From contig NZ_JABFDG010000001.1 of the NCBI RefSeq assembly GCF_013403955.1, positions 1,178,001 through 1,242,000 on the forward strand: a stretch of 64,000 nucleotides of DNA. The letters are read 5' to 3'. Shown here piece by piece: positions 1 through 64,000 of the stretch. Positions within the stretch are counted from its first letter, which is position 1. Every line of letters starts with the position of its first letter. The notes beneath the pieces were generated by a model. It was given only the letters and a program-made list of their open reading frames with translations. It was not told the DNA's origin and did no database searches. The stretch comes from Winogradskyella vidalii. GTDB taxonomy: Bacteria > Bacteroidota > Bacteroidia > Flavobacteriales > Flavobacteriaceae. Both the position numbers and the translations under genes were made by a program.

Positions 1-294
1 GGTGCTGACACCAAAACTTATAAACTCAGGAAAGCGTTCATTTTTATGCAGAAACTGTTTTTCCATCTCATTATATATTGCCAATATTTTATTGGTGTAA
101 ATAAGAAATGATTTGCCTTCCGAAGTTAACTCAATGGCACTTCTTTTTCGGGTGAAAAATGTGGTATTATAGTCTTGTTCTAAATTCTTAATGGCTTTTG
201 AAACTGCTGGCTGTGAAATATATAATTGTTCGGCAGCTTTTGTGAAACTAAGGTGCTTAGTAACAATTTTAAAGAGGTGTAATTTAGCTTTCAT
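1..294 (-). CDS. LysR family transcriptional regulator (3' part missing)
   Basis: Only the first 98 codons lie in the window. The reading frame starts at an ATG at 294 and runs off the left edge. The visible part is the LysR winged helix-turn-helix DNA-binding domain: helix residues of the form LSFTKAAEQLYISQPAVSKA, followed by the wing with FFTRKRSAIELTSEG and the start of the linker helix. The effector-binding domain lies outside. LysR proteins usually control a divergent or nearby gene, but here the upstream neighbour is a co-directional T9SS protein 76 bp away, so the target is not evident. Family assignment is firm; the ligand and regulon are unknown. Confidence 0.9.
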   Translation of the reverse strand, partial: MKAKLHLFKIVTKHLSFTKAAEQLYISQPAVSKAIKNLEQDYNTTFFTRKRSAIELTSEGKSFLIYTNKILAIYNEMEKQFLHKNERFPEFISFGVST

Positions 295-370
295 AGACTG
301 GTTAACTACATTTATAAAATATAATTAAAAAATAATAGATTTTATTAGAACGATGTGTTTGTGTATGAAT

Positions 371-2782
371 TTAGAGTTTAATGATTTTTTTAATAATTGT
401 GTTGTAGTTTGTTGTGATATTTAAGAAATAAATACCTGCAGGAAAATTAAGCATACTATAAGTTTCTGAGGGTGAATATTGTTTTATTTGTCTTCCCTTA
501 ACGTCATACATGTCTACCGAAATGATATTTGTTTCACTTAAGCTTTCTATTATAAAATAGTTTGCTACAGGATTTGGATAAAGATTAATTTTAGAATGAT
601 TGAATTCACTTATACTTAAATTATTCTGAATAGTAGTGATTTCATCATTTGTAATTATTGGATAATTATAATCAAAATAAATACCAGCTATATTACTAAT
701 ACTTTCACCTACATCTAAAGTTGGTAAACTTTGAATTTTAAATAATATATAGCCATCATTGTGTGCATCATTAAACGGTAATTCTATGTTTTCAAACACA
801 AATTCTACTTCATCATCATTAAGTATTCTGGTATAAAAATCATGACTAGCACCTAAAGGGATTAATGACGAGATATCAAATTTTGTAATATCAATAAAAT
901 CTTTAACAACAACGTTTACTGCATTCGCTGTGCCTAAATTTTCAAAGCGTATTAAATAGTGAATAAATTGCCCAACTTGATCAGGTGTTATTGTTTTGCC
1001 TTCCAAGCAAGTTTTATCATTTGGGTCATATGAGTTTACAACGTCTTGTTTAAATTCTATAGTGTTGTCTGCTGGTGTCTCATCAGTAGCTGCTGAATTA
1101 ATAGTGGCTGTAAAATTTAAAATATCACCATCATTTAATGGGAAATTGGAATCTGTAGGCGTGTTTAATGTCATGGTATATAGGACATCTCTACTTTCAC
1201 ATGGCATTAAGTCTTGGAAGTCCCATTGTAAACTGCCTGTAGTTTGTAAATTGGCCATCGGACTTGTGTCTAAAACAGCCATATAATCAGCATTAAAAGT
1301 AAGGTCTATAGTTCCTGAAAGTGTTGTATTACCTTTGTTTTTAAATACGATTTTATAGGCTGTATCAAATCCAGGACGAGCGACTTCAAGAGGTAGAATA
1401 ACAATTTCTAAATCATTGTAAATACCATTTGGTGTAATGCAGAAATTTTGAGAGTACGGTGAGGTTTCTGATGGAAAATCTACAGTAATACTTGTCGGTG
1501 AAATATTGAAATAGTCAGGATTTTCAATTAGTGGACTAATAGTATGTGTACCAGCTTGAACGTTAATATTGTAGTTTCCTGTGTTATCAGATATTATGCT
1601 GCCACTAGTTGTACCATCAGTTATATTATATTTTAAGTTAGGAAATATAATATCTTCACTATCACAGCCATTGTTATTGCTGTCTAATTTTTGATAGCCA
1701 CTAACCGTATAAAATTCGCCACCAGGAACAAAAGAGCAATAAGAATTTACATTATAAAAACTATTATATGCACCGTGATAATTAGCTAATTGTTCTATTT
1801 CATCATCATCTGCGCAAATGTATTGTAGATTAGGGCAAAAAGCACCATTGTAATTGTTACCAGATCCAAATTCTGCCTGAGTTGGTACACCATTTTTTTC
1901 ATTTAAATAAATAAGTTCTGGATTGTCATTAAAATTGAAATATTCAATATGTTGGTTATTACTGATGTCTAAGCTTGTTAATTGATTATTCTGACAATTA
2001 AAACTTGTTAAATTTAAATTGTTGCTTACATCGATAGCTGTCAATTCATTATAACCACACCAAAATAAGGATAAGTTAATTAAATTACTTGTATCTAAAG
2101 TAGATAACTGATTGCTATTACATACCAGTTCTTCAAGCATTATGTTGTTACTGAGATCTAAGTCTGTAAATTGGTTGCCTGCACAAACTAAAAAGGTAAG
2201 GTTAGTATTGTTAGAAATATCGAGTGAACTGAGTAGATTACCGCTGCAACCTAATTCTATTAAATTACTATTATTGGTAATGTCTAATGTCGTTATTTCA
2301 TTAGTGCTACAATAAAGGTATTCAATATTAGGATTTGGTGTTAAATTTGAAATTTGATTAAATTGACAGTTTAAAGTTATTAAATTGTTATTAGCTGATA
2401 CATCAAGTTCAGTGAGTAAATTATTAGTAACGTAAAGCGTCTCTAGTTCTGGAAACACATCGGTGTCAATTGTTGTAATATCGTTATTTTCAATATTTAA
2501 GTATTTAAGATTTATAAAATATTGTAAGCCTTCTAGGTCACTTATTTTAATGTCATTACCTATGTTTCCGAGATATAAGCCTATAACTGCTTCGGCTTCT
2601 GAAATTTGAATTTCGCCATCACCATTGGTATCAACTTTAAATGAAAAGCCGCTACTACCATCATAATTGGCAATAAAGTCATTTACAACCATAGATTTAA
2701 AGCGATTGTCAGGAATGTTTACAGTTTGAGCTTGTAGACATAAAGTTGTTACTAATAAAAAGATAAGGTAAAATTGTTTCAT
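371..2782 (-). CDS. Secreted leucine-rich repeat protein with T9SS type A sorting domain
   Basis: 803-residue exported protein. Residues 1-19 are a signal peptide ending in LQAQ. Residues 51-62 (DTNGDGEIQISE) form an EF-hand-like calcium loop. Residues about 85-295 hold roughly ten 21-residue leucine-rich repeats of the form C-x2-N-x-L-x2-LD-x-SNN, many with a cysteine in the strand position. Residues about 355-720 contain a carboxypeptidase-like beta segment and a conserved Bacteroidota beta-sandwich of the DUF7619/DUF11 kind, including SYDPNDKTC and NYPIITND. The C-terminal 70 residues start with NLYPNPV and end in KKIIKL, the T9SS type A signal that anchors or releases the protein at the outer surface. 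Likely an adhesion or recognition surface protein; the ligand is unknown. Confidence 0.88.
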   Translation of the reverse strand: MKQFYLIFLLVTTLCLQAQTVNIPDNRFKSMVVNDFIANYDGSSGFSFKVDTNGDGEIQISEAEAVIGLYLGNIGNDIKISDLEGLQYFINLKYLNIENNDITTIDTDVFPELETLYVTNNLLTELDVSANNNLITLNCQFNQISNLTPNPNIEYLYCSTNEITTLDITNNSNLIELGCSGNLLSSLDISNNTNLTFLVCAGNQFTDLDLSNNIMLEELVCNSNQLSTLDTSNLINLSLFWCGYNELTAIDVSNNLNLTSFNCQNNQLTSLDISNNQHIEYFNFNDNPELIYLNEKNGVPTQAEFGSGNNYNGAFCPNLQYICADDDEIEQLANYHGAYNSFYNVNSYCSFVPGGEFYTVSGYQKLDSNNNGCDSEDIIFPNLKYNITDGTTSGSIISDNTGNYNINVQAGTHTISPLIENPDYFNISPTSITVDFPSETSPYSQNFCITPNGIYNDLEIVILPLEVARPGFDTAYKIVFKNKGNTTLSGTIDLTFNADYMAVLDTSPMANLQTTGSLQWDFQDLMPCESRDVLYTMTLNTPTDSNFPLNDGDILNFTATINSAATDETPADNTIEFKQDVVNSYDPNDKTCLEGKTITPDQVGQFIHYLIRFENLGTANAVNVVVKDFIDITKFDISSLIPLGASHDFYTRILNDDEVEFVFENIELPFNDAHNDGYILFKIQSLPTLDVGESISNIAGIYFDYNYPIITNDEITTIQNNLSISEFNHSKINLYPNPVANYFIIESLSETNIISVDMYDVKGRQIKQYSPSETYSMLNFPAGIYFLNITTNYNTIIKKIIKL

Positions 2783-3057
2783 GCGTTGTGCTTGCCTTTT
2801 GAAATAAATTAGTGCTGATTGGTAATTGAAAATAAAGATACTAATTATATCAAATTATGGTTAGATTAATGAAAATATGTTCATTAATTGAAACAAAGCC
2901 TATTAAGTTTTTAATAAATGTTGAAAACAACATAAACGACGTTATGTTTCCTTATGGAATTATCATAGTAACGTTTTGAAGTAATTGTCTAAATTTACGT
3001 AGTGTATTTAAAATTACAATTTGATTGTTGCAATAGGAAAGAAAGCTAAATATTTAA

Positions 3058-3486
3058 TTACGCTTTTATCATATCTCTATATTCTTCAAAAAAGGCTTCA
3101 AATAAGCTCATGTTTTCATTAAAGAATTCCATTACAACGCGCCAAGTGTTTTTGTTATGGATAGATACTTTTTGTTCTAATGGTAAATAGATGCGTGATA
3201 TTTCTTTACCGTTGTCTAAGAAGTATTCTTCTTCGTAAATCACATCAGGGAGGTAGTCACTTTTTAAAATATTTTTTAAAGCGGTAAGTTTTTCCCAACA
3301 ATTAATACGGTTTTCTAAATCGTCTTCTAGGTCTAAAGCGATTAATGCCGACTTTGTATCGAAATGAAACTTAAAAGACACACCCTTTATTTTGGTATTA
3401 TATAACAGCCACTTTCTTGGAAATGATTTTCCGAAGCTGGTCCAAAATTCTTGCTTAAGCTGTCTCGATTCTTCTTTTGAAAACAA
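3058..3486 (-). CDS. DUF4268 family protein
   Basis: 142-residue cytosolic protein. It matches the DUF4268 pattern seen in Flavobacteriia: an N-terminal EFWTSFGKSFPRKWLLYNTKI segment, a beta-rich middle and an acidic, aromatic C-terminus (FFEEYRDMI). DUF4268 domains occur alone or at the end of restriction-like nucleases, and this short stand-alone form has no nuclease motif. It is the last gene of an apparent three-gene unit with the ZIP transporter (26 bp upstream) and a methyltransferase. Function unknown. Confidence 0.75.
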   Translation of the reverse strand: MFSKEESRQLKQEFWTSFGKSFPRKWLLYNTKIKGVSFKFHFDTKSALIALDLEDDLENRINCWEKLTALKNILKSDYLPDVIYEEEYFLDNGKEISRIYLPLEQKVSIHNKNTWRVVMEFFNENMSLFEAFFEEYRDMIKA

Positions 3487-3511
3487 AATGTTCTGTTTTT
3501 TTAGTCAATAT

Positions 3512-4186
3512 TTATATAAAATAGGCAATTAAAATACCTAAACAAATCGCGAGGAGTTTAGATAAATTAAATTTATGACCCTCACCTGTTTCAAATAAAA
3601 TGGTGGTAGAAATGTGTAAAAATATACCGATTACAACAGCATTAATCACATCGACATAATCAGTCATAAGTGTAGAGTGATTAGAAATAAAGGTTCCTAA
3701 TGGCGTCATTGCCGCAAAAACAATTAAAAAGCTAATCATCTGCATTTTAGTGTAACTCGACTGTAATAAAAAGGTGGTGACTAATATAGCAATAGGAATT
3801 TTATGAATTAAAACGCCATAAACCATATCATTATGTTGGTGTATAGGGAAACCTTCTAAAAAACTATGAATACATAAGCTAATGAACAGTAGCCAAGGGA
3901 ATTCGTTGCCATTTTTATGGATGTGTACATGGCCATGCTCAGCACCTTTAGAAAAGAATTCTAAAATAATTTGAAGCAAAATACCGCACATAATGTACAG
4001 GCCCGTGAGTTTAGCATCAATATGATGATATACCTCTGGTAATAAATCAAATAGTGTTAATGCCAATAAAAAAGCACCACTAAATGATAAAAGTAATTTG
4101 GTGTAAATTGATTTTTGCTTTTTGGTTAACAGCGCAATAACAACACCGATAATAACGGCAAGCAATGGTAATATATAGCTATTCAT
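3512..4186 (-). CDS. ZIP family divalent metal transporter
   Basis: 224-residue inner-membrane protein with about eight hydrophobic helices. The two ZIP signature helices are clear: HSFLEGFPI in TM4 and HKIPIAI in TM5, whose histidines and glutamate form the binuclear metal site. A His-rich cytosolic loop (HGHVHIHKNGNE) precedes TM4, as usual for zinc or iron importers of this family. It starts 5 bp after the methyltransferase stop codon, so the two are probably co-transcribed. Family is firm; metal specificity cannot be read from sequence. Confidence 0.88.
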   Translation of the reverse strand: MNSYILPLLAVIIGVVIALLTKKQKSIYTKLLLSFSGAFLLALTLFDLLPEVYHHIDAKLTGLYIMCGILLQIILEFFSKGAEHGHVHIHKNGNEFPWLLFISLCIHSFLEGFPIHQHNDMVYGVLIHKIPIAILVTTFLLQSSYTKMQMISFLIVFAAMTPLGTFISNHSTLMTDYVDVINAVVIGIFLHISTTILFETGEGHKFNLSKLLAICLGILIAYFI

Positions 4187-4191
4187 GAGTA

Positions 4192-4926
4192 TTACTTAAA
4201 AATCATAATCATACGTTCTGAAGTTTCAGTGTGGTATTTGCGCAGTTTGTAATCGCCAAATACATCTAACAAATGTACGCCTGCTTTTTCAAAAAGATTT
4301 TCAAAATCTTGTAGCGTAAAGGCTTTTACACGTTCTTGAAATTCAAATTGTTGGCCATCAGCTTCAAAGCTTATGTCTTTGATAATATAGCCTTCATTAA
4401 CGTAGCGTTTTTGATGAAAATCAATCCCTTCAACAGTTTTAGTGTCCTTATCAACTAAATTTTTAATAACATGGTTACTGTTCATAAAATCAATAACACC
4501 AATACCATATTCGTTCAATTCTGCTTTAATCGCTTCAATAGTTTTAAGGTTACAGTTCTCATCTTCAAAATAACCAAAACTTGTAAATAGGTTAAAAACC
4601 GCATCAAAAGTGTTGGGATGATAAGGTTCTGTCATATCATGAACTTCAAACTTTAAAGACGGGTTTTCAAATTGTTTAGCGTGTTCAATACTGTGTTCCG
4701 ATAAATCTACACCTGTAACTTTATAGCCTAAAGAGTTTAAATACACAGAATGTCTCCCTTTTCCACAGGCTAAATCTAAAATTTCACCATGCTCGGGCAC
4801 ATTTAGATAATTAGTAAGATTATCCATAAACATTTGAGCTTCGGTATAATCTCTGTCTTTGTATAAAATGTGGTAGTAAGGCGTGTCAAACCATGAGGCA
4901 TACCATTGTTGGGTTGATTTTGTCAT
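4192..4926 (-). CDS. Class I SAM-dependent methyltransferase
   Basis: 244-residue soluble enzyme with a Rossmann-fold methyltransferase core. Motif I is ILDLACGKGRHSVYL (SAM glycine loop), followed by VTGVDLSEHSIEHAK with the ribose-binding acidic residue, and DAVFNLFTSFGYF as motif IV. It resembles small-molecule methyltransferases (Methyltransf_25/11) rather than RNA or DNA enzymes. First gene of the unit with the ZIP transporter and the DUF4268 protein. Substrate unknown. Confidence 0.85.
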   Translation of the reverse strand: MTKSTQQWYASWFDTPYYHILYKDRDYTEAQMFMDNLTNYLNVPEHGEILDLACGKGRHSVYLNSLGYKVTGVDLSEHSIEHAKQFENPSLKFEVHDMTEPYHPNTFDAVFNLFTSFGYFEDENCNLKTIEAIKAELNEYGIGVIDFMNSNHVIKNLVDKDTKTVEGIDFHQKRYVNEGYIIKDISFEADGQQFEFQERVKAFTLQDFENLFEKAGVHLLDVFGDYKLRKYHTETSERMIMIFK

Positions 4927-5098
4927 ATTTATCTCTTACGAAACTAAGCGTATTTTTTAATAAAACAATAGTCGATATAAAGATTACAAAGCTTCTGGAG
5001 CTCTCATATTTTAAAATAAAATAACCAGAATTTAGTACTTGAGTTTTGTAATCACACCAGCTATTAATGTTTTAGGATGTCATGCTACAAAAATACTG

Positions 5099-5106
5099 TA
5101 TTTTTG
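5099..5106 (+). promoter_or_regulatory. Promoter -7 element of the RNA methyltransferase gene
   Basis: TATTTTTG matches the Bacteroidota -7 consensus TAnnTTTG. It lies 20 bp before the ATG at 5127 and inside the 15-codon upstream extension of that frame, so it argues that translation starts at 5127 and not at 5082. No clear -33 TTTG is seen. Confidence 0.6.
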
Positions 5107-5126
5107 CATTTTATTTGACGGAACTT

Positions 5127-6284
5127 ATGGACAATAATTACAAGATGTTAGCCAAGACTTTATTTGGCTTTGAAGATATTTTAGCAAAAGAACTTACACA
5201 ACTCGGTGCCATGCAAGTGGAAAAAGGGGTTAGAAATGTAAGTTTTGTAGGAGATAAAGGCTTTATGTACAAGGCTAACCTTGGGATTAGAACAGCTATT
5301 AAAATTTTAAAACCTATTCATTCTTTTAGAGTCACGCGAGAAGAAGACCTTTACAAACAAGTAAAGAAGATGAAGTGGGAAGATTACCTAAAACCTACAG
5401 GTTCTTTAGCTGTTGATGCCACAGTACACAACAGCGTGTTTACGCATTCGCAATACACGGCTTTAAAAACGAAGGATGCTATTGTAGACCGTTTTAGAGA
5501 AAATGGTGGTGTGCGTCCTGATGTTGATTTGCGTTTCCCTGATTTAAAAATTAATGTGCATATTGACCGTCAACGCTGTACTATTTCTTTAGATACTTCA
5601 GGAGAATCCTTGCATAGACGAGGTTACAAAACCGCCACTAACATTGCGCCAATTAACGAAGTATTAGCAGCAGGTTTAATTATGATGAGCGGTTGGGATG
5701 GTCAAACCGATTTTATGGACCCTATGTGCGGTAGTGGAACGATGTTAGCGGAGGCTGCCATGATTGCTTGTAATATTCCGCCAAATTTAATGCGTAAGGA
5801 ATTTGCCTTTGAACGTTGGACGGATTGGGATGTAGATTTATTTGAGAAAATTGAAGAATCACTCTTAAAGAAAACTCGCGATTTCCATCATAAAATATTA
5901 GGCTATGATAAGTCGCCTTCTGCAGTGGCTAAGGCTAAAGAAAATATGAAAAATGCACATTTAGATGAATTTGTTCATATTCAGCATGAAGATTTCTTTA
6001 AAACCCAAAAATCAGGAAACGAAAGGCTTCATATGGTTTTTAATCCACCGTATGGTGAACGTTTAGAAAATTTGAATGTTGAAGAATTTTATGGCAATAT
6101 AGGTTCGACATTAAAGCATGGTTATCCCGGAACGCATGCGTGGTTAATTACCTCTAATCTTGAAGCGTTAAAATCGGTAGGCTTACGTCCATCTCGAAAA
6201 ATAAAAGTGTTTAATGCGAAGCTTGAAGCGCGATTGGTAAAGTACGAAATGTATGAAGGGAGCAGAAAAGCTAGTAAACAGTAA
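5127..6284 (+). CDS. THUMP-domain class I SAM-dependent RNA methyltransferase (RlmL N-terminal-like)
   Basis: 385-residue enzyme expected to methylate guanine N2 in 23S rRNA, as RlmL/YcbY does at G2445. The N-terminal THUMP and ferredoxin-like part begins MLAKTLFGFEDILAKEL. The catalytic part has FMDPMCGSGTMLAEAA (SAM motif I), GYDKSPSAVAKAKENMK, and the N2-guanine signature NPPYGERL at about residue 312. It lacks the RlmK half of the E. coli fusion, which is normal for Bacteroidota. The ATG at 5127 is chosen over one at 5082 because a promoter -7 element overlaps the extension and the family starts here. Confidence 0.9.
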   Translation: MDNNYKMLAKTLFGFEDILAKELTQLGAMQVEKGVRNVSFVGDKGFMYKANLGIRTAIKILKPIHSFRVTREEDLYKQVKKMKWEDYLKPTGSLAVDATVHNSVFTHSQYTALKTKDAIVDRFRENGGVRPDVDLRFPDLKINVHIDRQRCTISLDTSGESLHRRGYKTATNIAPINEVLAAGLIMMSGWDGQTDFMDPMCGSGTMLAEAAMIACNIPPNLMRKEFAFERWTDWDVDLFEKIEESLLKKTRDFHHKILGYDKSPSAVAKAKENMKNAHLDEFVHIQHEDFFKTQKSGNERLHMVFNPPYGERLENLNVEEFYGNIGSTLKHGYPGTHAWLITSNLEALKSVGLRPSRKIKVFNAKLEARLVKYEMYEGSRKASKQ

Positions 6285-6594
6285 GTATTAGGTTGGATTG
6301 TAGTCTCAGTTTTATTCTAAGTTAGCAGTCACAGTCTCAGTTTTCAGAAGTTTGAGTATTGGTGATTAGTATTGACTTTTATAAATGTTGTTTTTTTCTC
6401 AGAGAACTTCTGCGGCGCTTTGTGGACCTCAGTGTAATTTAGGTATTAGTGTGAGAATTCGTGATAGAAATTTTTATATTTTCTTCACGCGAAGTCGCAA
6501 AGGCGTAAAGTTTTATTTCGTTACGGTTATGTGCTGATTTGTGGAATTTGTATTTTTTTTGTCTCCGTGTAATTGAGAAACTTGTCTCTCTTTT
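6285..6594. repeat. Intergenic stretch with degenerate flavobacterial repeat sequences
   Basis: No gene is seen in these 310 bp. The left part (about 6300-6352) is a run of short words such as GCAGTCACAGTCTCAGTTTTCAG. The middle (6408-6440) reads like CTTCTGCGGCGCTTTGTGG, and 6486-6510 holds CACGCGAAGTCGCAAAGGCG followed by TAAAG. These words resemble low-complexity intergenic repeats built on CGCAAAG and CAGTCTCAGT that recur in many bacterial genomes; here they look decayed and single-copy. Confidence 0.4.
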
Positions 6595-7077
6595 TTATGA
6601 ATCTAAACCTAATTCTTCCAGTTGCATCGTGTAATCATATTGCAAATCTTCATGTAAAACCATAATCTTTTTCTTAATAGAGAGAATTTGACGCTCGTAA
6701 AGATTACTTAAAGTTGTATTTCTGTGAATCGAAGGTTTTAATTCATTCAAACGTTCACAAAAGTAGAGTAGGAGTTCTACCTCTGTTGTTTTCTTCAGAG
6801 AATAGCGACTGTACACTCTAATTTGTCTTAAAATCTTCCGAATCGTTTTCTTCATATAGAAGTAACTATCGGTATTTATACCTTCGAATAATTCATCTAA
6901 AGTTAATTTTACGCTAGCTATATAACCATCTTCATCGTGAGCTTCAAATAACAAATAGGTAAGTAGTGCTTTGTTTTCTTTTTTGAATTTCCCTAAGCGC
7001 AAACACAACTCTAAGAGTTCTTCTTGTGGTAAGTGTTTTAATTCTTTTTTTATGGTAACAATAGATTCAATCTTCAT
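6595..7077 (-). CDS. Conserved hypothetical protein
   Basis: 160-residue, highly charged and predicted all-helical cytosolic protein, beginning MKIESIVTIKKELKHLPQEEL and ending in LEELGLDS. No catalytic motif, signal peptide or membrane segment is visible. The pattern LLTYLLFEAHDEDGY and the repeated Leu/Lys helices suggest a helical-repeat or HEAT-like fold, but this is only an impression. It lies 58 bp downstream of the PPK2 pair on the same strand and may be co-transcribed with it. Function unknown. Confidence 0.7.
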   Translation of the reverse strand: MKIESIVTIKKELKHLPQEELLELCLRLGKFKKENKALLTYLLFEAHDEDGYIASVKLTLDELFEGINTDSYFYMKKTIRKILRQIRVYSRYSLKKTTEVELLLYFCERLNELKPSIHRNTTLSNLYERQILSIKKKIMVLHEDLQYDYTMQLEELGLDS

Positions 7078-7135
7078 GTCATAAAATTACTGCTAAAAAA
7101 ATAGAAGGCAAAAATGCGTTCTTATTATTTGTGGT

Positions 7136-7945
7136 TTAATCCGCTTTAAGTTTGCGTATAGACTTATGCTTAATGTTTTCTAAATCTTTAGTTTCGTAAG
7201 GAATCTTTTTTAAGATATATTCAAAAGCTGTAATTCTGGCATTTGTTTTACGGTTGGCTTTAATGATTTTCCAAGGTGCTGAAAGCTGCGTTTTTTCAAA
7301 CATCACTTCTTTATATTTGGTATAGTCATCCCAAAGTGATAAAGCGCGCTTATCCACGTCGCTATATTTCCATTTTTTTATTGGTGTACTAACTATATCC
7401 TTAAAACGCCGTTGTTGTTCATTTTTAGTAATAGAGAAATAAAGTTTAAGTAGATAAATACCCGAATCTTGTATCATTTTTTCAAACTCATTCACTTGTC
7501 CCATAAATGTTTCATATTGTTTTTGGGTACAAAATCCATTGACGGGTTCAACAACGGCTCTGTTATACCAGCTTCTATCAAAAAACACAATTTCTCCTTC
7601 GTTGGGGAGTTGATTAATATAACGCTGAAAATACCATTGTCCTACTTCGGTTTCATTAGGTTTTGGTAAAGCTACTACACGAATAGCACGAGGCGGTAAA
7701 TGCTGAATGATACGTCTTATGGCACCACCTTTTCCGGCAGCATCACGTCCTTCAAAAAGAATAATTACTTTTTTATTTTTTTTTGCTACCCATTGTTGAA
7801 GAATAAGCATCTCTTCTTGAAGTTTTTCGAGACGTTTTTCATATTTAATGGTATTGAGGGTTTTATCTATATTAAGGTTTTTTTGACGCAATAAGGCCTC
7901 AATCCCTTTTTTTGTATTTAGAAGATTTAAATTTTTTTCTGTCAT
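7136..7945 (-). CDS. ppk2: Polyphosphate kinase 2 family protein (second of tandem pair)
   Basis: 269-residue P-loop kinase that transfers phosphate between inorganic polyphosphate and nucleoside mono- or diphosphates. Walker A is GRDAAGKGGAIRR (about residues 65-77), Walker B is EIVFFDRSWYNRAVVEPV, and the lid region has QQRRFKD. The KWKYSDVDKRALSLWDDYTKYKE block is diagnostic for PPK2. The DAAGKGG loop and short length fit a single-domain PPK2. It starts 19 bp downstream of a second PPK2 gene, and the two differ clearly in sequence, so the duplication is old. Confidence 0.9.
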   Translation of the reverse strand: MTEKNLNLLNTKKGIEALLRQKNLNIDKTLNTIKYEKRLEKLQEEMLILQQWVAKKNKKVIILFEGRDAAGKGGAIRRIIQHLPPRAIRVVALPKPNETEVGQWYFQRYINQLPNEGEIVFFDRSWYNRAVVEPVNGFCTQKQYETFMGQVNEFEKMIQDSGIYLLKLYFSITKNEQQRRFKDIVSTPIKKWKYSDVDKRALSLWDDYTKYKEVMFEKTQLSAPWKIIKANRKTNARITAFEYILKKIPYETKDLENIKHKSIRKLKAD

Positions 7946-7964
7946 AATTAAGAGCGGGATTTTA

Positions 7965-8819
7965 TTATTTGTCTAACTGAACGGTGTTTCTAAAGTAGCG
8001 TTGCACAATATTAGGATCTGGTAATAAAGCTTTGCAATTGCTTCCTTTATTGTCATAATCAAATAAGCTTAAAACATATTTAATACTTTCTAAACGCGCT
8101 CGTTTTTTATCATTAGATTTTATAACCACCCAAGGACTAAAAGCATTATGAGTTCTTGAAAACATTTGGTTTTTATAGTTTGTAAATTCGTCCCAGAGCT
8201 CTTGGCCTTTTTCATCTACAGGGCTAAATTTCCATTTTTTGAGAGAACTTTTTAAACGCTTTTCAAATCGGCGTTGCTGCTCTTCTTTAGAGACAGAAAA
8301 CCAAAACTTAATAATTGTGGTATCCGACTCATAAAGCATATGTTCAAATTCGGGTACCTGAATCATAAAGCGCTTGTATTGTTCTTCTGTACAAAAACCC
8401 ATTACAGGTTCTACAACAGCTCTGTTGTACCAACTTCTATCAAAAAAAACAATTTCACCTGCATTTGGTATTTCTTTGATATAGCGATTAAAATACCACT
8501 GTTTTTTTTCTATTTCTGTAGGTTTGTTTAAGGCAACAATGCGCCTTGCTCTAGGGTTCAGATGTTCTGTAAAACGTTTAATTGTGCCTCCTTTTCCAGA
8601 AGCATCTCTACCTTCAAAAATGATAGCTATTTTTTTGTTTTCTTTTTGTACCCAACGTTGAAAATCTACAAGTTCTGCTTGTAAAGGCAGTAGTTCTTGT
8701 TCGTAATAGTACTTTTCTAGTGCAACTTGAAATGCGGGGGTTTCGTCTTTATGCTGTTTAATATAATTGACTAAATCGGCCTTTCTTTTAAAGGTCTTTA
8801 AAATCTCCTCTGTAAGCAT
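7965..8819 (-). CDS. ppk2: Polyphosphate kinase 2 family protein (first of tandem pair)
   Basis: 284-residue PPK2 enzyme using polyphosphate as donor or product. Walker A is GRDASGKGGTIKR and Walker B EIVFFDRSWYNRAVVEPVMG; the lid contains QQRRFEKRLKS and the C-terminal signature KWKFSPVDEKGQELWDEFTNYK. The ATG at 8819 (MLTEEILKTFKRK) fits the family. The frame is open to 8927, but that extension is an AT-rich run overlapping the terminator of the upstream gene, so it is rejected. With its neighbour it forms a tandem paralogue pair; substrates of the two may differ (for example GDP, ADP or NMPs). Confidence 0.9.
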   Translation of the reverse strand: MLTEEILKTFKRKADLVNYIKQHKDETPAFQVALEKYYYEQELLPLQAELVDFQRWVQKENKKIAIIFEGRDASGKGGTIKRFTEHLNPRARRIVALNKPTEIEKKQWYFNRYIKEIPNAGEIVFFDRSWYNRAVVEPVMGFCTEEQYKRFMIQVPEFEHMLYESDTTIIKFWFSVSKEEQQRRFEKRLKSSLKKWKFSPVDEKGQELWDEFTNYKNQMFSRTHNAFSPWVVIKSNDKKRARLESIKYVLSLFDYDNKGSNCKALLPDPNIVQRYFRNTVQLDK

Positions 8820-8897
8820 ATAATATTGGTTGTGATTGGTTGTAAAAATTATAAATATAGAAGTAAATATGTTATTCTTAAAAATATGCACAAAAAA

Positions 8898-8924
8898 ACC
8901 TTCCTTTAATTCAAAAAGGAAGGT
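8898..8924 (-). terminator. Intrinsic terminator after the E1 dehydrogenase gene
   Basis: Perfect 10-bp stem ACCTTCCTTT / AAAGGAAGGT with a 7-nt loop. Read on the minus strand it is followed by a run of T, 33 bp past the dehydrogenase stop codon. It separates that gene from the PPK2 pair. Confidence 0.85.
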
Positions 8925-8956
8925 CATTTTTATAATTATAAATTGTTTGAACTTGA

Positions 8957-11368
8957 CTATCTTAACTTCGGATAATCTGCAGGACTCAACTCGTGCATTA
9001 CTTCATAAATTGCTTCAAAAATATCTTCTACAGATGGTTTAGAAAAGTAATCACCATCAGTACCATATGCTGGGCGGTGAGGCTTGGCAGCTAAAGTTGT
9101 AGGTTTACTATCTAAATGTTCAAAGGCATTTTGCTCATTTAATATTTGATCTAAAATATAAGCCGACGCTCCTCCTTTTACATCTTCATCAATCACCATA
9201 ACACGATTGGTTTTAGCAATACTCTTTACGATATCGTGATTTAAGTCAAAAGGTAATAACGACTGTACATCAATAATTTCGGCATCAATTCCTACTTCTT
9301 GTAATTCTTTTGCTGCTTGTTCTACCAAACGTAGTGTAGATCCATATGAAACTAAAGTGATATCTTCTCCCTCTCTGATTGTCTCAACAACACCAAGAGG
9401 CGTTTTAAATTCACCGATGTTGTTAGGTAACTTTTCTTTTAGTCTGTAGCCATTTAAACATTCAACAACTAAAGCAGGTTCATCACTTGCTAATAAGGTG
9501 TTGTAAAAACCAGCAGCCTTAGTCATATTTCTAGGTACGAGTACATTAATTCCTCTAACAAGGTTTAGAATACCCCCCATTTGTGAGCCCGAATGCCAAA
9601 TACCTTCTAAGCGGTGGCCACGTGTTCTAACGATTAATGGCGCTTTTTGGCGGCCTTTAGTTCGGTACAATACGGTAGCTAAATCATCACTCATAATTTG
9701 AATCGCATACATAATGTAGTCTAAATACTGAATCTCAGCAATAGGACGTAAACCACGCATGGCCATACCAATACCTTGACCAATAATGGTTGCTTCTCTA
9801 ATACCGGTATCCGAAACTCTAAGTTCGCCATGCTTTTCTTGAAGACCTTCTAATCCTTGGTTAACATCGCCAATATAACCGGCGTCTTCTCCAAAAATAA
9901 GAGCTTCAGGATAGTTGCTGAAAATAGCATCGAAATTTTCTCTTAAAACCACACGACCATCAACTTCTTTTGAGTTGGTGTCATAGGTTGGTAAAACTTC
10001 AGATTGGTTTAAGGCACTATAAGGTGATTCACTATATAAATGTGAACTGTATTTAGGTTGAATTTCAGCTAAATAATTGTTAATCCAATTTTGAAGCGCG
10101 ACCTTTTCCGAAGAAGCTTCTGAAACGACATAGCGCAAAGCTTTACGAGCTGTAGATAATATATCGCGGCGTAAAGGTTCGTCTTGATGTTCTAAATCAT
10201 TTTTTAGTTTTTGAATAAAAACGCCATTTGAACTCGATTCAGCTAGCTGAGTTAATAAATGAGATACTTGTTTTCCTTCTGCTGAAATAGGGTTAATAAA
10301 TGAAGACCAAGCGGCTTTTTTACCTGCTCTAACTTCTTTTTTAATATGGCGTTCTAGAGTAACTAATTCTTCGTTTGTAGCAATGTTATTTTCAATAAGC
10401 CATTTACGCATTTGTGCGTTACAATCGTATTCAGCTTCCCAGGCTAATCGCTCTTGGTTTTTATAACGCTCATGTGACCCTGAAGTTGAATGTCCTTGTG
10501 GTTGGGTTAATTCTTGTACATGAATCATTACTGGTATGTGTTCTTTTCTTGAAACCTTAGCAGCTCGTTGATAAGTATCCATTAATTCAGGATAATTCCA
10601 ACCATCAACTCTGAAGATTTCGTAACCTTTATTCTCTTCGTCACGCTGAAACCCTTTTAATATTTCAGAAATATTTTCTTTAGTCGTTTGGTGTTTCGCA
10701 TGAACAGAAATACCGTATTGATCATCCCAAATACTAATGACCATAGGGACTTGTAAAACACCAGCGGCGTTTATGGTTTCAAAAAATAAACCTTCACTTG
10801 TACTTGCGTTTCCTATAGTTCCCCAAGCAATTTCATTTCCATTTTTAGAAAATTTAGTCGTATCAATGCCTTCTACTTGTCTGTATATTTTAGACGCTTG
10901 TGCTAAGCCTAAAAGTCGTGGCATTTGACCAGCAGTAGGTGAAATATCTGAACTTGAATTTTTTTGTTCGGTAAGATTGTTCCAATTGCCATTAGCATCT
11001 ACACTATGAGTCGTAAAATGACCGCCCATTTGTCTTCCGGCAGACATTGGTTCTTCTTCTAAATTAGTATTAGCGTATAAACCTGCAAAAAATTGCTCAA
11101 TGGTTAACTCGCCAATAGCCATCATAAAGGTTTGGTCTCTGTAGTAACCCGATCTAAAATCACCATTTTCAAAGGCTTTGGCCCATGCGATTTGTGGTAT
11201 TTCTTTTCCGTCACCAAAAATTCCGAATTTAGCTTTTCCTGTCAATACTTCCCTGCGTCCCAGTAAGCTACACTCTCTACTCGTTACAGCAAGTTTATAG
11301 TCATTTAGAACCTCGGCTTTAAAATCTTCGAAAGTAATCTCTGTTTTAGTGTTAGGGTTCGTCTTCAT
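8957..11368 (-). CDS. 2-oxoacid dehydrogenase E1 component, alpha/beta fusion
   Basis: 803-residue thiamine-diphosphate enzyme carrying both E1 subunits in one chain. The N-terminal half is the alpha subunit, with the TPP pocket around GTIGNASTSEGLFFETINAA and ISIWDDQYGISV. The C-terminal half from about residue 470 is the beta subunit, with GEDAGYIGDVNQGLEGLQ, EIQYLDYIMYAIQ, HSGSQMGG and VLVPRNMTKA. It decarboxylates a 2-oxoacid and loads the acyl group on lipoyl-E2; in Bacteroidota this fusion is usually called the branched-chain (2-oxoisovalerate) type. No E2 or E3 gene is adjacent. It has its own promoter (11389-11419) and terminator (8898-8924), so it is monocistronic. Confidence 0.9.
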   Translation of the reverse strand: MKTNPNTKTEITFEDFKAEVLNDYKLAVTSRECSLLGRREVLTGKAKFGIFGDGKEIPQIAWAKAFENGDFRSGYYRDQTFMMAIGELTIEQFFAGLYANTNLEEEPMSAGRQMGGHFTTHSVDANGNWNNLTEQKNSSSDISPTAGQMPRLLGLAQASKIYRQVEGIDTTKFSKNGNEIAWGTIGNASTSEGLFFETINAAGVLQVPMVISIWDDQYGISVHAKHQTTKENISEILKGFQRDEENKGYEIFRVDGWNYPELMDTYQRAAKVSRKEHIPVMIHVQELTQPQGHSTSGSHERYKNQERLAWEAEYDCNAQMRKWLIENNIATNEELVTLERHIKKEVRAGKKAAWSSFINPISAEGKQVSHLLTQLAESSSNGVFIQKLKNDLEHQDEPLRRDILSTARKALRYVVSEASSEKVALQNWINNYLAEIQPKYSSHLYSESPYSALNQSEVLPTYDTNSKEVDGRVVLRENFDAIFSNYPEALIFGEDAGYIGDVNQGLEGLQEKHGELRVSDTGIREATIIGQGIGMAMRGLRPIAEIQYLDYIMYAIQIMSDDLATVLYRTKGRQKAPLIVRTRGHRLEGIWHSGSQMGGILNLVRGINVLVPRNMTKAAGFYNTLLASDEPALVVECLNGYRLKEKLPNNIGEFKTPLGVVETIREGEDITLVSYGSTLRLVEQAAKELQEVGIDAEIIDVQSLLPFDLNHDIVKSIAKTNRVMVIDEDVKGGASAYILDQILNEQNAFEHLDSKPTTLAAKPHRPAYGTDGDYFSKPSVEDIFEAIYEVMHELSPADYPKLR

Positions 11369-11388
11369 TTAGTCGCTTTTTAGACTTG

Positions 11389-11419
11389 CAAAAGTACAAA
11401 AAATTAAGGCTCATTCCAA
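11389..11419 (-). promoter_or_regulatory. Promoter of the E1 dehydrogenase gene
   Basis: On the minus strand, TTG (11417-11419), a 20-bp spacer and TACTTTTG (11389-11396) match the Bacteroidota -33/-7 promoter TTTG-N19-23-TAnnTTTG. The ATG follows 20 bp after the -7 box. Confidence 0.7.
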
Positions 11420-11521
11420 TAGTGTAGGCTATTAAAACATTAGAATATTCTTAATACGGCGCGGCTTTATTAGGTTTTATTTGAGGATAATCTAAAACTT
11501 TAACAATTTGTTGAGAATATG

Positions 11522-14362
11522 TTAATACCATTTTCTTCTAAACAGACCTAGAAGTACTTGTGGGTCTACTGTAAACATGAATCTTATACGCTGATCATAA
11601 TCTTGTTTAGCAACCTCCCAACCTAGGTTAGAATATATAGGAAAGTATATTTCAAAATAATCTTCAACTAAGACTAGCCTAACCCCAGAGTCATATACAA
11701 ATTTTGTGTTTTGGTATTTGTTTTTTACCAAACCAGCATCGCCATACGCTTGAATATATCTCCAAATGGAGGTGCTAAAATTAGCTGTTGTCATCCATTG
11801 GTTGGCAAATTGGGTCTCTAATTTTGATTTAAAGCCACCTTCGGCAATAATAATTTGTTGGCTAAATAATCCTGAGTCCTCAGAGCGACCAAGATAGTTA
11901 AAATCAAATAAATAATCTGTAGGTCTATCTAACGCAAAACTAAAATAGTTAGAGCTAAGATCAGAGTTATTTTCTAAAAAGACACCTGCAAAAAACCTAA
12001 AGTTAATATTTCTGTTACTTTTAGTGAGTTTTCTAAACTCGTAGTTGAATGCTACCTTGCTGAACTTATTAGCAACTTGAATATCAGTGCTTAAACTCGA
12101 ATAATTTATAACGCCTGGGTTGTGACGTGTGTACCTTAAATTAAACACACCATAATCTGGTTCGTCCACGATCACCGTTGCATCCTCACCAAGTTCTCTA
12201 TTGATGCTAATATATCGAGCTGTAATATTATCAGTTTTATTAGATCTGAAATGTGAATCGTCTCTAAATCTAAGGGTTAGAGAAGGGCGTAGTCTAGTGA
12301 AAAAAGCATCTGTAGCAAACGATTGGTAGCCTGCAGACATACCATAAGTAACATCATAGAGATTACTATTTTCAATATTATGAGTATAATAAACAGAAGT
12401 AGATCCTGTTAATGAATTAGATTTTGTGGCGTATTGCGGTGAAAAACGATAGTTTAATCGTTTTCTTAAAATAGTTTTGTTGTAAACTTTTGTACCAAGT
12501 GTTAAACCGTCATAGATGTTGTTGAATTCTACTAAGGGCATAAAAAACACTTGATTGTAGTTAGGGTCTTCAATATCTTTAAACAGTCTAAATTGTAATG
12601 GCTTATCTCTTAAAAAACTACCTTTAACAGCTTTATAATTATCCCGTTGGTTGTATTCGGGTATGACATTGTCATAATCTAAAACAAACTTTTCAGTACT
12701 ATCTTTGGGTAGGGTAATTGTTTTGGTGCCTTGAATATTTTCTACCCATAATTTACTTGTGACGGTATCATTTTTTAACTTAAATAATGAAATAGGCATC
12801 GAATTGTCTCGCTTATTCTTTATGGTCAGTTTTATAGAATCTTCAAGCAGTTTAACTTTTTTAATTTTAAAATCAATTTTCTCCCTACTGTTAACATAGT
12901 CTGAAAAAAACCAATTTATTTCTTTATTTGTTTTTGAGCTTATAAAGGTTTCAAAATCATTGATGCTAACAGGTTCTAATTGCTTTTCAATTAAAAATTC
13001 AGTGATGAGTTCTGGCAAATCAACATCGTCTGTAAATTGATCTAAATAATTAAGACCAACACCGGCTTTGTATTTTCCAGCGATATTGGTATTAAATTTT
13101 GTTAGAGAATCTTTTGAGGTGGTTAAAGGTTGATCTCTGTTTTTTCTAGCGATTTCCATGGAATAGAGGAAATACTGAAAGTTGAAATTTAAATCGGAAG
13201 CATGAAAAGATTTGATACCCCAAACCTCAGCTAAAGAGCCTAAAAGCTTCATGTCAGGGTAATTATCTTCAACATATTTAATTAAATAGTACACTTGAAG
13301 TCCTTCGCTTAACCAATGTTCTTTTCTTGGGTTAAGTAACAAAGTGTTATCGAGATACTTTTTTAAAGCTGTTTTTAAAAGTTTTAACTCATATTGAAAA
13401 TCATTAGGAAACGGACGGAGAAAAGCAGGTAACTGATTAAGTCCGTATAATGGATTTTTCTGATAATCTATAGAGGTTACTAATAATTGCTTGTGTGGAT
13501 ATTCGCCAAGGTTTTTTGTTAAATAACGTGTAATTTTATCCGTCAATAATGCTTTTTTGGGACCTTGTAACCCTTTTTCACTAATGTTAGAGATTAAAAT
13601 AAAGTCGTCTGTTTGTACATAGCGGTAGGTTGGAAATTTGTGTAAGGATAAATACGTATTTGTACGGTCTCTTCCGCTAAGAATTGTGGTTTGGGTTTGT
13701 TTCTCTCTATCTGTTTTTATGGAATTAAAATTGAGTTCAGAAGTAACTTTGTAGTTTCTGGGATGCGTGATACTTAATATAACATCTGATTTAGGTACAA
13801 AAAGGTCATCTAAATTTTTATTACTGTAATAATGCCATTTTCCATTATAGACTGCTGGCGTAATGTACCAATGTTTTAAGTCAAAATCTTTCTCCTTAGT
13901 AACCCCAAAGTTTGTAAATGTGGCATCAGGAATTGTAAGCAGATAATTAAGATGTATTGTGTAAGATGCTTTTGGTGGCAACGGATGCTCTAATTCAACT
14001 TTAATAACATCGGGATGCTCAGGTAAGCGTTGGTGCTCTAAATTGGTGTTTGCTTTGTTCTTAATTGAAGTAATTGAAGTAAAGCCACGTTGCTCATCTT
14101 TTGCTAAATGAAATTTGGTGCTAAATTCCTCTTCAAAACGTTTTGCTAAAGGTGTAGTTTTTGAAGAATAGCTGTTATTCCAATCATTGAGGTAAACTTC
14201 CTTCAGAATAGAATCGGATTCATTTTTGTAAACAATAGTTTGTGTAATAGCTATCGTATTAGATTCTGTATTTACAACGGCATCAATATCCATAGCATTT
14301 TGAGCTGCAATAGTGTAGCCAAATGTTAGTAATAGAACTGTTATAATTAGATGTTTATTCAA
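11522..14362 (-). CDS. M1 aminopeptidase-like domain fused to an outer-membrane beta-barrel
   Basis: 946-residue exported protein with signal peptide 1-20 (ending TIAAQ). Residues about 22-210 resemble the beta-saddle of M1 peptidases and about 250-480 the catalytic helical domain, with WLSEGLQVYYLIKY keeping the WLxEG helix. The zinc-binding HEXXH helix that should lie about 20 residues earlier is absent; that place reads QYELKLLKTALKKYL. From about residue 610 the sequence becomes alternating aromatic strands typical of a surface-antigen/Omp85-like barrel, ending in the outer-membrane signature FRRKWY. Likely a non-peptidase periplasmic domain tethered to a barrel. It starts 4 bp inside the end of the EEP gene (ATGA overlap). 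Confidence 0.75.
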   Translation of the reverse strand: MNKHLIITVLLLTFGYTIAAQNAMDIDAVVNTESNTIAITQTIVYKNESDSILKEVYLNDWNNSYSSKTTPLAKRFEEEFSTKFHLAKDEQRGFTSITSIKNKANTNLEHQRLPEHPDVIKVELEHPLPPKASYTIHLNYLLTIPDATFTNFGVTKEKDFDLKHWYITPAVYNGKWHYYSNKNLDDLFVPKSDVILSITHPRNYKVTSELNFNSIKTDREKQTQTTILSGRDRTNTYLSLHKFPTYRYVQTDDFILISNISEKGLQGPKKALLTDKITRYLTKNLGEYPHKQLLVTSIDYQKNPLYGLNQLPAFLRPFPNDFQYELKLLKTALKKYLDNTLLLNPRKEHWLSEGLQVYYLIKYVEDNYPDMKLLGSLAEVWGIKSFHASDLNFNFQYFLYSMEIARKNRDQPLTTSKDSLTKFNTNIAGKYKAGVGLNYLDQFTDDVDLPELITEFLIEKQLEPVSINDFETFISSKTNKEINWFFSDYVNSREKIDFKIKKVKLLEDSIKLTIKNKRDNSMPISLFKLKNDTVTSKLWVENIQGTKTITLPKDSTEKFVLDYDNVIPEYNQRDNYKAVKGSFLRDKPLQFRLFKDIEDPNYNQVFFMPLVEFNNIYDGLTLGTKVYNKTILRKRLNYRFSPQYATKSNSLTGSTSVYYTHNIENSNLYDVTYGMSAGYQSFATDAFFTRLRPSLTLRFRDDSHFRSNKTDNITARYISINRELGEDATVIVDEPDYGVFNLRYTRHNPGVINYSSLSTDIQVANKFSKVAFNYEFRKLTKSNRNINFRFFAGVFLENNSDLSSNYFSFALDRPTDYLFDFNYLGRSEDSGLFSQQIIIAEGGFKSKLETQFANQWMTTANFSTSIWRYIQAYGDAGLVKNKYQNTKFVYDSGVRLVLVEDYFEIYFPIYSNLGWEVAKQDYDQRIRFMFTVDPQVLLGLFRRKWY

Positions 14363-15633
14363 TTAGAAATTATAAATTTTGTAGGATTTGAATTTTTGTT
14401 AGATACACTTAAAAAATATAAACCTTGCTGTAAATCTGAAACATTAAAATATTGTTTAGCGTCAGAATTCATTTGAAATGACTTTATACGCTGTCCTAAA
14501 TTATTATAAATCGTTAACCGTTGATTGTACAAATCAACGCTATCAATATTTACAACGAGATTCTGTTTAACAGTTGTTACTTCTAGACGCATGCCAGACA
14601 ATTGTTGAAACTCTTCGATATCTAAAAATGTAGCATCCGTCTCTAAAGATAGGGTAACGGGAAGATGATCACTAAAATTGTGTAATGCATTCCTTAATTC
14701 ATACGAAAATTGAGAGCCTATAGTTTCGCAATCTAATGAATTTATAGCTTTATTCCAGCAAGAAGCTAGCCCATTGTTGCCATAAGCTTGATAAGAATCG
14801 GTAACATAGGTGATGTCTGCTGTATCCATCATGTTTTCAGAGGTAAGAATAAAGTCAAAGCGATCATCAAAACCACCTGCGGCACCTCCAAAGCCTGTTT
14901 GTGCACGCGTAGATTGTGTAAATACATCCGCATAACTAGTGTTGTTGTGCCAACTACCAACTCGGTTTGCAGGATCTACAAATGAAATATTATTATTGAT
15001 ACTTAGTAATTTTTGAAAAGCAGTTTCGCTAGATGTGTAGACGTTTAAATCACCTCCTAATAAAATATTACTGTCATTGGGTAAGGTGTCGAGATAGTGT
15101 TCTAAATCTTCAACCATTTCAAAACGTTTTTGTGTGTTAGAAGTTCCGTCTGAGGCTTTTAGATGGCAAATTATTATATAAAACTCTATAGGGTTAGTTG
15201 TTTGGTTTTCGGTATTTAATTTTATGTGATAGACATTAAAATCTCTAAGGTCTGTTGGTACAATAATTTCTTCTTCTAAAGAAAACTTTGCGCTGTTATA
15301 ATAAAGTAAATTCTGTAAATTATTTTGATTCCAAGAACTATCATCAGAAGTGTTAGGCACGTAAGTTGCCATCTCAAAATTAGAATCGATAGCAGATTTA
15401 GTAGCGTTCAAGACTTCTATAGCTCCATTGATGTTATTGAGTTCACAGACCAAGAATAAATCGGGGTGATAATCTGACAAGATATATGATAAATCATCAA
15501 TTCGGTTTGGTACAGAATTTTCTGAAGGATAATTTAATAAATTATAAAACATCACTTTAACCGTTTCTTGTGCGGAAAGGTTTGAAAATGTAACTATAAT
15601 TATTGCAAAAACACCTAAAATTTTCTTTTTCAT
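14359..15633 (-). CDS. Secreted endonuclease/exonuclease/phosphatase family protein with T9SS sorting domain
   Basis: 424-residue exported protein. Signal peptide 1-21 ends in LSAQ. Residues 25-330 form the EEP (DNase I-like) fold: FYNLLNYP at the N-terminus, LVCELNN (metal-binding Glu), IIICHLKAS, LLGGDLNVYTSS (catalytic Asp and Asn), DDRFDFILTSEN and HNFSDHLPVTL (catalytic His). Key residues are therefore intact, and it should hydrolyse phosphodiesters, perhaps extracellular DNA. The C-terminal 70 residues form a T9SS type A domain ending in NPTKFIISN. Translationally coupled to the barrel protein downstream by an ATGA overlap. Confidence 0.87.
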   Translation of the reverse strand: MKKKILGVFAIIIVTFSNLSAQETVKVMFYNLLNYPSENSVPNRIDDLSYILSDYHPDLFLVCELNNINGAIEVLNATKSAIDSNFEMATYVPNTSDDSSWNQNNLQNLLYYNSAKFSLEEEIIVPTDLRDFNVYHIKLNTENQTTNPIEFYIIICHLKASDGTSNTQKRFEMVEDLEHYLDTLPNDSNILLGGDLNVYTSSETAFQKLLSINNNISFVDPANRVGSWHNNTSYADVFTQSTRAQTGFGGAAGGFDDRFDFILTSENMMDTADITYVTDSYQAYGNNGLASCWNKAINSLDCETIGSQFSYELRNALHNFSDHLPVTLSLETDATFLDIEEFQQLSGMRLEVTTVKQNLVVNIDSVDLYNQRLTIYNNLGQRIKSFQMNSDAKQYFNVSDLQQGLYFLSVSNKNSNPTKFIISN

Positions 15634-15692
15634 TGCATTGAAAGTGTTCTTCAGAAACAGTGCATATTTAATTCTTTTAAACAGGAGTTGTT

Positions 15693-16379
15693 TTAAAAAT
15701 TCGGACTAAGATCGTATTCTTTGTAGAACTCATCTAAGATGGCAATCACCTCATCAGGCGTATCAACCAAATGAATTAAATCTAAATCTTGAGCACTAAT
15801 GTTCTTAGCATCTACCAATGTGGTTTTTACCCAGTCTAAGAGTCCACCCCAAAATTCGGTGCCTACTAAAATTATAGGGAAGCTTTCAATCTTATGCGTT
15901 TGAATTAAGGTAATGGCTTCAAATAATTCATCAAGCGTACCAAAACCTCCAGGCATAACAACAAAACCTTGAGAGTACTTTACAAACATCACTTTACGGA
16001 CAAAAAAGTAGTCAAAATCTAAGCTTTTGTCACTATCAATATAAGGATTGTCGTGTTGCTCAAAAGGTAATTCTATATTTAAACCTACAGATGTACCCCC
16101 TGCGATGTGAGCGCCTTTATTACCCGCTTCCATTATTCCAGGTCCGCCACCTGTAATAACACCATAGCCATGATCTACAATTTTTTTAGCGACTTCTTCT
16201 GTTAATTGGTAGTATTTATGATCGGGTTTTGTTCTCGCAGATCCAAATATAGAAACACAAGGTCCTATTTTACTTAGTTTTTCATAACCATTGACAAACT
16301 CTCCCATGATTTTAAAAATCGCCCAAGAATCATTTGTTTTTATTTCGTTCCAGCCTTTGCTTTTGCTCTCTTTTCTCAT
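15693..16379 (-). CDS. LOG family protein (TIGR00730 Rossmann fold)
   Basis: 228-residue cytosolic protein of the LOG/YvdD family, whose characterised members are nucleoside 5'-monophosphate phosphoribohydrolases (cytokinin-activating in plants and some bacteria). The signature GGGPGIMEAGNKGA (about residue 79) and PGGFGTLDELFEA (about residue 143), giving PGGxGTxxE, are complete. It begins with SIFGSARTKPDHKYY typical of the type found in Bacteroidota. Enzyme activity is expected, but its role outside cytokinin systems is uncertain. Confidence 0.88.
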   Translation of the reverse strand: MRKESKSKGWNEIKTNDSWAIFKIMGEFVNGYEKLSKIGPCVSIFGSARTKPDHKYYQLTEEVAKKIVDHGYGVITGGGPGIMEAGNKGAHIAGGTSVGLNIELPFEQHDNPYIDSDKSLDFDYFFVRKVMFVKYSQGFVVMPGGFGTLDELFEAITLIQTHKIESFPIILVGTEFWGGLLDWVKTTLVDAKNISAQDLDLIHLVDTPDEVIAILDEFYKEYDLSPNF

Positions 16380-16500
16380 ATATCAACTTAATTTAAGATA
16401 ACAATATAAAAGCCATACATAAATATGGCTTTGTCTAAATTTTAGACCACCAAATTTAAGGTAAATTGTGAGAACAAAGTCTTTTATTAGCAAAAAAAAT

Positions 16501-16528
16501 AAGCGTATCTAAATGAATCGATACGCTT
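16501..16528 (-). terminator. Intrinsic terminator after the lmo0937-type gene
   Basis: 8-bp stem AAGCGTAT / ATACGCTT with a 12-nt loop. On the minus strand it is followed by TATTTTTTTT, 22 bp past the stop codon of the 55-residue membrane protein. Confidence 0.75.
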
Positions 16529-16550
16529 TGAATTTTATCTGTAAATTAGA

Positions 16551-16730
<180 letters not shown>

Positions 16731-16869
16731 TTATAATTAGTTAAGACAAGTTATGAAATATTAGGATTGGTGACTTAAAACCTAATCAATCGCGTTAACA
16801 TTAGATGTTATTACGACGGTATTTGCTTTTTGGTGTTAGAAGTTACATATGCAACAGGTAAGTAATGAG

Positions 16870-19698
16870 TTAGCTCAGTTCTTTTTTTAGAAATTTAGCG
16901 GTATAACTTTTCTTATCCTTTACGATTTGTTCTGGTGTGCCTTTTGCAACGAGTTGTCCTCCACCTTTTCCCCCTTCATAACCGATGTCAATAATATAGT
17001 CGACCGTTTTTATAACGTCAAGATTATGTTCAATAATTAAAACGGTGTTGCCTTTATCAGCCAACTTGTTAAGTACTTTCATAAGTACTCTAATATCTTC
17101 AAAATGCAAACCTGTAGTAGGTTCATCTAAGATATAGAAGGTGTTTCCGGTGTCGCGTTTACTCAACTCGGTTGCTAATTTAATTCGCTGTGCTTCGCCG
17201 CCAGATAATGTGGTGCTTTGTTGCCCCAGCGTTATATAACCTAAGCCCACATCTTTGATGGTTTTTAGCTTTCTATGAATTTTAGGGATATGCTCAAAGA
17301 AACCAACAGCTTCTTCAATAGTCATCTCTAATACATCACTGATAGATTTGCCTTTATATCTAATTTCTAAAGTCTCCCTGTTAAAACGTTTACCTTGGCA
17401 AGTTTCGCACTCAACGTAAACATCGGGTAAAAAGTTCATTTCAATAACACGTAAACCTCCACCTTGGCAAGTTTCGCAACGGCCACCTTTCACATTAAAA
17501 CTAAAACGACCAGGTTTATAGCCACGAATCATTGCTTCCGGAATTTTAGAAAATAAGCTTCTAATTTCGTCAAAGGTTTTGGTGTATGTTGCAGGATTAC
17601 TCCGTGGTGTACGCCCAATAGGGGATTGGTTAATATCAATAACTTTATCTAAATGCTCTAAGCCTTTAATACTTTTGTAAGGCATTGGTTTTTTTACACC
17701 ATTAAAATAATGCGCATTAAGAATCGGATAAAGTGTTTCGTTGATTAATGTCGATTTTCCACTTCCTGAAACACCAGTCACTCCAATCATTTTACCTAAC
17801 GGAAATTCAACATCAACGTTTTTTAAATTATTACCGGTACAGCCTTTAAGAATCAATTTTTTGCCGTTGCCTTTTCTTCTAGTTTCTGGAATTTTAATTT
17901 CCTTTTCGCCGTTGAGGTAAGCTGCAGTAAGCGTATCTTGATTTAGTAATTCTTTTGGTGTGCCTTCACTAATTATTTCGCCACCATATTTTCCTGCAAA
18001 TGGACCGATATCTATAACGTGATCTGCACGTTCAATCATATCTTTATCGTGCTCTACAACAATAACAGAATTACCAACGTCTCTTAGAGATATTAAAGAG
18101 TTAATTAGTTTTTCGTTATCGCGTTGGTGTAACCCGATACTAGGTTCATCTAAAATATAAAGTACACCTACTAATTGTGATCCTATTTGTGTCGCCAGCC
18201 TAATACGTTGCGCTTCTCCACCAGACAATGATTTAGAACTTCGGTTTAAACTGAGGTAGGTGAGCCCGACATCTAAAAGAAATTGGACTCTATTTTTAAT
18301 TTCTTTAATAATTTCAGTAGAGATTTGTTGTTGTTTACTAGAAAGTCGTTGGGTTAAATCTTCTAACCAGTGTCCTAGTTCAACTACATCCATGTTTACC
18401 AATTCGGCAATACTTTTACCATCCACTTTAAAATAAAGTGATTCTTTACGTAAACGCGAACCTTCACATACAGGACATTCCACTTTGTCCATGTACTCTT
18501 TTGCCCAACGGGTTAGAGAGGTAGAATCAGAATTATACTGACTTTCAATAAAATTAGCAACGCCTTCAAAATCGATATTGTAATCGCGCGAGACGCCTAA
18601 GAGTTTACTTTCAACCGTAAATTTATCTTTGCCGCCATGAAGTATGATATTTTTAGCATCGTTAGGAATATCTTTCCAAGCATCGCTTAGAGAGAATTCA
18701 AAGCGCTGTGCAATAGTTTCAAATTGTTTAAAAATCCAACTTTTCTTTTGAGGACCGTGTGGTGCTAAAGCGCCATTTTTTATAGATAAAGTTTCATCTG
18801 GAACTAATTTGCGGTCGTTAACAACATATAATTCACCAATACCATTACAGTTTTGGCATGCGCCTTTAGGTGAATTGAATGAAAAATTATTAGGTTCAGG
18901 ATTCGGATATGAAATACCCGAAGTCGGACACATTAAATTCCGGCTAAAAAAGCGCGGTTCATTAGTGTCGTGGTCAATTACCATAAGTACATCTTCACCA
19001 TGATACATGGCAGTATTTATGGATTCCATTAAGCGTTTTTCGTCGTTTTCGTTACCCTCAATCTTTAAGCGATCAATAACAATTTCAATATCATGGGTTT
19101 TGTAACGGTCTAGTTTCATGCCCTTTTCAATATCAACAATATCGCCATCGGTTCTAACTTTTACAAAACCTTGTTTGGCAATTTGTTCGAATAATTCACG
19201 ATAATGCCCTTTTCGGGAACGAATTACAGGCGATAGGATATTGATGCGTTTCCCTTTGTACGATTCTAAAATAAGGTCTTTTATCTGCTCGTCATTGTAA
19301 CTTACCATTTGCTCACCAGTTTCATAACTGTAAGCATCCGCAGCTCTAGCATAGAGTAAACGTAGGAAATCATAAATCTCAGTGATTGTACCTACCGTGG
19401 AACGCGGCGATTTACTTGTGGTTTTTTGTTCTATGGCAATTACAGGAGAAAGACCGTCAATTTTATCGACATCTGGTCGTTCTAGGCTTCCTAAAAATTG
19501 ACGTGCATAAGCAGAAAACGTTTCAATATAACGACGTTGCCCTTCAGCATAAATCGTATCAAATGCCAAAGATGATTTTCCACTACCTGATAAACCTGTA
19601 ATTACCACTAGTTTTTCTCTAGGTATGGTTACGTCTATGTTTTTTAGATTGTGAACACGTGCTCCTTTAACTTCAATGGAATCGTTGAATTGGCTCAT
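16870..19698 (-). CDS. uvrA: Excinuclease ABC subunit A
   Basis: 942-residue nucleotide-excision-repair ATPase that recognises DNA damage and loads UvrB. Two ABC modules are complete: Walker [15 protein letters not shown] and [14 protein letters not shown], and two signature LSGGEAQRI motifs. Three cysteine zinc modules are visible: CPTSG with [19 protein letters not shown], and CETCQGGG with CETCQGKRF. The ATG at 19698 ([13 protein letters not shown]) is preferred to one at 19746, because the promoter -7 box TACCTTTG (19736-19743) lies within the extension. Single gene, divergent from a small membrane protein gene. Confidence 0.95.
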
Positions 19699-19735
19699 AT
19701 ATGATTTTAATCTCCCTTTTACTTTAGTGAATTTG

Positions 19736-19743
19736 CAAAGGTA
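19736..19743 (-). promoter_or_regulatory. Promoter -7 element of uvrA
   Basis: On the minus strand TACCTTTG fits the TAnnTTTG consensus, 37 bp before the chosen ATG. No SOS-like box is recognised nearby. Confidence 0.6.
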
Positions 19744-19905
19744 CAATTTTTACAGTCATTTGTAAGTTAGAGCATAAGCCAATCTATAGTTAAATGTTTT
19801 GTTTTAGTTTGTATTAGGGAAATGGATTAATAAAAATACTTTTTTGAGCTAACTTATTTAAAAGTTAAAGTTAGCTTTAGGGGTATATAAAATAAGTATT
19901 TAAAT

Positions 19906-20043
19906 ATGGAAAAATTATTAAGAATTATAGGTGCTGCTTGGGGAGCAAAGAAAATTGGTGGTGGTAAGTGTGGTTGTATTGGGACTATAGTGGTGTTTAT
20001 TGTTTTATACTGGCTATTGGGCTATGTGTTTGAAATATTTTAG
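19906..20043 (+). CDS. Small Cys/Gly-containing membrane protein
   Basis: 45-residue protein starting MEKLLRIIGAAWGAKKIGGG, then KCGCIG and one hydrophobic helix (residues 27-42), ending YVFEIF. It has an amphipathic N-terminus, a Cys-Gly-Cys motif at the membrane boundary and a plausible promoter region upstream (TAGCTTTA). It lies divergently from uvrA and converges on the AsmA-like gene with only a 16-bp gap. No known family recognised. The good start context and compact fit between genes favour a real gene. Confidence 0.55.
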   Translation: MEKLLRIIGAAWGAKKIGGGKCGCIGTIVVFIVLYWLLGYVFEIF

Positions 20044-20059
20044 GGCAGCTATTGGTTTC

Positions 20060-22978
20060 TTAATCTCTATTTTGAATTTTTAACGTATCTATCGCTTTAG
20101 TTTTAAGCGAATCTTGGAGGCTACTTTGCATTTCCACTTGCATTTTGCTAATCGCATCGATTGACTTTTCTACTCGGATAGAATCCTTAATTGTAGACAT
20201 GCGCTCGATATCCTCTTCTGTATAACTTTCTTTGCTGGTTTCTAATGTATCTAAGTCTGAAGATTTTTTTCCTAGTTTGATATCAAAGTCGTCACTTTTT
20301 CCTTCCACAACAACAGGAATTCCTATAATTCCTAATGGAGGTAACCCTATTCGCATTTTAAGACTTAATGCACTGTCAAAAGTAGTTTGTCCCTCTACTC
20401 GTAATCTAAAAGGACTGACTTTAAATTTAAATTGTTCTAACGCTATGACGTTATTGTTTATAGTAGAGTTAATAGTGATTTCGGAAATTTTAGGGTCATT
20501 AAGGGCCTCAAAACCTGATTTTTCAGAGACTTTACCTAATAATTTATAGCCATCAAATTGAACGCTATGTACTTTTACAGTTCCTTTACCTTTTAATGCA
20601 GGTAACACAGGAAGCATCTGTTGGTCTATGATACCTGTTAGATTATAGTCTGCGGATAATATACCTGAGGCTTGTGCTGCAGCGGGCGCGAGTTCTCTAA
20701 ATAAATCGATACTGTTGTAGCTTTTTTCTATATTAAGATTATCGGCTTTTAGGTTCATTGCAAATAAGGCTTCGTCTATTGCTGTTGGTTGGTAAAATCC
20801 ATTTAGACTTGCTGTACCATCTACCATTTGTAAGTGACTATCTTTTAAGAATAGTCCTTGCTCTTTTACGCCTAAATTTCCAGAGAGTTTTGTGATATTT
20901 AATTGGTTGTATTGAAGCGTGTCTATTTCAATCTGTATGGTTAAATCTAAATCTTTAGGAACTGGCATCACTCCACTAACAACATTTTCAATGGTATTAG
21001 AGCTTGCTAAACTGTCTGATGATTGATTTAAATGTTCTTGTTTAGGGAAAAATTCGGTGATATCAATTTTTGAAGATTTTAAACTTAAATCACCTTTTAA
21101 TATGCCGTTGTTGTACAATGTATAATCGAGATAATTTTGAAAATAGCCATTCATCACCATGTCAGAAGATTGGTGGTTAACGTTAAGATTAGAAATAGCC
21201 ATTCTATCATTTAAGAATAAAAACTGACCTTCCTTAATATTAATAGGTTGTTGTAGTTCGGCACTATTCAGTGTTATATTATTAAGATTTAGCGTGCCAC
21301 TATGATTATTAATGTTTTGAGGATTATTAAGTTGCCCTTTTAAATTTAAATCGGCAGTTAGCTGTCCTTTAGTTATTAGAATTGGTAAAGCAACAACTTG
21401 GTTAAGTGTTGTAAAATCGATATCACCTTTGCCTTTGATGAGGTATTCTAAATTGTCAAAATTCTTAAATGTCCCATGACTTGTAAATTGATTATCTAAA
21501 AATTTAAAATTTAAGGTGTTAATAATTAATGATGACTCGGTATAGCTTTTTCCTTCGTTTAGAAGTTTTGCACTTATTTCGATATTCTTTATGGGTTCTG
21601 GGTGACCAGAAGTTTGAAGAAGCCCATTAGACAAGCTTAGAGTTCCATTAGTTTTTGGGAATAGTGATTGATTGGGTTGGTAAACTCCATCGATAGCAAT
21701 ATTGGCCATTAGGACTCCATTAAAGTTTAAGTCGGGCAGGTTTAAGGTTTGATTTAAGGTGTTGAGGTTAATATCTGATTTTATATTCGATTTTATATAT
21801 AGTGAATCTGCTTTACCGTAAGCAAGCATTTTACCACTAGTTTTTTCTTTATTAAGAATAAAGTCAAGGCTATCTAAATTCATTGTCATATAATCACCTT
21901 CAAAATCACTTTTAAATTTTAGATATAAATTTTCTATAGCTTCGTTTGCATCCTTATGTTTTATGGTGCCGTTATAAACATTAACATCTAAACTAGTGTT
22001 TGCTATTTCTGAAGATTTAGGAACGCTGCCCGTAAATCCGGCAAGTCGCATGGTCGCATCAAAATCTCCATCAAGGGTAACGTTTTTAGACCATTCGGCA
22101 TATTTAGGAGGTAAGGCACTAACCATGTTTTTTAATGTTCCATGTTCGGTATTGAAACGTAAGTCGTAGGCAAGACCATTTTCAAACATATCGAGTTTTC
22201 CATGAAAGTTGACATCCAAATCATTAAGTGCAATAGTATTTTTATCTAAAGCAATAGACAGGTTTTTGGTATCGTAAATGGTGAATGATTTAGCTCTTAA
22301 TTTTTTGCCATTAAGGTAATCAATATTATCAAAAATAACGTCAATACTGGTGATATCTAACTTAGAACCTAATTCTAATTTACCATCGTCTAAACCGCCT
22401 TTGCCGTGATAATTAAGCCCCTTTGATATAATGCTTATACCAATAGCGTCATCTTTGTAAAGAACTGTTGCATTCGAAATATTAAGTTGCTTTAAGTTTA
22501 AATTAAGGCTGGTAGTACTTGTATCTTTTACTGTTGTAGTTGTAGTGTCTGTAGCTATAAGCACATCGTAGTTGCTTCTGCCAAATTTATCCTTATTAAG
22601 ATTAATAGTAGCGTCTGTTATGTAAGTTTCGTTTATAACGACTTTATCAGAAAATATAAGCTTAAAGATATTAATCCCAAACCCAAGTTCTTTTGCTGAA
22701 ATTAAATCGTCTTTTTCAAAAGGTTTAGCGCTTATTAAATTAACGTCTTTAAAAGAAAAAGTTAAGGAAGGAAAATGATTGAAAAATGAAATATTAGAAT
22801 CTTTAAATTGAAGCTCAGTTTCAATGTTTTTATTAATACCTTTTTTTATTTCATTAGAAATAACATCATTAAAAATTGAAGGGATTGCAAATAGGCTTAT
22901 TATGAGAATTATTAATACAGTAATCGTCCATTTAAATAGTTTTCCAAGAAATCTTTTCTTTATTTGAGGCTTTTCCAT
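20060..22978 (-). CDS. AsmA-like protein
   Basis: 972-residue envelope protein. One N-terminal membrane helix (about residues 12-35) is followed by the AsmA N-terminal region (FNDVISNEIKKGINKNI, FNHFPSLTFSFKDVNL). Long beta-rich repeats follow, and the AsmA_2 C-terminal region is at about 760-900 (GKGTVKVHSVQFDGYKL, NSTINNNVIALEQFKFKVSPFRLRVEG). A charged helical tail ends the chain. AsmA-family proteins form hydrophobic grooves that move phospholipids between membranes or limit outer-membrane assembly defects. Single gene; its promoter -7 box TATTTTTG is at 23010-23017 on the minus strand. Confidence 0.85.
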   Translation of the reverse strand: MEKPQIKKRFLGKLFKWTITVLIILIISLFAIPSIFNDVISNEIKKGINKNIETELQFKDSNISFFNHFPSLTFSFKDVNLISAKPFEKDDLISAKELGFGINIFKLIFSDKVVINETYITDATINLNKDKFGRSNYDVLIATDTTTTTVKDTSTTSLNLNLKQLNISNATVLYKDDAIGISIISKGLNYHGKGGLDDGKLELGSKLDITSIDVIFDNIDYLNGKKLRAKSFTIYDTKNLSIALDKNTIALNDLDVNFHGKLDMFENGLAYDLRFNTEHGTLKNMVSALPPKYAEWSKNVTLDGDFDATMRLAGFTGSVPKSSEIANTSLDVNVYNGTIKHKDANEAIENLYLKFKSDFEGDYMTMNLDSLDFILNKEKTSGKMLAYGKADSLYIKSNIKSDINLNTLNQTLNLPDLNFNGVLMANIAIDGVYQPNQSLFPKTNGTLSLSNGLLQTSGHPEPIKNIEISAKLLNEGKSYTESSLIINTLNFKFLDNQFTSHGTFKNFDNLEYLIKGKGDIDFTTLNQVVALPILITKGQLTADLNLKGQLNNPQNINNHSGTLNLNNITLNSAELQQPINIKEGQFLFLNDRMAISNLNVNHQSSDMVMNGYFQNYLDYTLYNNGILKGDLSLKSSKIDITEFFPKQEHLNQSSDSLASSNTIENVVSGVMPVPKDLDLTIQIEIDTLQYNQLNITKLSGNLGVKEQGLFLKDSHLQMVDGTASLNGFYQPTAIDEALFAMNLKADNLNIEKSYNSIDLFRELAPAAAQASGILSADYNLTGIIDQQMLPVLPALKGKGTVKVHSVQFDGYKLLGKVSEKSGFEALNDPKISEITINSTINNNVIALEQFKFKVSPFRLRVEGQTTFDSALSLKMRIGLPPLGIIGIPVVVEGKSDDFDIKLGKKSSDLDTLETSKESYTEEDIERMSTIKDSIRVEKSIDAISKMQVEMQSSLQDSLKTKAIDTLKIQNRD

Positions 22979-23009
22979 TCGGCTGGCTATTACTTATGGT
23001 TTAAGGAGC

Positions 23010-23017
23010 CAAAAATA
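23010..23017 (-). promoter_or_regulatory. Promoter -7 element of the AsmA-like gene
   Basis: Minus-strand TATTTTTG fits TAnnTTTG, 32 bp before the ATG. A perfect palindrome AATTGTAGTTACAATT (23053-23068) lies about 45 bp further upstream and could bind a dimeric regulator. Confidence 0.5.
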
Positions 23018-23404
23018 GTATTAATTTCGCTGTTTCAATAGCTATTACAGGTAATTGTAGTTACAATTAATAAGACTTTAATAATGACTGTTATTACCTT
23101 TTAAAGAAAGATATTTTTTAGGTATTTTAAGATGAGAAGCAACTTCATAACATGCAATTAATTATATAACAGGTCAGTTTTAAGTCTATTCTTTAATTTA
23201 GAGGCTTAAACGCGGGTGTTTTAATTAGTTATGTGGCCTTTAGCGATAGATAAATTCAGGTTTAGGCTTTGTGTTTTGTTTCGAATTTATTTAGAGACTG
23301 TTAAATGAATGCTAAATATGTGGTTTTTAGTGTATTTATGTCTTTTGTGAACATCCAAACTGTGGTTGTTATCGTATATTCTGTATTATTAAATATGATG
23401 TGCT
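23018..23404. other. Intergenic region between the AsmA-like gene and a short peptide gene
   Basis: AT-rich stretch with no coding frame of note. It contains the palindrome AATTGTAGTTACAATT at 23053-23068. The last 30 bp (GTATATTCTG and TGTGCT before the ATG) resemble the promoter region of the paralogous peptide gene at 25654. Confidence 0.4.
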
Positions 23405-23557
23405 ATGAAACTACTACAAGAAATAAAAAACCTACTACAGAAGTCCCCATCAGAAAAAGTTGAAAAACATTCTACAACGTCTTTTGAAACCTCAAAAACG
23501 GAGTCTCTAAACGTAAATCCTATTTCTAAGGATGATGATTTGTTTTTATTTATTTAA
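23405..23557 (+). CDS. Short peptide, paralogue of the one at 25654
   Basis: 50-residue peptide. It begins MKLLQEIKNLLQK, an amphipathic helix, has a Ser/Thr/Lys-rich middle, and ends ISKDDDLFLFI. A second peptide 2.1 kb downstream begins MTLLQKLKIRLQK and ends LSKDDELFLFI. The two share 10 of 11 residues at the C-terminus when Asp/Glu are equated, and a similar N-terminal helix, while the middles are unrelated. Upstream bases also align (GTATATT and TGCTATG). Such conservation of both ends argues that both are translated. No known family is recognised; no signal peptide or membrane helix is seen. Confidence 0.6.
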   Translation: MKLLQEIKNLLQKSPSEKVEKHSTTSFETSKTESLNVNPISKDDDLFLFI

Positions 23558-23819
23558 TAACAGCTAATATTTTTCTGGTATTGAAATTACTAACCTGCAA
23601 CTTTTATTTAAAGTTGGTTTTATAATGCAATGAAAGTAACAAAGCATGGTATTTATAGCTAATTATTATAATTAATTTTAAGTTATGGGCTTAATTAATG
23701 TCTAACAAATAAACTCATATTTACACCTGTTTTTACGTAAGATAATAACGCGTATCTTATTGTTTAATTTTCTTGTTTTCCTTATCTTTATTCGCATAAA
23801 ATAAAAATTAAATATCATC

Positions 23820-24434
23820 ATGAAAATAATAGGTATAGGTAAAAATTACGTCAATGATTTATCTGAAATCAGTGCGATAAAAACAGGCGCACAAACCATA
23901 TTTACAAAACCAAATTCTAGTTTGGTAACAGGGAATAAAGATATTAACTTTCCAAAGATCACAAATCAGTTGGCATACGAAGTAGAATTGGTTGCTAAAA
24001 TAGGAAAACAGGGAAAAGACATTGCGCTTAAGGATGCTACGTCATATATATCTGAAATAGCAGTAGGGATAGACTATACCGCAAAAGATGTACTTAGTGC
24101 AAGTAGAGAAAACAAAGGGCCTTGGGCTTTGGCAAAAGGTTTTGATGGCGCATCTCCAATATCCGGTTTTCAACCGATATCAAATTTTCCAGACTTAAAA
24201 AATATTCAGTTCGATTTAAAAATTAATGGCGAACAAAAGCAGGTGGGTACTAGTAGTTTAATGATTTATAGTTTCGAAGAAATAATTGCTTACGTATCGT
24301 CTTTTATGACTTTAGAAGAAGGTGATCTTATTTTTACAGGTACACCGGCTAGTGGTGCAGGTTTTGTGGTTAAAGGGGATCATTTAGAAGCTTCTATTGA
24401 AGGTGAATTACTTTTAGATTTTAAAATGGTTTAG
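23820..24434 (+). CDS. Fumarylacetoacetate hydrolase family protein
   Basis: 204-residue soluble enzyme of the FAH superfamily (YcgM/FAHD1-like short form). It carries GIGKNYVNDLSE at the N-terminus, TKPNSSLV, LAYEVELVAKIGK (metal-binding Glu pair), GIDYTAKDVLSASRENKGPWALAKGFDGASP, SLMIYSFEEIIAYVSSFMTLEEGDLIFTGTPASG and a C-terminal beta strand. Family members hydrolyse or decarboxylate beta-diketo acids such as acylpyruvates or oxaloacetate with Mg2+. Length and motifs are complete. Followed by a terminator. Confidence 0.9.
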   Translation: MKIIGIGKNYVNDLSEISAIKTGAQTIFTKPNSSLVTGNKDINFPKITNQLAYEVELVAKIGKQGKDIALKDATSYISEIAVGIDYTAKDVLSASRENKGPWALAKGFDGASPISGFQPISNFPDLKNIQFDLKINGEQKQVGTSSLMIYSFEEIIAYVSSFMTLEEGDLIFTGTPASGAGFVVKGDHLEASIEGELLLDFKMV

Positions 24435-24514
24435 TCAATTATTGTAATTAATAAACTCGTATATGTAACACTTCAAAAAGTGTAATTAAAACCATAGTAT
24501 CAGTTATAAAGAAT

Positions 24515-24570
24515 AGCTACATTGTTTTCTCTTTTATTCAGGAAGAAAAATAGTGTAGCTTATTTTTTTA
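24515..24570 (+). terminator. Terminator after the FAH-family gene
   Basis: AGCTACA (24515-24521) pairs with TGTAGCT (24554-24560) and is followed by TATTTTTTTA. A smaller hairpin, ACACTT / AAGTGT (24468-24483), precedes it. Confidence 0.5.
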
Positions 24571-24678
24571 ATCTCTACCGTCAATTTTATTATAAGCACG
24601 GATGACTAAAACTGCCCAAATGATGACACATATTGACACAAAAATCGAAAACGAAAAAATTATATCATTTGCCTCCAT
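24568..24678 (-). CDS. Very small membrane peptide overlapping its upstream gene
   Basis: 36-residue peptide starting MEANDIIFSFSIFVSICVII and ending AYNKIDGRD. It has one hydrophobic helix and a charged C-terminal tail. Its ATG lies 14 bp inside the end of the 62-residue membrane protein gene, suggesting translational coupling, so the two may form a small two-component membrane complex. No known family recognised. Support is positional and compositional only. Confidence 0.45.
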   Translation of the reverse strand: MEANDIIFSFSIFVSICVIIWAVLVIRAYNKIDGRD

Positions 24679-24853
24679 TTAAAATTTGTTTTATAAAGAT
24701 TACAAATGCGAGAATAGTAGGTGCCCAAAGTCCAACAAAAATAGCATGAAGCTGGTCACCTCTTAAGAATAAATATTCGGAAACCACTATAATTAATACG
24801 CATAGCGCTAATATAAAGAGGTTTAGTGAGCCTATTTTTTTTATAAAATTCAT
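24665..24853 (-). CDS. Small two-helix membrane protein
   Basis: 62-residue protein with two clear hydrophobic helices (residues about 9-28 and 36-56) and a short basic C-terminus (KQILNGGK). No recognised family. It overlaps the following 36-residue membrane peptide by 14 bp and is divergent from the DUF2452 gene 99 bp away. Probably a real small inner-membrane protein; role unknown. Confidence 0.6.
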   Translation of the reverse strand: MNFIKKIGSLNLFILALCVLIIVVSEYLFLRGDQLHAIFVGLWAPTILAFVIFIKQILNGGK

Positions 24854-24927
24854 TAAAGATTAATTAATTGCTTTAAATTTAATAAAAAAATACATTCGAT
24901 TCTTTTTTATAAACCTTAAAGGCGTTT

Positions 24928-24935
24928 TATCTTTG
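24928..24935 (+). promoter_or_regulatory. Promoter -7 element of the DUF2452 gene
   Basis: TATCTTTG fits TAnnTTTG and lies 17 bp before the ATG. Confidence 0.6.
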
Positions 24936-24952
24936 AATAAAGCTTATTAAAT

Positions 24953-25393
24953 ATGTCTCAACCCAAAAAGCCAGATCAAGTTGTTTTTAACGAAACTACA
25001 CAACGTTATGATGCGTCCTTAAAACCGTACGCGACTAATGTAGGGGCACCTGCAATACAAGTTACTGATAACTCGTCTTGGAAAACTAGAAATATAAATA
25101 AAGCCAATAAGCAAATTAAGGCTAAGTATTTAGAACTTAAGGCCGCCTACGATAAGATGATGGAAGAACTAGAGTATAATACATTAGTTTATAATTCACG
25201 CTATACTTTTGAGCCTATTGTTGGTGAGACTTACCATTTATATCGTGATAAAAAAGAAGAGCCTTTTTTATCTATCATAGCACCTTCAGATTGTAATTTT
25301 GACCATATAGGTAGTTTTATTTTAAATAGTGAACTGATTTGGAAGAAGCAAGATGTATCAACCACTCTAAATCAAGAGAATAAATTAGCTTAA
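24953..25393 (+). CDS. DUF2452 family protein
   Basis: 146-residue cytosolic protein of the DUF2452 family. The family mark KPDQVVFNETTQRYDASLKPYATNVGAPAI is at the N-terminus (residues 6-35), followed by a helical pair and a beta-rich C-terminal half (YTFEPIVGETYHLYRDKKEEPFLSIIAPSDC, FILNSELIWKK). The family also occurs in eukaryotes and has no assigned function. Monocistronic, with a clear promoter just upstream. Confidence 0.8.
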   Translation: MSQPKKPDQVVFNETTQRYDASLKPYATNVGAPAIQVTDNSSWKTRNINKANKQIKAKYLELKAAYDKMMEELEYNTLVYNSRYTFEPIVGETYHLYRDKKEEPFLSIIAPSDCNFDHIGSFILNSELIWKKQDVSTTLNQENKLA

Positions 25394-25625
25394 TAAAAAC
25401 GATAAACTAACTTCTAAAATTTCTGAATATTAGCAATACTTCATGTGAATTTGGATTTTAGAATCCTAAACAATTTATCAAAAAAATAAAAAAAGATAAG
25501 TGTTACTTTAACGAGAAAATTCGCATTTATAAAGCCTATGTTACTTTAAAGTTAATTTAGTGCTAAATATATGATTTTAATATGTTTAAGAGCGTTTGGG
25601 GTTTTAAAATTTAGTGTATTTTTTG

Positions 25626-25633
25626 TATATTTG
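25626..25633 (+). promoter_or_regulatory. Promoter -7 element of the second short peptide gene
   Basis: TATATTTG fits TAnnTTTG, 20 bp before the ATG at 25654. The flanks (TTTAGTGTATTT at 25610-25621, and TGCT directly before the ATG) also occur upstream of the paralogous peptide gene at 23405. Confidence 0.65.
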
Positions 25634-25653
25634 AGTATAAAAACTTACTTGCT

Positions 25654-25800
25654 ATGACACTATTACAGAAATTAAAAATTAGACTACAAAAAATCCGATT
25701 GACTCAATTAGAAGAGGCCTCTAAAATTAACCTTCGAAACCTAGAAGCAGTGAACTCAAACACGCTTTCTAAGGATGATGAGTTGTTTCTTTTTATTTAG
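25654..25800 (+). CDS. Short peptide, paralogue of the one at 23405
   Basis: 48-residue peptide beginning MTLLQKLKIRLQK and ending LSKDDELFLFI. It is basic at the N-terminus, with a strongly acidic then hydrophobic tail. The shared C-terminal SKDD(D/E)LFLFI and N-terminal helix with the peptide at 23405, plus a good promoter 20 bp upstream, make translation likely. The free hydrophobic C-terminus could be a docking or degradation signal; this is inference. No family known to me. Confidence 0.65.
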   Translation: MTLLQKLKIRLQKIRLTQLEEASKINLRNLEAVNSNTLSKDDELFLFI

Positions 25801-26201
25801 CACAGCACTTTGCTAGGTGATTTTTCAATATGCAGTTTTCTCAGAGTGCGTAATCAACCTATTTGCTGTTAAGTAAACTTTATCATTAGCTGTTTTATAG
25901 TCGTCTTAACGGCTATATTTTTTTTGCATTAAATCGATTAATACCAAATTCACGATACGTTTAATATATAGATGACGTGAATTGCATAACCCTATAATAT
26001 TCAATGGGGTTTATTAGTGTATGAATAATGAAATTTAATACAAGCCCAATGTCCCAAATTTTGTATGAGCTTTGGGTTATAGCGATACAATACCGTACGT
26101 TTTTATTCCATCGATGAAGCACATATAAAACATATTTGATAGAATTGGTTTATTAAAGTAAAGCCCGTACCTTTATTTACAATAAAAACAGATATTAATT
26201 T
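25801..26201. other. Intergenic region with inverted repeats
   Basis: No gene seen. AATTCACG at 25947-25954 is inverted as CGTGAATT at 25976-25983. Right after it come AACCC (25989) and GGGTT, and at about 26043-26075 CCCAAATTTTG with CTTTGGG. The nested short inverted repeats resemble a small structured or palindromic intergenic element. A near-consensus -7 box TACCTTTA lies just upstream of the NYN gene. Confidence 0.35.
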
Positions 26202-26963
26202 ATGGACATAAAGCTTGCAGTGCTAATAGATGGAGACAATATACCATCAGCTTACATTAAGGAAATGATGGAAGAAATAGCAAAATACGGTAATCCAACT
26301 ATTAAAAGAATTTACGGAGATTGGACCAAACCACATCTATCTAAGTGGAAGTCCTTACTATTAGAAAATGCTATAACCCCAATACAACAATACGGTTATA
26401 CAACAGGTAAGAACGCTACAGATTCTGCAATGATTATAGATGCGATGGATGTTTTGTATTCAGAGAAGGTAGATGGGTTTTGCTTGGTATCTAGCGATAG
26501 CGATTTTACACGTTTAGCAACACGTTTACGAGAAGCAGGAATGAAAGTTTATGGTATAGGTGAAAAGAAAACACCTAATCCATTTATCGTGGCTTGCGAT
26601 AAGTTTATTTATATAGAGATTCTCAAAAATATAACCGATGAAAGTGTTTCAGAGACAACAACTAAATCTACAACCTCAAAAAGTAATTACGATACAATTA
26701 CAGGTAAGGAAATCAAATTTATAGCAACGACAATAGATGATGTGGCAGATGATGACGGTTGGGCTTTTTTAGGTGATGTTGGAAGCTTGCTGCAAAAGAA
26801 ACAACCAAATTTTGATTCTAGAAATTATGGTTTTCAGAAATTAACCCCTTTAATTAATTCAATTTCAGCATTTGAAATAGAACGACGCGAAGATAGTAAA
26901 GGACGTTCAAAGCTAATTTATGTAAAATTAAAAGAAGACAAGCCTAAACGGAAAAAGAGATAG
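26202..26963 (+). CDS. NYN domain protein (LabA/DUF88-like) with C-terminal LOTUS-like domain
   Basis: 253-residue predicted RNA-acting protein. Residues 1-145 form a NYN/PIN-like nuclease fold: AVLIDGDNIPSAY, TDSAMIIDAMDVLY and FCLVSSDSDFTRLATRLREAGM carry the conserved Asp residues of the metal site. After a Ser/Thr linker, residues about 170-245 resemble an OST-HTH/LOTUS winged helix (DDVADDDGWAFLGDVGSLLQKK, LIYVKLKED) used for RNA binding. The C-terminus is basic (KPKRKKR). This NYN-LOTUS architecture is widespread in bacteria; target RNA unknown. Confidence 0.85.
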   Translation: MDIKLAVLIDGDNIPSAYIKEMMEEIAKYGNPTIKRIYGDWTKPHLSKWKSLLLENAITPIQQYGYTTGKNATDSAMIIDAMDVLYSEKVDGFCLVSSDSDFTRLATRLREAGMKVYGIGEKKTPNPFIVACDKFIYIEILKNITDESVSETTTKSTTSKSNYDTITGKEIKFIATTIDDVADDDGWAFLGDVGSLLQKKQPNFDSRNYGFQKLTPLINSISAFEIERREDSKGRSKLIYVKLKEDKPKRKKR

Positions 26964-27104
26964 ATTTTTGATTTACAATTTATAAAACAAGAATCCTGTT
27001 TTTTGATACGATGTGACCCTATCGTGTTTGTTAAAAAGTTTTTATCTCATAGAGTTTTAGTTTTAATGTTATAAATTGCTAGCTAACTTTAAATAAAAAA
27101 ACAT

Positions 27105-27932
27105 ATGAAAAAAATTACTTTAGCAATTTTCTTATTAACATTAGGTGTAAATGCACAGACATTTCCTAGTCCTTACTGTGAAATAGCAGATGCAGATGAC
27201 GTAATTGTTGAGGAGATTACAGCAGTTGATTTTGCCGGTACGAGTATCACAAATTCTGATGACACTTTAGTTTTAATTGATGAAACAGCAACAGTTGTGA
27301 GCTTGGTTCCAGAAGAAACTTATACTTTAGAAGTGGCCGGAAATACGAATGGTTTCTTTGAGACTGATATCGTAGCTTTTATAGATTGGAATAAAAATGA
27401 TATTTTAGATGATGCGGGAGAAGTTTACGAGGTAGGAACACTTTTTGATACAGATGGTTCAGATGGACAGACCGTGACTTTAGAAATAACTGTGCCATCA
27501 GATGCTGTTTCTGGTGAAACACGTATCAGGCTAACAAAAACATATACGGATATGGGCGGAGATGGTTATCCTCCTTCTCCAGCGGTGATAGATCCATGTG
27601 GTATAGTTTTTAATGTTTTTGAACAGGCTATTGAATCGGGTTATGGTCAGGCCTTAGACTTTACAGTAAACATCGAGACTTTAAGTGTTGGTGATTTTGA
27701 AGATAATGCTTTAGCAGTATACCCAATTCCTGCAAAAGATGTTTTAAATGTGGAGTATAAATCGGTATTAACAGGTGTGAAAATATATAATGTTGTAGGG
27801 CAAGAGGTGTTAAACAGAACTACATCAAGTTCTCAATTGCAATTAGATATATCAGAATTTACAACTGGAATCTATATTGTAAAGCTATTTGCTGAAGAAG
27901 GACAGCACAGTTTTAGAATTACTAAAGAGTAG
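27105..27932 (+). CDS. GEVED domain protein with T9SS type A sorting domain
   Basis: 275-residue secreted protein. Signal peptide 1-18 ends in VNAQ. Residues about 80-155 form a GEVED domain (FIDWNKNDILDDAGEVYEVG, then a VPSDAVSGETRIRL strand), a beta domain common in secreted Bacteroidota peptidases and adhesins. The rest is a T9SS type A C-terminus beginning LAVYPIPAKDVLNV and ending HSFRITKE. No catalytic domain is present, unlike most GEVED proteins. Followed by a strong bidirectional terminator. Confidence 0.85.
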   Translation: MKKITLAIFLLTLGVNAQTFPSPYCEIADADDVIVEEITAVDFAGTSITNSDDTLVLIDETATVVSLVPEETYTLEVAGNTNGFFETDIVAFIDWNKNDILDDAGEVYEVGTLFDTDGSDGQTVTLEITVPSDAVSGETRIRLTKTYTDMGGDGYPPSPAVIDPCGIVFNVFEQAIESGYGQALDFTVNIETLSVGDFEDNALAVYPIPAKDVLNVEYKSVLTGVKIYNVVGQEVLNRTTSSSQLQLDISEFTTGIYIVKLFAEEGQHSFRITKE

Positions 27933-27963
27933 GTTTTATCTTAAATTAGCTCAAAACAAAAAA

Positions 27964-27988
27964 AACTTAGCCTCATAAAGGCTAAGTT
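27964..27988. terminator. Bidirectional intrinsic terminator
   Basis: 10-bp stem AACTTAGCCT / AGGCTAAGTT with a 5-nt loop and T-tracts on both sides. It serves the GEVED gene on plus and the small secreted protein gene on minus, which converge here. Confidence 0.85.
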
Positions 27989-28019
27989 TTTTTGTGTATA
28001 ATTACTTCGCGGAAACCTG

Positions 28020-28370
28020 TTATTTAATAACAGCAAGCTCGCCATCCTCTATGGATTTATTATAATTCGCTTTTACTTTATTTAAATAACCAAAAAATTT
28101 GGTACCATCTTTTTTCTTAAGAACCACATGAGTTTCACCATCTTTTTTAGTCACCACTTCATCAACCAAAACATTATTGCCATAAACGGACTTGTATCGG
28201 TCAACAGTGCCACGTTTTATTAAAATGTTTGGTTTTGGGAATTCTATGTGATTATATGTCTGTGCTGTAGGTTCTTTTATAACCAATTGATCGCCAACCT
28301 TAGGTTGATTGTCTGCACTGGCAAAAAAGCAAAATCCAAAAAATAAGAGGGTAAAAAATAGTTTTTTCAT
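28020..28370 (-). CDS. Small secreted SH3-like hypothetical protein
   Basis: 116-residue protein with signal peptide 1-19 (ending FASADNQP). The mature part is basic and beta-rich, with VGDQLVIKEP near the start and HVVLKKKDGTKFFGYLNKV near the end, resembling a small SH3 or KOW-like barrel. Minus-strand TATTTTTG at 28400-28407 is a good -7 promoter 29 bp before the ATG. Not assigned to a family; probably periplasmic. Confidence 0.65.
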   Translation of the reverse strand: MKKLFFTLLFFGFCFFASADNQPKVGDQLVIKEPTAQTYNHIEFPKPNILIKRGTVDRYKSVYGNNVLVDEVVTKKDGETHVVLKKKDGTKFFGYLNKVKANYNKSIEDGELAVIK

Positions 28371-28512
28371 AATTATTGTGTTTTATATTGTGATTTAATC
28401 AAAAATAACAAGATTGTAATGATTAGAAAAAGGGTTTAAATAATTATTAACATTTGTATGTTTACGCCTTTTTTCTTTAATTTAGGACTATAAATTTTTA
28501 ATCAAAATACAG

Positions 28513-29040
28513 ATGAAATTACTAGGAATAGGCTCAAGAATTAATCATTTAGAATACGGAAAAGGTGTTGTTACAAATGTGACTTCAAAACACTATTGGG
28601 TGACTTTTATAGACAGCGGTTTAGAGACTATAGGTTTAGAATCTGATTTTGAAGTTATTGAAGCTGCTGAAGATGAAGTGGACACTGTTAGTTTTTATGA
28701 GGTTGAAAAAAGTTTAAAGTCGATATTAAAAAAATGGTCAGATGCCTCTGAAGTGATTACCATTGCTGATAAATGGAAAGGTGGTAAACTCATTATGCAA
28801 CCAGGTGATCCTAATTTAAAATCTACAGAATTACCAATAGATAAATTTTTCCATAAGATTACAATGGTGAGAGACCGATTGCGCGTCATGGAGCAAAAGA
28901 TTAATTCTAGTAATTTGGAAGCTCAAGAGAAAATAGACCTTCAGCAATATATTACCAGAAGCTATGGTAGTTTAACGAGTTTTAATGTGTTGTTTAAGTT
29001 GAAGAGTCAGCAGTTTATAGGACAACGTACTAATAAATAG
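28513..29040 (+). CDS. Conserved hypothetical protein with Tudor/CarD-like N-terminus
   Basis: 175-residue cytosolic protein. Residues 5-50 (GSRINHLEYGKGVVTNVTSK, then YWVTFIDSGLETIGLE) look like the small beta-barrel seen in the C-terminal Tudor domain of UvrD/PcrA helicases. The rest is helical with a basic tail. This pattern suggests a nucleic-acid- or RNA-polymerase-associated protein, but no family is recognised with certainty. Single gene. Confidence 0.65.
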   Translation: MKLLGIGSRINHLEYGKGVVTNVTSKHYWVTFIDSGLETIGLESDFEVIEAAEDEVDTVSFYEVEKSLKSILKKWSDASEVITIADKWKGGKLIMQPGDPNLKSTELPIDKFFHKITMVRDRLRVMEQKINSSNLEAQEKIDLQQYITRSYGSLTSFNVLFKLKSQQFIGQRTNK

Positions 29041-29081
29041 TTTATGAGTTACAGTTTTGGTTTATTGCATTTTAGCAGTCA

Positions 29082-29813
29082 TTAAATCACTAAACCTTTT
29101 ACATCACTAATTTCTAAGCCAAACACCAATAATTTATGTAGGGTTGGTAATTTTGCGCCACTTTCTGTAATTGTCCAATCATCCCAAGTAGCTTCTAAAC
29201 CTTCAATAGGAATAATATCAACCCACATTTGAAAGCTCTTTGGTTTGCCTGTAGCATCTAAATGCCATAAATAAGAATCGCCAGGCGTGTTTCCTCCTGA
29301 GGTGTAGGTTATTAAAAGGGCTTCTTTTTGGTCTTCAGTTTTTACTAATCGGCGTTCAGTACCCTTGTCAAATACTTTATATGGTGCTACCAGCCAAAAT
29401 GAATCATTATTAAAATACTTTTCAGCTTTATGAATATAATCGTGTTTTTCTATGCCATTGTAAGCTTGCTCAGCAACAAAAACTTTAGAATTATCATGGT
29501 TTACAAAGTCTAATATAACCGTAAAATGATTCCAGGAGACTTCACAGGTATTATCTGACTTATACCATTTGTAATGGTGTTTATTATTGAAGGTCCACTC
29601 TAAATAATTGGTGTTAAGATAGGCGGTTTGATCTAAAGCATCAAGCATTTTTGTTGCTAGCTGATCAGCTGCAGCACCTTGTTGTCCTGTCGGTAAGTCT
29701 TCATTGTATTTAAAATATAAAAACGCATAGAGAAGGAGTGAAGGTAAGGTGAAAAATATAACGACACTACCTATGACTTTTAGTGTTTTATTCAGTAGGG
29801 ATGATTTAGCCAC
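29082..29813 (-). CDS. Membrane-anchored hypothetical protein
   Basis: 243-residue protein with one N-terminal membrane helix (residues about 12-33) and a soluble, beta-rich exported part rich in Trp (YLEWTFNNKHHYKWY, SWNHFTVILDF, DSYLWHLD, TWDDWTI). The start codon is GTG at 29813; no ATG suits the membrane anchor. A -7 box TACCTTTG lies at 29836-29843 on the minus strand. No family recognised. Confidence 0.65.
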   Translation of the reverse strand: MAKSSLLNKTLKVIGSVVIFFTLPSLLLYAFLYFKYNEDLPTGQQGAAADQLATKMLDALDQTAYLNTNYLEWTFNNKHHYKWYKSDNTCEVSWNHFTVILDFVNHDNSKVFVAEQAYNGIEKHDYIHKAEKYFNNDSFWLVAPYKVFDKGTERRLVKTEDQKEALLITYTSGGNTPGDSYLWHLDATGKPKSFQMWVDIIPIEGLEATWDDWTITESGAKLPTLHKLLVFGLEISDVKGLVI

Positions 29814-29883
29814 GAGTTAATCAATTATTTATTTTCAAAGGTAATCAAGATGACGTTAATTATAAAAGTATTTTTAATAAATA

Positions 29884-30486
29884 CTAAGTGGAAAATTGTT
29901 GTTCTATTTCGATTCGTTTTGTTGCACTAAAATCCATTAATTCTTGAAAAAACGCAGTAAAATCGTTTTCAAAAGCGTCGTAATGTAGTTTGAGTTCTCT
30001 AGTGGCTTTATTCATTTTAGAGCGCCCTTTAGTTCTGTTATTCATACCGTTTAAAACCAGTTGAATTCCCTCAATTTTGGCATAGCTAAGCAACCAATTT
30101 CCTTTAATCATAATAGGTGTTAGTTCTTGAAAACGAGGAGGTAAAAGAGCAATGTTTTCGGTTAGACTTTTATAGAAATTGGCAACATACAATTCAAGAG
30201 CAATATTAGAGTATGAGGTCCAATTTTTGGCTAAAAAATGATCAAAGAAAATATCTACAATTACACCACTGTAATGACTATAGCCTTTGTGAAGACGCTT
30301 AGTGCATTGTCTAAATAGGGGATGTGCATCCGTAAAGGTATCTATTTGGCGGTGTAAAAGTATGCCTTTCTGAATTTCGGAAGGGTATAATTTATACTTG
30401 TTGCCTCTTACACCATCGGCTACAAAGTTACCGATTGTAATCATTTTATGGTCTCCAGAGAGGTAGATGTGGGCGAGATAATTCAT
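29884..30486 (-). CDS. acpH: ACP phosphodiesterase (AcpH/DUF479 family)
   Basis: 200-residue HD-like hydrolase that removes 4'-phosphopantetheine from acyl carrier protein. The family marks are MNYLAHIYLS at the N-terminus, GNFVADGVRG, GILLHRQIDTFTDAHP and GVIVDIFFDHFLAKNW, giving the metal-binding His/Asp set. Length matches E. coli AcpH (about 193). Divergent from glmM, 80 bp apart. Confidence 0.88.
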   Translation of the reverse strand: MNYLAHIYLSGDHKMITIGNFVADGVRGNKYKLYPSEIQKGILLHRQIDTFTDAHPLFRQCTKRLHKGYSHYSGVIVDIFFDHFLAKNWTSYSNIALELYVANFYKSLTENIALLPPRFQELTPIMIKGNWLLSYAKIEGIQLVLNGMNNRTKGRSKMNKATRELKLHYDAFENDFTAFFQELMDFSATKRIEIEQQFST

Positions 30487-30541
30487 AAGTCGAATTTACA
30501 AATTCATAATCACAAAATAGTTAAAAACGGGATATCTATTT

Positions 30542-30549
30542 TATATTTG
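30542..30549 (+). promoter_or_regulatory. Promoter -7 element of glmM
   Basis: TATATTTG fits TAnnTTTG and lies 17 bp before the ATG. Confidence 0.65.
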
Positions 30550-30566
30550 CTAAAAAAGAAATAGAC

Positions 30567-31955
30567 ATGACTTTAATAAAATCAATTTCAGGAATTAGAG
30601 GTACCATCGGTGGGCCAGTAGATGAGAATTTAACCCCTATAGATGCGGTTAAATTTGCAGCAGCTTATGGCACTTGGCTAAAAACACAGCGTAATAAAGA
30701 TACTTATAGAGTCGTTGTTGGACGTGATGCGCGTATTTCTGGAGAAATGATCCAGAATTTAGTAATGAATACCTTAGTTGGTCTCGGCATTCATGTGATT
30801 GATTTAGGTTTGTCTACCACACCAACCGTTGAAATAGCTGTGCCGATGGAGCATGCCGATGGTGGGATAATTCTAACCGCAAGTCATAATCCAAAACAGT
30901 GGAATGCTTTAAAACTTTTAAATGCTAAAGGTGAATTTTTAAATGGTGCCGAAGGTCAGAAAATATTAGAGATTGCAGATTCAAACACAATGAATTTTGC
31001 TGAGGTTGATGACTTAGGAAAAATTACCGTTAACGATGCTTATATCGATTTACATATTGACGAAGTATTAAACTTACCGTTGGTGAATAAGAAAGCTATT
31101 GAAGCTGCTAATTTTAAAGTGGTTGTAGATGGTGTAAATTCTATAGGTGGTATTGCTATTCCTTTATTATTAGAGCGTTTAGGCGTTGAGCCCGTAAAAT
31201 TGTATTGTGATCCTACAGGACATTTTCCGCATAATCCAGAACCTTTAAAAGAACATTTAGGCGACTTAGCTAAAGCAGTTGTAAAAGAACGTGCCGATTT
31301 TGGTATCGTTGTTGATCCCGATGTGGATCGCTTAGCTTTTATGGATGAAACGGGTGAGATGTTTGGTGAAGAATATACCTTAGTGGCTTGTGCAGATTAT
31401 GTGTTGAGTAAAAATCCGGGTAATACCGTGAGCAATATGAGTTCTACACGTGCCTTACGTGATGTCACTGAAAAATACGGCGGTACTTATGAAGCTAGTG
31501 CTGTTGGTGAAGTGAATGTGGTGACTTTAATGAAGAAAAATAACGTGGTTATTGGTGGTGAAGGTAATGGTGGTATTATTTATCCTGAATCACATTACGG
31601 CCGTGATGCCTTAGTTGGTGTGGCGTTGTTTTTAAGCTTGTTGGCTGAAAGAGAAATGAAGGTAAGTGAACTTAGAGCGAGTTACCCTAACTACTTTATG
31701 AGCAAGAAAAAAATTCAGCTAACACCAGAATTAGATGTTGATGGTATTTTAAAAACAATGGAAGCTAATTATAGTCATGAAAATTTAACAACTATTGATG
31801 GCGTTAAAATTGATTTTGCGGACAGTTGGGTACATCTACGTAAGAGTAATACCGAGCCTATCATTAGAATTTACACGGAAGCCCCTTCACAAGACGCTGC
31901 AGATACTTTAGCTGATCGATTTATTGCAGAAATTAAAGCAATTGCTAATATTTAG
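30567..31955 (+). CDS. glmM: Phosphoglucosamine mutase
   Basis: 462-residue phosphohexomutase that converts glucosamine-6-phosphate to glucosamine-1-phosphate for UDP-GlcNAc synthesis. Key motifs are SGIRGTIGG at the N-terminus, the phosphoserine loop LTASHNPKQWNALK, the Mg-binding DPDVDRLAFMDE, the sugar loop GGEGNGGIIYPESHYGRDA, and the phosphate-binding RKSNTEPIIRIYTEA near the end. The Bacteroidota type is slightly longer than the E. coli enzyme and is annotated as GlmM or phosphoglucomutase/phosphomannomutase. Its own promoter precedes it. Confidence 0.9.
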   Translation: MTLIKSISGIRGTIGGPVDENLTPIDAVKFAAAYGTWLKTQRNKDTYRVVVGRDARISGEMIQNLVMNTLVGLGIHVIDLGLSTTPTVEIAVPMEHADGGIILTASHNPKQWNALKLLNAKGEFLNGAEGQKILEIADSNTMNFAEVDDLGKITVNDAYIDLHIDEVLNLPLVNKKAIEAANFKVVVDGVNSIGGIAIPLLLERLGVEPVKLYCDPTGHFPHNPEPLKEHLGDLAKAVVKERADFGIVVDPDVDRLAFMDETGEMFGEEYTLVACADYVLSKNPGNTVSNMSSTRALRDVTEKYGGTYEASAVGEVNVVTLMKKNNVVIGGEGNGGIIYPESHYGRDALVGVALFLSLLAEREMKVSELRASYPNYFMSKKKIQLTPELDVDGILKTMEANYSHENLTTIDGVKIDFADSWVHLRKSNTEPIIRIYTEAPSQDAADTLADRFIAEIKAIANI

Positions 31956-32014
31956 AATTTTATTTTGAATATTGAACGCTTTACTAAATCGAGTTAGACG
32001 AATGATATTTTTCG

Positions 32015-32022
32015 TAAATTTG
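32015..32022 (+). promoter_or_regulatory. Promoter -7 element of the toxin-antitoxin operon
   Basis: TAAATTTG fits TAnnTTTG, 17 bp before the antitoxin ATG. A TTAG about 18 bp upstream may be the -33 part. Confidence 0.55.
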
Positions 32023-32039
32023 TATTTAAAGATTTTATA

Positions 32040-32258
32040 ATGGACATTCAAACAACAAAACTAGAATTACTTAAAACTATTTTGGAGAATGAAAATTCCG
32101 AATTTATCCAACGTGTTGCTGATTTCGTAAAAAAAGAGAAAGCTGACTTTTGGAATGAATTAAGCTTATCTGAACAAAAAGAAATAAAAAAAGGAATTGA
32201 GGATTTAGATAAAGGAAAAAGAGTGTCTTATGAGTCTTTCTTAAAGAAGATTTCGTAG
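32040..32258 (+). CDS. Antitoxin of a ParE/RelE-type module
   Basis: 72-residue helical, charged protein: KLELLKTILENENSEFIQRV at the N-terminus and EIKKGIEDLDKGKRVSYESFLKKIS at the end. The tail motif GIxDLxxGKxxxYExFxKKI is common in antitoxins that pair with RelE/ParE toxins in Bacteroidota and Cyanobacteria; the C-terminal part wraps the toxin. The toxin gene begins 3 bp after its stop, so the two are translated from one transcript. The antitoxin is normally also the repressor of its own promoter. Confidence 0.8.
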   Translation: MDIQTTKLELLKTILENENSEFIQRVADFVKKEKADFWNELSLSEQKEIKKGIEDLDKGKRVSYESFLKKIS

Positions 32259-32261
32259 GTA

Positions 32262-32567
32262 ATGAAAGTGTTCTTATCTGAACTTGCCGAATCAAAACTT
32301 TTAAAACTTTCTCAATATCTACTAGAACATTGGAGTTTAAGAACTGGAGATGAATTCATTTCAAAACTGACTAAAAAAATTGAACAAATAGCTCATCAAC
32401 CAGAGCGTTGTCCTAAATCATCAGAATTTGAAAATCTTTACAAATGTGTTGTATCTAAACAAACGACATTATATTACAGAATTCAATTGGATAAAAAGGA
32501 AATTGAAATAATTACAATTTTTGACACAAGACAACATTCTGATAAATTAAAAAAAGACTTTAATTGA
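32262..32567 (+). CDS. RelE/ParE family toxin
   Basis: 101-residue small basic protein with the RelE/ParE fold. It starts MKVFLSELAESKLLKLSQYL, has HWSLRTGDEFISKLTKKIEQI then HQPERCPKS, and a beta sheet with KCVVSKQTTLYYRI and IEIITIFDTRQHSDKL. The terminal DTRQ(H/D)P-like motif is typical. Such toxins cleave mRNA at ribosomes (RelE) or block gyrase (ParE); the sequence does not decide which. It completes the pair with the antitoxin 3 bp upstream. Confidence 0.85.
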   Translation: MKVFLSELAESKLLKLSQYLLEHWSLRTGDEFISKLTKKIEQIAHQPERCPKSSEFENLYKCVVSKQTTLYYRIQLDKKEIEIITIFDTRQHSDKLKKDFN

Positions 32568-32642
32568 ACGTACGAAAACGGTATGTGAATTATGGGTTTT
32601 TAGTTCACTTACATTTTTGATAGATTGATATATATTGACCAT

Positions 32643-34151
32643 ATGGCTATGATTACAGAAACAAATACTACAGAAACTACCGAATTAGAAAACTATTTCA
32701 ACCAGTTTAGACAACATATAGTAGGTCAAAATCAAACTTTTGTGTCTCCTTATGGAAAGCAAAAAATCATCTATACCGACTGGACGGCTTCAGGGCGTTT
32801 ATACCGACCAATTGAAGAAAAATTAATGAATGATTTTGGACCTTTTGTTGCTAATACGCATACAGAAACCACGGTTTCAGGGACGGCAATGACCAAAGCT
32901 TATCATAAAGCAAAACATATTATTAAAGATCATGTTAATGCTAATGATGATGATATTCTTATTGTTTCTGGTAATGGAATGACAGGCGTGGTCAATAAAT
33001 TTCAAAGGATTTTAGGTATTAAGATTCCTGAAAATTTAAAAGCATTTACAACAATTCCAGATGAAATGCGCCCTGTGGTTTTTATCTCTCATATGGAACA
33101 CCATTCTAATCAGACCACTTGGTTAGAAACCATTGCCAAAGTTGAGGTGGTGCCACCAAATGAAGACGGTTTATTCAGCTTAAAAAATTTAGAAAAATTA
33201 TTAGACCAATATAAAGACTACACGCTTAAAATTGCTTCTGTTGTTGGGGGGTCTAACGTTACAGGCATCCAAGTGCCGCACCATGATGTGGCGAGATTAA
33301 TGCATCAACATGGCGGCGTATGTTTTGTAGATTTTGCTTGCTCAGCGCCTTATGTAACTATGGATATGCACCCTAAAGATGACGCCGAACAATTAGATGC
33401 TATTTTCTTTTCGCCTCATAAATTCTTAGGTGGACCTGGTACTTCAGGTGTGTTGGTTTTTAATAAGAAATTGTACAAAAATATGGTGCCCGATTGTCCT
33501 GGAGGTGGAACTGTGAGTTGGACAAATCCTTGGGGCGAACATAAATATATCGATAATATTGAAGACCGTGAAGATGGTGGTACACCTGGATTTCTTCAAA
33601 CCATAAAAACCGCACTTTCTATTCGTTTAAAAGCGCAAATGGGGGTGAATAATATGTTGCAACGCGAACACGAATTGGTTGATATTATTTTTGAAAAACT
33701 AAATGATATTCCAAATATCAACATTCTAGCAGGGCAGCATAAAGAGCGATTAGGGGTGATTTCTTTCTATATTGACGATTTGCATTTTAACCTAGCTGTA
33801 AAGTTGTTGAATGATAAATTTGGCGTGCAAACACGAGGGGGCTGTAGTTGTGCAGGAACTTATGGTCATTTTTTATTACATGTGGATCAGCAGATGTCTC
33901 ACGAGCTAACAAATGAAATTTCAATTGGTGATTTAATCCGAAAACCAGGTTGGATTAGGATGTCTATTCATCCAACAACTACAAATGCTGAGATTACATA
34001 TGTGTGCGATAGTATTATAGATTTAGCTGAAAATCATTCAACTTGGGCAAAAGATTATGAGTACTCTAAATGTAACAATGAGTTTATTCACAAATCACTT
34101 TTAGAAAATGATGCTTCAGGACCCGATGTAGATACTTGGTTTGAGATGTAA
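32643..34151 (+). CDS. Class V aminotransferase fold PLP-dependent enzyme
   Basis: 502-residue enzyme of the cysteine-desulfurase/class V group. Marks: IYTDWTASGRLYRPIE near the N-terminus, HTETTVSGTAMT, VFISHMEHHSNQTTW, VDFACSAPYVTMDM (PLP-binding Asp), and the Schiff-base lysine in FFSPHKFLGGPGTSGVLVF. Near the C-terminus RGGCSCAGTYGH provides a Cys loop in the position of the desulfurase active cysteine. It is longer than SufS and lacks a suf context, so it may be a desulfurase-like or selenocysteine-lyase-like enzyme of unknown substrate. ATG at 32643 preferred over a TTG at 32625. Confidence 0.85.
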   Translation: MAMITETNTTETTELENYFNQFRQHIVGQNQTFVSPYGKQKIIYTDWTASGRLYRPIEEKLMNDFGPFVANTHTETTVSGTAMTKAYHKAKHIIKDHVNANDDDILIVSGNGMTGVVNKFQRILGIKIPENLKAFTTIPDEMRPVVFISHMEHHSNQTTWLETIAKVEVVPPNEDGLFSLKNLEKLLDQYKDYTLKIASVVGGSNVTGIQVPHHDVARLMHQHGGVCFVDFACSAPYVTMDMHPKDDAEQLDAIFFSPHKFLGGPGTSGVLVFNKKLYKNMVPDCPGGGTVSWTNPWGEHKYIDNIEDREDGGTPGFLQTIKTALSIRLKAQMGVNNMLQREHELVDIIFEKLNDIPNINILAGQHKERLGVISFYIDDLHFNLAVKLLNDKFGVQTRGGCSCAGTYGHFLLHVDQQMSHELTNEISIGDLIRKPGWIRMSIHPTTTNAEITYVCDSIIDLAENHSTWAKDYEYSKCNNEFIHKSLLENDASGPDVDTWFEM

Positions 34152-34207
34152 CAGTTTCGAGATTGAACGCCTTTCCTTTTTGCGAGTTTAGAGCTAGCAA
34201 AAGTTTA

Positions 34208-35098
34208 TTATTTAAACTCAGGAGGTACTTTATCTCTGTGTTTCCAGCGTTTATGTGTCCATAAGTAATATTGTGGTGCTTCTAAAATCTGTTCTTCAAC
34301 CAGTTTAAAAAACAAATCAGTTATTTCATAGTCTTTGTATTCTTTAGGATGTTCTGTGATGGTTTTAAAGGTGGTTTCGTAGTAACCACGTTTAATACGT
34401 TTTACACTAAAAAAAACGACAGCCATGTCTAATTTTTTTGCTAATATTTCGGCGCCAGTGTACATTGGGACTTTAATGCCCATGAAGTCATTCCAATGAA
34501 AAGCTTTATGTACTTTAGGCGATTGGTCCGAAACAAAACCATTAATAGTTAATTCACCTTTTCTTTTACTTTTTAGTAAGACATTAAAAGTTTCCTTTGT
34601 TGTAATCAGGTGAGAATTGTATTTGGCTCTAATGCGTTTTACTAATTTATCAAAATGTTTGTTTGCTAAGCGCTTGTAAACGGCATAGCCTTTATGTTTT
34701 ACATGTTTTTGTAAGATAAATATCCATTCCCAACTGCCATAGTGGGCACACATTAATATAATGCTACGTTGTTTTTTTTCTAGATCATTAATTAAATCCA
34801 CATTAGTAAACTTAAAACGTTTGTTCATTTGCGCTTCAGAAATGGTTAAAGACTTAATCGCTTCAACCATCATATCACAAAAGTGATGATAGAATTTCCC
34901 TGTAATTTCAGAGATTTCTTTTTCAGATTTTTCAGGAAAAACTAATCTTAAATTTTCTTTTACAGTTTTTTTTCTATAACCAAAAATTCGGTACATAAAA
35001 ACATAAATCAGATCAGAAAAACCATAAAGAATTCTAAACGGTAAAATTGAAATTAACCAAAGAATTGGGTAAATTAAAATATAGGCAATAAGTTGCAT
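34208..35098 (-). CDS. LpxL/HtrB-like lysophospholipid (lipid A) acyltransferase
   Basis: 296-residue inner-membrane acyltransferase of the LpxL/HtrB family that adds late acyl chains to Kdo-lipid A or related lipids. An N-terminal membrane helix (MQLIAYILIYPILWLISIL) is followed by TVKENLRLVFPEKSEKE, the catalytic HYGSWEW motif (HX4D/E type) near residue 120, FVSDQSPK and VFFSVKRI. The ATG at 35098 is preferred; an upstream frame to 35215 would overlap the divergent rhomboid gene and its promoter. Outer-membrane biogenesis role expected. Confidence 0.88.
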   Translation of the reverse strand: MQLIAYILIYPILWLISILPFRILYGFSDLIYVFMYRIFGYRKKTVKENLRLVFPEKSEKEISEITGKFYHHFCDMMVEAIKSLTISEAQMNKRFKFTNVDLINDLEKKQRSIILMCAHYGSWEWIFILQKHVKHKGYAVYKRLANKHFDKLVKRIRAKYNSHLITTKETFNVLLKSKRKGELTINGFVSDQSPKVHKAFHWNDFMGIKVPMYTGAEILAKKLDMAVVFFSVKRIKRGYYETTFKTITEHPKEYKDYEITDLFFKLVEEQILEAPQYYLWTHKRWKHRDKVPPEFK

Positions 35099-35108
35099 TA
35101 AAGTATGA

Positions 35109-35137
35109 TTGCATTTGAGCACAAATATATATATTTG
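35109..35137 (+). promoter_or_regulatory. Promoter of the rhomboid gene
   Basis: TTG (35109-35111), an 18-bp spacer and TATATTTG (35130-35137) match the Bacteroidota -33/-7 pattern, 19 bp before the ATG. Confidence 0.65.
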
Positions 35138-35156
35138 ATTTATAAGATTAGGGTTT

Positions 35157-35816
35157 ATGAACAATTTAGGTATAAGTATAGTTACCATAGTGATTATTGC
35201 AGCTAACGTTATCATATCTTTTAAAGGGTTTGATGATCGCGGTTTTTTTGAAAAATTTAAATTTAATGTAGGAAGTATTAGGGGAGGTGATCAAATTAGA
35301 ATGCTGAGTTCTGGATTTCTTCATGCTGATATAACGCACTTACTATTTAATATGTTTACCCTTTACTTTTTTGCAGATGTGGTTATTATGCAATTGGGGT
35401 CATTTAATTTTATAGTAATTTATCTAGGCAGCCTAATATTTGGGAATTTACTGTCGCTCTATTTCCATAAGGATGAATATTGGTATAGTGCCATAGGTGC
35501 TAGTGGTGCTGTAACAGGTGTTTTATATTCAGCGATACTCTTACAGCCAGGGATGAGTTTATATATGTTTTTTGTTCCTATACCGATTCCTGGATATATA
35601 TTCGGTATTGGTTATTTATTGTATTCCATTTATGGTATGAAAAAGAGAATAGGCAACATTGGTCACGACGCCCATTTTGGTGGTGCCATTGGAGGTTATG
35701 TTGTTACACTAATATTAATGCCGAGGTTGTTTATAACCGACTTAGGTCATATTGGTTTGTTGGCGATACCCATTATTATTCTTTTTGTACTCTATAAGAT
35801 GGGAAAGTTGAATTAA
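35157..35816 (+). CDS. Rhomboid family intramembrane serine protease
   Basis: 219-residue membrane protease with six hydrophobic helices. All catalytic marks are present: HADITHLLFNMF in TM2 (oxyanion His and Asn), the active-site Ser in IGASGAVTGV (GxSG, TM4) and the catalytic His in HDAHFGGAIGGY (TM6). It should cut transmembrane segments of other proteins. The N-terminus is cytosolic and short. Divergent from the LpxL-like gene. Confidence 0.93.
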   Translation: MNNLGISIVTIVIIAANVIISFKGFDDRGFFEKFKFNVGSIRGGDQIRMLSSGFLHADITHLLFNMFTLYFFADVVIMQLGSFNFIVIYLGSLIFGNLLSLYFHKDEYWYSAIGASGAVTGVLYSAILLQPGMSLYMFFVPIPIPGYIFGIGYLLYSIYGMKKRIGNIGHDAHFGGAIGGYVVTLILMPRLFITDLGHIGLLAIPIIILFVLYKMGKLN

Positions 35817-35921
35817 GTTTTACTTTCTCATAACTATTTATAGGGTGGGAAGGCATGATATAAGTCATGTTTTTAAACCGTTGATGATTTTATATTCGTA
35901 GCTTATTTAATTTTTAAAAAA

Positions 35922-37730
35922 ATGGCTATACATCATTCTCCTCATAACTTTCATATTCCTGTCATGGGATTAGCTTATACGATAGACAGTCCAATTCGTG
36001 TGGCACAATATGGTATTTCGTCAGTAATATCTATTATAGACGATGAGCTTATTGAAAAAATGAATGCATTCTACAGTGAAAAATTTGATCTACCGTATCA
36101 AGAAATTTCAAAGAAAGCTCATGATTATCGTGCAGAACGCATTACATCTTATTTGAACTTAGCAGATACTATTGTAAAAGAAAAATTTTCAAAATTTAAA
36201 ACGGAATTATCTGAGAGCAAATTGGCTTTAGAAAATTTTATCTCAAGCCTACCTAATTCATCTGATTTTAAAGCAGGACTTTCTAATCTGTTACATGAAG
36301 GTACTGCTTTTAAGGATTCAATTAAGGACTATCTTGAAACGCATTTTAAGCCTGGTAATATTGATGTCAACATTATGACCAAAGTTGATAAAGATAATTT
36401 TGAAAAAGGGGAACAACTACCAACAGAATTTAATGATGCGCATGCATCGCTTAGAGGTTTTGCAAATAGTAATTTGAGTTCTTCGGTTGTACTTTCTGCA
36501 GGAATGAATCCAAGATTATACAGTTACTTTGAGAATTTTAAAGATTTCTTTCCTGATGAAAATGGTGAATTAAAAAAGAAAATTATCTTAAAGGTTAGCG
36601 ATTACCGCTCGGCAATTATACAAGGTAAATTTTTAGCCAAAAAAGGACTTTGGGTTTCAGAATATCGAATAGAATCAGGATTAAACTGTGGCGGTCATGC
36701 TTTTGCTACCGAAGGCTTTTTATTAGGACCAATTTTAGAAGAATTTAAAACTAAAAAAACAGAACTGATTCAAGATACTTTTGAGGTTTATAAAAAGGGA
36801 TTAGCACAAAAGGAATTAGCTATTCCTGAACAGCCTTTAGCGTTAAAAATCACGGTTCAAGGGGGTGTTGGTACAGCTGATGAGCAAGCATTTTTACTTG
36901 ATAACTATCAAGTAGATTCCGTTGGTTGGGGAACCCCTTTCTTATTAGTGTCAGAAGCTACTTCTGTTGATAAGCAAACCAGAGATTTATTGGTAAGCGC
37001 TAAAGAAAGTGATTTTTATTTAAGTGGAATTTCGCCTTTAGGTGTCCCGTTTAATGCTATAAAAGGAACGTCTAATGAGTTTCATAAACAAAAACGAATT
37101 GATAATAATAAAGCGGGTAGTTCTTGTCCGAAGAAATTATTGGCATTGAGTAAAGAATTTGGAGCAGAAGGAGTTTGTACGGCTTCTAAGAAATACCAAG
37201 ATGTAAAACTGAAAGAATTAGAAGCTAAAAGAGCAGACCTTTCTTCAGAAATTTATAAAAACGCTAAAGCTAAAATTACCGAAAAAGCATGTCTTTGCGT
37301 TGGTTTGGCAAATGCCTCATATTTAGAGAATGATATTGCTATAAAAGGGCAGGAGCAAGGTGTTGTGATTTGTCCAGGGCCTAATATGGCATATTTTGAT
37401 AAAGAGGTCTCGTTATTTCAAATGATGCAACATATCAATGGGAATGCGTCCGTGATTTCTAATGACAATCGACCAAACATGTTTGTAAAAGAATTAAAAA
37501 TGTATGTGGACTATTTAAAAAATGAAATAGACACCTTTTCAGAAGGTCTTTCAGCTAAACAAATAAAGAAATGGACGGCATTTAAGAGCCACCTTTTCGA
37601 TGGTATTGCCTATTATAAAGGTTTATTTGCAACCTCTCTTTCTTCAGAATATAGTACAATACAACAGGAGCTTCAACATTATAAAAACGAATTAATAGCG
37701 GTAAAAATACCTGAGTTAGAATTGGTTTAG
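35922..37730 (+). CDS. Uncharacterised 602-residue protein with flavoprotein-like and Cys motifs
   Basis: Cytosolic protein with no signal peptide. The middle carries VQGGVGTADEQAFLLDNYQVDSVGWGTPFLL (about residues 306-336), resembling the phosphate/FMN-binding strand pair of TIM-barrel flavoproteins such as glutamate synthase or nitronate monooxygenase. Seven cysteines sit in short conserved-looking motifs: NCGGHAF, SSCPKKL, GVCTASKKY, KACLCVGLAN and VICPGPNM, suggesting a metal or Fe-S site. The N-terminal quarter and tail are helical. I do not recognise a named family. Monocistronic with a strong terminator. Confidence 0.6.
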   Translation: MAIHHSPHNFHIPVMGLAYTIDSPIRVAQYGISSVISIIDDELIEKMNAFYSEKFDLPYQEISKKAHDYRAERITSYLNLADTIVKEKFSKFKTELSESKLALENFISSLPNSSDFKAGLSNLLHEGTAFKDSIKDYLETHFKPGNIDVNIMTKVDKDNFEKGEQLPTEFNDAHASLRGFANSNLSSSVVLSAGMNPRLYSYFENFKDFFPDENGELKKKIILKVSDYRSAIIQGKFLAKKGLWVSEYRIESGLNCGGHAFATEGFLLGPILEEFKTKKTELIQDTFEVYKKGLAQKELAIPEQPLALKITVQGGVGTADEQAFLLDNYQVDSVGWGTPFLLVSEATSVDKQTRDLLVSAKESDFYLSGISPLGVPFNAIKGTSNEFHKQKRIDNNKAGSSCPKKLLALSKEFGAEGVCTASKKYQDVKLKELEAKRADLSSEIYKNAKAKITEKACLCVGLANASYLENDIAIKGQEQGVVICPGPNMAYFDKEVSLFQMMQHINGNASVISNDNRPNMFVKELKMYVDYLKNEIDTFSEGLSAKQIKKWTAFKSHLFDGIAYYKGLFATSLSSEYSTIQQELQHYKNELIAVKIPELELV

Positions 37731-37752
37731 AAATTAAAGTTTTACAAATGTA

Positions 37753-37783
37753 AAAGAGGCTATCTGAAATAGATAGCCTCTTT
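37753..37783 (+). terminator. Intrinsic terminator after the 602-residue protein gene
   Basis: 13-bp stem AAAGAGGCTATCT / AGATAGCCTCTTT with a 5-nt loop, followed by GTGTTTTTAT; it starts 22 bp past the stop codon. Confidence 0.85.
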
Positions 37784-37858
37784 GTGTTTTTATAAAGCTG
37801 TTTAATTATTCTATTAGGAATCTTTTAAACAGGAAACGAATGTCGTGAATTAATAAAA

Positions 37859-39013
37859 CTAGTTTTTTAATAGCTCCTCTATTTTACGCTCTAGTGCATT
37901 TCCTCTAAGGTTTTTTGCTGCTATTCTACCTTTCTTGTCAAGTATATAAGTCGCAGGAATTGCTGTGATGTTATAAAGTTTAGCAACAGGCTCATTAAAA
38001 TGTTGTAAATTAGAAACATGTGTCCAAGCTAATTGGTCAGCTTCAATAGCATCTAACCATGTTTGTTTTGGGTCTTTTTGAGTACGAGAACCATCTAGAG
38101 AAACCCCAACGATTTCTAGACCTTGACTGTGAAATTTATTATAAATTCTTACGACATTGGGATTTTCTCTTCGGCAAGGACCACACCAAGCTGCCCAAAA
38201 ATCTATGATTGTTACTTTTCCTTTTAAATCGTCTAGAGCTACCATTTTGCCATCAGGTGTAGGTGCTTCAAAATTAGGTGCTATTTGACCAATTTCAAGA
38301 TTGGCATTATTTTGATATACTCTGTATAAACTTTCGATTTTTACCCTTGTACCCAGACCATCCTTAGAGGTTTTTACTCGAGAGGACAAGTTGTTATAAG
38401 CGTGCACAAATTTTTCAACATCTAATTTTGGATTGTTAAGTTCTTTTTTAATAAGATATAAGCTAAAAAAGGCATCTTCATTATCTTCAATAAAGTCAGT
38501 AGTATATTTTATTTTTTTGTTTTCTATTACTTTAATTACCTTAGAAAGAGAATCTTGTTTAATTCTATTTGCTCTCCTAATCGCTGTTCTCATATCAGCT
38601 TTTATAGGTGTCATTTCATTTTCAATTTTCTGTAACCCGCTATGATAGTTTTCATAATCTTCTTGGGATTGCGAACCTGTAATTTTAGAGTTGGTGATAT
38701 TAGTCTTGTCAATAGCAATATTGATTTCGCTATTTTCTAACATTAATGGTAGTTTTCCAGCAGTGTTATCTAAACTAATCTTATAAAAAGAAGGTGATTC
38801 AACCTCACCTTCAAAAGTAAAACGTTCATTGACCACCATTTGTGTGTCAACATTTCTTTCTTGTCCGTTGCTATTAACGCTAATTAGATGAACTCTAATC
38901 CCATTATAAACATCTTTAGCGGTGCCGTTTATAATATAATCTGTACGTTCAGGGGTTTGCTTACAACCCAAAAATAAAAATGTGGTAACTAGTAAAAGTA
39001 AAAGGTTTTTCAT
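37859..39013 (-). CDS. TlpA-like thioredoxin lipoprotein with DUF4369 domain
   Basis: 384-residue exported protein. The N-terminus LLLVTTFLFLGCKQ is a lipoprotein signal (Cys at about residue 17). Residues 25-120 resemble the DUF4369 beta domain; about 125-230 are helical. The C-terminal 140 residues form an AhpC/TSA-Redoxin-type thioredoxin fold with the redox motif AAWCGPCRRENP and IPATYILDKKGRI (cis-Pro). It is typical of periplasmic disulfide reductases or isomerases of Bacteroidota. A -7 box TATATTTG lies at 39048-39055 on the minus strand. Confidence 0.88.
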   Translation of the reverse strand: MKNLLLLLVTTFLFLGCKQTPERTDYIINGTAKDVYNGIRVHLISVNSNGQERNVDTQMVVNERFTFEGEVESPSFYKISLDNTAGKLPLMLENSEINIAIDKTNITNSKITGSQSQEDYENYHSGLQKIENEMTPIKADMRTAIRRANRIKQDSLSKVIKVIENKKIKYTTDFIEDNEDAFFSLYLIKKELNNPKLDVEKFVHAYNNLSSRVKTSKDGLGTRVKIESLYRVYQNNANLEIGQIAPNFEAPTPDGKMVALDDLKGKVTIIDFWAAWCGPCRRENPNVVRIYNKFHSQGLEIVGVSLDGSRTQKDPKQTWLDAIEADQLAWTHVSNLQHFNEPVAKLYNITAIPATYILDKKGRIAAKNLRGNALERKIEELLKN

Positions 39014-39047
39014 AATGCTAATAGTATTCAGCGTGGTTTTATACTAC

Positions 39048-39055
39048 ACAAATAT
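39048..39055 (-). promoter_or_regulatory. Promoter -7 element of the TlpA-like gene
   Basis: Minus-strand TATATTTG fits TAnnTTTG, 34 bp before the ATG. Confidence 0.55.
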
Positions 39056-39139
39056 ATAAACATTGCTTTAAAACCGTGTATATAAATTTGAATGATATAA
39101 GTTGCCTGTTTTAAATTTATAGAATCCCATAATTTACAA

Positions 39140-39147
39140 TACTTTTG
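39140..39147 (+). promoter_or_regulatory. Promoter -7 element of mnmE
   Basis: TACTTTTG fits TAnnTTTG, 16 bp before the ATG at 39164. Confidence 0.6.
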
Positions 39148-39163
39148 CAACAAAGAATTGAAG

Positions 39164-40570
39164 ATGCACAACGATACCATTGTCGCTTTAGCAACACCAT
39201 CAGGAAGTGGTGCCATTGCGGTTATACGATTATCTGGAAAAGAGGCGCTAACGATAGCATCAAAATGCTTTAAATCTGTTTCTAATAAAGATTTATTAAA
39301 GCAGGCGACGCATACCATTCATTTAGGACATATTGTAGAAGAGGACCGAACCATAGATGAGGTTTTAGTATCAGTTTTTAAAGACCCTAATTCTTATACA
39401 GGTGAAAATGTTGTAGAAATATCTTGCCATGGTTCGTCTTATATTCAACAAGAAATCATCCAATTATTTTTACGACACGGCTGTAGAATGGCAACAGCGG
39501 GAGAGTTTACCTTACGTGCATTTTTAAATGGCAAACTCGATTTAAGTCAGGCAGAAGCCGTAGCCGATTTAATTTCTAGTGATAACGAAGCCTCGCATCA
39601 AATAGCAATGCAGCAAATGCGTGGTGGTTTTTCTTCTGAAATAGCTAAGCTTCGTGAAGAACTTTTAAACTTTGCATCGTTAATTGAATTAGAACTCGAC
39701 TTTGCAGAAGAAGATGTTGAGTTTGCTGATAGAACACAATTTAAGCAACTTATTGAACGTATCAATTTTGTGTTGAAACGTCTAATTGATTCTTTTGCGG
39801 TAGGAAATGTGATTAAAAACGGGATACCTGTCGCTATTGTCGGAGAACCGAATGTTGGAAAATCGACCTTACTTAATGCATTATTAAATGAAGACCGCGC
39901 CATAGTTTCCGAAATTGCAGGAACAACTAGAGACACCATTGAAGATGAAATTTCTATTGGCGGTGTTGGCTTCCGATTTATAGATACGGCAGGTATTCGT
40001 GAAACCGAGGATGTTGTTGAAAGTATAGGTATTAAGAAGACTTTTGAAAAGATAGAGCAAGCACAGGTGGTGATGTTTTTAGTTGGCAGTCCACAATTGG
40101 TTATTGGTAGTGAAGCTATAGAAGCCTTTAAAATTGAAATTGAAAAAATTAAAAATAAGTTTCCACAAAAACAGTTGTTGGTCATTTTGAATAAGATTGA
40201 CCAAATAACAGATTCGGAACTTGGAAGCCTAATCTCAAACCTCAAATCTCACACCACAAACCTATTACCGATTTCAGCGAAAACAGGCTTTGGTGTTGAG
40301 CAATTAACCAATAGACTACTTAATTTAATAAATACTGGAGCCCTTAGGAATAACGAAACTATTGTAACAAATTCTCGTCATTATGATGCGTTATTAAAGG
40401 CATTTGAGGAAATTCAGAAAGTGCAATATGGATTAGAGTCTGATCTTTCAGGTGATTTATTAGCCATTGATATTCGTCAGGCCTTATATCACTTTGGTGA
40501 AATTACAGGTGAGATTACCAATGATGATTTGTTAGGGAATATATTTGCTAATTTTTGTATCGGGAAGTAA
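39164..40570 (+). CDS. mnmE: tRNA uridine-34 5-carboxymethylaminomethyl synthesis GTPase MnmE
   Basis: 468-residue GTPase that with MnmG modifies U34 of several tRNAs. The N-terminal folate-binding domain (DTIVALATPSGSGAIAVIRLSG), a helical domain and an inserted G domain are complete: G1 GEPNVGKSTL, G2 GTTRDTIED, G3 DTAGIRE, G4 NKID. The chain ends with the obligatory CIGK motif. ATG at 39164 is preferred over a TTG two codons earlier. The last 75 bp, coding GEITGEITNDDLLGNIFANF then CIGK, are repeated in decayed form at 44071-44144, see findings. Confidence 0.95.
   Translation: MHNDTIVALATPSGSGAIAVIRLSGKEALTIASKCFKSVSNKDLLKQATHTIHLGHIVEEDRTIDEVLVSVFKDPNSYTGENVVEISCHGSSYIQQEIIQLFLRHGCRMATAGEFTLRAFLNGKLDLSQAEAVADLISSDNEASHQIAMQQMRGGFSSEIAKLREELLNFASLIELELDFAEEDVEFADRTQFKQLIERINFVLKRLIDSFAVGNVIKNGIPVAIVGEPNVGKSTLLNALLNEDRAIVSEIAGTTRDTIEDEISIGGVGFRFIDTAGIRETEDVVESIGIKKTFEKIEQAQVVMFLVGSPQLVIGSEAIEAFKIEIEKIKNKFPQKQLLVILNKIDQITDSELGSLISNLKSHTTNLLPISAKTGFGVEQLTNRLLNLINTGALRNNETIVTNSRHYDALLKAFEEIQKVQYGLESDLSGDLLAIDIRQALYHFGEITGEITNDDLLGNIFANFCIGK
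40496..40570 (+). repeat. Direct repeat copy 1: intact mnmE 3' end (possible att site)
   Basis: 75 bp from GGTGAAATTACAGG to the mnmE stop. The last 18 bp are TTTTGTATCGGGAAGTAA. The partner copy at 44071-44144 has 74 bp, ends TTTTGTATCGGTAAGTAA and keeps most bases. The terminal 18 bp of mnmE (trmE/thdF) are the known integration site of SGI1-type islands in enterobacteria. Confidence 0.75.
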
Positions 40571-40623
40571 CAAAAGAAAACATTCGCGAAAAATAATCAA
40601 ATAGCTTCTATATAGATAGGGAC

Positions 40624-40700
40624 TAGTGTTGGTTTAAACTCAAGTCATTTTCAAGTAGCAAAAATGAGTTTTGAAATAGAAAATGTTATAACCAACACTA
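40624..40700. repeat. Nested inverted repeat downstream of mnmE
   Basis: TAGTGTTGGTT (40624-40634) is inverted as AACCAACACTA (40690-40700). Inside it AAACTCA and TGAGTTT also pair. The whole could fold into one long hairpin, a terminator-like or mobile palindromic element. It lacks a T-tract. Confidence 0.45.
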
Positions 40701-40830
40701 ATATTTCATACAAAATATTAATTCATATTGCCAAAAGTTATCCCGACTATAGCGTTGACTCTGTTTAATCAACTCTAAAAAACGGTATAATAACTTATAA
40801 ATTGAACTCGCGAACAGTTAGGATTAAGAT

Positions 40831-42924
40831 TTAATCTTTAGCCTTTATAAATTTCTTATTGATATATAGCTCTCCATTCTTAAGTTTCTTTAAGTAAGCA
40901 TTCATATCTGCATATATCTCAGGAGCTAAAATATATAACCCTGCAATGTTGGGAAATGACATTGCTAAAATCATCATGTCGGCAAAGCTTAGTACAGCAC
41001 CCAAACTTACAGAAGCACCTAACACCACAAACCCTAAATACATAAACTTATATAGTAGCTCACCTTTTTTACTACGTCCAAACAAGTAGGTCCATGAGCG
41101 CATTCCGTAGTATGACCAAGACACCATGGTAGAGAAGGCGAATAAAAATACTGCAATTGCTAGAACTGTAGGGAACCAAGAAATCACACTTCCAAAAGCT
41201 GAAGATGTAAGTTCTACACCTCCCATTTGTAAATTACCTTCGTGCTTACCGGTAAAGATTAAAACTAAAGCCGTCATGGTACACACCACCATGGTGTCAA
41301 TAAAAGGTTCTACTATGGAGGTGAATCCATCGGCAATAGGATGATTTGTTTTCGCTGGACTATGCGCTATGGCAGCAGACCCAACACCTGCCTCACTAGA
41401 AAACGCAGCACGTTGTAAGCCTATAATTAATACGCCAATAAATCCACCTTTAAGCGCGTCGGCAGAAAAAGCACCATCAAAAATGGCAGAAAAAGCACCA
41501 CCAATCCCTTCAATGTTTGTCCCGATAACCACCAAACACCCTAAAATATATAAGATAGCCATAAAGGGAACAACTTTTGCGGTCACCTTAGCAATACTTT
41601 TTATACCACCAATAATTACAACTCCCACAAGTATTGCAAAGCCAACTCCAAACCAGAACCCTTGGCCTTGAAGAAATGGTATTTGTTCTGAAACTATTTT
41701 AAAAGCTTGGTTAGATTGCAACATATTTCCACCACCAAAAGAGGCACCTATACCTAGGACAGCAAATAATACAGCAAGAAATCTTCCCAATTGTTTTTTA
41801 TTTCGTTTTTCAAGGCCGTGTCGGAGATAGTTCATTGGGCCACCAAAAACGCGTCCATCGGCATCGATAACGCGATATTTAACCCCCATGGCGCATTCGG
41901 CAAACTTTAAAGACATTCCAAAAAAGCCAGCTGTAAACATCCAAAATGTTGCACCAGCTCCACCTAAAGAAATAGCTACAGCAACGCCTGCAATATTTCC
42001 TAAGCCAACTGTGGCAGATACTGCAGTAGCCATTGCTTGAAAATGGGTAATACTTCCTGGAGCGTTAGGGTCATTAAACTTTCCTCTTGCCAAATCAATA
42101 GAATGGCGGAAACCACGAATATTTATAAACTTCAAGCGAATTGTAAAAAAAATACTTCCAAATATCAGCCAAATAACAATAAATGGGATGGTGTTGGTTA
42201 CCACATCACCATTAGGATGTAATAAAGGCTGCTCGTCCTTGAAATTAACGCTTCCAAGTTTAAGTTCTTGAGCAGTAGTTGCTCTTGAAGATGGTTTTAT
42301 AAGCGTGCCTTCTGTAACTTTGTGATGTAGCTTTCCGTAGTATTTTGTCTTTAATATAGATTCTACGCCATCAATTTCAATACGTGCAATTTGTTGATTT
42401 GGTTCTACCTGTTCTCCATCTGCAACTAACCATTTTTTAAGGAGGTAGCGCTCGTGTTCAATAGTTGTGTTTGGAGGTAAAATGTTTTCGTGAGAAATAT
42501 AAACCACAGGGTCATAGATTCCAACTGAAGCGAAGGGATCCCAGAATAAAATAGCACCTAGAAAATCAACTGCCGGTTGAACATTACTATTAAAAATTTC
42601 AATTATAGATTTTGCAGGAATTTTGAAAGATTTGGAAACGGAGTTGCCATCAGCGTCAGTTACCGTTACCGAATGTTTCATTCCTTCAATTAATCCTGTA
42701 GAGTATTCAGAAATTAAAGGCGTATTTTGATTGCTCCATTTATAAAGATATGGAGGTGAACCTCCTTCAGCTTTTACCTTAGCCGTTGCATTATTGATTT
42801 CGGAAGAAGGATTGTCTAATTTGAGACTGATTGTTAATTCTGTAGAGGTATTTGTATTATTTTGAGCTTTAGAGCCCGTTATTAGAAAGAATGAAAGAAA
42901 AATAAAAAATAGCGGTCTTACCAT
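40831..42924 (-). CDS. Alanine:cation symporter (AgcS) with N-terminal SprB-like and lipoyl-like domains
   Basis: 697-residue inner-membrane Na+/amino-acid symporter. The AgcS core spans about residue 244 to the end: HFQAMATAVSATVGLGNIAGVAVAI, FWMFTAGFFGMSLKFAE, GGGNMLQSNQ and AAFSSEAGVGSAAIAH are family marks. The N-terminus is unusual: signal peptide (1-21), an SprB-type beta repeat (28-103, with GGSPPYLYKWSN and VTVTDADGNSV), then a first membrane hairpin. A biotinyl/lipoyl-like barrel (162-222) is inserted before the next helix; it has DG in place of the modifiable DK. ATG 42924 gives the signal peptide; the frame extends to 42996. Confidence 0.85.
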   Translation of the reverse strand: MVRPLFFIFLSFFLITGSKAQNNTNTSTELTISLKLDNPSSEINNATAKVKAEGGSPPYLYKWSNQNTPLISEYSTGLIEGMKHSVTVTDADGNSVSKSFKIPAKSIIEIFNSNVQPAVDFLGAILFWDPFASVGIYDPVVYISHENILPPNTTIEHERYLLKKWLVADGEQVEPNQQIARIEIDGVESILKTKYYGKLHHKVTEGTLIKPSSRATTAQELKLGSVNFKDEQPLLHPNGDVVTNTIPFIVIWLIFGSIFFTIRLKFINIRGFRHSIDLARGKFNDPNAPGSITHFQAMATAVSATVGLGNIAGVAVAISLGGAGATFWMFTAGFFGMSLKFAECAMGVKYRVIDADGRVFGGPMNYLRHGLEKRNKKQLGRFLAVLFAVLGIGASFGGGNMLQSNQAFKIVSEQIPFLQGQGFWFGVGFAILVGVVIIGGIKSIAKVTAKVVPFMAILYILGCLVVIGTNIEGIGGAFSAIFDGAFSADALKGGFIGVLIIGLQRAAFSSEAGVGSAAIAHSPAKTNHPIADGFTSIVEPFIDTMVVCTMTALVLIFTGKHEGNLQMGGVELTSSAFGSVISWFPTVLAIAVFLFAFSTMVSWSYYGMRSWTYLFGRSKKGELLYKFMYLGFVVLGASVSLGAVLSFADMMILAMSFPNIAGLYILAPEIYADMNAYLKKLKNGELYINKKFIKAKD

Positions 42925-43445
42925 CAATTTTATAGCTTTGATTAACGTTAGAATGTAGGGTTTTTGCAATTTAACGATAAAGAGAAGTCTACCCAAGTTA
43001 TTATAAATTTTTTCTTCAAAAATTCATGGGTTATCATAGCTTTATAATGGCTTTAATTTGTTGGTTATAAGGTGTTTTGGTGGTTTTTGCATGAATTTGT
43101 CAATATTATGCTAAATGATTCTCCAAAGCGAGTAATTAACCTATAAATCTTATTTAAATTTATAACAGTTGGTTCTCGTAATATTTTTAGCTATTAACAC
43201 CTGGTTAAAAAACTGGTTGTCAATCTCTTTATGTTATTTGTTGGAGGCGTAGTTTTTCAACTTTCCTGTTGAAAATGAATTGGCTGAGATGTTGTATAAA
43301 ATAAATTCGGTTTGTTATTAAGGTATAAACCTATTGACAAACCGAATTTTAAAGTACTTCTATTTCGTTCTTAAAAGTGTAACTACTAAATTGAATTAAT
43401 CCTATATCTAGATTGTAAAAAAGGATGTAAACTGTTAGTCTTAGT
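42925..43445. other. Intergenic region between symporter and DsrE genes
   Basis: AT-rich with no coding frame of note. It holds the DsrE terminator hairpin at 43303-43349. Nothing else is recognised. Confidence 0.4.
43303..43349 (-). terminator. Long hairpin, probable terminator of the DsrE gene
   Basis: 13-bp stem AAATTCGGTTTGT / ACAAACCGAATTT. On the minus strand it is followed by ATTTTATAC, 97 bp past the DsrE stop codon. A short AGGT...ACCT pairs inside the loop. Confidence 0.6.
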
Positions 43446-43886
43446 CTATAAGGTGATTGTTTTGAAACCTAATTCTTGCAGCCCAAAAATATAAGCAAAA
43501 CCATCTGGAGTCGTTTTAATTGAGTGGTGATAATCTGATTTATTAACTTCAAAGTGATTCATAGCAAATTCACAAACGACTATTCTAATTCCCATTTTTT
43601 CACTAAGTTCAATAAGGGGAATTAAACTTTCATCAGTAGCTAAATCTTTGGTTACAGCACTGATGAGTACAATTTCGAATTCAATTTCAGGGTTTTTAGC
43701 TTTTAGGTTTTTTCCACTATTTACAGCAGCTTGAAAATAACGTGCATTAGGAGCAAGTATCGCATATTTGCCTTCTTGTTTTATAGATTTTTCTACATCA
43801 GAAACACTCATAGACTGCGCATTAATTGAGGTGTATGCTGTTGATGCTACTAGTAAGAAAATGAGGCTATAAAATTGTTTTTTCAT
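43446..43886 (-). CDS. Exported DsrE family protein
   Basis: 146-residue periplasmic protein. Signal peptide 1-23 ends SINAQ. The mature part is a DsrE/TusD-like Rossmann-type fold: KYAILAPNARYFQAAVNSGKNL, FEIVLISAVTKDLA, and MGIRIVVCEFAMNHF, whose single Cys is at the sulfur-carrying position of DsrE-like proteins. Exported DsrE proteins in Bacteroidota are linked to sulfur or redox metabolism but not characterised. Its promoter has a -7 box TATCTTTG (43933-43940) and a perfect palindromic operator at -41.5, indicating Crp/Fnr-type activation. Confidence 0.8.
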   Translation of the reverse strand: MKKQFYSLIFLLVASTAYTSINAQSMSVSDVEKSIKQEGKYAILAPNARYFQAAVNSGKNLKAKNPEIEFEIVLISAVTKDLATDESLIPLIELSEKMGIRIVVCEFAMNHFEVNKSDYHHSIKTTPDGFAYIFGLQELGFKTITL

Positions 43887-43932
43887 GATTTGTTTTTGAA
43901 TTAATTATATACTGTAAAACAACAGTACTTAA

Positions 43933-43940
43933 CAAAGATA
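43933..43940 (-). promoter_or_regulatory. Promoter -7 element of the DsrE gene
   Basis: Minus-strand TATCTTTG fits TAnnTTTG, 46 bp before the ATG. The transcription start should lie near 43927. There is no -33 TTTG; the operator palindrome occupies that place. Confidence 0.6.
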
Positions 43941-43959
43941 AACGTATAAGTAAAACGGA

Positions 43960-43977
43960 TTGTAACTTATGTTACAA
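43960..43977 (-). promoter_or_regulatory. Perfect palindrome, candidate Crp/Fnr-family operator
   Basis: TTGTAACTTATGTTACAA is a perfect 7-4-7 inverted repeat, the layout of FNR (TTGATnnnnATCAA) and related sites. Its centre is about 41 bp before the predicted transcription start of the DsrE gene, the classical class II activation position. Confidence 0.6.
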
Positions 43978-44554
43978 CGAGACAATAACTTCTCTGTTAT
44001 ATAAACAGTCACGCTTATTTAAATGTTTTAGTATTAAAATCTTTTTAAAGAGAGTTTTATAATACGAGGTGGTGAAACCATAGGTGAGATTACCAAGGAT
44101 GATTTGTAAAGCATCTATTTGCTGATTTTTGTATCGGTAAGTAAGCAGAGATTACTTCATATTATAATTTATTTATCAATTCAGTCATAAGTATAGGTTT
44201 TATAACTGACGATTTAACCTTGCTATAAGCTGTATTTAACTATGGCATAACCACGCTATAACCTATTGGAATATATTTAGTAATCTTTTGGTATTGAGCT
44301 ACTTAGTTTAAATAAGCGATTGTGGCAAAACATGGAGGTAATATTCCACTTATAGGCTGTTTTATTATATGGTTAAGATTTATTGTTTAAGTTTCTCTGT
44401 AGGAGATATTTTGAAACGTATTATTTTTTTTACTCTCATTATAAATTTAATTGTAATAAAATTTTTACAATTAGTTATTGAGATAAAATTTTACGCAATA
44501 GGGATCTTTAAAAATCTGATATTTAAATACATTGCTTTCATAAAACACTTATTT
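43978..44554. other. Intergenic region carrying the mnmE remnant
   Basis: Mostly AT-rich sequence without a gene. The mnmE 3'-end remnant is at 44071-44144. From 44369 a frame runs into the DUF421 gene, but its first 62 codons are low-complexity Ile/Phe/Lys typical of AT-rich noncoding DNA, so they are not included in the gene. Confidence 0.4.
44071..44144 (+). pseudogene. Decayed duplicate of the mnmE 3' end (direct repeat copy 2)
   Basis: 74 bp align with the last 75 bp of mnmE with one deletion and about 14 substitutions. The frame reads GETIGEITKDDL and then a stop, so it is dead. The match ends exactly at the mnmE stop codon, TTTTGTATCGGTAAGTAA at 44127-44144, where similarity to the sequence after mnmE also stops. 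This is what a displaced gene end left by an integrated element would look like. Confidence 0.8.
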
Positions 44555-44941
44555 ATGGAAAATTTGATACACCCTTTGCTTGAAATTTTGCCCAAAGTAT
44601 TACTTAGCGTTACCGCTTTATTTGTAGTCACCATTGTTGTTTCTAGAATTTCAGGTTTAAGAACGTTAGCAAAATTTTCTACACCCAATTTTATATCGAT
44701 ATTTAATCTGTGGGCGTCAAAACAACCCATGTTACTTATGGATAATGGAAAGTTTATAGTTGACCATTTGAGAAAAACTAAAGTAGAGGCTAAAGGTGTT
44801 TATGAGAAATTAAGAGAAGCAAAGATGAAAGGTGAAGGTGAAGTTGTATCTGTGGTATTAGAAAGCACAGGAGATATTTTAGTTATACATAAACCCAAAA
44901 GTGTCGGTTTGTCTAAAGATAGCGTAGCTATACGAAAGTAA
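44555..44941 (+). CDS. DUF421 (YetF-like) protein lacking the middle membrane segments
   Basis: 128-residue protein. It keeps the first membrane helix (LLSVTALFVVTIVVSRISGLRTLAKF) and the whole cytosolic DUF421 domain (QPMLLMDNGKFIVDHLRKTK, GEVVSVVLESTGDILVI). About 45 residues that carry TM2 and TM3 in normal family members are missing between STPNF and ISIF. The full-length relative at 45553 shows what is lost. The deletion is in frame. It is followed 7 bp later by a SemiSWEET gene, suggesting one transcript. Confidence 0.7.
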   Translation: MENLIHPLLEILPKVLLSVTALFVVTIVVSRISGLRTLAKFSTPNFISIFNLWASKQPMLLMDNGKFIVDHLRKTKVEAKGVYEKLREAKMKGEGEVVSVVLESTGDILVIHKPKSVGLSKDSVAIRK

Positions 44942-44948
44942 ACGTACT

Positions 44949-45206
44949 ATGACACACATTGAAATTATAGGCATACTTGCAGGACTTTTTACTACCGTTG
45001 CTGTAATTCCTCAAATTGTAAAAGCTATAAAAACAAAAGGTGTAAATGACATAAGCCCTGTGTTTTTTACAATACTAATACTAGGTGTGGGGTTATGGAC
45101 TGTATATGGCATTTTAAAAACGGACTGGCCAATAATTATAACTAACGGTATCTCATTTATACTCAATACCATTATGTTAGTTATTTATAAACAAAGAAAA
45201 AAATAG
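44949..45206 (+). CDS. SemiSWEET family transporter
   Basis: 85-residue membrane protein with three helices forming one PQ-loop/MtN3 half. The family mark AGLFTTVAVIPQIVKAIKTKGVNDIS contains the PQ motif, and SPVFFTILILGVGLWTVYG and NGISFILNTIMLVIY follow. SemiSWEETs dimerise to move sugars such as sucrose or glucose down a gradient. It begins 7 bp after the truncated DUF421 gene. Substrate not predictable. Confidence 0.9.
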   Translation: MTHIEIIGILAGLFTTVAVIPQIVKAIKTKGVNDISPVFFTILILGVGLWTVYGILKTDWPIIITNGISFILNTIMLVIYKQRKK

Positions 45207-45552
45207 AAATAGCCTTATAATTTTAATTAAAAAAATGATATGAGTACCACCACAATTGGGTACTTCTTTATACTTAAAAGAGGATAACAGTTGAGTATTG
45301 CTGATTTGATGAATGTAATCTCAGGCAATTTATTTTTTATGGAAAGTGACTATTATACAAAACTGTTATCTGAGGACACATTTGATGCTGAAGAAACTAT
45401 TTTTTTTTAGTTAATCGTAATTATCAGTGGTTTTGAAGTTGTCATAAAATAGATTGAATTGCCGTGTTTACTACACGTACAGTTACATATAGAAATGAAG
45501 GAATTTTTTAATATAGGTTATGAGATTTTATCGGAATTATAGTTCGAAAAGT
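45207..45552. other. Intergenic region with a possible short peptide
   Basis: No firm gene. A 33-codon frame at 45309-45410 (MNVISGNLFFMESDYYTKLL, then SEDTFDAEETIFF) has a protein-like acidic composition and may be a short gene or a gene remnant. The rest is AT-rich. The DUF421 frame starts upstream at 45520, but the family start is 45553. Confidence 0.3.
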
Positions 45553-46104
45553 ATGGCGTTAATCGGTCAGATTACAGATGGAATTGAAAAGTGGTTTGAA
45601 TCTTCATTACAAGCTATAGTAGCGATTGCGGTTTCTACATTGGTCATTTATATCGCAGTAATTGTATATACACGTATTTTTGGAAAACGCAGTTTATCTA
45701 AAATGTCTAGTTTCGATTTTGCTATGACTGTAGCTGTGGGGTCGCTTATTGCAACTACAGCATTGTCTCCTTCTGTTTCATTAATAGATGGTTTGGTAGG
45801 GCTACTAATGATTTACTTCTGCCAATTTAGCGTTGCTTATTTCAGGGGATGGAAACCCTTTAGAGACGCGATTGACAATAGTCCATTATTACTAATGGAC
45901 GGAAGTGAAATTCTTAAAAATAATTTAAGAAAAGCCCAGCTTACGGAAGGTGATTTAAGGTCTAAATTAAGAGAGGCTAATGTTTTAGATTTAACGGATG
46001 TACGAGCTGTTGTGTTTGAAACCACGGGAAATATTGTTGTATTACACTCCAATAACCCCGAGAAGCAATTAAAAGATTGGTTATTAAAAGATGTTAAACA
46101 TTAG
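45553..46104 (+). CDS. DUF421 (YetF-like) membrane protein
   Basis: 183-residue protein with three membrane helices (about residues 20-40, 57-75 and 80-100) and a cytosolic C-terminal domain. Family marks: YTRIFGKRSLSKMSSFDFAMTVAVGSLIA, NSPLLLMDGSEILKNNLRKA, DVRAVVFETTGNIVVLH. ATG at 45553 (MALIGQITDG) fits the family better than 45520. DUF421 proteins have been tied to spore and envelope functions in Bacillus but no activity is established. Its stop codon abuts the next membrane protein gene (5 bp). Confidence 0.85.
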   Translation: MALIGQITDGIEKWFESSLQAIVAIAVSTLVIYIAVIVYTRIFGKRSLSKMSSFDFAMTVAVGSLIATTALSPSVSLIDGLVGLLMIYFCQFSVAYFRGWKPFRDAIDNSPLLLMDGSEILKNNLRKAQLTEGDLRSKLREANVLDLTDVRAVVFETTGNIVVLHSNNPEKQLKDWLLKDVKH

Positions 46105-46109
46105 TGCTT

Positions 46110-46544
46110 ATGATTAATTTAGTAATTCAGATTATTGTGGCTGGTATTGTGGCAACTTTAGTAATGACAGCTTTTAGTTATTTGCTGTCTGCAGTCACTA
46201 ATTATAAATTAAAAGAACCCCAGTTTATCAATTTGTTGCTTTCTAAAAGTAGATTATTTTCTTTAGATATTGAGAAGACGCATTTGTTAGGGTGGATGTT
46301 ACACTTTATGGTTGGGATTAGTTTTGTAGTTTGTTATCATCTACTTAGAACTCTTAATGTTTTGAATGATAGCCTTGTACATGCATTGTTATTTGGTCTT
46401 ACAGCCGGATTAATTGGTGTTGCTTTTTGGTGGATTACATTGCGTTTACATTCTAATCCGCCAAAGCTGAATAGATCATTTTATTTGTTTCAGCTGATTC
46501 CTGCTCATATTATTTTTGGTGTAATGGTCGGTTTTTTAATGTGA
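46110..46544 (+). CDS. Four-helix membrane protein, hypothetical
   Basis: 144-residue inner-membrane protein with four hydrophobic helices (about 4-26, 62-82, 92-114, 125-143), including GWMLHFMVGISFVVCYHLL. No named family recognised with certainty. The ATG lies 5 bp after the DUF421 stop; a GTG at 46104 overlaps that stop and could also serve. Likely co-transcribed with the DUF421 gene. Confidence 0.7.
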   Translation: MINLVIQIIVAGIVATLVMTAFSYLLSAVTNYKLKEPQFINLLLSKSRLFSLDIEKTHLLGWMLHFMVGISFVVCYHLLRTLNVLNDSLVHALLFGLTAGLIGVAFWWITLRLHSNPPKLNRSFYLFQLIPAHIIFGVMVGFLM

Positions 46545-46599
46545 GAAATTTTCGCTTTGCGTATGTATTAATTTTTTTATCGGCTGCTTTTAGTTAGGG

Positions 46600-47448
46600 T
46601 TATGCCCCAACAACTTCGCCTCCGTTGATGTGTATAAATTGCCCGGTAATATAGCTGGCGTCTTTTGATGCTAAGAATACATAAGCGGGCGCCACTTCGC
46701 TAGGTTGACCAGCACGCCCTAGAGGTTGGTCTTTTCCAAAATTGCTAATATCATTAAATGTAGCAGGTATTAAAGGTGTCCAAATAGGACCTGGTGCAAC
46801 GCCATTTACACGAATATTTTTCTCTGCTAATTGTTTTGAAAGTGATCTAGTGAAACTTACGATAGCTCCTTTTGTACTTGCATAATCCACTAGATGGTTA
46901 CTACCTCTGTATGCTGTTACTGAGCTTGTATTTATAATTGTATCACCATCTTTGAGGTGTGCTAAGGTAATTTTTGTTAGGTAAAAGTAAGCGTAGATAT
47001 TAGTTTTAAAAGTTTTATCAAAATCTTTCATCGAAATATCTGAAATATCATCTTTTGGAAAATGAATAGCCGCATTATTTATTAATATATTTAACTGACC
47101 ATATTCGTTAATACAAGTTTTAAGAACTCTCTCGCATTGTTCGGTTTTTTGTAAATCAGCTTTGATTAATAGGCATTTTTGTCCTTCTTTTTCAACTTGT
47201 AGCCTTGTTTCTTTTGCATCACTATCTGCTGAAAGGTATACTATGGCAACATGTGCTCCCTCTCTTGCAAAGTGAACGGCAATACTTCTGCCAATTCCGC
47301 TGTCTCCACCTGTTATTAAAGCAATTTTATTTTTTAATTTATCACTTCCTTTATAGTCTTTTCTTATGACTTCTGGAAGCGGATTCATTTTGCTCTGCTT
47401 GCCAGGTAAATTTTGACTTTGCTCAGGGAATTCTTCTGGTTTACTCAT
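46600..47448 (-). CDS. SDR family oxidoreductase (general stress protein 39-like)
   Basis: 282-residue short-chain dehydrogenase with a 40-residue N-terminal extension (EFPEQSQNLPGKQSKMNPLP) typical of the YdaD/GSP39 and YhxC group. NAD(P)-binding ALITGGDSGIGRS, INNAA, the catalytic INTSSVTAYRG with YASTKGA (Tyr-x3-Lys) and GPIWTPLIP are complete. In Bacillus such enzymes belong to general stress and ethanol/osmotic responses. It ends in ASYITGQFIHINGGEVVGA. Single gene; substrate unknown. Confidence 0.9.
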   Translation of the reverse strand: MSKPEEFPEQSQNLPGKQSKMNPLPEVIRKDYKGSDKLKNKIALITGGDSGIGRSIAVHFAREGAHVAIVYLSADSDAKETRLQVEKEGQKCLLIKADLQKTEQCERVLKTCINEYGQLNILINNAAIHFPKDDISDISMKDFDKTFKTNIYAYFYLTKITLAHLKDGDTIINTSSVTAYRGSNHLVDYASTKGAIVSFTRSLSKQLAEKNIRVNGVAPGPIWTPLIPATFNDISNFGKDQPLGRAGQPSEVAPAYVFLASKDASYITGQFIHINGGEVVGA

Positions 47449-47776
47449 TTTATTTTTATTGAATTTTTAATAAGCTATAGACTTCATTAAGTAGCCATAA
47501 AACGCTATTTAATTATTGTTTTAAGCTCATTGATTCTATACGATTATTAATTAGTTGGATGATAATACTTTATGATAGTAGGCTTATTTACCAAGGTAAA
47601 ATTAAGTAAGATTAATGCGTGACTGTATTGATTAATTTTTTACTCTAATCAATCTAAGATGTGAAAAATAGGAATTGAATAGCTTGACATTTAAGACCGG
47701 CATAGCTTGTTTGTTTTTGCTCACGGAAGTATTCTTCAAATTTTAGTTACATTTAGCAAAAAAAGGCTAAGATTTA
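47449..47776. other. Divergent promoter region of SDR and TPR-LuxR genes
   Basis: AT-rich, no gene seen. A near-consensus -7 box TACATTTA lies about 25 bp before the TPR-LuxR gene. Confidence 0.35.
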
Positions 47777-49429
47777 ATGCAGAAAAAACGACCTGTATAT
47801 ATAACATTTATTGTATTGTTGTTGACGATAAATGGTTTCTCACAAACTAATACACTTAAAGCTTTAGATGATCAGAAAGCTCTAGATAATCAGATTGATA
47901 AGGGTATTGAGTTGATGTTTCAAAAAGCGCATTCTCAGTCTATTGAAATGTTATTAAATACCGAAGCAATAGCTAAAAAAAAGGAATGGTATGAACAAGT
48001 TTTTAGATCCACACTAAATATTGGGTCTAATTATTATTTGCTTTCAGACTATGGAGAAGCGGTTTTGTATTATTTACAAGCTTATGAGATTGCAATAGAA
48101 CATTTAGGTTCTCGTCAAGAGATGACAGTACTTAATAATATTGGGATACTTTATTTTCAAGAAAAAGAACTTGAACAAGCCAAAACACACTTTTTAAAAG
48201 CTTATCAAAAAGCCAAAACTATAGATGAAGAGGTTAAGATGGGTTACTATGCTGTTAACCTTGCTTTAGTATCTAATAAAATGATGGCGCCAGATTCAGC
48301 ACAACATTATATTGAAGAAGCTTTACCCTTATTAAAAGAGCATCCTAAGGTTTTAATGCAAGGAAAGATGGCTCAGTCTGAAATGTTTTTACTCAAAAAA
48401 CAATACGACAAATCAGAAGCCATAGCCCTTAATTTATTAGAGAAGCTTCAAGATATTTCACAAATTGAAGACCGCGTATTTATTCTATTAGTTTTGGCAC
48501 AAATTAATGAAGATCAAAACTATTTAGATAAGGCACTTAATTATGGTATTGAAGCTCGAAATACGCAACTAGGAATTGAGAACCGTACAGAAGTGTATGA
48601 TTACTTGTCTAACTTATATGGTAAAATGGGGCTTTTAGACAAGGCATTAATCTATAAAGATTCCGTTATTATTGCTTCAGATTCACTGACCACTATTAGA
48701 AATAGAAAATTGTTTGAAACAGAAAAAGTAAAGTTTCAAATTCAAAATTATAAGCATGAGCTTTCTGAGAGTAAAGCCGTTTTAAAGGAAGAACGTCGAT
48801 TTTTTTATAGCATTATTAGTATTACAGTCTTAAGTATGGGGTTTGTATTGTGGATTTTTAGAAGTAATTCTATAAAGCATAAACAGCGAAAAACAATTGT
48901 AGAATTAGAATTAGCTAAGGAGAAAAGTGATTACTTGCTTATTGAAAAACAATTAGAGGAGCAAGAAACTTTAGCACTATTAGAACAAGAGCGTCTTAAA
49001 AATGAATTGGAGGTAAGGAATAGAAAGCTCACAGCAAAAGCGTTGTATTTGTCTAGCAAGAATGATTTAATAGAAGAGGTGATAAAGTCCCTATCTCAGC
49101 AAACCGAAATTGCTGAAAACCCTGAATTAAGAAAACAATTAAGAGCATTAAAAGTACATCTTAAATCAGATAACCAATGGGATAGTTTTTTTACCCATTT
49201 TGAAGAGGTTAATCAAGGGTTTTTAGACCGACTTAGAGCGCAACATGAAAAACTTACTCCTAGTGATATTCGTTTTATCACTTATTTGTACATGAATTTA
49301 TCAAATAAAGAAATTGCCTCACTATTAAACATTACACCACAGTCCTGCAGGAAGCGTAAGGAGCGTATTTCTAGTAAGTTAAATATCCCTGAGGGTACTT
49401 CACTTCATTCTTATTTAGCCATGATTTAA
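47777..49429 (+). CDS. TPR-containing LuxR-type transcriptional regulator, membrane-anchored
   Basis: 550-residue regulator of the Bacteroidota TPR-LuxR type. Signal peptide 1-22 (ending FSQ), then about seven TPR-like repeats (30-300) outside the inner membrane. A membrane helix at about 344-363 (FFYSIISITVLSMGFVLWIF) and a long coiled coil (375-425) follow. The cytosolic C-terminus is a LuxR-like helix-turn-helix: LTPSDIRFITYLYMNLSNKE, then IASLLNITPQSCRKRKERIS. It lies just upstream of a T9SS protein that it may control. Confidence 0.87.
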   Translation: MQKKRPVYITFIVLLLTINGFSQTNTLKALDDQKALDNQIDKGIELMFQKAHSQSIEMLLNTEAIAKKKEWYEQVFRSTLNIGSNYYLLSDYGEAVLYYLQAYEIAIEHLGSRQEMTVLNNIGILYFQEKELEQAKTHFLKAYQKAKTIDEEVKMGYYAVNLALVSNKMMAPDSAQHYIEEALPLLKEHPKVLMQGKMAQSEMFLLKKQYDKSEAIALNLLEKLQDISQIEDRVFILLVLAQINEDQNYLDKALNYGIEARNTQLGIENRTEVYDYLSNLYGKMGLLDKALIYKDSVIIASDSLTTIRNRKLFETEKVKFQIQNYKHELSESKAVLKEERRFFYSIISITVLSMGFVLWIFRSNSIKHKQRKTIVELELAKEKSDYLLIEKQLEEQETLALLEQERLKNELEVRNRKLTAKALYLSSKNDLIEEVIKSLSQQTEIAENPELRKQLRALKVHLKSDNQWDSFFTHFEEVNQGFLDRLRAQHEKLTPSDIRFITYLYMNLSNKEIASLLNITPQSCRKRKERISSKLNIPEGTSLHSYLAMI

Positions 49430-49540
49430 TAGCTGTGTCACGCTAAAAGAATTGTAATGTCACGGAATGTCACGCTTAAAATTGGCGTCTAATGACCACT
49501 TGTATCTATATTTATCACCCTAACTAAAAAATAAGATATA

Positions 49541-51871
49541 ATGAAAAAACTAATTACTTTACTATTCTCTATCTTTTGCATTTTTACTTCAAATAAAGCA
49601 ATTGCTCAAATTGAATTAGAAGCAGCACCAGCTTATGGACAACTATTTGACGTCACTTATAGTGAAACTCAAGAAGATGTTATTTATGCATTAACACTCA
49701 CAAACCATGTTGTAATATCTACAGATGCAGGTGTCAGTTGGGACATACTATATTCAGATGCTATGGATACTTATGCTAGACTAACAACTCTAAGAATAAT
49801 TAATGACGGGACAACTTTAAGCTTTAATGTTAGGGCAGAAGGAACCGATTATAATAAAATTGTTTTATTTGATATAGATACTGAGACTGTTACGCAGACG
49901 TTTTTTCCACCTAATTCTGATGAGTTGGATATTTTAATAGAGTCTTACGATGTTTCAAGCTCTAATAATGATGTGGCACTAATGCATACAACATTTTCTT
50001 TGCTTGGAGCTTACACCCATGAGGTTTTTTATACCTCTAATGGTGGGACGGATTGGACTTCTATTTATTTCAGTGACGATAATGATAATGTTGCTATAAA
50101 TAATGTCCGTATTTCTCCTGATGATAACGATAAACTATTCTTAATGCGCGGTGGTTCTACAACGAGAGAGTTGGGAGGATTATTTATTTCTTTAGATGCA
50201 GGGCAAACATGGGAAAATAAAATACCAGGAAATACCTATAGTCCTATAGCTTTTAATCCTGATAATTCAGATGATATATTATTAGGAACTAGTTATGGTT
50301 ATGACACTCATGTAGAAAATTTATACCGTTCTTTAGACGGTGGTGATACTTGGGCTGTAGTACCAATTACTTGGACTTCAATGTCTACAGATCATATTAA
50401 TACAATTAAATTTAATCCTAATGATTCTGATGAAATAATAGTGTTAGAAGAAAATGAAATTGTTCTTTCTTCAGATAATGGAGCAACATGGGAAAACCAC
50501 GTTTACACCGAGATAGATCCTGAGGCTTATTACTATGGTTTGAATGCGTCTTATAATCCATTTACAGCTGATGAAATTATTATTACCACTAATTTTTATC
50601 CGTTTTTATCTACAGATGGAGGACTAACACTTACAAAGATTGAAAACCCATTTGTAAATTCAACAGGAACAGTTGCGGCATATACTTCAGAAGACGAAAA
50701 CCATATTTACTACGGCTTACGCTCTGGTTTTATACATAGAGATTTACAGACGGATATAGAAGAAGAGGTTTATTTACAATCTTTAACTCAAGGTTTTGGA
50801 TCTGCAGTAAAAGTCTTTGCTGACCCTATAGTTAGTGGTCGTATTTTTACGAGTAATAGAGCCCTGAATACATCTTATATTAATGTGAGTTCAGACCATG
50901 GTGCAACGTCACAAGTTGTTGCAAGTTCTATGTTTTTCTTAATTTTAGAAGATGTTTCTACTTCTGTTGCGAATCCAAATATTAGTTGGATGTCTACAGG
51001 TTTAGAGGTGCATAAAGTAGACGTAACAGATATGGCTAATATTATAGATATTAGTGTTGATGTACCAGAATTAGGCGAAGTAATTTCAGCAGTGCAAGTA
51101 GATAGTGATAATGCATCAACGGTTTTTATATCTCAAGGAACTAACTTTTATAAATCAACTGATGATGGTGCAACTTGGACTTTGAGTAATACAGGCTTAG
51201 AAGATTTAGAAGTTGGAGATCATTTGATATTAGATATAGAACAAAACCCTTTAGATTCAAATCAATTTATTTTATCGACCACCGACGGTATATATTTATC
51301 TGAAAACAAAGGTGATTCTTGGAGTTCTATTTCTTCAGAATTTACTGAAAATGTAGCCTTTTCTACAATTAATGAAAATACAATTGTTGGGGTAACACAC
51401 TATTCTGGTGGATATAACTTTCCATTACCAGTAGCCAAAGCAAAAATTATTATTAGTACTGATTTAGGTGAGACCTGGAGTGAAATATCTCCTGAAATGT
51501 TGAATTATCCTTTTACAGAAACATCAGCATTTACTTTCAGTGATGAGGGGGTAAGTGTTTATTTGGGTGTTCAGGATTTAGGTTTAGTGACATATGATAT
51601 TGATTTAATGACGTTGTCTGTAACTAGTCCAGAAATATTGAGCAATAACCCTATTAGTTTGTACCCTAATCCAACTACAACTAATTTTTCAATTCGTAGT
51701 AATTCTACTGTAACGGCTGTAGCAATTTACAACATGGCGGGCCAAGAAGTAAAAAAAGTTAATAATCCTAACAGTAATATAGATGTAAGTGATTTAGTAA
51801 CAGGAGTCTATTTAGTGAAATTAAAAACTTCTAAAGGAACAGTTACTAAACGTTTACTTAAATCTAATTAA
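49541..51871 (+). CDS. Secreted BNR/VPS10-like repeat protein with T9SS type A sorting domain
   Basis: 776-residue exported protein. Signal peptide 1-22 (ending AIAQ). The body is a beta-propeller built from BNR/Asp-box repeats: STDAGVSWD, TSNGGTDWTS, SLDAGQTWEN, SLDGGDTWAV, SSDNGATWEN, STDDGATWTL, SENKGDSWSS and STDLGETWSE. Such propellers occur in sialidases, sortilins and xyloglucanases. No catalytic residues of a sialidase are recognised. The C-terminus LYPNPTTTNFSI ... KRLLKSN is a T9SS type A domain. Followed by a strong terminator. Confidence 0.85.
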   Translation: MKKLITLLFSIFCIFTSNKAIAQIELEAAPAYGQLFDVTYSETQEDVIYALTLTNHVVISTDAGVSWDILYSDAMDTYARLTTLRIINDGTTLSFNVRAEGTDYNKIVLFDIDTETVTQTFFPPNSDELDILIESYDVSSSNNDVALMHTTFSLLGAYTHEVFYTSNGGTDWTSIYFSDDNDNVAINNVRISPDDNDKLFLMRGGSTTRELGGLFISLDAGQTWENKIPGNTYSPIAFNPDNSDDILLGTSYGYDTHVENLYRSLDGGDTWAVVPITWTSMSTDHINTIKFNPNDSDEIIVLEENEIVLSSDNGATWENHVYTEIDPEAYYYGLNASYNPFTADEIIITTNFYPFLSTDGGLTLTKIENPFVNSTGTVAAYTSEDENHIYYGLRSGFIHRDLQTDIEEEVYLQSLTQGFGSAVKVFADPIVSGRIFTSNRALNTSYINVSSDHGATSQVVASSMFFLILEDVSTSVANPNISWMSTGLEVHKVDVTDMANIIDISVDVPELGEVISAVQVDSDNASTVFISQGTNFYKSTDDGATWTLSNTGLEDLEVGDHLILDIEQNPLDSNQFILSTTDGIYLSENKGDSWSSISSEFTENVAFSTINENTIVGVTHYSGGYNFPLPVAKAKIIISTDLGETWSEISPEMLNYPFTETSAFTFSDEGVSVYLGVQDLGLVTYDIDLMTLSVTSPEILSNNPISLYPNPTTTNFSIRSNSTVTAVAIYNMAGQEVKKVNNPNSNIDVSDLVTGVYLVKLKTSKGTVTKRLLKSN

Positions 51872-51937
51872 TCCTATAAATTTCCCCTAGAGTTTATATA
51901 GCCCTAGTTCTTATTAAAGTAGGAACTAAAAATGATT

Positions 51938-51990
51938 AGGAACCCGTTTTTTTAATGTTAAATAACATTAAGAATGTAGGGTTCCTTTTT
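51938..51990 (+). terminator. Terminator after the BNR protein gene
   Basis: AGGAACCC (51938-51945) pairs with GGGTTCCT (51979-51986), with a nested TTAATGTT / AACATTAA stem. TTTTT follows. Confidence 0.75.
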
Positions 51991-52092
51991 ATTTAGAGTT
52001 CAAGAGTATAAATTGACGTTGCATTATCAAAAGAAAGTTAATTAAACTTATAAGTTACTTATTGATGAAGGTGGCTGCTTAATTACTTCAGT

Positions 52093-53421
52093 TTACATAA
52101 AAATAAGCTGCGTCAGTATATAAATTGGTAATAAGATGACTAGTGAAAATTTAATCATATAGCCAAAAAAGCTAGGCATTTTGATTTTATGATCTTCAGC
52201 TATGGACTTAACCATGAAATTAGGACCGTTACCGATATAAGTTAGTGCACCAAAGAAAACAGCACTTGTGGCAATTGCACTTAATATATTTTCTGCAACA
52301 TTAGCAACTAATGGAATTCCATCTGCATACGGAATATTTGCTGCTACACTATGAAAAGCAACTGCAGTTGGTGTATTATCTAAAAAGGCACTGAGAAAAC
52401 CAGTCGCATAATAGTAATGCCATGGGTCTGTGAGTCCCATACTTGGTGCATGTTGTCTAAGATAAATTAATGTGGGTGTCATGGTAATAAATATACCAAT
52501 GAATACAACTGCAACCTCTGCAATTGGGCCCCAAGAAAATTTATTGCTTTCACGTATTTTTTGCGAGGTTGTAAAATAGGCGGCTGTGGTTAATAGAATA
52601 AGAACAATTTCTCGTAAGTGTACTAGCCAAAAAGGGGCATTTTCACTTGCCATTTCAGGAATTGTATCGTGGTTGATAAGTGCAACAGAGAACACTACCC
52701 CTAATAAAAAGATGAAATTTATAGCGCCTGTGATGCGTATCGGTTTTATTTCGCGCGCATCGGCAATTAGGTTTTTGGGTAACTCTTTTTTATAATAATA
52801 TCTATCAATAAAATAATAAGCTGTAAGAAGTAATGTACCTACAAAAGCCCATTCGGGAATTAAACTAAAAAACCATGTAAAACTGGCACCTCTTAAATAC
52901 AACATCAGTAGAGGAGGGTCTCCTAGTGGTGTTAAAAGACCACCACAATTGGCAACAGCTGCGATAAAAAATAAAATGGTGTGTACGCTAAATTGGCGTT
53001 GTTTGTTAATAGAAATCACAGGTCTAATTAATAACATTGCTGCACCAGTTGTTCCCATAAAAGAGGCTAGAAGGTAACCAATACCTAAAAATAGGGTGTT
53101 AATTTTTGGTTTCGCTTTTATATCTCCGCTGAGGTGTATACCGCCAGTAATCACAAACAAAGAGGTTAATAAAACAATGAAAGGGACGTAGTCACTAACC
53201 ACTTGGTGCTTTAGGTGTTCAGTAAGGTCCATATATACTAAATAGCCTATAGTAGGTACACTTAGAACTATAGACACTAATAATTTATTACGATTGTTCT
53301 CCCACCATTCCTCAGCAATGAGAGGTCCGATGGCGATAGCTAATAAAATTAAAAAAAATGGAATTGAAGGCCAAAGAGGGATTTGTTGAGCTAATTCATG
53401 ACTACTATTTATTAACAACAT
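52093..53421 (-). CDS. NhaD-like sodium:proton antiporter
   Basis: 442-residue inner-membrane transporter of the ion-transporter superfamily (NhaD/ArsB-like) with 11-12 helices. Marks include FLGIGYLLASFMGTTGAAMLLIRP, ANCGGLLTPLGDPPLLMLYL (first hairpin), FLDNTPTAVAFHSVA and TYIGNGPNFMVKSIAE (second hairpin). The paired hairpin motifs with NCGG-DPP and DNTPTA are those of NhaD-type antiporters. A relation to arsenite or citrate carriers cannot be fully excluded. Single gene. Confidence 0.83.
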   Translation of the reverse strand: MLLINSSHELAQQIPLWPSIPFFLILLAIAIGPLIAEEWWENNRNKLLVSIVLSVPTIGYLVYMDLTEHLKHQVVSDYVPFIVLLTSLFVITGGIHLSGDIKAKPKINTLFLGIGYLLASFMGTTGAAMLLIRPVISINKQRQFSVHTILFFIAAVANCGGLLTPLGDPPLLMLYLRGASFTWFFSLIPEWAFVGTLLLTAYYFIDRYYYKKELPKNLIADAREIKPIRITGAINFIFLLGVVFSVALINHDTIPEMASENAPFWLVHLREIVLILLTTAAYFTTSQKIRESNKFSWGPIAEVAVVFIGIFITMTPTLIYLRQHAPSMGLTDPWHYYYATGFLSAFLDNTPTAVAFHSVAANIPYADGIPLVANVAENILSAIATSAVFFGALTYIGNGPNFMVKSIAEDHKIKMPSFFGYMIKFSLVILLPIYILTQLIFM

Positions 53422-53697
53422 ATGGTATATTTATTAGACGAGTTAATCTACTACTAATTTAAAAAAAGTTAAACCATTAAGCACGTTGTATTGTTTAATT
53501 TTTTTGTTAATTAATTGTAAAATATGTAGTCTTGCGGTCTTTTTTTTGATGTTTTTAAAAGATGAGTAAGGATAAACAAAAGCGTTTAGATTTTCTTGCT
53601 TTTTTAGTGGTTTAAATGAGATTATAATATCACTGAAAACGGTTAGAAATATTTAATGTTATTAGCTCAACTTTGTATGAACTTAAAAAATAAATTT

Positions 53698-54387
53698 ATG
53701 GATTTTAAAACAATTCTACAGTTTCCAGTATTAGATACTGTCGAGATATTAAAAATATTACAAGAGATTGCAGATATAGAAAGACAAGAAGAACGTCCAG
53801 AAATGCCGCAAGTTACCATTAGTATCTTTAACGATAGTGCTTCTGGTTTTTTTGTGAATTATGATTCAGAAAAAAATATAATTTTATTGTGTGATATGTA
53901 CGATCGTAAGGCACAGTTTCAATATATAGCTTCGAGTTCTATTTCATCAATTTCTATACGTAATGTAAATAAGTACGGGTATTTATTATCGGACGGAAAA
54001 ATTCCGTTTACACCAGACGAAAGTGAAATACCGACTTTACTTCAACTTAAAAAAGACATCAAAGCTTTAGAATTAGAAATTAATGAAGCTATTGGGAAAG
54101 ATATCACCATTAAATATAACTACGACGGTACTCCTGAAGATTTAGATAAATTTTACGCTTTAAAAGTATTAGGTTTATTAGAAGAAACGCTTTCTAAAAT
54201 AGCAACAGATAAACTAGCTAAAGAAGCGTTTACAGCATCTATATCAGAAATAGAATTTACGTTAGGTACAGAAAATAAAGCGACCTTAGAAAATGGAATC
54301 ATTTCTATTATTTTAGATACCTCAAAAGGGTTGAAAAGCTTACCTAAAGCAGTTAAATTACAAGAACACATAGAAAAAAACTTATAA
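53698..54387 (+). CDS. Unknown protein sharing a C-terminal domain with the gene at 54942
   Basis: 229-residue soluble protein. The N-terminal half (DFKTILQFPVLDTVEILKIL) is not recognised. The C-terminal part from about residue 120 (AIGKDITIKYNYDGTPEDLDKF to LQEHIEKNL) aligns with the 131-residue protein encoded on the opposite strand at 54942-55337. Shared marks are G-K-(D/E)-I, a Lys-Glu-Ala segment (LAKEAFTASISEIEF versus MGKEAVAESVNAIEI) and the tail (I/L)-x-E-(Y/H)-(L/I)-E-x-NL. ATG 53698 preferred. It lies 17 bp upstream of the TssD-like gene. Confidence 0.6.
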   Translation: MDFKTILQFPVLDTVEILKILQEIADIERQEERPEMPQVTISIFNDSASGFFVNYDSEKNIILLCDMYDRKAQFQYIASSSISSISIRNVNKYGYLLSDGKIPFTPDESEIPTLLQLKKDIKALELEINEAIGKDITIKYNYDGTPEDLDKFYALKVLGLLEETLSKIATDKLAKEAFTASISEIEFTLGTENKATLENGIISIILDTSKGLKSLPKAVKLQEHIEKNL

Positions 54388-54404
54388 ACTAAAATTTAAA
54401 AATT

Positions 54405-54797
54405 ATGCAAGATCCTAATATAGTAAGCCAAATAGAATTAATAATTAGAAAAGATAGCAACACAGAAAAAAAAATCATTTTAAGTCAGTGCGATTATAGT
54501 TTCAATAATGATTATTATTCAGATGAAAAAAAGCCAATGGATGTAAATTTTTCTGGAACTACAAAAATGGTTAATGATCCTCTATTTATAGAATGGATTT
54601 CTAATCAAGAAGGAGAATGGTCGGGTAGTGCTAAAGTGTATCATAGAAATCAGGAAGATGCGTCTATAGTATTAGAGTTTAATAATGCTACAGTAGTTAG
54701 TTTTAGTCAATCATTTTCTGAATATAATGCGCATAGCGATGCCTATTTTAGTATGATTCTAAAAGGAGTGTCATTTAATAATGTAAAGCTACAGTAA
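54405..54797 (+). CDS. TssD-like (Bacteroidota Hcp) protein
   Basis: 130-residue beta protein. The spacing resembles TssD (the subtype iii type VI tube protein): a first strand, CDYSFNNDYYSDEKKP, a long strand, LFIEWISNQEGEWSGSAKVYHR, ASIVLEFNNATVVSFSQSFS, and a final strand YFSMILKGVSFNNVKLQ. TssD proteins show xCxYxxxQxxDxxGRP, LxEWM, G-x-I-x-F, LxFxDAxxVxYxExF. The fit is structural rather than strict. No other type VI genes are in the window. Next to genes sharing an unknown domain; ends at a terminator. Confidence 0.5.
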   Translation: MQDPNIVSQIELIIRKDSNTEKKIILSQCDYSFNNDYYSDEKKPMDVNFSGTTKMVNDPLFIEWISNQEGEWSGSAKVYHRNQEDASIVLEFNNATVVSFSQSFSEYNAHSDAYFSMILKGVSFNNVKLQ

Positions 54798-54812
54798 TCA
54801 AAATAGTCTTCC

Positions 54813-54854
54813 ATTAAAAAGCCTTTAAGACTGTGTTCTTAAAGGCTTTTTAAT
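54813..54854 (+). terminator. Terminator after the TssD-like gene
   Basis: 18-bp stem ATTAAAAAGCCTTTAAGA / TCTTAAAGGCTTTTTAAT with a 6-nt loop, 15 bp past the stop codon. Confidence 0.85.
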
Positions 54855-54889
54855 GTTATAGAATTAGATTATAAACTACAGTATAACAA

Positions 54890-54921
54890 AAGAGGAGCAC
54901 CTTGTTTTAGATGCTCCTCTT
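54890..54921 (-). terminator. Terminator after the gene at 54942
   Basis: 10-bp stem AAGAGGAGCA / TGCTCCTCTT with a 12-nt loop, followed on the minus strand by TTGTTAT, 20 bp past the stop. Confidence 0.8.
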
Positions 54922-54941
54922 AGTTATAGGTATTTGTAATA

Positions 54942-55337
54942 TTATAAATTGTTTTCTAAATACTCGCGAATTGTTAAGTCTATAAAATAACCGCTATGGT
55001 GACCTCCCCAACAGGCTGTTAATGAAAATACGCCATCTTCTAATTTTAATTCTTTCTTGTCTTCAGCACCTTCATTTGGTATGCAATAGATTTCAATAGC
55101 GTTTACACTTTCTGCCACAGCTTCTTTGCCCATATCGTCTTTACAAACTAATTTTAGTCCATCTGTAAGACGTTGTAAGCATACGCTTGGTACAAACTTA
55201 ATAAAGTCCATTTCAAAGGTATCCCAGTTGATGTTTATCGGTATTTCTTTGCCAACAAGCTCATTAATTTCTTTTTGGTAATCGCCTAAATATTGGTCTT
55301 CTATTGATTTTGCGGCTCTCTTTTCTTGTAGTCCCAT
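54942..55337 (-). CDS. Unknown small protein, paralogue of the C-terminal part of the gene at 53698
   Basis: 131-residue soluble acidic protein. It aligns with the C-terminal half of the 229-residue protein at 53698: LVGKEIPININWDTFEMDF, MGKEAVAESVNAIEIYCIP, KLEDGVFSLT and IREYLENNL. Two domains of this type flank the TssD-like gene in opposite orientation, which suggests a working relationship (for example cargo or chaperone) but does not prove it. No named family recognised. Confidence 0.65.
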   Translation of the reverse strand: MGLQEKRAAKSIEDQYLGDYQKEINELVGKEIPININWDTFEMDFIKFVPSVCLQRLTDGLKLVCKDDMGKEAVAESVNAIEIYCIPNEGAEDKKELKLEDGVFSLTACWGGHHSGYFIDLTIREYLENNL

Positions 55338-55489
55338 GATTTATGATTTTAGTATTTATTAATAGTTCAAAGGTATTTGATGGTACCACTTAAAAAACAC
55401 CGTCTTTACGGGAATGTATAAATTCACGGAATTCCGTGAGCACCTACGATGAGTATTATTCTACATTTATTATTATAAATAAGAAGCTT

Positions 55490-56482
55490 ATGAAAATTAC
55501 AATAGTATCTATCGTTTGTCTCGTTATTGTAGCACTAATTGTTAGTGGCTGTGCTAATTATATCGGAATTTCTAAGAAGAATGCTGCAAAGAATTTGCGC
55601 GCTTATTTACAACGCGAATATGATGGTAAACTAACATTTAGGGATTTAAATCGATTTTTTAATACAGCAACAATGAACCCTAATATATTTAGTGTGCTTA
55701 TTTACGATAAGAACATCCCTGAAATTGAATTTTACACACACATTAATGTAAAAACGCTATTAGAAGATGATATGTTGCCCATGTATGCAACAGCTGATGC
55801 TATAACTTTTGATAATCTTTATCAAGAAGCCTTACAGAATTATAAAATTAGACAAGCTGTTATTACTGATTTTAAAAATGAAATTCCAGAAATAATTTTT
55901 TCTCATGATACCATTATATTAAATTTTGATACTGATTTAAGTCCAGAGAAATTAACCAAGACAATTACCCGATTTATAGGTCGATTAAACCAATCATTTA
56001 AAGCTTTAGAAGGCGCATATAATATGAGTTTGCATATTAAAACTCCTGAATATCCTGAGGGTTTTCTAAAAATTCCTTTAGCTATAGAAACACAAAAGTA
56101 TAACTCAGAACCATATTTGCTATCTGAAGCTATGGTTGGTTTTGAGGCTTTAAAAACAAAGATTGAAGCAAATATACAAGCTAAAATAGATACCGACTAT
56201 CCTCATTTTAAAATCAGCAAGAATAGGAAAATAATAATGGATAAATCTACTTTGTATAAAGGCGCTTGGTTACAGTATCTTGATGATACAAGGGTGAAAA
56301 ACAGTAATGATGGAAAATGGATTAATCCGCAAAAAGGCCTTTATGTGGTGTATTTCGATTTACAATCTTTATTTATTTACCGAGGTGAAATGTTAACCGA
56401 AGAAAATGATAAACTATCTTCTACCGAAGAATCACAACTAATTTTAAAAACCATAGAAGAGGAAGGTCTAAGTGTAAGATAG
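55490..56482 (+). CDS. Hypothetical lipoprotein
   Basis: 330-residue protein. The N-terminus MKITIVSIVCLVIVALIVSG ends in C, a lipobox (IVSGC). The mature part is mixed alpha/beta with DYPHFKISKNRKIIMDKSTL and NPQKGLYVVYFDL segments. It has no known motif. ATG at 55490 is preferred because it gives the signal; the frame is open to 55436. It ends at a bidirectional terminator shared with the response-regulator gene on the other strand. Confidence 0.65.
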   Translation: MKITIVSIVCLVIVALIVSGCANYIGISKKNAAKNLRAYLQREYDGKLTFRDLNRFFNTATMNPNIFSVLIYDKNIPEIEFYTHINVKTLLEDDMLPMYATADAITFDNLYQEALQNYKIRQAVITDFKNEIPEIIFSHDTIILNFDTDLSPEKLTKTITRFIGRLNQSFKALEGAYNMSLHIKTPEYPEGFLKIPLAIETQKYNSEPYLLSEAMVGFEALKTKIEANIQAKIDTDYPHFKISKNRKIIMDKSTLYKGAWLQYLDDTRVKNSNDGKWINPQKGLYVVYFDLQSLFIYRGEMLTEENDKLSSTEESQLILKTIEEEGLSVR

Positions 56483-56498
56483 AAATATAAATGATAAA

Positions 56499-56530
56499 GA
56501 AAAGGCTTTCCTGTTAGAAGGAAAGCCTTT
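56499..56530. terminator. Bidirectional intrinsic terminator
   Basis: 12-bp stem AAAAGGCTTTCC / GGAAAGCCTTTT with an 8-nt loop and T-tracts on both sides. It ends both the lipoprotein gene (plus) and the five-gene minus-strand operon. Confidence 0.85.
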
Positions 56531-56533
56531 TTA

Positions 56534-57169
56534 TTAATCAAACAAACCAGATTCTATAGCGTATTTTACTGCGCCTGTTGTGGTTTTAGATCCTGTTTTT
56601 AAAAGAATATTTTTACGGTGGGTTTCAACGGTATTTACAGAGATAAATAGCTTTTCAGAAATTTCTTTAGAGGTTAACTCTTCTGCTAAAAGCTCTAATA
56701 CTTGCTTCTCTCTTGGAGAAAGCTCTATGTTTTTATATTTTTTACGTTCAAACACACTTTCCATATAGCGTTGTTTTATGAGTTCAGAAAAATACTGTTC
56801 ATTATTTAAAACAGTACGCACCGCTTTTTGTAACTCTTCTTTGCTCGTAAATTTAGGTACAAATCCATCGGCTCCTTTCTGAATAACTTTATGTACAGTT
56901 CTATGGTTATCGAGCATACTAAGCATAATTATTTTCACCTTACTATGCTTCTTTTTTATCTCTGTAAGTAATTCAATACCATCCATTTTGGGCATACTGA
57001 TGTCACTTATTATTAAACCAATATCAAACTGATTTAATAAGCGAACCACCTGTTTGCCTTCTGTTGCTAAGTGTACTTCTCCAATTTCTTCCATATCGAC
57101 TAATATGGTATTAATGCCTTCTAAAAACATTAAATGGTCGTCTGCTATAATGATGTTAATCTTTTTCAA
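56534..57169 (-). CDS. NarL/FixJ-type response regulator
   Basis: 211-residue DNA-binding response regulator. Receiver domain 1-120: acidic pair IIIADDH, phospho-acceptor Asp56 in SDISMPKMDG, Lys in the KADGFVPK region. LuxR-type helix-turn-helix 145-211: ELSPREKQVLELLAEELTSKEISEKLFISVNTVETHRKNILLKTG. The start is 5 bp past the end of the histidine kinase, its obvious partner. Last gene of the operon. Confidence 0.93.
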   Translation of the reverse strand: MKKINIIIADDHLMFLEGINTILVDMEEIGEVHLATEGKQVVRLLNQFDIGLIISDISMPKMDGIELLTEIKKKHSKVKIIMLSMLDNHRTVHKVIQKGADGFVPKFTSKEELQKAVRTVLNNEQYFSELIKQRYMESVFERKKYKNIELSPREKQVLELLAEELTSKEISEKLFISVNTVETHRKNILLKTGSKTTTGAVKYAIESGLFD

Positions 57170-57174
57170 AATAT

Positions 57175-59142
57175 TTAATTTATAGGTATATTTATGGTAA
57201 TTGATGTTCCGTTAGCAGTACTGCTATCAATGTCTATATCACCATTGACTTTATGTAAGCGTTCTTTTATATTACGAAGTCCTATACCTTGTTTTTTGTT
57301 CTTTTTAAAGCCTTTGCCATTATCATTTATAACAATATTTAAATGGTCCTCGTGTTTGGTGAGCTGCACATCGGCTTTTGTAGCCTCCGCATGTTTTAAA
57401 ATATTGTTTATTAATTCTTGTACTATCCTATAAGCATCTGCTAGAAGTGATTCGGGTAATTGATCGATGTCTTCTTCAGGAAAAAAGAAGGTTTGAATTT
57501 CAATGGTTGATTTTGTTGTTATTTGATCAATAAAGTCATTTAAGAAACTGGTGAATCCTATTTTAGAAAATGAAAGCGGATGTAACTGGTGCGAAAGGCT
57601 ACGGATATCTACACAGGCATTACTGATGGCTTTTGCAATTCTGTTTGATTGCGATTGATCTTCATTATTTTCAATAAAATGTTCAAAAGCTATTTTTATT
57701 CCTGCTAAATCACTTCCTATACCATCATGTATTTCGCGTGCTAATCGTGAGCGTTCTTCATCTTGACCTTCTTGGTAGCGCTCAATTACAGATAGTTTGT
57801 GATCTTTCATCATTTCACTAATCTTATGCTTGGCATTTTCTTCTTGTTGTAGTCGCAATTCTTTTTGAACCCTTAAACGTTTAATATAAGAAAGTCTCAA
57901 TATTATTAGCGTGATTAAAACCAGTGCAAACCCAGCAATAAGTGCGTTTCTAATTAACTTTTGTCGCTTTACGGTGAGTTCTACCTTTTGTAATTCGGCA
58001 TCACTTAACTTTTGTTCTTTTTCTAAAAGCTTTATTCTGGTTTCCTTTAATTCGGTTTCGTAACGTTCTTGAATATTAGCGACATATTTTTCTTTGTCTA
58101 AAGAGTTTTGTTCTTCACCTGTAACGACCCCTTTTTGGTAGAATTTTAAGGCGTTTTCATAATCGCCTTCTGCTTCATAGAGCTGTGCTAAATTTTTATA
58201 AATATCCGAATTGTAAATTGTTAAAGATTGGTTTTCGCCAAGTGTTAAGGCGCGTTGAAAAGCAGAAATAGCTTCTTTTCTATGTCCTAATTTACTTTCG
58301 CATAAACCTAAATCATTCAAAACAATAGCCATGTCAGAGTGGAACTTAAGGGCTTCTAAAAGTGCTAATGTTTTTCGTAAAGCAACTACAGCTTCCTCGC
58401 AACGTTCTTCGAGCACTAACATTTGAGCAAGGTTAATATTAACATAAGCTATGACGGCTTTGTTACCTTCTTGTTTTCTATAGTCTAAAACGGTTTTATA
58501 ATGTTTTCGGGCTTGGTCATATTTCCCTTCTTCTTTTAAGATATTAGCAAAATTAAATAAGGTTGTTAATACACCGTCGTCATCACCAATTTCTCTGTAA
58601 AGATTAGCCGCACGATCTAAATTTTCTGCGGATTTTTTGTAGTCTTTTTGAAGTAAATATAAGGTCGCTATATTTTGATAGGCATTTGCTTCTTGTACTT
58701 TACTTTCTGTTTTCTTTGCATAATGTAAGCACTGCATAAAGCTATCCATGGCTTCTGGATATTGCCCCAAATTTTTGTAGCCTGTTGCTAAAATATTATA
58801 GCAAGCAGCTAAGCCTTTTTCAACTTTAATTGCTTTAAGTAGGTTGATGGCTTCATTTATGTATTTAAGGGTGTTTTTATATTCCCCTGTAATATTACCT
58901 AGATTAGCTAAAGCGTACAAAGCTCTGGCTTCCTGAAGTTCCATTTTTAACTTTTTGCTTTCTTTTAGCCATTGTAAAGCTGCTTTCTTAGCTACCTGAG
59001 GATTTTTATATACATTTTTAGCATATTCAACAGAAAGTGAATCTAGTAATGGGGTGTTCTGTGAGGTTTGTGCTGCAGTTAAATTAATGACAGCACAAAA
59101 AATGGCTAAAAGTAGTAGGTTATGTTTTGGGTAGGTTTTCAT
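57175..59142 (-). CDS. TPR-containing HPK7-type sensor histidine kinase
   Basis: 655-residue sensor. Signal peptide 1-25 (ending TAAQ), TPR repeats across about 60-345, a coiled coil (355-395), one membrane helix (398-420) and a cytosolic kinase. The H-box is LAREIHDGIGSDLAGIK, His472. The ATPase has QELINNILKHAEATKADVQL (N-box), INDNGKGFKKNKKQGIGLRN (G-box). This is the HisKA_3 family that pairs with NarL-type regulators, here encoded 5 bp downstream. The TPR sensor domain faces the periplasm. It lies 22 bp after the TPR protein gene of the same operon. Confidence 0.92.
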   Translation of the reverse strand: MKTYPKHNLLLLAIFCAVINLTAAQTSQNTPLLDSLSVEYAKNVYKNPQVAKKAALQWLKESKKLKMELQEARALYALANLGNITGEYKNTLKYINEAINLLKAIKVEKGLAACYNILATGYKNLGQYPEAMDSFMQCLHYAKKTESKVQEANAYQNIATLYLLQKDYKKSAENLDRAANLYREIGDDDGVLTTLFNFANILKEEGKYDQARKHYKTVLDYRKQEGNKAVIAYVNINLAQMLVLEERCEEAVVALRKTLALLEALKFHSDMAIVLNDLGLCESKLGHRKEAISAFQRALTLGENQSLTIYNSDIYKNLAQLYEAEGDYENALKFYQKGVVTGEEQNSLDKEKYVANIQERYETELKETRIKLLEKEQKLSDAELQKVELTVKRQKLIRNALIAGFALVLITLIILRLSYIKRLRVQKELRLQQEENAKHKISEMMKDHKLSVIERYQEGQDEERSRLAREIHDGIGSDLAGIKIAFEHFIENNEDQSQSNRIAKAISNACVDIRSLSHQLHPLSFSKIGFTSFLNDFIDQITTKSTIEIQTFFFPEEDIDQLPESLLADAYRIVQELINNILKHAEATKADVQLTKHEDHLNIVINDNGKGFKKNKKQGIGLRNIKERLHKVNGDIDIDSSTANGTSITINIPIN

Positions 59143-59164
59143 TTCGAAAGCAAAATTAATCCCT

Positions 59165-61414
59165 TTAGGCGAAATAGTCCGCTCTTATTCTAGTTTTCAT
59201 TTCATTTAACATTTCTAGTTCTCCGTTTTCAAATTCTATGTTTCGTTTAGAAACGCTTTCTAGTAAGTTATGTTGAAGAAATACATCGTCTTCATAGTGT
59301 GTTTTTGCGATTTCTAAATGCTCTAGTAGGGCCATTTCAGATGGATAATCTTTACTTAAATACATCGCATTATATTTGATGTAATCTTCCACATTACCCA
59401 AAGCTTTAGCCATATTTTTTATAGCTCTTAACATGACATGATATTCGTCTTTTGGGAAATTAATAAATGTTTTTTCTGGATAACTTTGCAATAGATTTTC
59501 ATACGCAATTTTAGCGTCTTTATATCTTTTATCTTGTTGTAGCGTATTGGCATAATCAAAATCTAATTGCCAATCTCTCGCTTCTGGCACCTCTTTTTTT
59601 ATGGTTTCGCAAAGTGCAATAGTTGACTTATTATCAAAACCAGCTGTTAAACAATTTAAGGCTAATTTTAAATAACACGCTTTGTTAGTTGAAAGCTCTG
59701 CTGCCCTTTTTAAAGATTCTGAACCTGCAGTATAATCATACAACATCCATTGAATGAATCCGTTATTTCTGTACTCACTGAATGTTGTTGGGTTATCTAT
59801 TAAATCAGCGGCTGTAGCTTTACCTAATTCTTCTGGGTGTTCTAAAAACGTATAATAACAAATCCATTGAAAAACGGGTTTTAATTCCTCTGGTAATTGC
59901 TCTTGCTCAAAATTATAGATGGCGTATTTATGGCATTCTTCGTAATCTCCCATTTCTACAAGTACTTCAATGCACAAATTCATGGTACTAAAATAATCAG
60001 AACTATCATCTTCATAAAAGTTGATTTCTTCTTGCATATCTTCAAAAAAGGCCGTGTAATTATGGTTTATTCTATGAATATTCATCCGTAAATTGTACAA
60101 CCAAGGCGCAAATGAATGTTGTGGTAGCGGAAAATCTGCTAGCGCTTCATTAATCACTTCAAGCGCATCGTCAAATCTATGTAATCTAAATAATGCTCGT
60201 GCTTGAAAAAATAAGGTTTTAAGCGTTGGTGTTTCTCTGCGATGAAACTGTACAACGATATCTAAAATACCTTGCCAACTTTCTATTCGGCCATTAACCT
60301 CTAGTAAATATTGTAAATATTCACTCATTCTTAGTCCGTTTCTAAAAGCCTCGTGGTAGGCAGCTCCTGTTTGGTTGTAGTCTTTGTTTAGGAAATAAGA
60401 TTTTGCTTTTAGAACATGAAGTAACGGGTTTTTAGGGTTTAAAGCCAAACCACGTTCTACACAAGCCTCAATAGTAGGTTTGTGTTTTGTATGATAATAT
60501 CCTGCATTTCCTATCAACACATATTGATGTTGTGCCGATTGCCAACCTGAGTTCGCCAAAGCTTTCATATAGGTTTGATACTCCTCAAAATTGCTGTAGT
60601 TTTCCTCTGGAAATTCCGGTTCAGGCGGTGTTGCTACTATTTGAGATACAAAATCATATCTCATAAAATTCTTAGCAAAATCAGCTAATAATAAACGTGT
60701 ATGGTCTGTTAAATCGAAATGTTTCCATTCTTTATCCCATAGCTTTTTTATTTCTGCCGACCATTTTGACCAAATCTCGACTTGTATCATGGCTAGGTTT
60801 TTACCAGCTTGATCTAAACGGTCATCTAATTGTAAACCTTTTAAAACCGTTTTATTATGGGTCGCCGATGCTAAATCTAATACTTCAAAACAATCTGCTT
60901 CTTCATCAGCATCACATAATTGTTCTAATTGAGCCGATTGGATATCCCAGAGTAATAAACGTGCTTCTGTTAACGCTGGATAACATTCTAAAATATATTT
61001 TAGCGTAATAATAGCCTCTTTAAATCGTTTCTCTTCTTGAAGTTTTAAAGCATAGTGTAGGTGTAGCGTTTCGTTGTATGGGTGTTCCATTAACGCTTTT
61101 TCATACACCCATTCTTTACATTGTTTATAGTAACTACAAACGTATTCGTAATCGGAAGGTAATACTTCATTAATACTGATTAAAGCTTGTAAATAAGACT
61201 CCATAACGTCCATATTCATTTCTTCAAAAGCACCAAGATAAAGCATGTACATACGATAATATCTGGCATTATCTGCTAAAATGTCGTCTCCTAATACGTC
61301 AAAATTCTCTTGAATAGTATGTATTACAGATTGTAAAGGCGCATAGAGGTTAGCTTTATAAAGTGCTTCTGCATGCTCAATTTGTTTTATAACTTCTTTT
61401 CTTGTTAAACTCAT
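59165..61414 (-). CDS. TPR-repeat protein of unknown function
   Basis: 749-residue soluble protein made almost wholly of helical TPR-like repeats. Clear units include HLHYALKLQEEKRFKEAIITL, LHVLKAKSYFLNKDYNQTGAAY and FFQARALFRLHRFDDALEVI. Cysteines and aromatic residues are common in the second half. There is no signal peptide and no catalytic motif. The chosen ATG (61414) overlaps the preceding stop as ATGA; an ATG at 61423 is an alternative. Third gene of the five-gene operon, so it may scaffold the DUF1266-like protein and the partner encoded upstream. Confidence 0.75.
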   Translation of the reverse strand: MSLTRKEVIKQIEHAEALYKANLYAPLQSVIHTIQENFDVLGDDILADNARYYRMYMLYLGAFEEMNMDVMESYLQALISINEVLPSDYEYVCSYYKQCKEWVYEKALMEHPYNETLHLHYALKLQEEKRFKEAIITLKYILECYPALTEARLLLWDIQSAQLEQLCDADEEADCFEVLDLASATHNKTVLKGLQLDDRLDQAGKNLAMIQVEIWSKWSAEIKKLWDKEWKHFDLTDHTRLLLADFAKNFMRYDFVSQIVATPPEPEFPEENYSNFEEYQTYMKALANSGWQSAQHQYVLIGNAGYYHTKHKPTIEACVERGLALNPKNPLLHVLKAKSYFLNKDYNQTGAAYHEAFRNGLRMSEYLQYLLEVNGRIESWQGILDIVVQFHRRETPTLKTLFFQARALFRLHRFDDALEVINEALADFPLPQHSFAPWLYNLRMNIHRINHNYTAFFEDMQEEINFYEDDSSDYFSTMNLCIEVLVEMGDYEECHKYAIYNFEQEQLPEELKPVFQWICYYTFLEHPEELGKATAADLIDNPTTFSEYRNNGFIQWMLYDYTAGSESLKRAAELSTNKACYLKLALNCLTAGFDNKSTIALCETIKKEVPEARDWQLDFDYANTLQQDKRYKDAKIAYENLLQSYPEKTFINFPKDEYHVMLRAIKNMAKALGNVEDYIKYNAMYLSKDYPSEMALLEHLEIAKTHYEDDVFLQHNLLESVSKRNIEFENGELEMLNEMKTRIRADYFA

Positions 61415-62070
61415 TTTTTCCATGTTTTAAACCAATCGGCATGTTCAATATGTAAACGTTGGTAGCATTCCCAAAGCGTTGCTGTTCCTGGAAATTTACT
61501 CACATCTTGTTCTGTTGCTCCTAAAACGTATTCATCACCTAAACATACGTTACGGTGAAATTCGCTCCAACTAGAAAAGGTCGATTTTATAGTGTCATTA
61601 GCTTCTTCTAGACGTAAAATCAATTCCTCTGTACCCATATAACCTAATACGTGACCTAGGCGCATTTGAAAAATGTAAAAAGCCATTTCGTAACCCATCA
61701 GTTTTTCTTTTTTTAGACTAAAACGGTATTTCCATACCATTTTATAAATGCCTTTGGTTCTTGGGCTTTCTTCGGCATTGTATTTGGCATCAAAATCGGA
61801 GGAGGTCATCATACGGAATTCTGAAGCTAGTTTTTCAAAATTATGAGATACTATTTGTCCGTTTTCATAACGTTGTAAACTATTGCGTAAGTGCAAACCA
61901 GATTTTATACCAAATAAACTTAAAAGGCGTTTGGCTTGCTTTACGTGCATGTCGTTTTCTAAATCGAAACCAGACCAACTTGTTAAATCTGCATTTTTAT
62001 AATTTTTCTTTAATATCAAGGCCGATAAATTTAATTGGTCTTGTATTTCGGGTGTGATCTCTTGTGTCAT
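61411..62070 (-). CDS. DUF1266-like protein
   Basis: 219-residue soluble protein. It fits the DUF1266 pattern: an N-terminal segment (SGFDLENDMHVKQAKRLLSLFGI), YNAEESPRT, a YKMVWKYRFSLKKE helix, MAFYIFQMRLGHVLGYMGTEEL and the SSWSEFHRNVCLGDEYVLGA motif, which corresponds to the family's SWxEFxxxYxxGR block. E. coli homologues YbeR/YbeU sit next to DnaJ-type genes but have no known function. Overlaps the TPR gene by 4 bp and follows the large gene by 2 bp, so translation is coupled. Confidence 0.65.
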   Translation of the reverse strand: MTQEITPEIQDQLNLSALILKKNYKNADLTSWSGFDLENDMHVKQAKRLLSLFGIKSGLHLRNSLQRYENGQIVSHNFEKLASEFRMMTSSDFDAKYNAEESPRTKGIYKMVWKYRFSLKKEKLMGYEMAFYIFQMRLGHVLGYMGTEELILRLEEANDTIKSTFSSWSEFHRNVCLGDEYVLGATEQDVSKFPGTATLWECYQRLHIEHADWFKTWKK

Positions 62071-62072
62071 TT

Positions 62073-64000
62073 TTAAGCGTTTAAATCATCAACGACTTGT
62101 AATAAAGCGGTTGTTAAATCTTCTGAATAGGCTCCAGATTTTGCCATAGCTTGTAATCCCATACCATATGAAGCTGCCATTTGCGTGCCTTTTACTAAGT
62201 GCACAAATAAACTTCGGCATAGATTTCCGTAGGTTTCTTGTTCGGTTCCTGGCGCTAAATTGGTGTCGAGTAAAGTCATATAAAGTGCTTGCCCCATACG
62301 GACTTGTATTCCAGTTTCATCGTCAAGTAACCAGGTTTTAAATTCTTCTATTTTTTCATCTATAGGCTGTATAAGTTCGGTATCGTAATTACCGTTTTCA
62401 CCATAATGCTCTAGATTATGAAGCACAGCATCAACATATTTTTGGTTAATTTCGGTAACTTCCATTTCAATTGTAATGGTTTGAGAATTATCAATAGCTG
62501 TGGGGGTTTCTGTGGTTGCTTCTTCTTTAAAATGAACATTATAAAAAGCTTCAATTGCAGTCATTAACTCTGTTTGATTACTGAAATCTGCGATTGAGCT
62601 TTGACTATAATCAGAAAGATATTTAGAGGTGTTTACGTTGAGTTTATCTTTTTTTAACGTTCCTAAAAAATCGGTTAAATACACTTCAATTTCTGATGAA
62701 ATTTTTCCGAAAGCGACATTTTTAGAAGCTTTTAGTTTACATTTTCTATGAAAAGTGATGATACGGGTAATGGCCTTATCTAAAAAATAACTAAGGTCAT
62801 CTTCGCGATCATTAAAATAGGTTGCGGTTCTTATACCTTGGGTCGTTAAAAGATCGGAAACCCAAACGGCTTCTTGTCTAGAACTGTAATAAAAATCGCC
62901 TAAATAATTAAACCACGCTTGAATAATATTCAGTTCTAACGGGCGCGCTTCATTGATGTAATGTCCGCCAGCAAAGGTGTTACAAATTTTGGTAACACAG
63001 GCATCAATACTTTTAAGAGCGCCAATTTCGTTTACACGAGAATAATTTCCTGGTTCCACACATAACGTAATGAGCGTTTTTGTGATTAAAGGCAAGTTTT
63101 GTTTTCTAATATCGTCCCTAACATCTCTGGTAGAATAGGCCATTTCTAATAAATACAACTGTAAAATTTCTTGTTGTTCTGCGTTGTATAAATTAAAAAG
63201 TTGTTCACGAGCATCGTAAAACGTACGCACTAAAAATTGATTTAATGGATTTTTAATACTTTCTTTAGTAAAACCATGAAGAAACCCTTTTAAGTTATCT
63301 TTAGTTTGAAAAACGTTTTTAATTAAAAATTCACCCGTCATTTGAAAATCCTTATGATCAAAACGCATCATAGGAAGTTTGCCTTGGCGTTCTTCAATCA
63401 GTAGATCTGAAAAAATGGTATTGTATGTTTCTGTTTGGTTTTTAATACCGGTTTCTGGATGGCATGTATTAAACCAAAACGGAATGCATTGCAGCGGAAG
63501 TGCTTCTGCTGTATTTTCTGTGAAAATTAGTTTGCCATAATCTTTAAAAGCTTCCGTATAAAAATTACTTCCGCCATCGGCAGTTAACCAATCTATAAAT
63601 CTTAAATAGCAAACATCTAATTGTTCTTGCGGTATATCTTTATCACGGTTATTAAACAATAAGGTATCCCCAGCATCCCAAACTTTAGGACCTAAAGCAG
63701 CAATTAACGGGTAGAAACCTTCAGCGGTTTTTAAATTAAGTAATTCTAAACTTTTAACGTCTCCAAAAATTAATCGTTCCTTTATTGCTTTATGTGCTTC
63801 AAAAATAATTTCTAAATTATCGTAATAATACGCTGCTAAGTCTGTAGTAAACCAAGGTAACATTAAATCGTAAGCCCCCGTGACATATACACGACCGACA
63901 GGTAATATACGATGAAATTGAGTGATGAATTTACGCCAATCATTATCAAAAAAATGCTGAACAAAATCGTTGTTTATTTTGAACGGAAATTTAGTTATGG
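62073..64000 (-). CDS. Unknown large protein, 5' end outside the window
   Basis: At least 642 residues; the frame stays open to the right edge, with FPFKINNDFVQHFFDNDWRK and ILPVGRVYVTGAYDLMLPWF upstream of the first internal Met at 63863. Mostly helical, with VWDAGDTLLFNN, a W-rich IQAWFNYLGDFYYSSRQEAVW and a C-terminal helical domain ending LQVVDDLNA. No family recognised. It is the first visible gene of the operon with the DUF1266-like, TPR and two-component genes; 2-bp gap to the next. Confidence 0.7.
   Translation of the reverse strand, partial: ITKFPFKINNDFVQHFFDNDWRKFITQFHRILPVGRVYVTGAYDLMLPWFTTDLAAYYYDNLEIIFEAHKAIKERLIFGDVKSLELLNLKTAEGFYPLIAALGPKVWDAGDTLLFNNRDKDIPQEQLDVCYLRFIDWLTADGGSNFYTEAFKDYGKLIFTENTAEALPLQCIPFWFNTCHPETGIKNQTETYNTIFSDLLIEERQGKLPMMRFDHKDFQMTGEFLIKNVFQTKDNLKGFLHGFTKESIKNPLNQFLVRTFYDAREQLFNLYNAEQQEILQLYLLEMAYSTRDVRDDIRKQNLPLITKTLITLCVEPGNYSRVNEIGALKSIDACVTKICNTFAGGHYINEARPLELNIIQAWFNYLGDFYYSSRQEAVWVSDLLTTQGIRTATYFNDREDDLSYFLDKAITRIITFHRKCKLKASKNVAFGKISSEIEVYLTDFLGTLKKDKLNVNTSKYLSDYSQSSIADFSNQTELMTAIEAFYNVHFKEEATTETPTAIDNSQTITIEMEVTEINQKYVDAVLHNLEHYGENGNYDTELIQPIDEKIEEFKTWLLDDETGIQVRMGQALYMTLLDTNLAPGTEQETYGNLCRSLFVHLVKGTQMAASYGMGLQAMAKSGAYSEDLTTALLQVVDDLNA

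Follow-up and report, generated by a model that had tools for sequence, protein, structure and literature searches.

The 3′ end of mnmE as a site for integrase islands in Winogradskyella and a putative displaced mnmE end in W. vidalii

A repeated mnmE terminus in the window

Why does the 3′ end of mnmE occur twice in the genome of Winogradskyella vidalii, with a 3.5-kb segment between the copies? A preliminary description of the stretch of DNA analyzed here (64,000 nucleotides, positions 1178001–1242000 of contig C11 in genome G000, hereafter the window) had proposed that an element brought a new mnmE 3′ end and pushed the old one away. The locus comprises the following features:

39164..40570, + strand: intact mnmE (tRNA-modification GTPase), with ATG at 39164 and a stop codon ending at 40570 (list of open reading frames)
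40553..40570, + strand: attachment core TTTTGTATCGGGAAGTAA, the mnmE terminus, unoccupied here (sequence past the island right end of the relative G018 aligns from position 40549)
40571..40830, no strand assigned: spacer between mnmE and the symporter gene, also found after the island right end in G018
40831..42996, − strand: sodium:alanine symporter gene (agcS), part of the putatively inserted block, with a 91% identical copy past the island end in G018
43446..43886, − strand: gene for a 146-aa protein earlier labelled DsrE
44070..44144, + strand: decayed repeat of the mnmE 3′ end, 75 bp long (86% identity, E = 1.9e-17), probably the original end in displaced position
44127..44144, + strand: core inside this remnant, TTTTGTATCGGTAAGTAA (pattern match)
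44145..44357, + strand: DNA to the right of the remnant, made up of a leader that contains CATAACCACGCTATAACC and the 12 initial codons of a broken gene similar to a 249-aa gene after mnmE in G011, G016, and G008 (sequence comparison)
44369..47448, no single strand assigned: two DUF421 genes, a SemiSWEET-type gene, a DUF2938-like gene, and a short-chain dehydrogenase gene (minus strand), not at the corresponding place in G018
47777..49429, + strand: TPR regulator gene (Pfam), a right-side marker of the site in 12 genomes

The terminus of mnmE (40495–40570 in the BLAST match) recurs in direct orientation, and a search of the whole 4.33-Mb genome with the mnmE 3′ end returned two places in total at E ≤ 0.001, namely mnmE itself and 44070–44144. 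A chance repeat was rejected on the basis of this search. Read in the mnmE frame, the second copy contains a stop (TTG TAA) and has one base fewer; the similarity ends at the stop codon of both copies, and the sequences 3′ of them do not match each other. The direct recurrence, the decay, and the sharp end of similarity had all been described before and were confirmed within the window. A tRNA or tmRNA as the real target was rejected, as neither was found in the 64-kb window. MnmE relatives were found in all 60 relatives searched. A mosaic test of the window's mnmE against 19 relatives gave 83–96% identity over the last 75 bp in all 19, values too alike to discriminate among them.

The symporter label given earlier was upheld by Pfam and NCBIfam (Na_Ala_symp and agcS), but the label DsrE had to be abandoned, since the 146-aa protein matched no Pfam or NCBIfam family at E ≤ 0.001. 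A symporter with at least 70% identity occurred in three of 68 genomes, the window's own counted; a gene order of mnmE, symporter, DsrE-like gene, and remnant that is conserved across most relatives was therefore rejected. In agreement with the preliminary description, no integrase is left in the 3.5-kb segment: tblastn with four types of mnmE-adjacent integrases from relatives gave no match longer than 100 aa at E ≤ 1e-5 in the 64-kb window. The segment also contains no recognizable island right end.

Integrase islands after mnmE in the genus

The DNA 3′ of mnmE was examined in 63 genomes of the genus, including that of the window; G015 (whose contig ends inside mnmE), G023, G078, G084, and G085 were left out, and some of the contigs were short (G018 stops 82 bp past mnmE, and a few others stop within 2–4 kb). 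A full-length relative of one of four tyrosine integrases (intA to intD) was located directly 3′ of mnmE in 26 of the 63, starting 0.15–0.87 kb downstream. G066, which is not included in this count, carried a 45-aa integrase fragment at the same place. Outside the genus, an integrase followed mnmE in G048 (another family), and none was found in five further genomes; with G066 and G048 counted, the total was 28 of 69 genomes. IntA contained the Pfam domains Arm-DNA-bind_5, Phage_int_SAM_5, and Phage_integrase, and an alignment of six integrases showed invariant R, K, HxxR, H, and Y, which we take to be the residues expected of tyrosine recombinases.

The core pattern TTYTGYATHGGNAARTA was matched in 65 of 68 genus genomes, and the same pattern read backwards, which served as a control, gave nine matches in eight of the 68. 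At least one further core on the same strand was present downstream of mnmE, on the same contig and within about 120 kb, in ten genomes (G000, G007, G010, G022, G025, G060, G064, G075, G080, and G088), with three further cores each in G060 and G010 and two in G007; the second copy in G032 was on another contig. Among the genus-scan matches, G034 alone had an opposite-strand pair on one contig, with the two cores 1.6 Mb apart. In G077 (L156), a second core-like sequence, TGTATCGGAAAGTAACTT, lies about 30 bp past the mnmE stop, within the first 45 bp, and without a known integrase. A family-wide scan for cores at any place identified neighboring same-strand cores within 50 kb in at least nine of 149 genomes, among the matches listed.

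The intA islands start with TTGTATCGGGAAGTA-ACTTAC after mnmE and end with ...AAATA-TTGTATCGGGAAGTA, followed by the old flank. Their length from core to core was 20.3 kb in G064, 31.3 kb in G073, 31.9 kb in G005, 33.0 kb in G063, and about 33 kb in G065. The far side was examined on the same contig in 13 integrase-bearing genomes (G002, G005, G010, G022, G025, G060, G063, G064, G065, G073, G074, G080, and G090), and a distal mnmE core of 15–18 bp was found in 12 of these, the exception being G074. A distal core was also present in G007, G075, and G088, but none of the four integrases was found there within 6 kb of mnmE. In the arrays of G010 and G060, the second and third inter-core segments contained no relative of intA to intD, and thus may be passengers of the first integrase.

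Comparison of empty and filled sites delimits these islands. In G018, the left end of an island follows mnmE, and contig C78 begins with a right end; the adjoining sequence aligns to window positions 40549–43045 at 87.8%. As the two ends lie on two contigs, we infer that they belong to one island; on the basis of the alignment, the window is the empty version of the site that is filled in G018. A second pair consists of G019, which is empty (TAGACGCTG...), and G065, which is filled; the sequence past the right core of G065 is 81.6% identical to G019 over 1027 bp, starting in the core. In addition, the right flanks of the filled sites in G063 and G002 align to the empty site of G014 (TAGAATCC...), with 76.7% identity over 292 bp and 80.9% over 283 bp, respectively. 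The stop codon of mnmE is TAG in the empty G014 and G019 and TAA in the filled G063 and G065, where the old TAG flank now lies behind the displaced core, and MnmE keeps its CIGK end. Since the last codons and the stop fall within the core, filled sites can carry a new stop codon, and the difference between TAA at mnmE and TAG at the displaced core indicates that the final bases of the gene come from the island side. The preliminary description had proposed to look for relatives that lack the symporter block at this site and for relatives in which an island with an integrase ends at the same core, and both kinds exist. These genome comparisons provide good support for an island site at the 3′ end of mnmE in the genus, and the integrases are predicted to cut the core and move islands today.

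The TPR regulator gene marks the right side of the site. Its orthologs in 11 relatives were 75–84% identical, and the gene starts 0.2 kb after mnmE in G014 and 7.2 kb after it in the window. In G002, G005, G022, G063, G064, G073, G074, and G090, it is located 29–48 kb past mnmE, and all of these genomes carry a post-mnmE integrase that is 74–100% identical to intA. In G018 and G032, the TPR gene and mnmE are on different contigs.

The cargo was examined in the 20.3-kb island of G090, in which 18 ORFs were called and 13 were scanned with Pfam. The matches were three HTH_17 proteins, the integrase, DUF6617, BT4734-like_N, DUF3987 with PriCT_2, a Piwi protein, a CusB/HlyD-type fusion protein, FUR, an E1-E2 ATPase, DUF6943, and DUF6266. 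The Piwi protein (L133:2017-4128), encoded in an intA island, was identified by PADLOC as a long prokaryotic Argonaute (E = 4e-287). Among these 13 of 18 ORFs, Pfam recognized no relaxase, conjugation, or mobilization genes and no SGI1 backbone genes (TraG, TraH, TraN, and mobilization genes). The G073 island contains a 703-aa ORF whose start is similar to that of the G090 Argonaute, and the large efflux pump of the G090 island was represented in the scan by its G073 counterpart, which matched ACR_tran and OEP. Phage-sheath clusters (Phage_sheath_1 and 1C) were located in the third array segment of G010, where mnmE cores lie on either side (contig C5, about 120600–173000; L113–L115 and L111), and directly after mnmE in G020 (L067). 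These clusters look like contractile injection systems; two other large proteins had no Pfam match.

Origin of the 3.5-kb segment

The remnant is followed by a leader with CATAACCACGCTATAACC and by the gene start GTGGCAAAACATGGAGGTAATATTCC, which are similar to the leader and the beginning of a 249-aa gene that lies directly 3′ of intact mnmE in G011, G016, and G008, and BLAST similarity to relatives is carried by these two elements; the first 60–80 bp or so between the remnant stop and the leader showed no significant similarity of their own. On account of this resemblance, 44070–44357 is likely a relic of the original mnmE end and its neighbor. The flank without the mnmE part matched six other stretches at E-values from 6e-11 to 5e-6 (G065, G018, G008 twice, G016, G011, and G019 among them), and the leader is found about 0.7–0.8 kb further on in G019 and past the island in G065. 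A leader with GCTATAACC repeats recurs in the genus (window 44145–44357, L169, L170, L040, L050, and L037), partly before the 249-aa gene. The 249-aa protein belongs to no Pfam family, and an assignment of this gene in G011 to DUF6266 was dropped, that family being represented only by a 213-aa gene near the island right end.

Taken together, it is probable that the mnmE end of the window is an empty landing site for the integrase islands of relatives, and that incoming DNA supplied a new end and moved the old one 3.5 kb away, to 44070–44144. Two parts of the earlier proposal find support, namely the use of the mnmE end as an island site and the pushing away of the old end, with which the distal flank, like that after intact mnmE in three relatives, agrees. 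That the segment is a plain footprint of a core-cutting integrase is not supported as stated: it holds neither an integrase nor a recognizable right end, and it is bounded by a 75-bp repeat and not by the 15–18 bp repeats at the ends of the integrase islands. This length, four to five times that of any integrase core seen, speaks against the displacement reading. As the repeat exceeds every core in length and begins, on its left, inside the mnmE coding sequence, a core-cutting integrase alone does not explain it, and the crossover was probably located upstream in mnmE. The incoming DNA would have borne the symporter block together with an mnmE 3′ end and recombined with mnmE upstream of the core, the left junction most likely by homology and the right by an illegitimate join, and the old 75-bp end would have been left stranded and then decayed. 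Long decayed mnmE ends beside the TPR flank in G032 and G064 are comparable and count in favor of this reading.

An unlikely alternative regards the segment as what remains of an integrase island that crossed over 57 bp or more upstream of the core; such an island would have brought a 75-bp mnmE end of its own, much as phage 21 and e14 do at the end of icd, which they replace, and its integrase would have been lost since. The mnmE site attracts integrases (26 of 63 genomes), and long mnmE ends are also found at the far side in G032 and G064; against this, none of the four known integrase types is present in the window, and the far-side repeats of the examined integrase islands measure 15–18 bp. 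The decayed mnmE 3′ parts in G032 (L033:2454-2617) and G064 are longer than that of the window and lie beside the TPR flank, the one in G064 giving a protein match to residues 358–468 at 41% identity, which suggests that a larger second mnmE piece may once have been beside the TPR flank in these two genomes. The remnant may share descent with the long fragments: one substitution (GCTGAT) is common to them, but its identity to them is 77% as compared with 86% to its own mnmE.

It is somewhat more doubtful that the remnant, the leader, and the broken gene start form a later passenger block from the mnmE region of another strain, which would mark no displacement of the window's own end. The leader and the 249-aa gene are dispersed, occurring also away from mnmE on contig C60 of G018, so the remnant flank could stem from other DNA. 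Furthermore, G018 has the mnmE end, an island end, the symporter, and the TPR gene but not this block: the symporter adjoins the site there, and the DsrE-like gene, the remnant, and everything up to the dehydrogenase are missing, which implies that one lineage lost or gained that block. For the displacement reading to hold, the block would have had to be lost in G018 or gained later in the window. On the other hand, the mnmE most similar to the remnant is that of the window's own genome (86%), followed by that of G018 (84%), with those of G011, G016, and G008 less similar, although 75 bp is a short stretch for such a comparison. A simple tandem duplication of the mnmE end with a later insertion between the copies, consistent with the direct orientation and the single pair, is very improbable, as the sequences after the two copies are unlike and the flank of the second occurs after mnmE in other species.

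Integrase relatives beyond the genus and known systems

Named genomes were scanned with a profile built from the mnmE-adjacent integrases; at least 556 relatives were confirmed, and the best 80 were kept. In 74 of these 80, a figure that describes the mnmE-adjacent clade because the profile was built from it, the mnmE C-terminus was located 119–635 bp upstream of the integrase match in the same orientation, and all hosts with a stated group among the best 80 were Bacteroidota. As for the other six, L187 retained the last bases of mnmE alone, with the core, and L207 and L237 had 2 and 7 bp of upstream DNA. In L230, a core lies inside the frame of an MFS transporter about 640 bp before the integrase, possibly as a secondary attachment site. 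L235 and L236, near-identical integrases of Mesonia aquimarina and Formosa maritima, had no mnmE or core found upstream, possibly owing to a change of target. In the tree, these two formed one long branch inside the mnmE clade, L230 was placed among mnmE-adjacent integrases, and near-identical integrases came from Sphingobacteriaceae, Chitinophagaceae, and Cyclobacteriaceae (L190, L191, and L194).

The first 6 kb after mnmE in G005 were 98.1% identical to the corresponding DNA of Olleya, whereas the mnmE genes were 73.6% identical. The corresponding values (post-mnmE DNA vs. mnmE) were 92.1 and 74.0% for Seonamhaeicola, 92.1 and 71.4% for Aquimarina, 91.2 and 75.0% for Mesoflavibacter, 85.6 and 72.7% for Lacinutrix, and 83.4 and 74.5% for Hanstruepera, and partial matches of 75–85% were found in Mesonia and Cellulophaga. 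DNA after mnmE is common to several genera, and genome comparison supports the use of the mnmE end as an island site elsewhere in Bacteroidota. The identity of the integrase remained below 60% in each of 284 plasmid records and in 651 of the 652 phage records.

It is reasonably likely that the mnmE 3′ end is the dedicated target of a clade of tyrosine integrases found throughout Bacteroidota, that the CIGK-stop codons are a cross-phylum docking site reached independently by unrelated integrases (SGI1 in Gammaproteobacteria), and that the islands exchange the host's stop codon, accumulate in tandem, and have Argonaute, metal-efflux, and contractile-sheath genes as cargo. This would provide Bacteroidota, in which the limits of islands are often difficult to draw, with a defined island hot spot. 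A core of 15–18 bp together with natural empty and filled pairs makes boundaries, cargo, and spread between families readable from genomes, and the use of one conserved gene end in two phyla makes the convergence of integrases on essential C-terminal codons testable. The SGI1 integrase presumably differs in type and domains from those of the mnmE islands described here.

In Gammaproteobacteria, the SGI1 family and other islands occupy the 3′ end of trmE/thdF/mnmE, with the last 18 bp as attachment site, and the same gene end, direct repeats, tandem arrays, and a hot spot for several island families are common to those islands and the present ones (PMC2297512; PMC9035990). Integration in the last 18 bp with direct repeats was seen in the islands of relatives (15–18 bp), but not in the segment of the window. 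The host phylum is different, and no SGI1 backbone gene was recognized among the scanned island proteins. The preliminary description had regarded this use of mnmE in Bacteroidota as undescribed; indeed, no report was found among the literature matches listed, which cover subscription journals and preprints only slightly and so do not establish absence from print. The tables of PMC5704250 give trmE as a site for SGI1 and MGIVchHai6 only, and assign Bacteroidota elements to two preferred sites, AT-rich regions or short motifs. The dusA-specific integrases likewise form a dedicated family aimed at one tRNA-modification gene, but they target dusA at the 5′ end, and the available text names mnmE only as the SGI1 target (PMC4482086). 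The CTnDOT-type integrases and mobilizable islands of Bacteroidota, as far as described in PMC5704250 and PMC6316836, resemble the mnmE islands in the domains Arm-DNA-bind_5, Phage_int_SAM_5, and Phage_integrase, here present in one integrase, with catalytic residues invariant in six, and in HTH and BT4734/DUF3987 accessory genes. In contrast to CTnDOT-type elements, the mnmE islands are site-specific at one protein gene.
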